From a virus: 24,640 nt of DNA. The translations under genes were made by a program, and so were the position numbers. Below are positions 1 to 24,640 of the stretch, in pieces. Positions within the stretch are counted from its first letter, which is position 1; every line of letters starts with the position of its first letter. A model generated the notes under the pieces. The model did not search any database and was not told where the DNA came from. It saw nothing but the letters and a program-made list of their open reading frames with translations. The stretch is from IMG/VR virus record IMGVR_UViG_3300042893_000505, positions 1 to 24,640 of that record, one strand, 5' to 3'.

Positions 1-829
1 CATCCTTCATGTATGCACGACTACCCAAGATGTTTTGAGTTATCTCTGCACCATGATAGCGAGAATTATTCCTAGCCTCGACTTCTAACTCGAAGCCTAA
101 GTGATACTGACCAGAGCCAAAGAACTCAGGTCGTGGTCGGTACGAATAACTATGGATGATTCCATTGTTATCATCCTCATCTGGGTCATACTGACAATCG
201 TAGTGTTCATCCCAATACTGCTCACCACAATCATCACAACTATGGAGATTAGCATCTATACAAGAGTCGCAAAACCTTTCACCATCCCAGCGACCAGTGT
301 CTGATAATCGGACAGTATCCTCGCAACACTCACAATAGTGGAAGTTATCTGAACCCCCATTATCATCCATGTAGACATCAGAGCAACTTTTACACCTATG
401 AATACCCTCAATCTGTACGAACTCCATGAACTCATGGTTGTCTGGCAGGTTGAAAGTCTCACGCATACGCCAACTTCTATACCTAACAATGGCAAAGTTG
501 GTGTCGCAATCCGCGCAACTGTTATCTGAACACCCTGAGTGAAGTGTGATGGGAGTAAAGTCAGCCAGTAAGCCCTCAGTAAAGCGCCAACGACCATTAT
601 CGTCAGCAGTCTCAGGCTTACCACAACATTGACAGACAGGGGTATCTCTTATGATAGGAAATTCCTCTAACTGTTGTTCGATTGTCCAATCCTCATCTAG
701 TCTGTGCCACGAGATGTGACACCCCATACAGTAGAGGCGTTGGTCTGCGGGTTGGCTAGAGTGAACGAATAGGTGGTCTGGCTTGTTGCACCTACGGCAC
801 ACTCCAATCTCAACATAGCCGAAACTCAT
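1..829 (-). CDS. Multi-zinc-ribbon protein with amidoligase-like domain (3' partial)
   Basis: The frame opens with ATG at 829-827 and stays open for 276 codons to the left edge, so the C-terminal part is missing. Seen: a string of cysteine pairs (CxxC at residues 11-14, 34-37, 105-108, 146-149, 187-190, 198-201; CxCC at 66-69 and 166-169), consistent with several zinc ribbons. A tyrosine/proline-rich linker (about 228-240) follows, then GFELEVE at residues 245-251. Known: a G-x-E-L/I-E-x-E strand opens the glutamine-synthetase-fold amidoligases (Amidoligase_2 type), and phage members often carry zinc ribbons in front. Inferred: an ATP-dependent COOH-NH2 ligase acting on a peptide, cell-wall or protein substrate. 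The catalytic remainder lies outside the window. The gene starts 1 nt after the stop of the upstream membrane-protein gene, so the two are probably co-transcribed. The copy of the 15-bp palindrome at 847-861 precedes its start. Confidence 0.7.
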   Translation of the reverse strand, partial: MSFGYVEIGVCRRCNKPDHLFVHSSQPADQRLYCMGCHISWHRLDEDWTIEQQLEEFPIIRDTPVCQCCGKPETADDNGRWRFTEGLLADFTPITLHSGCSDNSCADCDTNFAIVRYRSWRMRETFNLPDNHEFMEFVQIEGIHRCKSCSDVYMDDNGGSDNFHYCECCEDTVRLSDTGRWDGERFCDSCIDANLHSCDDCGEQYWDEHYDCQYDPDEDDNNGIIHSYSYRPRPEFFGSGQYHLGFELEVEARNNSRYHGAEITQNILGSRAYMKD

Positions 830-830
830 G

Positions 831-1007
831 TTACTTGCTTTCTACTGTCTGATTATCAGACGCTTGGCGAGCGATAATCCATGCCTTGCGATACTCGCTG
901 ACTGCGCGGGTAAGTCTGGCGTTAGCAACTGCGGTTGTGATTACTAGCGATACTGAAACAACTAGCGCAATCATTACTGCTAGGATGTCTCCTGTTGATA
1001 GGTACAT
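831..1007 (-). CDS. Small single-pass membrane protein (58 aa)
   Basis: ATG at 1007-1005, preceded by an AAAGGAAAG Shine-Dalgarno at normal spacing; TAA at 833-831. Seen: a short N-terminus, one hydrophobic stretch at about residues 8-29 (DILAVMIALVVSVSLVITTA), then a basic tail with R, K and a tryptophan. This predicts one membrane span with a cytoplasmic C-terminus by the positive-inside rule. The gene abuts the zinc-ribbon/amidoligase gene downstream (TAACATG junction), so it probably shares its transcript. The 15-bp palindrome at 847-861 lies inside its last codons and is read as SDNQT. No family recognised; small membrane proteins of this form in phages include holin-like and superinfection-related proteins, but nothing here shows either function. 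Confidence 0.72.
   Translation of the reverse strand: MYLSTGDILAVMIALVVSVSLVITTAVANARLTRAVSEYRKAWIIARQASDNQTVESK
847..861. promoter_or_regulatory. 15-bp start-associated palindrome, copy 1
   Basis: GTCTGATTATCAGAC is a perfect 7-1-7 palindrome lying 17 bp upstream of the ATG of the zinc-ribbon/amidoligase gene, inside the 3' end of the 58-aa gene. It is identical, allowing for strand at the central base, to the copies at 1028-1042 and 1981-1995. As RNA it could form a 6-bp stem with a UAA loop just before the ribosome binding site; as DNA it looks like a dimer operator. Confidence 0.75.
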
Positions 1008-1027
1008 TGTCTTTCCTTTCGGTTGTT

Positions 1028-1042
1028 GTCTGATTATCAGAC
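1028..1042. promoter_or_regulatory. 15-bp start-associated palindrome, copy 2
   Basis: GTCTGATTATCAGAC, perfect palindrome, 20 bp upstream of the ATG of the 58-aa membrane-protein gene and immediately before its Shine-Dalgarno. If the promoter at 1075-1103 is right, the palindrome sits in the transcribed leader. Confidence 0.78.
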
Positions 1043-1074
1043 GGGTTGATGTGTGCGTTATTGCCCACTATCTA

Positions 1075-1103
1075 AATCTAGTGCATACGCATAGCAGAGT
1101 CAA
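1075..1103 (-). promoter_or_regulatory. Candidate sigma-70 promoter for the 58-aa / amidoligase pair
   Basis: On the minus strand, TTGACT (plus 1098-1103) is followed after exactly 17 bp by TAGATT (plus 1075-1080). This gives a leader of about 60 nt that includes the palindrome at 1028-1042 and the ribosome binding site. The gene upstream on this strand shows the same TTGACT box with the same spacing. Motif-based only. Confidence 0.42.
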
Positions 1104-1123
1104 GCATCTAAAATGACGGTCAG

Positions 1124-1241
1124 GACTACGGCTGAACACGACTACGGCTGAGCCCGCCCCTACCCGACACAAACCTAAAGGCGACTACGGCTGAACTCAC
1201 GACCCCCAACACAAACTAACCGACACAAACCCAACACAAAC
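1124..1241. repeat. Interleaved array of two short direct repeats
   Basis: Repeat A, GACTACGGCTGA, occurs at 1124-1135, 1140-1151 and 1183-1194. Repeat B, CCRACACAAAC, occurs at 1164-1174, 1206-1216, 1220-1230 and 1231-1241. The order is A A B A B B B, all in one orientation. The stretch is non-coding and lies between the terminators of the 212-aa gene and the promoter of the next pair. Such arrays are typical of protein-binding sites such as iterons or enhancers; which of these applies is not shown. Confidence 0.7.
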
Positions 1242-1270
1242 AAAAAACATTTTTCGCGCCCCGCGAAATG
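1242..1270 (-). terminator. Intrinsic terminator T2 of the 212-aa gene
   Basis: The minus strand reads a stem CATTTCGCG / CGCG(AA)AAATG with a GGG loop (plus 1248-1270; 9 bp with a 2-nt bulge), followed directly by TTTTTT (plus 1242-1247). It is the second of two tandem terminators behind the 212-aa gene. An alternative 7-bp stem, TTTCGCG/CGCGAAA, uses the same bases. Confidence 0.65.
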
Positions 1271-1280
1271 CGGGCATGGA

Positions 1281-1312
1281 AAAGCCCGCCCCGCGATTAA
1301 GCGAGACGGGCT
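1281..1312 (-). terminator. Intrinsic terminator T1 of the 212-aa gene
   Basis: The minus strand forms a 12-bp stem AGCCCGTCTCGC / GCGGGGCGGGCT (two G-U pairs) around a TTAATC loop, ending in CTTTTCC. It starts 13 bp after the TAA of the 212-aa gene, the standard position for a Rho-independent terminator. Confidence 0.75.
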
Positions 1313-1325
1313 AAACCCTTTGGAA

Positions 1326-1964
1326 TTATGCGGCTTGAACTATGACCGCCTTCACGCCTTGAACCGCCTCGGCATTTTTAATCGCCTTCTGCAATTCTGC
1401 GACCAACATGCGAGCCTTCTTTGTATCCTCAATTTTTGCCCCGCCTTTAAGCGCCCCGCCCAGAGATGCGATTAACTCTGAAACCGTTGCGACCTTTGGT
1501 GCTTTATCCTTCTCGCTTCCAGTTTGCTTACCCGCCCCGCGCTCGCCTTGCTTTGGGATAGTCGCTTCAATCTCATCAAGCGTTAAGCCCTTAGAGATGA
1601 GAGCGTTAAAGCCCTCGGCTTTGTGAACCTTGCGACCTTGCGTTGATACGGAAAACAGGCGCTTAAGCGTTGCGCCTTCTCCGCCTTCAATTTTGGAAAG
1701 TACGCCAACCGTTAAAACATGCTCAGCCCAAGCAGATGAGAAAGACGGAAGTGAACCGACCTTCTCGGCTTCTTTGATAGTTAATTGACCACCGCGAACA
1801 GATAGGAAACCCTGCGCCATTTGGCTATGCAATTTCCAAAACGCCTTGAACTCACTTTCCAATGACCCACCGACCACAGCCGTAAATTCTGCGACCAATG
1901 ATGCGTCTGCTTCTGATGATGCCTTTGCCTTTGGTGTTGCTTTCTCGTTCTTTGTTGATGTCAT
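1326..1964 (-). CDS. Orphan 212-aa phage protein of unknown function
   Basis: ATG at 1964-1962 is chosen because AAGGGAG lies at good spacing before it. A longer in-frame start at 1997 would translate the 15-bp palindrome and has no ribosome binding site. Seen: a lysine/alanine/serine-rich, probably disordered N-terminus (residues 1-25), a mixed alpha-type central region with a few tryptophans (about 26-140), a K/G/E-rich linker (about 140-160) and a C-terminal predicted helix rich in K, A and E. No cysteines, signal peptide or membrane span. Not recognised. It is a single-gene transcript, preceded by a promoter candidate and the palindrome and closed by two terminators. That suggests a separately controlled, possibly abundant early product. 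Its base composition is richer in G+C than the late genes. Confidence 0.75.
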   Translation of the reverse strand: MTSTKNEKATPKAKASSEADASLVAEFTAVVGGSLESEFKAFWKLHSQMAQGFLSVRGGQLTIKEAEKVGSLPSFSSAWAEHVLTVGVLSKIEGGEGATLKRLFSVSTQGRKVHKAEGFNALISKGLTLDEIEATIPKQGERGAGKQTGSEKDKAPKVATVSELIASLGGALKGGAKIEDTKKARMLVAELQKAIKNAEAVQGVKAVIVQAA

Positions 1965-1980
1965 TTCTTTGTTCTCCCTT

Positions 1981-1995
1981 GTCTGATAATCAGAC
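1981..1995. promoter_or_regulatory. 15-bp start-associated palindrome, copy 3
   Basis: GTCTGATAATCAGAC on the plus strand, perfect 7-1-7 palindrome, 16-17 bp upstream of the ATG of the 212-aa gene and directly before its AAGGGAG. Confidence 0.78.
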
Positions 1996-2019
1996 ACCTA
2001 TTTGATGTCCAATAAGATA

Positions 2020-2048
2020 ATTGAATCATCTTTCCGAACCAAAGTCAA
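2020..2048 (-). promoter_or_regulatory. Candidate promoter for the 212-aa gene
   Basis: On the minus strand TTGACT (plus 2043-2048) is followed after 17 bp by TTCAAT (plus 2020-2025), a 4/6 match to the -10 consensus. The same -35 box and spacing occur at 1075-1103 upstream of the other leftward transcript, which adds weight. The leader would be about 50 nt and include the palindrome. Confidence 0.38.
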
Positions 2049-2163
2049 AGAGGCTAGAGAACTTTCTTTCCAGCCCTATCCGAACCCGCCCGAAGGAATA
2101 CCCGCCAGAAGCCACAGGAAGCCCCTAGAAGCCCGAAGCCCAGAACGGTAGGCAGATAGTCAC

Positions 2164-2174
2164 CCAACACAAAC
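2164..2174. repeat. Isolated fifth copy of repeat B
   Basis: CCAACACAAAC, identical to two members of the 1124-1241 array, lies about 920 bp from it on the other side of the 212-aa gene, 24 bp before the T-tract of the leftward terminator. Confidence 0.55.
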
Positions 2175-2197
2175 CACACGCTTATTCGCAGACCCAG

Positions 2198-2233
2198 AAA
2201 AATCCGCGCTCGCGACCTAAAGGTCGCTCGCGG
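2198..2233 (-). terminator. Strong leftward intrinsic terminator with no leftward gene in front
   Basis: The minus strand reads stem CCGCG / CGCGG enclosing GCGACC-TTTA-GGTCGC with a small internal loop (plus 2204-2233), followed by ATTTTT (plus 2198-2203). The T-tract is on the minus side only. No leftward coding gene lies within the 500 bp upstream. Confidence 0.65.
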
Positions 2234-2375
2234 TAGACCCTCGCGGGTTATTAAATCGCGTAAGCGATACTAAAAGACCGCCCGTCCTTCAGACGGGATA
2301 GAGGATAAAGACGCGAATGCGCTCGTTCCTCGCGCTCATCATTCGCCAAAAAACTTCGTGGTCGCTTGCACGACC
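2204..2375 (-). ncRNA. Candidate structured leftward RNA (six-hairpin block)
   Basis: Six stem-loops in 172 bp. In plus coordinates: 2360-2375 (GGTCG/CGACC), 2313-2346 (GCGAATG/CATTCGC with an inner GCGC element), 2281-2297 (CCCGTC/GACGGG), 2255-2268 (ATCGC/GCGAT), 2237-2248 (ACCC/GGGT, a GCGA tetraloop on the minus strand) and 2204-2233 (terminator). Read leftward, hairpins one, three and six are followed by T-runs. No open frame longer than about 17 codons starts here. An untranslated RNA is a reasonable reading; a multi-terminator insulator or packaging/replication structure is the alternative. Confidence 0.35.
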
Positions 2376-2450
2376 CCAGTGCTTGTTATACACGTCCCGT
2401 GTAGTATTACACTATCGCCCAAAAATATTTTCACGGTATTTGGGCTCAGT

Positions 2451-2481
2451 GTGACCTATATGTCCGTATTAATACTATAAT
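2451..2481 (+). promoter_or_regulatory. Candidate late promoter
   Basis: A perfect TATAAT at 2476-2481 lies in an AT-rich island; the best -35 is GTGACC at 2451-2456, with a longer than ideal 19-bp spacer. It points toward the terminase operon, giving a leader of about 250 nt. A TATAGT reading on the minus strand overlaps the same bases, so a divergent promoter is possible. Confidence 0.38.
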
Positions 2482-2485
2482 TTAA

Positions 2486-2499
2486 GTGACTTCAGTCAC
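2486..2499. promoter_or_regulatory. Dyad over the expected late start site
   Basis: GTGACT-TC-AGTCAC is a perfect 6-2-6 inverted repeat beginning 5 bp after the TATAAT box, where transcription would start. That is a usual place for a repressor operator. Its half-site GTGAC also occurs at 2451 in the -35 region. Confidence 0.35.
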
Positions 2500-2600
2500 A
2501 TTTGTAATATAGTACCGTTCGGTTTTTGTATTTGAACGGGTTAGTATATATGTAACCTATAAACGAACGACTGGCACAGAGTGAGTTTATCTGACTGTGA

Positions 2601-2687
2601 GTAGGTGGCTAAGGTAGACGAACGCTAGTGAGTCTGGCTTGAAGCCAGCCTACGAACCACGGGGGTAGCGAGCGCGCTTTTAGCGCG
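2601..2687 (+). promoter_or_regulatory. Foldable leader upstream of terminase gene
   Basis: CTGGCTTGAAGCCAG (2634-2648) is a perfect local hairpin/palindrome. Its right half can instead pair over a distance: 2601-2610 (GTAGGTGGCT) with 2643-2653 (AGCCAGCCTAC), 10 bp with one bulge. A third hairpin, CGCGCT-TTT-AGCGCG, lies at 2673-2687. The two pairings of 2643-2648 exclude each other. Confidence 0.35.
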
Positions 2688-2739
2688 AGCGAAGGGGTGT
2701 AAACCCTGGTGGTTATATAAGGTTTTTAAAAGGGGAGTT

Positions 2740-4611
2740 ATGGCAGCGGGTAAAGGTAGCGAGCACCACAATGTCAAGGCTTTGAGAGAAGCCAAGGCAA
2801 AGGTATTAGAGTTTGTAAAGCAGGGGCTATCTCTAGAAGATGCCATAGCCAGGGCAGATCGTAAGCCAGATGTCATGAAAGACTGGCGCAAGGACGATGC
2901 CTTTATGAAGGCCCTGGACAAGGCCCGCAGCGAAGGTGAGAAGGTTCTCTCCATTGTCACAGGAGATGCCAAGTTTAAGATAGGCTTTGAGGAGTTCTCG
3001 AAAGAGTTCCTGGATAGCCCGATCTTCCCCCATCACCGCTCTTGGATTGACATCATTGAAAACCGTGAGCCGTCCTACATGCATGAGTCGATGGTCTACG
3101 AGCCAGCCAGCCCTAAGCGTCTGTTGCTAAATGTACCCCCCGAGCATGCCAAGTCTACCGTGATCACAGTCAACTACTGTGTCTATCGGATAGCCATGGA
3201 TCCCAATATTAAAATTACGATTGTCTCTAAAACGCAGGAACGCGCCAAGGAGTATCTCTACTCAATCAAGCAGCGTCTGTCACATGAGCGCTGGGCCAAG
3301 ATGCAATCTGTCTATGGCTCCTCTGGTGGTTGGAAAGAAGATGCAGATACCTGGAAGGCTGATCGTATTTATCTCAGCCGCGATTCCACAGAGAAGGACC
3401 CGACTGTTCAGGCTCTGGGTGTTGGTGGTCAGATCACTGGCGCACGTTCTAACCTTATTATTCTGGATGACGTCGTTACTACCTCAAATGCCCACGAATG
3501 GGAAAAGCAACTCCTCTGGCTCCAAAGAGACGTTGTGACAAGACTTGGTGATAATGGTAAACTACTTATCGTAGGAACCCGTATTGCTTCAAATGATTTA
3601 TATCGTGAGATTAGAAATCCTGACCACTGGACGGGTGGCAGGACTCCCTTTACATACATGTCGATGCCTGCAGTATTGGAGTTAAATGATGATCCCGAGA
3701 AATGGGTTACGCTCTGGCCAAAGTCAAACATACCCTGGGAGGGTTCTGATGAAAACATCCTTCCCGATGAAGACGGTCTTTATCCTAAATGGAACGGGCC
3801 AGCACTCTTTCGCAGACGTTCAGAAGTATCTCCTTCTGCTTGGGCACTTGTTTATCAGCAACAAGACGTCCAAGAAGATTCTATATTTCCGCCTACGTGC
3901 GTACAAGGTTCGATCAACAGGATGCGAAAACGCGGGATCCTAAAGCCTGGCACTCCTGGGCATCCTAGTGAAAAAGGTCAGTGGTACACCATCATGGGCT
4001 TAGACCCAGCGATGAGTGGTAATACCGCTGCTGTTATTATGACGGTTGACCGTCAGACAAGAAAACGCTACATCCTAGATGTAGAGAACATGCAAGAGCC
4101 TACTCCACAAAAGATCCAGAATCTTATTGAGGACTGGGTTGACAAGTATCGTCCACAAGAACTACGTATTGAAACTAACGCTCATCAGAAGGCATACGCT
4201 TTAGATGATGTGCTTAGGTCCTTCCTAGCATCTACTGGTGTGAAGTTCTCTAGTCAGTTTACTGGTAGAAACAAGTGGGATACAAGTTTTGGTGTAGCAG
4301 CCATGTCTGGTCTCTTTGGAACTATGCGTGGCAATACACATCAAAATGATAACTTAATCGAGATGCCATCTCAGGATGGCTCCGAAGGTATAAAGGCTTT
4401 GATCCAACAATTGATCACTTGGAAGCCTGACACTAAAGGCAAGACAGACTGCGTGATGGCTTTGTGGTTCTGTGAACTAAGAGCACGTGAAGTCATTGGC
4501 ACTACCCGTATGGGTCAGAGCCACTTGCCTAATAAGTGGGCAACTGAAAGACAAAAGAATACTCGATACATAGTTAATCTTAACGATTACGAATTAGGCG
4601 AACAGGAATAA
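2740..4611 (+). CDS. terL: Terminase large subunit (packaging ATPase/nuclease)
   Basis: 623 aa; ATG preceded by AGGGGAG. Powers DNA translocation into the prohead and cuts the genome. Seen in order: an N-terminal helical region (about residues 15-65) resembling a small DNA-binding element; a Walker A-like loop PPEHAKST at 133-140; Walker B LIILDD at 239-244; a coupling motif LLIVGTR at 275-281; and an RNase H-fold nuclease domain from about 415. Its acidic residues are D422 (GLDPAMSGN), E478 (RIETN) and D570 (KTDCVMALWF). Both domains look intact and the length is typical. No separate small-terminase gene is visible upstream; the N-terminal region may partly replace it, or the small subunit may lie elsewhere. 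First gene of the late operon; the portal gene starts 1 nt after its stop. Confidence 0.93.
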   Translation: MAAGKGSEHHNVKALREAKAKVLEFVKQGLSLEDAIARADRKPDVMKDWRKDDAFMKALDKARSEGEKVLSIVTGDAKFKIGFEEFSKEFLDSPIFPHHRSWIDIIENREPSYMHESMVYEPASPKRLLLNVPPEHAKSTVITVNYCVYRIAMDPNIKITIVSKTQERAKEYLYSIKQRLSHERWAKMQSVYGSSGGWKEDADTWKADRIYLSRDSTEKDPTVQALGVGGQITGARSNLIILDDVVTTSNAHEWEKQLLWLQRDVVTRLGDNGKLLIVGTRIASNDLYREIRNPDHWTGGRTPFTYMSMPAVLELNDDPEKWVTLWPKSNIPWEGSDENILPDEDGLYPKWNGPALFRRRSEVSPSAWALVYQQQDVQEDSIFPPTCVQGSINRMRKRGILKPGTPGHPSEKGQWYTIMGLDPAMSGNTAAVIMTVDRQTRKRYILDVENMQEPTPQKIQNLIEDWVDKYRPQELRIETNAHQKAYALDDVLRSFLASTGVKFSSQFTGRNKWDTSFGVAAMSGLFGTMRGNTHQNDNLIEMPSQDGSEGIKALIQQLITWKPDTKGKTDCVMALWFCELRAREVIGTTRMGQSHLPNKWATERQKNTRYIVNLNDYELGEQE

Positions 4612-4612
4612 A

Positions 4613-6352
4613 ATGGCAGATATTAAGGCTATCGCACAGCGTGTAGATGCCATGAAGCATCGCGCTGCAGATCGCGATAACAGCATGGCTAAGATCCTCA
4701 TGGTGCGTAAAGGTGAGATGGCAAACGTCTTTCCTGATATGTTCCCTGCTGACTTGCCACACGCAATGGTTGCAAACTTTATTGACGTCGCAGCACGTGA
4801 CTTAGCAGAAGTACTTGCACCGCTGCCATCAATTAACTGTTCTACTACAAATGTAACATCAGATGGAGCACGTGCCTTTGCTGACAAGCGAAGCATGATT
4901 GCAAACAACTATGTCTACACATCTCGTCTACAGACTCAGATGTACCCAGGCGCTGACCAGTACTTCTCATATGGATTCTTGCCAATCCACATTGAGCCAG
5001 ACTGGGAAAACGAGATGCCACGCATCCGCGTAGAAGATCCTACTGGTGCCTACTATGAGCGTGACCGTTTTGGACGCGTAATAGCCTATGCTAAGCGTTA
5101 TACAAAGTCAATTGGTGAACTAGCAAATGAGTTCCCTGAGTACGCAAATGTCATACTAGGTGTATTTGGATATGATCAGAACCTCAACCAAGAAGTTGAG
5201 ATTATCCGCTACATGGATAAAAAGAATATTATCTTGTATGTTCCTTCACGTAAGAATCTAGTTTTAAGTCAAGCAAAGAACCCAATGGGTAAGATGACAG
5301 TTCTCATCGCAGAACGTCCATCCATTGATGGTCAACCACGAGGACAGTTTGACGATGTTGTATTCGTACAACTTGCTCGTGCACGTTTTGCAAACTTAGC
5401 CATGGAAGCGGCTGAAAAGTCCATCCAGGCTCCGTTGGTAGTACCTGATGATGTTCTGGATATGCCTATGGGCCCAGATGCAATCATCCGTACAAGCCAA
5501 CCTAATGGTGTTGGGCGTGTCCGTTTGGACATTCCCGCTGCTACTTTCCAGGAGCAATCAGCACTCCAATCAGAATTAAGACTTGGTGCTCGATATCCTG
5601 AGGGTAGAACTGGAAACATTGACGCTAGTGTTATCACTGGTCAAGGTGTCCAGGCATTACTTGGTGCATTCGATTCTCAGATCAAGGCTGGTCAAACAGT
5701 TATTGCTGAGGTTCTAGAAGATGTTATCAAGTTATGTTTTGAAATGGATGAACTCCTTTTCAATGTTAAGAAGAGCGTCAGAGGCGTAGCGCAAGGCACA
5801 CCGTACGAGTTAAAGTACTTGCCAAGCAAGGACATTAAGGGCGATACTTCGGTAGAAGTCCGATATGGCTTGATGGCTGGATTAGATCCTTCGCGTGCTC
5901 TGATTTTCTCACTACAAGCACTAGGTGCAGACCTAGTATCAAAAGACTTCATTCGTCGTGAGTTGCCATGGGCTGTTAATGTCACAATGGAAGAACAACG
6001 AATTGAAATCGAAAAGATGCGAGAGAACCTTACAGCAGCAATTACAGCAAGCGCACAAGCAGTGCCAGCCATGGTTGCTCAAGGTCAAGACCCATCTAAA
6101 CTTATCCAGAATATTGCTGACGTCATTGAGCGTCGTCGTAAAGGGGATAGTATCGAGTCTGCTGCGTTGGCAGTGTTTAAGGTTGAAGAACCTGAACAGC
6201 CAGCACAGCCAGAAATGGCTCCGCCAGGCGCACAAGGCCCAGTTGAACAAGCGCCCCCGTCCCCAGCAGTTCCTGGACAACCTTCTGGCGGGGCCCCTCA
6301 ACAAGGAGCACCAGCAGATTTAGCGACAATGTTAGCAGGATTAGGGGGATAA
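4613..6352 (+). CDS. Portal protein
   Basis: 579 aa, starting 1 nt after the terminase stop. Forms the dodecameric ring at one capsid vertex through which DNA passes. Seen: an N-terminal alpha region; a central beta-rich part with the dipeptide pattern DPTGAYYERDRFGRV (about residues 142-156), which resembles portal sequences of podovirus-like phages; a helical segment containing EEQRIEIEKMRENL (about 462-475); and a Pro/Gln/Gly/Ala-rich tail from about residue 525 that is probably flexible. The call rests on position directly after the terminase, size and overall pattern; no single diagnostic motif was found. The proline-rich tail is longer than in many portals. Confidence 0.8.
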   Translation: MADIKAIAQRVDAMKHRAADRDNSMAKILMVRKGEMANVFPDMFPADLPHAMVANFIDVAARDLAEVLAPLPSINCSTTNVTSDGARAFADKRSMIANNYVYTSRLQTQMYPGADQYFSYGFLPIHIEPDWENEMPRIRVEDPTGAYYERDRFGRVIAYAKRYTKSIGELANEFPEYANVILGVFGYDQNLNQEVEIIRYMDKKNIILYVPSRKNLVLSQAKNPMGKMTVLIAERPSIDGQPRGQFDDVVFVQLARARFANLAMEAAEKSIQAPLVVPDDVLDMPMGPDAIIRTSQPNGVGRVRLDIPAATFQEQSALQSELRLGARYPEGRTGNIDASVITGQGVQALLGAFDSQIKAGQTVIAEVLEDVIKLCFEMDELLFNVKKSVRGVAQGTPYELKYLPSKDIKGDTSVEVRYGLMAGLDPSRALIFSLQALGADLVSKDFIRRELPWAVNVTMEEQRIEIEKMRENLTAAITASAQAVPAMVAQGQDPSKLIQNIADVIERRRKGDSIESAALAVFKVEEPEQPAQPEMAPPGAQGPVEQAPPSPAVPGQPSGGAPQQGAPADLATMLAGLGG

Positions 6353-6353
6353 A

Positions 6354-6599
6354 GTGGCTACTCAACGTAGAAAGCCTTCCCCTAAAAAAGTCCAGACAGT
6401 TGACTCAAATGAGTACAATCGTTTAGAAGTTTATTGTATCTGGCTAAATGAATATTATAATGCACTTTTAAGAGCAGGCTTTAAATCAGATGTTGCTATG
6501 GGTCTTATTGTAGACAAATCATCATATCCTGATTGGGTAAGTTTTAGATTACCTAGCGAATCACAAATTTCAAATTACTTAGACGAGGATGAAGACTAA
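6354..6599 (+). CDS. Small acidic-tailed phage protein (81 aa)
   Basis: Starts with GTG at 6354, 1 nt after the portal stop, with AGGGGGAT just upstream; its TAA overlaps the next ATG (TAATG). Seen: a basic, proline-containing N-terminus (residues 1-14), a tyrosine/tryptophan-rich middle predicted helical (about 18-40), and an acidic end DEDED. Not recognised. Its place between portal and giant virion protein suggests a virion or assembly role. Confidence 0.75.
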   Translation: MATQRRKPSPKKVQTVDSNEYNRLEVYCIWLNEYYNALLRAGFKSDVAMGLIVDKSSYPDWVSFRLPSESQISNYLDEDED

Positions 6600-7042
6600 T
6601 GGCTGTTAATGAAGTAGTCTCAGGTGTGGGCGCTGATGCAAAGCGTACAGACAATAACGTATCATCTCGTGTAGCAAAGATTCAAAGAGAAGCAAACGTA
6701 CAAAATGCAAGCGGTGGTACATACGGAAACCGTGCAGATTTGAACAGTATTGCTGGTGCTGCATCTACGAAGGTAAAGACTGCCACACCTACTCCTATGC
6801 CTGGAGGACCTGTAGTAACATCAGGTGTTTCTGCTAATGCATTTGCTCCTGGTACAGGAGATGTTAATCCACTATCTGATGGTTCTAGAATTGGTCCTGG
6901 CCGTGATGCTAGTGCACAACCAATTCCTGTAAATACACCAAATCCTGATTCTATCTTTGTTCGTGCTTTAGCGGCATCAAATCCTGAGTCTCGTCAATTG
7001 ATGATGATGGTAGAAGCATACAACGAGATGGAAGCCGATTAA
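6599..7042 (+). CDS. Low-complexity virion-associated candidate (147 aa)
   Basis: ATG overlaps the preceding stop and its own stop overlaps the giant gene (TAATG at both ends), so the three genes are translationally coupled. Seen: a Gly/Ala/Ser/Thr/Pro-rich, probably disordered body (about residues 1-115) and a short C-terminal helix rich in Met and Glu (SRQLMMMVEAYNEMEAD, ends at 147). No enzyme motif, signal or membrane span. Not recognised; the C-terminal helix could dock a partner. Confidence 0.72.
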   Translation: MAVNEVVSGVGADAKRTDNNVSSRVAKIQREANVQNASGGTYGNRADLNSIAGAASTKVKTATPTPMPGGPVVTSGVSANAFAPGTGDVNPLSDGSRIGPGRDASAQPIPVNTPNPDSIFVRALAASNPESRQLMMMVEAYNEMEAD

Positions 7043-10000
7043 TGGCAGGTATTGAATCTGTTATTAAGAACTCCATCGCAACTCGTAAGACTCCTGCACA
7101 ACGTCTTATTGATGCACAGATGGGTAACATAACTCCAGAGACTTTCGGCAACTTTAGTGCTATCTCAAACAAGTACCCTGGTATCTCAAAAGATTTAGTT
7201 ATAGCAATGGTTCGTCAAGGGTATAATGTTAATACTCCTGGTCTTGATAAAATTACATCAATGGATGGGCTTGCAGCACTTAAGACTGATGCTTTTACTG
7301 TTGATAAGATCAAGAAAAAAGTTGAACCTAAACGCGGTGTTCTTGGTGCTATTCAAAATGCATTCGATGAGGTTGTCTATGACCCATTCAAAGGTGCTAC
7401 ACGTTTAACTTTTGCAGCATTACGCTCTCCATACGATGCAGTTACAACAACAGCACGAAACATTACTGCTTTATCACGCGGTGAAGATATTAGTGCTGGT
7501 GAGATTATCAGGGGTCTTTCACCACTTAGTGATACGACTCTACTTGGTCAAGCACTTGATGGTGGAGTATCTGTTACGGGTGGTCTTAAGGGACAAGGTG
7601 AAGGCTTTTTCATTACACCTAAAAGCAAGGTTGGTAAAGCACAGGCTCGTTCAATGGCTGAGTATGGACTTGTCAATGGTAAGTCCTATACAATAGGTCG
7701 CGGAATATTCAATGGCATAGGAATGAATCCTGAAAGTAATGCCTACAATGTAATGAGCGGTATTCTAGATGCAACACTTAACGTTGCTGCTGACCCATCA
7801 ACTTGGTTTGGACCTGGCGCAGTAACTAAGATTGTATCTCAGGGTAAGAAAGTTACTGAGTTTACCAATGAACTTGCCAGTGTAACTAAGTCTGGCTTTG
7901 ATGCCTCAGCAAAAGAGGCTATAGATGAACTTGAAAAAACTGGACAGATAAAAGTTGACAAGTTAAACAAAAAGATTTCTAGCGATTTTAAACGCTTTGC
8001 AACTAATGTCAAGAAAAAAGAACAAGAGATTATTGCTGCAGAAGCAAAAATTAATAATGCTCAGATTAATACTGTTCAAAAACTTCTTGCCTCTGAAAAA
8101 AAGTACTTTGCTCTTGAGGCTGCAGACTCTACGGTTAAATCAACACTGTCACCTAAGTCAATTGCTAATTGGTTTCTTAATAATCCTAAGACCCAAACAG
8201 GTGAATTAAGCCAGGCAGTAAATCGTTTAGGCGCAGACATGAAAAATACTGGTGGATTCTTTGATGGTTATGTTATACTTGATGAAGTTCCTCAGTATGG
8301 TGTTGTAAGCGCGGGAGCACATGGTCTAGATGAGTACGCAGTAACTGCTAACTCTACTAAAAAGTTTAATCTTCTTGATATGTCAGATACATTTGTCAAC
8401 GCACCAGACAATATCCGCGTTAATGAGAGCAGTCTTCGTAATAAGTTAGCAGATGCACTAGATAAACTAGGCAAAAATGTAAATGAACCAGAATTTAAAG
8501 TATATAACGAACTTTCTACTAATCTTCGTGATGATGTAGCAAACCTAGACGGCTTTGTTGGTTCTCTTTTTGGTGTAGGCGATGAATTAGTTGCTGGTAA
8601 AAGCCTAGGAACTCTTATTGGTGAAGTTGCTGCCCTTGGTAATCCTATTGTAATGAGCAAAATTGCTAGTCTAGTCGAAAAGATATGGAAAGTTGACGGT
8701 TTTACAAACGTCCGCTCTATCTACGGTGAGACTGGTGGAGTTGTAATCACTAATCGTACTCGTATTGCAGCCACACGTGCTGAAATTGGTAATGCTGCAG
8801 CAGAAATTGCTGATCCAACCAACTTAGGTCCAAACATGCTTAAGTTAATGGAGTCAATTTCCGATTCTAAGGCAGCCCTTGCTGCTCGTCAGAACGAGTT
8901 AGATGATCTTGTTAACAAGCAACTTGATTTAGAAGATAAAGAAAACTGGTTTAGAATGCTTCAACAGAAAGCAAACCAGGACCCAGATATTCTTAAAGAA
9001 CTTATCCAAGATCCAAACAATGTTGGTATCAAGAACCTTCTTAAACTTGAACTTGATATTGCCAATAACAATGTCCTTAAAGAATCAGTCCGTGCTCAAA
9101 TTGGCATAACTGATAACTTTATGGGTGATATTGGTACTGATTTCTCTAAGCCATTGAAGTTTATTCTTGGTCGTCAGTTTGAACCTATTGCTGAGTTAAT
9201 CGCAAAAGAGACTGATCCAGTTCGCCTTAGGCGTCTATTTGGCCGTAAGTTAGATGATAATCTAATTATGGAACTTACTGAAGCAACTAATAAGGATGAA
9301 GTATTCAAGGCATTCCTTAATCAGTTTACACCAGGTGCAGATCCTCTTGCCATAAAGCAAGGACTATCTGTTGGTGCAAAGATTGCAACTAACCCTGTTG
9401 CTCGTATGGTTCCTGGCGTTAATATGAACGCTATTAAGTATGCTGAAAACATTAATAAGTCACTTGGTCGATTCTATATTCGTTCAACAGCACTTAATCT
9501 AAACGATCTTACTGGACTAAACAATGGTGTAGAGGACTGGATTAGTTCTGCAGGATTAAGACGTATTCTTCCAAAGGGTGCTCAAGAAACAATTATTGCA
9601 TCTACTCAGAAGGCTATCTTTGCTGCTACTACAAACGCTGAGCGTGCTGCTGCCGTGTCTAATGGCATAGGAAATATCATTGAAGAAGTTGGTAAAACTT
9701 TAAGTCTTACAGCAGATGATATCTTAGAACTTAAAAAGGTTGCTAAGGTTAATAGCAAAGATGACGCCCTTATCAAGAGTTATTCATTAGATAACGTTCT
9801 TGGTAATAAAGGTGCTGGTCTTATTGTTGCTGGTGGTAAATCTGTTCGCCTTGAAAAGGGTATCCTTGAAGCACAGTTAGCACAGGATGTTATTAATCTT
9901 CCAGATACACGTGCTTTTAATGCAGCCGTAGTTGGGTATAAAACTAATCTTCCGCTTTATGGTAAGGCTAAGTCTACTAAGGTACTTCTTGAAGAGGCTG

Positions 10001-12879
10001 GTGACTTATGGCGTACATCACAGTTAGTTGGTCGTGTATCTTACATATTGCGTAACGTTGCAGAAATGCAAATGCGTCAGTTCTTCTCTGGACATAACAG
10101 TTTATTCAATAGCCCTATTGGATTCATTTCAATGATGATTGCAAATCCAGAAGGTAATGCTTTCCAGAAGGCTCTGGTAGGTCGTTCTAAGTATAGCGTA
10201 AACGCACTAGGCGATCTCATGAAGTCAACAGATGCAGAAATTGAGTTTTCAAGATCAGTAATTGCACGTCAAGCAATCACTAACCGTGCATCGTCAACTG
10301 CTGACTACGGTAAAGCAGGACGTAGTTTAAACATATTTAAAGCCTATGAAGTTGTAGAAGCAGGACATCCTGACTACCTAACAGCATTGTCTTATACAAT
10401 GAATCAATTCTCAGCAGATAAGTTCATACCTGATGTCATAGCAGTTCTAAAAAAGGGAACTCCTGAGGCTAAAGCAGAGTATGTAGATAACTTAATCAAT
10501 ACATTTGATGAGCCAAATAATAAACTGCGTGAGTTTGCATCTGCTATCTATGAAGATAACGATGGTATGCGCGAGATACTACTCCTTAACCCAGGTAAAG
10601 AAACTGGTGGCGGAGTTGTAAAAGCAAACATGAACCGCGAAAACATAATGACTTGGTTATTCGATGAAGCACAAGGTGACAGCGTTGCTGGTCAGTTGAA
10701 CCTTCTTGCAGGACAAGGTGCTCAAAGAAGCGTTGTATTAGATTTAATCCAAAACGGAGAAGTACTTGTTACAAATAGTGCTGGTAAAGTTGTTAAATTA
10801 AGAACACCTTATCGCCAACAAGGATTAACAACCGAGCAAGTTATTGCTGCAGAACAGAATTTTACAAAGCAAGTTGCTTCTATATTTAAGCCAGACCAGA
10901 TGGCTGGTTCAAGAGCAACTAATGTTATTGAAAAAATGGGTGGCGGTCCTGGACTTACACAGGCTAGAAAATTCACAGACTGGTTCTTTGATGTTGCAGC
11001 ACGTGTAGAAAGCAAGGCTAACTTTGGCCCTGAGTTCGATGCTGCATATTGGGACTTTATTGCAGGGTACGCAGACATGCTATCAACTGCAGAATTAAAG
11101 ACTTTACAAAGAAATGCTCAGAAAGCACTTGCTCCTACAGCAATTGGTGGTCGTAAGATCCTTGGTCGTAAGCCAGCAGGACTTCGTACTATTGAAGGAA
11201 CACTTAAGAAGCGCCTTGCTAATCCTGATTATATCCATGAAGGTGGAGCAACACTTAAGACACTTGATTCAATGGCAGCATCAGATGCTTCTAACTATGT
11301 TAAGAACCTATTCTACGATGCAGCAAAGCAAAAGCAATGGGCTAATGCTGCTCGTTTAGTAGCACCTTTTGCTCAAGCACAGTATAACACTATTGGTAAA
11401 TGGGCAGAACTTACTTGGTCTAATCCACTTCCAATATATAAGTTTGGTAAAGCATTTGACTCTCTTACTAAAGAGGGTACAAACGTAATCTATGATGTTG
11501 CTGGAATGACATATGATGATAACCAAGGCTTCCTATACCGTGATGAGAACTCACAGGATCTAAAGTTTAAGATGCCACTTGCTGGTAGTTTTATAGGTGC
11601 TCTTGCTGGTCGTAACATTGATATGCGTAATGCTTTACAGATAGAATCACCTGTACAGTCTCTTAACCTTGCATTTGGCGCTGTAAGCCCACTTGTTCCA
11701 GGTTTTGGACCTGCAATGGTTGCTGCTTATTCATTAACTGGTAGAACAAATGCATTTGGTCCTGTTGATGATATCTTGCGTGATATCTTGACACCATTTG
11801 GTGAGCCTAAGACATTAGGCGATATCGTGTTTCCTTCATGGTTAAAGAAAACAACAACATCATTTTTCAGTAACGATGCAACTACCCAACGTGGAGTAAA
11901 AGACTGGGCATCCTATCTAGCATCTACTGGTAAGTATGGAGATAATCCACTTGCTAGTGATGCTGAGCGTAATCGTTTATTTAACGATGCAGAAGGTATC
12001 TCTAAGTGGGTAAACGTCTTTGGTGGTCTATTCCAGAGCATATCTCCATCAACACCAATGAATGAAGTTCTTGTTAAGATTAAAAATCCTGATAACAAGA
12101 TGAACTTTATGACCATGACAATGCTTTATGATAACTGGGACAAGATCCAAAAGAAAAATCCTGGAGATTATAATGCTGCTGTTGTACAGTTTGCAGATAC
12201 ATTTGGTATTGAGAACTTACTTGTTGCTGTCAGCGGTAGCACATCAGCAATCCGTGGTACAGAAGACGCATGGACGTTCTTGAATAATAACCCTGATGCG
12301 GTTGATAAGTATGCAACTGGAGAAGGCGATGTAATGCCATTATTCTTCCCAGGTGGAGAGTACTCACTTAAGTACTACAACTGGCAGAAGAAGACAGGCT
12401 CTCGTCGTCCTTTATCTACTGCTGAGATATCATCAGAGGCAGAAGGTTTAGTCTACTCAATGCTCAAGAGCCAGATAGCAGAAAAACAAATTGCTGGACG
12501 ATATACAGATCAATGGTATAACGAGCAGATTGCAGTTCTTAACAAGGGCTTTGGTGGCGCTAGACCAGCAGATAGAATTGTTACTGGAATCAACGATGAA
12601 AGAATAGCAACGGTTGAACGCGCATTACAAGATGATGCCTTTAGAGCATCACCAGTATATGACCAGATAAATACTTTCTATCCTAAGTTTAGTCAATTTA
12701 AAGATTTATTGAATAAAATCAAGGTAAGTAACTATGCAGAACTATCATCAAAGGGTGGGGTTCCTACCTTAATGCGTAACGAACTTGTTGCACTTGGCGA
12801 ACAATTAATGACAGACAATCCTGAGTTCTCTCGTATGTACTACGGAGTGTTCGCTGGAATCTTAAAGGAGAGTAAGTAA
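7042..12879 (+). CDS. Giant 1945-aa virion protein, likely internal or ejected
   Basis: One uninterrupted frame of 5.8 kb. Seen: an alpha-helical N-terminal third with the segment DPSTWFGPGAV near residue 250; two strong coiled-coil stretches (about 290-355 and 597-640); a repeated pattern of amphipathic helices; a segment around NTIGKWAELTW (about residue 1451) that resembles sequences in other giant phage structural proteins; and a moderately hydrophobic Gly/Pro/Ala run near 1541-1567 that could touch a membrane. No signal peptide, DNA-polymerase or RNA-polymerase signature (no DxDxD-type site), and no recognisable peptidoglycan-hydrolase motif. Known: podovirus-like phages carry giant internal proteins that exit with the genome. 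Inferred: that role here, with the next two genes as partners. Tape-measure function is less likely, since no tube or assembly-chaperone genes accompany it. Confidence 0.6.
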   Translation: MAGIESVIKNSIATRKTPAQRLIDAQMGNITPETFGNFSAISNKYPGISKDLVIAMVRQGYNVNTPGLDKITSMDGLAALKTDAFTVDKIKKKVEPKRGVLGAIQNAFDEVVYDPFKGATRLTFAALRSPYDAVTTTARNITALSRGEDISAGEIIRGLSPLSDTTLLGQALDGGVSVTGGLKGQGEGFFITPKSKVGKAQARSMAEYGLVNGKSYTIGRGIFNGIGMNPESNAYNVMSGILDATLNVAADPSTWFGPGAVTKIVSQGKKVTEFTNELASVTKSGFDASAKEAIDELEKTGQIKVDKLNKKISSDFKRFATNVKKKEQEIIAAEAKINNAQINTVQKLLASEKKYFALEAADSTVKSTLSPKSIANWFLNNPKTQTGELSQAVNRLGADMKNTGGFFDGYVILDEVPQYGVVSAGAHGLDEYAVTANSTKKFNLLDMSDTFVNAPDNIRVNESSLRNKLADALDKLGKNVNEPEFKVYNELSTNLRDDVANLDGFVGSLFGVGDELVAGKSLGTLIGEVAALGNPIVMSKIASLVEKIWKVDGFTNVRSIYGETGGVVITNRTRIAATRAEIGNAAAEIADPTNLGPNMLKLMESISDSKAALAARQNELDDLVNKQLDLEDKENWFRMLQQKANQDPDILKELIQDPNNVGIKNLLKLELDIANNNVLKESVRAQIGITDNFMGDIGTDFSKPLKFILGRQFEPIAELIAKETDPVRLRRLFGRKLDDNLIMELTEATNKDEVFKAFLNQFTPGADPLAIKQGLSVGAKIATNPVARMVPGVNMNAIKYAENINKSLGRFYIRSTALNLNDLTGLNNGVEDWISSAGLRRILPKGAQETIIASTQKAIFAATTNAERAAAVSNGIGNIIEEVGKTLSLTADDILELKKVAKVNSKDDALIKSYSLDNVLGNKGAGLIVAGGKSVRLEKGILEAQLAQDVINLPDTRAFNAAVVGYKTNLPLYGKAKSTKVLLEEAGDLWRTSQLVGRVSYILRNVAEMQMRQFFSGHNSLFNSPIGFISMMIANPEGNAFQKALVGRSKYSVNALGDLMKSTDAEIEFSRSVIARQAITNRASSTADYGKAGRSLNIFKAYEVVEAGHPDYLTALSYTMNQFSADKFIPDVIAVLKKGTPEAKAEYVDNLINTFDEPNNKLREFASAIYEDNDGMREILLLNPGKETGGGVVKANMNRENIMTWLFDEAQGDSVAGQLNLLAGQGAQRSVVLDLIQNGEVLVTNSAGKVVKLRTPYRQQGLTTEQVIAAEQNFTKQVASIFKPDQMAGSRATNVIEKMGGGPGLTQARKFTDWFFDVAARVESKANFGPEFDAAYWDFIAGYADMLSTAELKTLQRNAQKALAPTAIGGRKILGRKPAGLRTIEGTLKKRLANPDYIHEGGATLKTLDSMAASDASNYVKNLFYDAAKQKQWANAARLVAPFAQAQYNTIGKWAELTWSNPLPIYKFGKAFDSLTKEGTNVIYDVAGMTYDDNQGFLYRDENSQDLKFKMPLAGSFIGALAGRNIDMRNALQIESPVQSLNLAFGAVSPLVPGFGPAMVAAYSLTGRTNAFGPVDDILRDILTPFGEPKTLGDIVFPSWLKKTTTSFFSNDATTQRGVKDWASYLASTGKYGDNPLASDAERNRLFNDAEGISKWVNVFGGLFQSISPSTPMNEVLVKIKNPDNKMNFMTMTMLYDNWDKIQKKNPGDYNAAVVQFADTFGIENLLVAVSGSTSAIRGTEDAWTFLNNNPDAVDKYATGEGDVMPLFFPGGEYSLKYYNWQKKTGSRRPLSTAEISSEAEGLVYSMLKSQIAEKQIAGRYTDQWYNEQIAVLNKGFGGARPADRIVTGINDERIATVERALQDDAFRASPVYDQINTFYPKFSQFKDLLNKIKVSNYAELSSKGGVPTLMRNELVALGEQLMTDNPEFSRMYYGVFAGILKESK

Positions 12880-14246
12880 TGGCAGAGTTAACAGCAGAAC
12901 AAAAGCGTGAACGAGCCGCGGCAGACCGCGCAATGGGACGTACAACTGCGTTTGCTCAAATGGGTACTGGTTTAGATATCGGTGTTGATCCTTACTCAAC
13001 AACAGATCCATATTTGTCATATTTACAAACAACTGACCCTGTTGCAAAAGCAAAGGCTCTACAGGAACTTAATCGTAGTTTAAACATGCAACCAGGACCA
13101 GCAGGGTTTGCTGGTACTCAATTAGAGTACTTGCAGACTCTTATGCGTCGTGGTGGCTTCTCTAAGGCTAAAACACCAATAGGTGGCGGAATGATTGGGC
13201 CTGGAGATTCAGCAGGGTTAGATGCTGTTGTAGCCCTTGCCTATGCTTCTAATCAAGACCCTTTAACATATCTTGAGAACTATAACTCAACTCTTGTAGC
13301 AAAGGGTCCTAAGCAACAGGATACTACTACTAAGTATACTAAGCAGATTCAGACTGCACTACAGTTCAAGGATCTAGGCGATGCTCGCCAGTACTACAGC
13401 GATTCTTACTTTGCAGCCTATGGGTTCTATCCACCAGCAGAACTTGATAAGAAGTTCCAGGATTCTTGGAATGCAAATGTTTTGAAACAGGATAAGCCTA
13501 CTACTACAAAAACTAAGACAGAGTTTGCTCCTGTTTATGATAAGAAGAGCCAGCCTGTTATTGATAAAGCAACAGGTCAACAAAAGAAAGATAAGTTTGG
13601 CAACCTAGTTTATTCTAAGATTGCCGTAAACCAAAGCGGACAAAAGCAATACGAAACAGTAAGCACTGGAGTTTCTACATCAGAAGGTGAAGGATTTACT
13701 GCAGATGAGCAGAAGCAATTCCTTGCTACTTTCCTTTCAGAGAACTACCCTACAGCAGACTTTAATGTTGATGATGTTGGTGGTTCAGCCAAGAGTATCT
13801 ATGATGCTATTGTTGAAACACACAGGGCTAACTTTACAACTCCACCTCCGTTTGAAGCCGTGTCTGGTCTAATTACCCAAATGATTGGAACTCCAGATGA
13901 AAAGGTACAGACTGAACTGTTTAATCAATATACTGCAGATATCCAAACCAATGCAGTTACACGCTTTAACAGCCTAGGTTCAGTTATCAAGCCAGGAGAA
14001 AACGCTGCAAAGTACATAGCCCCAGTCTTAACTACCCTATCTACTATTCTTGAAAAAGAAGTTACAGCCGATAGTGAAATAGCAAAAAGAGTCTTTAACT
14101 TTACTGGTGCAGATGGAAAATTTAAAATGCCTAATGACTTTGAACTCCTTAAATTCGCTAAGTCTCTTCCTGATTATGGTAAGACATCCACAGCAATTAA
14201 CGAGTCAATAAATATTGCTCAGTCACTTAAGAATCAGTTGGGGTAG
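12879..14246 (+). CDS. Virion-associated protein of unknown function (455 aa)
   Basis: ATG overlaps the stop of the giant gene. Seen: a charged N-terminus; a Gly-rich patch GGGMIGPGDSAG (about residues 102-113); a tyrosine-rich segment ARQYYSDSYFAAYGFYPPAE (about 170-189); a Thr/Lys-rich central linker with KSQPVIDKATGQQKKDKFG (about 223-241), which looks flexible; and a helical C-terminal domain. No catalytic motif recognised. Coupling to the giant gene and position before the scaffold gene suggest a structural or internal-core partner. Confidence 0.68.
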   Translation: MAELTAEQKRERAAADRAMGRTTAFAQMGTGLDIGVDPYSTTDPYLSYLQTTDPVAKAKALQELNRSLNMQPGPAGFAGTQLEYLQTLMRRGGFSKAKTPIGGGMIGPGDSAGLDAVVALAYASNQDPLTYLENYNSTLVAKGPKQQDTTTKYTKQIQTALQFKDLGDARQYYSDSYFAAYGFYPPAELDKKFQDSWNANVLKQDKPTTTKTKTEFAPVYDKKSQPVIDKATGQQKKDKFGNLVYSKIAVNQSGQKQYETVSTGVSTSEGEGFTADEQKQFLATFLSENYPTADFNVDDVGGSAKSIYDAIVETHRANFTTPPPFEAVSGLITQMIGTPDEKVQTELFNQYTADIQTNAVTRFNSLGSVIKPGENAAKYIAPVLTTLSTILEKEVTADSEIAKRVFNFTGADGKFKMPNDFELLKFAKSLPDYGKTSTAINESINIAQSLKNQLG

Positions 14247-14249
14247 CAA

Positions 14250-15545
14250 ATGGTCGAAAAGAAAGTAGTAACTAACCAGGCTGCTATTGATGCTGCTAAT
14301 GCAAAGAATAAAGCGGCTTTAGAAAAGGCTAAAACAGCACAGGCCACAATAAGTAGACTAGAACCTGCTGTTGCACCCGCTCAACAAGTAGTTTCTAAAG
14401 CAGCAAGTTTTAGTAAACTTGCACAAAATATTGCTAAGAAAACTGGCGATGTAGCAAAGTCAAAAACTACAATTGATAAGTTTAATGCTTATGCAACTCA
14501 AGTAAGAAATGAAACACTCATTCCTTTTTCTACAGCACAGACAGATTTAAGAACAGCAATAAGTTCGCAGGTAGGTGTACCAGAAGCAATATACGAGGCT
14601 GCGCCAGATGTAAGAACAACAAATATAACAGTTCTCAAAGCCTTACTAAAAGGTCAAGGATTTAATGCTACCCTTATTGATTCATCTGCTACCTTCCTGC
14701 AAAAACTTCTTATTGAGGAAAACCTAGACTACGATAACGCAGTTGAGGTATTCTTGAACTCTAAGGATTATTCTTTTGCTGATGGTAAAACAATAACCTC
14801 TCCGTTCTATACTGAGTATGGATACCTTAATGAGGGACTTGTTAACCCTAAGTCAGCACGTGAACTATACGGTGCTGTCGAGGGCTATAAGGGCGTTATA
14901 GATACCTATGGTCTAAGCAAGAAGTATCTTAGTGTAGACTCACTAAAGGGCTATGTTAAGAACAATGTAACTGTAGCAGACCTTGCAGAGCGTGCAAATA
15001 TAAATGCTATCCGTGCAATAGAGACAGATCCATTCCAGGTCGAAGCACTTCGTAAGCAAGGCTTTATTGGTACATCAGCAAATCTTATAGATTTCTACAT
15101 GGATGAAAAGATCGGTAAAGAGCAGTTAGAACTTAACCGTCAAACTGGTGTATTTACAGCAGAAGCACTCCGCCGTGAAAAGGCTGGAGTAGTAGCATCA
15201 GAGACTCAGTTGGCTGGGTTCAAGCAACTCACAGCAACTCTTGCTGCTAAGGGTTATTCAGAGGCACAGATATCACAACTTGCTGCTACTGGCTTTGAAA
15301 ACATTTCACAGGTTATTGATCCTCTTGCTAAGTACGCAGGTATTTACGAGAAGGCTGGTGGAACTGTTGAAAGTAACCTTGCCGTTAAAGAAGGTTTACA
15401 GGCAAGCCTACTTGGAGAAGAGTTCGTAGGAACTGAATCTGAACGACGTAAGCGTCTAGCAGAACAAAACCTAAGAGCATTCCAAGGACAGTCGGGAACA
15501 ACGACTACATCCTTGAGAACCGCTTCAGTCTCAGGACTGATATAA
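14250..15545 (+). CDS. Helical virion-associated protein of unknown function (431 aa)
   Basis: Starts 3 nt after the previous stop. Seen: an Ala/Lys-rich N-terminal helix compatible with a coiled coil (about residues 10-50), a mostly helical middle, an Arg/Lys-rich helix ERRKRLAEQNLRAFQGQ (about 398-414) and a Ser/Thr-rich end. No membrane span or enzyme motif. Together with the two genes before it this forms an 8.5-kb block between portal and capsid. Not recognised. The same reading frame stays open after its TAA through the 117-nt gap into the scaffold gene. Confidence 0.68.
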   Translation: MVEKKVVTNQAAIDAANAKNKAALEKAKTAQATISRLEPAVAPAQQVVSKAASFSKLAQNIAKKTGDVAKSKTTIDKFNAYATQVRNETLIPFSTAQTDLRTAISSQVGVPEAIYEAAPDVRTTNITVLKALLKGQGFNATLIDSSATFLQKLLIEENLDYDNAVEVFLNSKDYSFADGKTITSPFYTEYGYLNEGLVNPKSARELYGAVEGYKGVIDTYGLSKKYLSVDSLKGYVKNNVTVADLAERANINAIRAIETDPFQVEALRKQGFIGTSANLIDFYMDEKIGKEQLELNRQTGVFTAEALRREKAGVVASETQLAGFKQLTATLAAKGYSEAQISQLAATGFENISQVIDPLAKYAGIYEKAGGTVESNLAVKEGLQASLLGEEFVGTESERRKRLAEQNLRAFQGQSGTTTTSLRTASVSGLI

Positions 15546-15662
15546 AGAATCCCCACCTGGACCTATCGGCCCCAGGGGGCGTACAAGACCGAGAGTACAA
15601 GCCAATCCAGATCCCCGTCTGACATTGAGGTGTGCGAATACTACTACAAAGGGAGAATCGCT
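15546..15662 (+). other. GC-rich inter-gene gap before scaffold gene
   Basis: 117 bp, the longest gap in the late operon and visibly richer in G+C than its neighbours. It contains an imperfect inverted repeat CCCACCTGG / CCAGGGGGG-like (about 15552-15585) without a T-run. A ribosome binding site GGGAG lies near its end. No ATG-initiated gene is evident. Confidence 0.5.
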
Positions 15663-16139
15663 ATGAGCGAAAACCGCGACAACTACTGGGCAGATGAAGA
15701 CGAAGACGAAGAGACTACTAATGTCTACGAGTCAGATACTGATCTTGTTAAGAAACTGCGTAAGGCTTTAAAGGTCGAGCAGCGTAAAAACAAAGAACTA
15801 GAAACTTCATATAGTGAAATCACTAAAGCCCAAAAAGAGCGGATCTTAAAGGATGTTCTTACATCCAAGGGTGTTAGCCCAAAGATAGCACAATTTATTC
15901 CAGCAGATATCGAGGCATCTGAAGATGCTATTAGTGCCTGGCTTGACAATAATGGAGATGTATTCGGATACACTCCAAGTGACAAGTCAAAGGTTAATCA
16001 AGAAGATATCTCTTCTATGAAGAAAATGGATGCTGTGCTAACTGGCGCTGAAACACCTATCGCATCTGATGACCTGCAAAATCGCATTGCGAATGCAGAA
16101 TCTGAAGATGAGATTATTTCCATTCTCAGCGGTCAATAA
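15663..16139 (+). CDS. Scaffold-like protein (158 aa)
   Basis: ATG at 15663 chosen because GGGAG lies at good spacing before it; an upstream in-frame ATG at 15630 lacks a ribosome binding site. Seen: a very acidic N-terminus (DEDEDEE, 11-17), a charged coiled-coil helix (about residues 27-62), a helical middle with ADIEASEDAISAWL (81-94), and an acidic C-terminal helix (141-155). Small, acidic, helical, with a coiled coil and placed directly before the capsid gene: this is the usual profile of a capsid assembly scaffold. No protease motif. Confidence 0.7.
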   Translation: MSENRDNYWADEDEDEETTNVYESDTDLVKKLRKALKVEQRKNKELETSYSEITKAQKERILKDVLTSKGVSPKIAQFIPADIEASEDAISAWLDNNGDVFGYTPSDKSKVNQEDISSMKKMDAVLTGAETPIASDDLQNRIANAESEDEIISILSGQ

Positions 16140-16177
16140 ACCGCACACTCAACTAAACAGAAAGGGGATATCAGTAA

Positions 16178-17365
16178 ATGCCTGATGTCTTTTCAACCTC
16201 GACCTCTGGTTTAGGTTCCAATCTAGTAACGTTGGCATACGATAAGTTAATTGAAATTAACCTACGTTCAACGCCACAGTTCCGCGCAATTGCGGACAAG
16301 AAGGTCGGAAACCCAACCCACGACGGTTCTTCAATCCGTTTCCAGTTCCATAATGATATTTCTGACACCACAATTGCTGGTGCCACACTTCAGGAAACTG
16401 TAGACCCAGATGCAGTAGCACTGCCAGCAACTACAACACTAGATGTCACACAGACAGAACTAGGTCGCGTAGTACTTCCAACACGCAAGTTGTCACTATT
16501 GTCACTTGCTGATGTAGATCCATGGATTGCTAACGCAGTTGCGTTCAACATGGCAACTACACTAGACAACGGTATTGCCGCTGTTCTAGACGCTGGAACA
16601 AACGTCATCCGTGAAGTTGGCGGAGCACTATCAACAGTTGCTGCTCAAACTTCAGTAACATCAACAGACACATTTAAGGGACGCGACGTACGTTACGCTG
16701 TAACAAAGTTACGCGCTGCTAACGTTGTAACTCGTGGCGGAATGTATGTTTCATACATCCACCCAGAAGTTTCACACGATCTCCGCACAGAGACAGGTAA
16801 CAACATCTGGCGTACACCACATGAGTACCAAAATGCTGGTCCACTACTTGCTGGTGAACTAGGCGCATGGGAAGGTGTTCGCTTCATTGAGACACCTCGC
16901 ATGACAAACGTCGCTGGTGGTGCAGATCAGACAGCACTCGCAACTGCTCCTGCAGTAAGCGGTGTATCTGGCGCATTCACAATCGTAGTAGCAAACGGCG
17001 CATTCGGTGGCCTCGCTGAGGTTGGAGATAAAATCTCTGGCACTAACGTAGGTACTGGTGCAAAGATCACTGCTATCTCAGTTGGTTCAACTAACACTAC
17101 ACTTACAGTTAGCGTTGCTAACTCAGGTACTGTTGGAACTAACACATTGACTGTTACTCCAGTAACACGCGTATACAACACTTACGTACTAGGACAGCAA
17201 GCACTTGCTGAAGCAGTATGGAAGGAACCAGGTATTGAATTTGGTAACGTTGTAGACAAGTTGAACCGTTTCCGCCCAGTCGGCTGGCACGGTATCATCA
17301 ACTGGTCTATCTATCGTCCAGAGGCTCTATACCGCATTGAAACAGCATCGTCTGTTCGCGTCTAA
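16178..17365 (+). CDS. Major capsid protein, N4-gp56-like family
   Basis: 395 aa, AAAGGGGATAT ribosome binding site. Builds the icosahedral shell in the HK97 fold. Seen: LVTLAYDKLIEINLRSTPQF (17-36), HPEVSHDLR (195-203), AGELGAWEGVRFIETPRM (225-242) and a C-terminal GWHGIINWSIYRPEALYRIE (369-388), the spacing and wording of the N4-gp56 capsid family. Odd: between FIETPRM and VYNTYVLG lies an 80-residue Gly/Thr/Ser/Val-rich stretch (about 246-328). It looks like an inserted beta-sandwich domain and would sit on the capsid surface. Codon choice is regular and strong, as expected for an abundant protein. A 14-bp hairpin follows the stop. Confidence 0.85.
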   Translation: MPDVFSTSTSGLGSNLVTLAYDKLIEINLRSTPQFRAIADKKVGNPTHDGSSIRFQFHNDISDTTIAGATLQETVDPDAVALPATTTLDVTQTELGRVVLPTRKLSLLSLADVDPWIANAVAFNMATTLDNGIAAVLDAGTNVIREVGGALSTVAAQTSVTSTDTFKGRDVRYAVTKLRAANVVTRGGMYVSYIHPEVSHDLRTETGNNIWRTPHEYQNAGPLLAGELGAWEGVRFIETPRMTNVAGGADQTALATAPAVSGVSGAFTIVVANGAFGGLAEVGDKISGTNVGTGAKITAISVGSTNTTLTVSVANSGTVGTNTLTVTPVTRVYNTYVLGQQALAEAVWKEPGIEFGNVVDKLNRFRPVGWHGIINWSIYRPEALYRIETASSVRV

Positions 17366-17376
17366 TAAGTAATTAG

Positions 17377-17412
17377 ATGGGTGGGGCAGGGGGCAACTCC
17401 TGCTCTATCCAT
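17377..17412 (+). other. Stable hairpin after capsid gene, no T-run
   Basis: Left arm 17377-17390 (ATGGGTGGGGCAGG) and right arm 17399-17412 (CCTGCTCTATCCAT) pair over 14 bp with three G-U pairs and an 8-nt loop. The following bases are AAAACGG, so it is not a standard intrinsic terminator; it may protect the capsid mRNA 3' end or attenuate readthrough. Confidence 0.55.
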
Positions 17413-17432
17413 AAAACGGCTTAGGAGGCTAC

Positions 17433-17684
17433 ATGGCATACAGATTTACAACACCTACAGTGAGCGAAGGCCCTGCAGGTGAAGGCGTCTTATTTAGCCG
17501 TTACAGGCTTGTAAGAGGCGTTACAGTCTTGAAGATCCAAGGCGAATACTACGAAGTTAGATTTCCATCAAGTGAGGAAGTCCAAGAGGCAGAAGTTGCC
17601 TACATCGGTGGATATTCCTATGAGGTGGACGAAGCAGAAAAGGCTTCCCTTGAGGCAGCAGGCTACACAGTGGAGACGGTATGA
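17433..17684 (+). CDS. Small beta-rich phage protein behind capsid (83 aa)
   Basis: Perfect AGGAGG ribosome binding site upstream of the ATG. Seen: alternating hydrophobic/polar strands (RLVRGVTVLKIQGEYYEVRF, about 26-45) followed by an acidic helix (EEVQEAEVAYIGG). Its stop overlaps the next start (ATGA). Not recognised; the position suggests a head decoration or head-completion role. Confidence 0.72.
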   Translation: MAYRFTTPTVSEGPAGEGVLFSRYRLVRGVTVLKIQGEYYEVRFPSSEEVQEAEVAYIGGYSYEVDEAEKASLEAAGYTVETV

Positions 17685-17995
17685 GACACAGATTAGATCA
17701 CCCAGAGGACGTTGAAGGTTGCTTTGGGTGCAAGGTATTGGGACTCCAAATGAGTCCAGGAGATGCATCATCTCAAAAGATGGTTAGCAACAAAAAGTGG
17801 GACGGTGAGTTAGAAGCCTATCGTGCAGCACGTGCCGAGGGCATTCAACCTGCTGGTACAAGTATGAAAAAGATTCAGGAAGCACGTCGTGCCTCTGATG
17901 TCATGGGCAAGGCATTTGATGCTAACACCATGGGAGATAGTAAAACAATACAAAAGAAAACAGTATCTACACTAAAAGAAGTCGGAGTAATATAA
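17681..17995 (+). CDS. CxxC-containing small phage protein (104 aa)
   Basis: Starts inside the previous stop (ATGA) and ends in a TAATG junction. Seen: HPEDVEGCFGCK (residues 7-18) with a CxxC and nearby histidine, a possible partial metal site, then a basic helical remainder with EAYRAARAEGIQPAGTS (about 45-61). The CFGCK segment resembles short proteins I recall near head genes of actinobacteriophages; that memory is the only host hint in the window. Function unknown. It is the first of a run of small basic genes. Confidence 0.7.
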   Translation: MRHRLDHPEDVEGCFGCKVLGLQMSPGDASSQKMVSNKKWDGELEAYRAARAEGIQPAGTSMKKIQEARRASDVMGKAFDANTMGDSKTIQKKTVSTLKEVGVI

Positions 17996-18138
17996 TGCCA
18001 ATGGTTGGAAAAAAAGAGTACTCATACTCAGCAAAAGGTATGGCAATGGCTAAGGCTGCTGCTAAGAAGACTGGTAAGAAAATGGTTATGAAGAAGACCG
18101 CTAAGAAGGCTGCTTCTAAGAAGATGGGTAAAAAATAA
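17995..18138 (+). CDS. Lysine-rich micro-protein (47 aa)
   Basis: ATG overlaps the stop before it and its TAA overlaps the ATG after it. The sequence is dominated by Lys, Ala and Met: a short YSYSAKGMAMAKAAAKK section, then KKTGKKMVMKKTAKKAASKK. About two fifths of the residues are Lys and none is Cys, so a nucleic-acid-binding, H1-tail-like peptide is likely. The second half is a close relative of the end of the 57-aa protein at 18347-18520. Below usual gene-calling length but supported by coupling on both sides. Confidence 0.7.
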   Translation: MPMVGKKEYSYSAKGMAMAKAAAKKTGKKMVMKKTAKKAASKKMGKK

Positions 18139-18347
18139 TGCAACCAAAACCACCAACAAATAAAATATTAATGGTTGACCCAATAATTCCTGGTAAGAAA
18201 AAGAAAAAGGCACCTTTAAAGCCACCTACTAAAGGAAAAGATAAGCCATATCGAATGCCAAGAATTACTGATGACAGAATAATTCGAACAATGCCTATTA
18301 CTGAAAAGCAATTGGGTAGCATCAAGAAAATGTATGGTATCAAATAA
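18138..18347 (+). CDS. Basic proline/lysine-rich protein (69 aa)
   Basis: TAATG junctions at both ends. Seen: a Pro-rich N-terminus, GKKKKKAPLKPPTKGKDK (about residues 19-36), then a short ordered-looking C-terminus with ITDDRIIRTMPITEKQLGSI (43-62). Strongly basic; not recognised. Likely part of the same small-protein cassette. Confidence 0.68.
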   Translation: MQPKPPTNKILMVDPIIPGKKKKKAPLKPPTKGKDKPYRMPRITDDRIIRTMPITEKQLGSIKKMYGIK

Positions 18348-18520
18348 TGTCAGTTAAAGGTGAGAAGTACAAGTCAATGGCTGCTAAGAAAATGCACGAA
18401 AAGAAAGAAGGCTCCAGAGAACGTATGATGGAGTACGGCACTAAGAAGAAGACAGCCAAGAAGATGGTTAAGAAAACCGCAAAGAAGTCTGCAAGACGCG
18501 GACTGTTTGGAAGTAAGTAA
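18347..18520 (+). CDS. Lysine-rich micro-protein (57 aa), related to 47-aa neighbour
   Basis: ATG at 18347 overlaps the stop of the previous gene; TAA at 18518-18520. Seen: GEKYKSMAAKKMHEKKEGS at the N-terminus, then KKTAKKMVKKTAKKSARR (about 34-51). The latter matches the 47-aa protein almost word for word, which implies a duplication. Predicted helical and very basic; DNA- or RNA-binding is the natural inference. Confidence 0.68.
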   Translation: MSVKGEKYKSMAAKKMHEKKEGSRERMMEYGTKKKTAKKMVKKTAKKSARRGLFGSK

Positions 18521-18522
18521 TT

Positions 18523-18768
18523 ATGGCTAAAAAACTTTCATACCTAGATAATCTCAAAAAAGAAGTATCACAAAAGAGTAAAGCAGGAGATAACCTTTCT
18601 CGCGCAAAGTACAAGTCTACTTACGGAGTAATGGGTGTTAAAGACCCTGCTTACACTAAGGCTGCTAGTAGAGCAAAAGTCAACAACGATAAAGCATGGG
18701 GTCAACTATTTGGTGCATTTGTCGGCAAGCAGTATAACGACAAGACAGGCAAAGGCATAAAGAAATGA
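18523..18768 (+). CDS. Small basic phage protein (81 aa)
   Basis: Starts 2 nt after the previous stop and ends overlapping the next start (ATGA). Seen: KLSYLDNLKKEVSQKSKAGD (4-23), a YKSTYGVMGVKDPAYTKAA section (30-48) and an aromatic/Gly-rich GQLFGAFVGKQYND (about 60-73). Basic, no known motif. It looks more globular than its neighbours. Confidence 0.68.
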   Translation: MAKKLSYLDNLKKEVSQKSKAGDNLSRAKYKSTYGVMGVKDPAYTKAASRAKVNNDKAWGQLFGAFVGKQYNDKTGKGIKK

Positions 18769-18920
18769 AAAAGAAGGCGTTTTGGGATACTAAGAATCCT
18801 AAGAAGAAATCAACTCCCCTAACGCCAGCGCAGAAGGCTAGGGCTAAGGCACGTGCTAAAGCAGCAGGTCGTCCTTATCCAAATCTAGTAGATAATGCAG
18901 CGGTAAGGAAAAAGAAGTGA
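18765..18920 (+). CDS. Basic micro-protein with AGRPYPNLVDN motif (51 aa)
   Basis: ATG overlaps the previous TGA; its TGA overlaps the following GTG. Seen: an N-terminal KKKAFWDTKNPKKK, then TPAQKARAKARAKAAGRPYP, ending with NLVDNAAV and KKK. The AKARAKAAGRPYPNLVDN wording is one I recall recurring in short proteins of unrelated phages, which argues for a real conserved gene. Function unknown. Confidence 0.7.
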   Translation: MKKKAFWDTKNPKKKSTPLTPAQKARAKARAKAAGRPYPNLVDNAAVRKKK

Positions 18921-19195
18921 AAGACTCACGATTAAAACGGGCAGGAGTTGCAGGCTTTAATAAGCCTAAGCGCACTCCAAGCCACCCTACTAAGTCACAC
19001 GTAGTTGTGGCTAAGGTAGGTAGCCAAGTTAAAACCATTCGCTTTGGACAACAAGGCGTTTCTGGCTCACCTAAAAAAGCAGGAGAATCTGCATCCTATG
19101 CAGCACGTCGTAAGTCTTTCAAAGCAAGACATGCAAGCAATATATCCAAAGGAAAAATGAGTGCCGCATATTGGGCAGACAAGGTGAAATGGTAA
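18917..19195 (+). CDS. Conserved phage protein, IRFGQQG/KGKMSAAYWADKVKW type (92 aa)
   Basis: GTG start at 18917 overlapping the previous stop (GTGA). Seen: SRLKRAGVAGFNKPKRTPSH (4-23), an HVVVAKVGSQVKTIRFGQQG strand region (about 28-47), RRKSFKARHASNISKGK (about 64-80) and the end SAAYWADKVKW. I recall this set of motifs in a widespread small phage protein found in many tailed phages, without an assigned function. The protein is compact and basic with conserved aromatics, so it probably folds; nucleic-acid binding or virion assembly is possible. Confidence 0.75.
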   Translation: MKDSRLKRAGVAGFNKPKRTPSHPTKSHVVVAKVGSQVKTIRFGQQGVSGSPKKAGESASYAARRKSFKARHASNISKGKMSAAYWADKVKW

Positions 19196-19602
19196 TGAAG
19201 CAAAAAGTATCTCAAGCAACTATTGATAAGATTAAGAAGATGGGTATGACTAAGGCACTCAAGGGAGCCTCTAATGCTAACCCAGAAATGAAAGAAGCAC
19301 TAAAGCGCATGTACGGTGCTAGACGTGTAGCAGCAGCAACAAAGCCTATGCAGACAACTGCTCGCGTTGCTGAAAGAAATACTCCTATGAAGGCTAAGCC
19401 AAGTGTTCGTGAGGCTGAAAGAAAAACTCCAGTTAAAAAAGCAGCAGCGATGCCTAAGAAGTCAGGGACAACTGATCCATTTGCAAAGGCAGTATTTGGT
19501 ATAGGACGCGCAATAACTAGCGGTCAAGGAGCACAACGCATGACTGCAGCACAAGTAGCAGCAGAGAACAAGCGTCGCGCAGCAGCAGCCAAGAAAAAGT
19601 AA
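19195..19602 (+). CDS. Lysine/alanine-rich basic protein (135 aa)
   Basis: ATG at 19195 is chosen over an in-frame ATG at 19171 because it makes the TAATG junction used throughout this cassette. Seen: a helical start (QATIDKIKKMGMTKALKGA, 7-25), an imperfect internal repeat RVAERNTPMKAK / SVREAERKTPVKK (about 57-82), and an Ala/Lys/Arg-rich end (ENKRRAAAAKKK). Largely low-complexity and basic. Last member of the small basic cassette; unrecognised. Confidence 0.68.
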   Translation: MKQKVSQATIDKIKKMGMTKALKGASNANPEMKEALKRMYGARRVAAATKPMQTTARVAERNTPMKAKPSVREAERKTPVKKAAAMPKKSGTTDPFAKAVFGIGRAITSGQGAQRMTAAQVAAENKRRAAAAKKK

Positions 19603-19621
19603 TTTAAACTAAAGGATAAAA

Positions 19622-20527
19622 ATGACAACGACCTATGCTGATTTGGTAAATGAAATATCTCTTAATTTATCAGGCTACACATTAAGGCAAGACCGTACTA
19701 CTCACCTTACTCAGGCTATTAATGACAGTGAGTTGACTCTAAACTTTGGTAGTGTAACCAACATTGGCAAAGGTACAGTTGAAATTGATGACGAGTTGCT
19801 GTGGTTAGATACATATGATCGTGTGTCTAACTCAGCAGTCGTTGCTCCTTATGGACGTGGCTATTATGGAACTGCTAAGACATCCCACGCAGTTAATTCA
19901 AAAGTAACGATTGCCCCAACTTTCCCACGTGCAACTATTAAGAAGGCTATCAACGATACAATTGATGCAGTCTTCCCTCAACTGTTTGGCGTAGGGGTTC
20001 ACACATTTAACTTTAATACAGTCAAGACAACTTATGCACTACCAGCAGATGTTGAAACAATTCTATACATATCATGGAAATCAACAGGACCATCAGAAGA
20101 ATGGGTTCCTTTGAGAAACTGGCGTGCTGACCCACTTGCTAACACAACATCATTTACAACTGGTCAGTCAGTATCTATCTACGATAGAGTCGATGCAGGT
20201 CGTACAGTGCAAGTTTTCTATACTAAGAAGCCAACCACTCTTTCTGCTGCATCATCAACCGATGTCTTTGAAACAGTCACTGGGCTTCCATCATCTACTA
20301 AAGACGTTATCGTCTATGGCGCATCATATCGTCTGTCATCCTTTATTGACCCAGGTCGACTTAACTACAGTTCAGCAGAGGCAGATAACGCAGACACCAA
20401 GATCCAATATGGTGCTGGTGCATCTACTGCAAGATTCTTACTTGCTCTTTATCAGCAAAGACTAAAAGAAGAAAGCATGAAATTACGTGATGTTTATCCA
20501 ACCCGAATCCACTACACGAGGTACTAA
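19622..20527 (+). CDS. Probable neck / head-tail adaptor protein (301 aa)
   Basis: AAGGAT ribosome binding site. Seen: a mixed beta-rich N-terminal part with GTVEIDDELLWLD (about 50-62), then YALPADVETILYISWK (about 138-153), a strand-rich middle, and a C-terminal helix ending RLKEESMKLRDVYPTRIHYT. Position after the head genes and before the tail fibre, size and the terminal basic helix fit an adaptor that joins portal to tail. No specific family motif identified. Confidence 0.5.
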   Translation: MTTTYADLVNEISLNLSGYTLRQDRTTHLTQAINDSELTLNFGSVTNIGKGTVEIDDELLWLDTYDRVSNSAVVAPYGRGYYGTAKTSHAVNSKVTIAPTFPRATIKKAINDTIDAVFPQLFGVGVHTFNFNTVKTTYALPADVETILYISWKSTGPSEEWVPLRNWRADPLANTTSFTTGQSVSIYDRVDAGRTVQVFYTKKPTTLSAASSTDVFETVTGLPSSTKDVIVYGASYRLSSFIDPGRLNYSSAEADNADTKIQYGAGASTARFLLALYQQRLKEESMKLRDVYPTRIHYTRY

Positions 20528-20530
20528 AAT

Positions 20531-22909
20531 ATGACAACTCGCAAATATTCCTCTACGTCCCAAGAGACGACTCTTACCTCAGCATTGGCTGCTGGTACAG
20601 GTAATACTACTATGGTGGTGGGTTCCGCATCAGCGTTACTATCTGGAATCATTCCAGGAAATACTAGCCCACTAGAAACATTTACTGTTGTTATCGATCC
20701 AGATACAGCACTTGAAGAAATTGTAGATGTAACCTACCCATCAAGTCCTGACAGTAACACGCTTACAATTGTTCGTCAGATTGATGGTACTACCGCTATT
20801 GCTCACTCAGCAGGTGCCAAGGTACGTCACATGGCTTCTGGTCGTGACTTCCGTGAAGCCAATACTCACATCAAGAATGAAACAACTGCACACGGTTTAA
20901 CTATTGCCAACGTGCTAGAGACTACCGACACAAACTTTGTAACACCAGAAATGCTACAGTCTAACTCTGTGACTACTGCAAAAATTCTTGATGCTAACGT
21001 CACTACTGCCAAGATTGCCGATAGTGCAATTACTTCTGCTAAAATTGCAGACCTTACTATTGCTTCAGGTGACATTGCAGACTCTGCTATAACTAGCGGT
21101 AAGATTGCAACAGGTGCTGTTGGCACAACTAAGATTGATGACCTATCAGTCACAGAAGGCAAGTTAGCACCTAACTCAGTAACCTCAGCAAAGATTGTTG
21201 ACGGAACTATTGTTGCTGGAGACCTAGCCGATGGCGCAGTAACTTCTGCAAAGATACTAGACGGTACAATTGTAGATGCTGATGTTAATGCATCCGCTGC
21301 TATTGCTAAGACCAAGTTAAATCTTGGTGGAACTATTACCTCTGCTGATTTAGTAGACGGAACTATCGTAGCCTCAGATATTGCTGACGGTACTATCACT
21401 GCAGCCAAGTTGGTCTCTGACCCTTATGCCCGTGCTAACCATACTGGTACACAATTAGCAGCAACAGTCTCAGACTTTGATACACAGGTACGTACATCTC
21501 GCTTAGACCAGATGGCTGCACCTACTGCCTCAGTTGCATTAAATGCACAGAAGATTACTGGTCTTGCTACACCTACAGATAATACAGATGCCTCAACTAA
21601 GGCATATGTTGATGCTCAGGTTAACGCCCTTGTAGATGGTGCTCCTGGAACCCTTAACACTCTTAATGAAATTGCTACAGCAATTTCTAGTGGTGGTTCA
21701 TTTGAATCTACAGTAGTACTCAAGTCAGGTTCTACTATGACTGGTGCTCTTACATTGTCAGGTGCCCCATCATCTAATCTACACGCTGCTACAAAGGCGT
21801 ATGTAGATACTGTGGCTGGTTCTGCTACTGCTGCTGCAGCAAGTGCTGCCGCTGCTGCAACATCATACGATGACTTTGATGACCGCTACTTAGGTGCTAA
21901 GTCAACTGCTCCATCTGTAGACAATGATGGTAACGCACTTATTACTGGTGCCATCTATTGGAACTCAGTAACTAACCAGATGTTTGCTTGGACAGGTTCT
22001 GCTTGGGGTTCTATTTCCTCAACTGCAGACATCTACCGCTTCCGCTTTACAGCAGTAGGTGGAGAGACAACAATCTCTGGACTAGATGACAATGGACTAA
22101 CACTTGCTTATATCCCAGGTAAGGAGCAGGTATACCTTAACGGTGTGCTTCTAGTCCGTACTACAGACTACACAGCATCTAATGGTTCTAGCCTTACATC
22201 TCTTGCAGCCTTGGCTGCTAGCGACATTGTAGAAATTATTACCTTTACGGCATTTGAACTAGCAGACTCTATTGCTCGTTCATTGTTTGATGCTAAGGGT
22301 GACATCCTTGTAGCAACAAGTGCTGATACCCCTGGCAAACTAACCGTTGGAACTAACGGACAATACCTACAGGCTGACTCAAGTACAGCCACAGGATTAA
22401 CCTGGTCAACAGTAACTGGTTACTCAGCCCCAACACTAGGTTCAACATCTATTGCATCAGGTGCAACAGTAAGTAACGTTAATGGATTAACAATTAATTC
22501 AACAACAATACCTACATCTAAAACTTTACTTGCTACAGATTCAACAGTTAGTGATGCAACAACTGCTACTGCTGCTCGCGGCGTAGGTTATATGGGTGTT
22601 CCTCAAAGTGGTGCAGCAACGACTGGTTCATATACAGTAACTGCTGCAGATGCTGGTGAACATATTTACTCAACCGCAACTCGTACTATCACAATTGATT
22701 CAAATGCTAACCTAGCATTACCAGTCGGTACTGCAATTACATTCATTGCAGCCACTGGTGCAACTGTAACTATTGCAATTACATCTGACACACTACTTCT
22801 TGCAGGTGCTGGAACTACAGGTTCACGTACACTGTCTCCATTTGGTATGGCTACTGCTATTAAGATTACATCTACTTCTTGGATTATTAGTGGAAATGGA
22901 CTAGCGTAA
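20531..22909 (+). CDS. Tail fibre protein with decapeptide repeats (792 aa)
   Basis: Seen in order: an N-terminal attachment domain (about 1-145) with HMASGRDFREANTHI; 15 repeats of about ten residues (147-298), typified by VTSAKILDGT; two TKAYVD modules (near 353 and 418) with an Ala-rich hinge between them and the next domain; IYWNSVTNQMFAWTGSAW (about 478-495); VYLNGVLLVRTTDYTASNGS (about 535-554); a KGDILVATSADTPGKL-type module (about 588-603); and a beta-rich end. These modules are standard in trimeric phage tail fibres that touch the host receptor. The C-terminus overlaps the next gene by 1 nt (TAATG). Confidence in fibre identity is high; the receptor is unknown. Confidence 0.88.
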   Translation: MTTRKYSSTSQETTLTSALAAGTGNTTMVVGSASALLSGIIPGNTSPLETFTVVIDPDTALEEIVDVTYPSSPDSNTLTIVRQIDGTTAIAHSAGAKVRHMASGRDFREANTHIKNETTAHGLTIANVLETTDTNFVTPEMLQSNSVTTAKILDANVTTAKIADSAITSAKIADLTIASGDIADSAITSGKIATGAVGTTKIDDLSVTEGKLAPNSVTSAKIVDGTIVAGDLADGAVTSAKILDGTIVDADVNASAAIAKTKLNLGGTITSADLVDGTIVASDIADGTITAAKLVSDPYARANHTGTQLAATVSDFDTQVRTSRLDQMAAPTASVALNAQKITGLATPTDNTDASTKAYVDAQVNALVDGAPGTLNTLNEIATAISSGGSFESTVVLKSGSTMTGALTLSGAPSSNLHAATKAYVDTVAGSATAAAASAAAAATSYDDFDDRYLGAKSTAPSVDNDGNALITGAIYWNSVTNQMFAWTGSAWGSISSTADIYRFRFTAVGGETTISGLDDNGLTLAYIPGKEQVYLNGVLLVRTTDYTASNGSSLTSLAALAASDIVEIITFTAFELADSIARSLFDAKGDILVATSADTPGKLTVGTNGQYLQADSSTATGLTWSTVTGYSAPTLGSTSIASGATVSNVNGLTINSTTIPTSKTLLATDSTVSDATTATAARGVGYMGVPQSGAATTGSYTVTAADAGEHIYSTATRTITIDSNANLALPVGTAITFIAATGATVTIAITSDTLLLAGAGTTGSRTLSPFGMATAIKITSTSWIISGNGLA
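20969..21424 (+). repeat. 30-bp-period repeat region inside tail fibre
   Basis: Fifteen consecutive units, fourteen of 10 residues and one of 12, with consensus [VI]-T-S-A-K-I-x-D-G-T. At DNA level this is a degenerate 30-bp period. It makes a long false frame on the minus strand (20866-21408). Confidence 0.8.
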
Positions 22910-23469
22910 TGGGAGGTATGCTTGGTGCACTAGTTGGTTCTTTTGCTCCAGTTGCTGGCTCGTTTGAGTCTATCGCTACGGCTACTGGTAATGGTGGAAC
23001 AACTATTACCTTTAGTTCGATTCCACAAACTTATAAACATTTGCAAATTAGATATAACGCAAGGGCAAATTCGGGTGCTGCTATTTTAGGTGCGGTGGAA
23101 ATGACTTTTAATAGTGTTGGTGGAACCTCTTATGCTTTTCACCGTCTATGGGGTAATGGTAGTGACCCAGTTGCATCAAACTCGGTAGATCAAGCAAGTA
23201 TTCAAAATTTAACTATTGCAGGTGGCGCAGTTGCATCAAATGTTTATGGTGTTGGAATTATTGACATTCAAGATTATTCAGCAACTACTCGCAATAAAAC
23301 AGTTAGAACTTTGATTGGTATGGACCAAAATTCTGGAAACACAAGCGCGCAAATTTTAATGCTTTCTGGGTTATTTAATTCAACTTCTGCAATTACTCGA
23401 ATAGATTTAACCCTTGCGGCTGGATTTAACTCTAGTACAGTCTATTCACTTTACGGGATTAAGGGGTAG
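22909..23469 (+). CDS. Fibre-tip-like protein, paralogue 1 (186 aa)
   Basis: ATG overlaps the fibre stop. Seen: a Gly/Ala-rich, slightly hydrophobic N-terminus (MGGMLGALVGSFAPVAGS, 1-18), then a beta-rich body with TITFSSIPQTYKHLQIRY (about 31-48) and TRIDLTLAAGFNSSTVYSLY before YGIKG. It shares the ITFSSI...YxxLxI start and the YGIK end with the next two genes. Likely a receptor-contact domain working with the tail fibre, with the Gly-rich start as the joint. Confidence 0.65.
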   Translation: MGGMLGALVGSFAPVAGSFESIATATGNGGTTITFSSIPQTYKHLQIRYNARANSGAAILGAVEMTFNSVGGTSYAFHRLWGNGSDPVASNSVDQASIQNLTIAGGAVASNVYGVGIIDIQDYSATTRNKTVRTLIGMDQNSGNTSAQILMLSGLFNSTSAITRIDLTLAAGFNSSTVYSLYGIKG

Positions 23470-23471
23470 TA

Positions 23472-23972
23472 ATGCCAGCCACATACGAGCCAATAGCGAC
23501 CCAAACACTGGGTAGTGCTGCATCATCAATTACTTTTAGTTCAATAAGTTCAGGCTATACCGATTTAAGATTAGTGTTTGTATTAAAAAATACATCTGCC
23601 GATAACCCTATTGTTAGACTTAACTCTGACTCTGGCACTAACTACTCTCGGACTATACTTAGAGGCAATGGTTCGAGTGCCTCATCTGGTCGAGGAACAT
23701 CTACTAATGAGACAATTCTTGGGTACAACTTTTCTGGCGGTTCTGCTCAATTCACTTTTTATACCTTAGATTTCTTTTCTTACGCAGGATCTACAAACAA
23801 AACATTTTTGGTTACGGCATCCGAGGATGAAAACGGAATAGGTTATACAACTTCAATCGTGAGCCTTTATCGTTCAACTTCACCAATTACTACTATTACC
23901 TTATCTAATTTTAGTTCTAATACTTTTGCCTCAGGCACAACCGCTACTTTGTATGGGATAAAAAATGCCTAG
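23472..23972 (+). CDS. Fibre-tip-like protein, paralogue 2 (166 aa)
   Basis: Starts 2 nt after paralogue 1. Seen: YEPIATQTLGSAASSITFSS (4-23), DLRLVFVLKNTS, a NYSRTILRGNGSSASSG section (about 62-78) and an ending with ITTITLSNFSSNTFASGTTA and LYGIKNA. No long N-terminal linker. The NYSRTxLxGNGxSAxSG wording is shared with paralogue 3, so these two are the closest pair. Confidence 0.65.
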   Translation: MPATYEPIATQTLGSAASSITFSSISSGYTDLRLVFVLKNTSADNPIVRLNSDSGTNYSRTILRGNGSSASSGRGTSTNETILGYNFSGGSAQFTFYTLDFFSYAGSTNKTFLVTASEDENGIGYTTSIVSLYRSTSPITTITLSNFSSNTFASGTTATLYGIKNA

Positions 23973-24474
23973 TACCTACACACTTATCAAGGGCGAGACA
24001 CTCGCATCATCGGCTGCTTCTTATACATTTACTGCTATTCCTAGTACTTTTACGGATTTGGTGGTAAGGGTAAGCGACAGAATTGGCTCAACAACTTCAA
24101 ATTACATTAACATCATTTTTAATTCAGATAGTGCAAGCAATTATTCTAGAACTTATTTACAAGGAAATGGTGCGTCAGCATTATCAGGACAAGATTCAAG
24201 CGTTGCACGGACTCGGTACGAAACTGATATATCAATAAACACAGCAAACACTTTTGCATCAACCGAAATTTATATTCCAAATTATACTGTTAGCCAAAAT
24301 AAACCATTGTCTTTATCAAATGCTTGGGAAACAAACGTTACTACCGCTGGTATATTTGGTACTGCCTCTTTGTGGAGAAATACAAGTAGCATAAATAGTA
24401 TAACTCTAACTCCACAAACTAGCACTTTTGTATCAGGCTCATCTTTTTATCTATACGGCATCAAGAACTCATAA
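23965..24474 (+). CDS. Fibre-tip-like protein, paralogue 3 (169 aa)
   Basis: Overlaps paralogue 2 by 8 nt. Seen: YTLIKGETLASSAASYTFTA (5-24), NYSRTYLQGNGASALSG (about 60-76), a more polar middle, and SINSITLTPQTSTFVSGSS followed by LYGIKNS. The ends match the other two copies while the middles differ. Codon use in these three genes looks more A+T-rich than in the fibre gene, a possible sign of separate acquisition. Confidence 0.65.
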   Translation: MPSTYTLIKGETLASSAASYTFTAIPSTFTDLVVRVSDRIGSTTSNYINIIFNSDSASNYSRTYLQGNGASALSGQDSSVARTRYETDISINTANTFASTEIYIPNYTVSQNKPLSLSNAWETNVTTAGIFGTASLWRNTSSINSITLTPQTSTFVSGSSFYLYGIKNS

Positions 24475-24483
24475 GGAGAAATA

Positions 24484-24640
24484 ATGACACGACCAACACG
24501 CGTTGAAGTAAACTGCACAACAGGGGAAACTTCAATCATCGAACTAACAGATGCTGAGATTGCACAGATGGAAGCAGATGCAGCAGCACACGCATTAGCA
24601 GAGGCTGCACGTGAGGCAGAGGCAACTGCAAAAGCAGAAG
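24484..24640 (+). CDS. Acidic alanine-rich protein downstream of fibre genes (3' partial)
   Basis: ATG at 24484 after AAGGAGA; 52 codons visible and open at the right edge. Seen: TRPTRVEVNCTTGETSIIEL (2-21), then a Glu/Ala-rich helix (TDAEIAQMEADAAAHALAEA, 22-41). Short proteins of this form often sit right behind phage fibre genes and some assist fibre assembly; that role is inference here. Confidence 0.65.
   Translation, partial: MTRPTRVEVNCTTGETSIIELTDAEIAQMEADAAAHALAEAAREAEATAKAE

Follow-up and report, generated by a model that had tools for sequence, protein, structure and literature searches.

Phage-specific palindromes in the leftward gene cluster of a group of environmental phages co-vary with an orphan protein gene

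The leftward cluster and its palindromes

The window analysed here, a stretch of 24,640 bases, is a viral fragment (IMG/VR record IMGVR_UViG_3300042893_000505) that begins within a gene. At this end lie three genes on the minus strand, read leftward. Gene 1 (1-829) is the start of a zinc-ribbon-like gene of about 500 aa, cut by the end of the record; full-length homologues are found in relatives. Gene 2 (831-1007) encodes a protein of 58 aa that includes a hydrophobic stretch predicted to be membrane-like. Gene 3 (1326-1964) encodes a 212-aa orphan protein, which co-occurrence, co-variation and a predicted helical domain mark as a candidate DNA-binding regulator that would read the palindrome described below. 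A candidate promoter for gene 2 (TTGACT-17-TAGATT, minus strand) is found at 1075-1103, and two terminator-like hairpins on the same strand (1252-1305) occupy the gap between genes 3 and 2.

The 15-bp palindrome GTCTGATWATCAGAC is present as exact copies before gene 3 (1981-1995), gene 2 (1028-1042) and gene 1 (847-861), and with one mismatch at 299-313, within the coding region of gene 1. The copy before gene 2 is about 32 nt downstream of the -10 of the candidate gene 2 promoter, and that before gene 1 is embedded in the 3' end of gene 2. Allowing up to three mismatches, the motif occurs in these four places only in the 24,640 bases (8 strand-matches against 0.58 expected; none of 100 shuffles gave 8). 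The preliminary description, which had reported the three exact copies, the embedded one and the mismatched one inside the zinc-ribbon gene, and had noticed none in the late operon, is thus confirmed on these points, and the number of copies is far above chance. The three exact copies adjoin the Shine-Dalgarno sequences of the leftward genes on the upstream side. A gap of 17 to 20 bp to the ATG had been given for all three; this is correct for genes 1 (17 nt) and 2 (20 nt) but for gene 3 the gap is 16 nt.

A second repeat, GTTTGTGTYGG, is found on the minus strand in four copies at 1164-1241 and again at 2164-2174. The window has 6 matches where 0.88 would be expected; they cluster in non-coding DNA around gene 3, and the repeat is present upstream of gene 3 in relatives too. 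These repeats may be replication-origin iterons. Between gene 3 and the rightward terminase gene are about 775 bp (1965-2739) with no clear genes and with AT-rich parts, a candidate control or origin region.

Each related phage carries its own palindrome

A scan of viral contigs with the window's motif gave 88 stretches, and in nearly all of them the motif matched once. Four contigs had six to eight copies; these are close relatives of the window, with the copies at homologous leftward starts, and one of them (L011) was recovered again by a terminase query. Relatives with other types of palindrome were found through the terminase and through a conserved leftward gene of 277 aa. In all, 483 palindrome copies were counted across 67 environmental relatives. 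The palindrome is particular to each phage and recurs 2 to 11 times in the leftward cluster, and more than 12 sequence types are represented. Repeated palindromes in relatives include GTACGATWATCGTAC, GTTCGGAWTCCGAAC, GTTAGGAWTCCTAAC, GGTCGGAAACCGACC, GTACGGAWTCCGTAC, GGTCGGAWWCCGACC, GTTGGATWATCCAAC, GCAGGATWATCCTGC, GTAGGATWATCCTAC, GTGGGGAWTCCCCAC, GCTCGGATTCCGAGC and GTGCGATAATCGCAC, together with 16-bp types (GTTTGGAWWTCCAAAC and the degenerate GTACGATATATCGTAC). In L118, L117 and L266 a degenerate 16-bp palindrome (GTAYGATATATCRTAC) is paired with a distinct branch of gene 3.

In the 41- to 43-kb records G013, G018 and G019 all copies (≤ 2 mismatches) fall in one block of about 5 to 6 kb, the leftward cluster. 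Of the 483 copies, 48% end 5 to 40 nt before a leftward start codon, compared with 7.6% for random positions in the same span, most of these start-linked copies being 11 to 25 nt from the start. A further 29% are inside open reading frames (79% for random positions), including copies in the same gene of about 500 aa that holds the 299-313 copy of the window, and 22% are elsewhere. Judged by eye, a copy usually sits immediately ahead of the terminator hairpin that closes the cluster, and a second one just past gene 3. The motif had been described as preceding every leftward start codon. This is true of the three starts visible in the window but not of the relatives, where some overlapping genes have no site and about half of the copies are start-linked. 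The sequence of the motif, moreover, is specific to the phage type and not universal.

The palindromes seem to be replaced in place: before the same start codon L021 and L214 share identical flanks, and the palindrome is all that differs. In L153 (1300-1345) two copies upstream of gene 3 are separated by just 30 bp, the one tandem pair of this kind noticed.

Gene 3 changes in step with the palindrome

Homologues of gene 3 were found in the motif-bearing relatives wherever the place of gene 3 is covered. Among records spanning the gene 3 interval, 48 had both gene 3 and repeats, 27 had neither, none had repeats alone and 2 had gene 3 with degenerate repeats (Fisher P about 1e-18). In relatives without gene 3, different small genes occupy the same interval in the terminase direction (L259, 4866-5411, minus strand; L151, 9154-9594, plus strand), and these may be an alternative regulator module.

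Presence apart, the sequences of the pair co-vary. Across 49 phages motif distance was correlated with gene 3 distance (r = 0.63, partial Mantel P = 0.0005), but not with the distances of six other genes of the neighbourhood: the 277-aa gene and terminase (both -0.01), a 64-aa gene (0.06), the gene of about 500 aa (0.08), gene 2 (0.13) and a WhiB gene (0.15). Gene 3 proteins are 64 to 69% identical within the window's type and 18 to 27% identical in a further 23 aligned relatives, none of them of that type, although the terminases are often 80 to 96% identical. One example is L093, with a terminase 96% identical, a gene 3 protein 22% identical and a different palindrome. Because gene 3 changes in step with the palindrome, the two have the look of a DNA switch paired with its reader protein.

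Searches of Pfam, PHROGs and PDB sequences gave no match for gene 3, and tblastn with the window's gene 3 against 50,697 phage records gave none either; a single-protein search with it recovered same-type relatives only. AlphaFold2 predicted a confident helical domain for residues about 10 to 140. Foldseek gave matches at noise level only, with both the full and the domain models; the best match of the domain was Noc (7nfu, E 1.1, probability 0.18). With ParB from the ParB-parS complex (6t1f) the alignment extends across the entire domain, at Z 3.3 and rmsd 7.2, and comparisons with Noc and ParB DNA-binding domains in general (Z 2.3 to 3.3, rmsd 6 to 7) provide a lead only.

A single residue of gene 3 tracks one base of the site. 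Residues 77-91 (1692-1736, minus strand) form a predicted helix, the candidate recognition helix, and the column of E81 (1722-1724) predicts base 3 of the half-site. In 12 site classes glutamine in this column goes with A (5 of 5 classes); the window's type combines glutamate with C, arginine is found with G, and other residues go with T. This was the best of all columns of gene 3 (P = 0.006 after correction by shuffling, with classes that are few and not fully independent; L320 was included and L107 left out). A further data set gave three new phages with glutamine and A, and one, L320, with arginine and G. L320 misses the letter set by the prior rule that other residues go with T but fits the chemistry, arginine-guanine being a standard contact. 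Lysine in column 81 is ambiguous, as it goes with G in L107 and with T in the 16-bp type.

One alternative is that the protein acts in the manner of ParB, Noc or KorB, loading at the palindromes and then spreading or bridging DNA, which would silence the cluster or organise the genome instead of blocking individual promoters. Multi-copy palindromes in one 5-kb block would suit such nucleation, Noc and ParB are the proteins to which the domain was matched, and a helix glutamine of Noc also reads adenine (PMC7383237). However, the fold scores are those of noise, no ParB/Srx CTPase domain was detected by Pfam in the 212-aa protein (nor any ParB match in 26 gene 3 members of about 212 aa) and no ParA-type ATPase was found in 15 records, which may be incomplete. 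Nucleation of this kind is unlikely.

A probable DNA site rather than an RNA hairpin

For the window's palindrome the preliminary description had offered a repressor operator, a GATAAT -10 box with dyad symmetry or an RNA hairpin controlling translation. The first is supported, since a phage-specific palindrome co-varies with one co-localised protein gene. The position of the palindrome relative to promoters bears on the others. Relatives share a conserved gene 3 promoter (TTGACN, about 17 nt, CATAAT-like), and a weak candidate in the window (TTGACT-17-TTCAAT, 2020-2048, minus strand) is in the same place. Where automatic calls were obtained, the nearest palindrome was 11 to 43 bp upstream of the gene 3 -35 in 19 phages and downstream in two. 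The site is downstream of the candidate promoter in a number of cases (the window, L025, L104, L105, L156 and others), and inspection by eye places it between promoter and start codon in the window and several other types.

If the palindrome acted as RNA, a hairpin with a stem of 6 to 7 bp and a loop of 1 to 3 nt in the leftward mRNAs would control translation or intercistronic cleavage, and gene 3 would encode an RNA-binding protein. Half of the copies are just before a Shine-Dalgarno sequence and the arms remain complementary across types, as expected of a hairpin. Nevertheless, where the gene 3 copy precedes the TTGACN promoter, as in 19 phages, it would be outside the gene 3 mRNA, and other copies are within coding regions or directly before terminators. 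The centre base on the sense strand was A in 183 copies and T in 196, showing no strand preference for what would be the loop; wobble-type mismatches in the arms (19 G-U against 10 A-C) are in no clear excess and no Rfam family matches. The location upstream of the -35 and the unbiased centre base make a DNA element much likelier, and the hairpin is disfavoured to the point of being very improbable. With its centre base either A or T, the window's site can be described as a 7+1+7 palindrome.

The presence of GATAAT in the window's motif is what suggests a sigma-70 -10 element whose dyad symmetry is accidental. However, most other types (for example GGTCGGAAACCGACC, GTTCGGAWTCCGAAC and GTTAGGAWTCCTAAC) have no -10-like hexamer at orthologous positions, and promoters can be placed elsewhere. 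A chance repeat is excluded by the shuffles and by the association with gene 3, and a mobile repeat is opposed by the replacement between identical flanks in L021 and L214. Taken as one, these explanations have a negligible probability.

The upstream location in 19 phages is also what would be expected of an activator, with gene 3 protein bound upstream of the -35 recruiting RNA polymerase to the leftward promoters. It does not account for the phages, including the window, in which the orthologous site is downstream of the candidate promoter, for the variable spacing to the promoter or for the many copies within genes or before terminators, and activation is improbable.

Proposed role of gene 3

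The palindrome is rather likely to be a multi-copy double-stranded DNA operator, read by the gene 3 protein and controlling the leftward operon, probably negatively. Several copies of the operator would be spread over the leftward (early-type) cluster, and their reader would be encoded by the gene at the head of that cluster. From the sequences we infer direct binding by the gene 3 protein, its dimerisation and its regulatory effect; the protein is probably a homodimer, given the perfect two-fold symmetry of the site. Its most likely effect would be to control the leftward operon negatively, with the sites at the gene 3 and gene 2 promoters providing autoregulation of the operon, and those between genes, within genes and before terminators obstructing RNA polymerase in the manner of stoperators.

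The more than 12 specificities among close relatives resemble the immunity specificities of repressors. Given this resemblance, the gene 3 protein may also choose which superinfecting phages are silenced, although that it decides which of them are switched off is speculative. The most natural guess is that the radiation of specificities serves heteroimmunity between co-infecting phages. A classical role in immunity is not obvious, because neither a tyrosine or serine integrase (32 records) nor an HTH_3 repressor (15 records) was found, in records that may be incomplete.

The host is probably a freshwater actinobacterium, as judged from the kinship of the terminase with those of phages E7 and F5, to which it is 58% identical. 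E7 and F5 are cultured 'Ca. Planktophila' phages (PMC10202952); they have neither gene 3 nor palindrome repeats. A search of bacterial genomes with the terminase gave no relative. In G018 a WhiB-like gene lies in the leftward cluster (15106-15435, minus strand) and a sigma-factor-like gene ends the converging operon (13324-14028, plus strand), which fits an actinobacterial host.

It is possible, but tentative, that gene 3 represents a new orphan family of DNA-binding proteins, of no confidently known fold, in one group of freshwater phages apparently without integration genes, with operators that have radiated into more than 12 types, all those of a genome being rewritten in place and in concert, and with a half-site base 3 that can be read from one helix residue. 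Such a system would be a natural experiment in which a regulator and all of its dispersed sites change together, and an immunity-type race of specificities among phages that show no sign of genes for lysogeny. It suggests that an immunity-like repressor system can be present where no integrase is evident. A puzzle of hairpin or operator has thereby become a testable protein-DNA code, with natural variants of protein and site available from environmental sequence, and an entry is provided to gene control in an abundant and almost unstudied group of phages.

Comparison with known systems

The preliminary description had likened the motif to the start-associated sequences (SAS) of cluster K mycobacteriophages, and the likeness is one of position: both are repeats before the start codons of non-structural genes. 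SAS are fixed asymmetric 13-mers that include the Shine-Dalgarno, 3 to 7 bp from the start (GGGATAGGAGCCC), and the accompanying ESAS are inverted repeats that differ between subclusters (PMC3203893). The palindromes differ from SAS in sequence and in being symmetric, placed upstream of the Shine-Dalgarno and variable between phages, with half of the copies away from starts.

With ParB-parS and Noc-NBS the present system shares palindromic sites and a (predicted) helical reading domain. It differs in the absence of a detected CTPase domain or ParA, in a fold match at noise level and in the sequences of its sites.

The stoperators of cluster A phages (L5, Bxb1) are asymmetric 13-bp sites, mostly in one orientation, present 20 to 30 times per genome and dispersed over it, and read by a monomer (PMC6550527, PMC9283540). 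Cluster A phages are temperate, with an integrase or ParABS. Site and repressor co-vary between phages (PMC6550527), and the structure of a repressor is available (PMC9283540). In both systems a phage carries a single short site many times over, at gene boundaries and promoters, the site consensus co-varies with the regulator (here gene 3, r = 0.63) and the phage encodes a small protein (the repressor is about 23 kDa in cluster A). In contrast, the sites described here are perfect palindromes, in 2 to 11 copies and in the leftward cluster only (as checked in G013, G018 and G019), and the protein is an orphan with no relation seen, in phages whose records gave no integrase (32 searched) and no ParA (15 searched). 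Neither a profile search against PDB sequences nor Foldseek gave, for gene 3, a repressor of the L5/TipsytheTRex type among the matches, absence from a fold list not being proof. Membership of the cluster A stoperators is unsupported, given the symmetry of the sites, their small number and their restriction to one operon, a protein for which no relation was seen, and the failure to find lysogeny genes in the records searched.

In phiC31 the repressor sites are conserved inverted repeats in many intergenic regions, and the symmetric sites of the window and its relatives, in multiple intergenic regions, are similar in this respect. Like L5, phiC31 has dispersed repressor binding sites (18 to 30 in these phages), and it is a temperate phage whose three-isoform repressor is encoded by a gene downstream of the virion genes (PMC4557955). 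Here, unlike in phiC31, the sites are of more than 12 types, and a single 212-aa protein heads the leftward operon.
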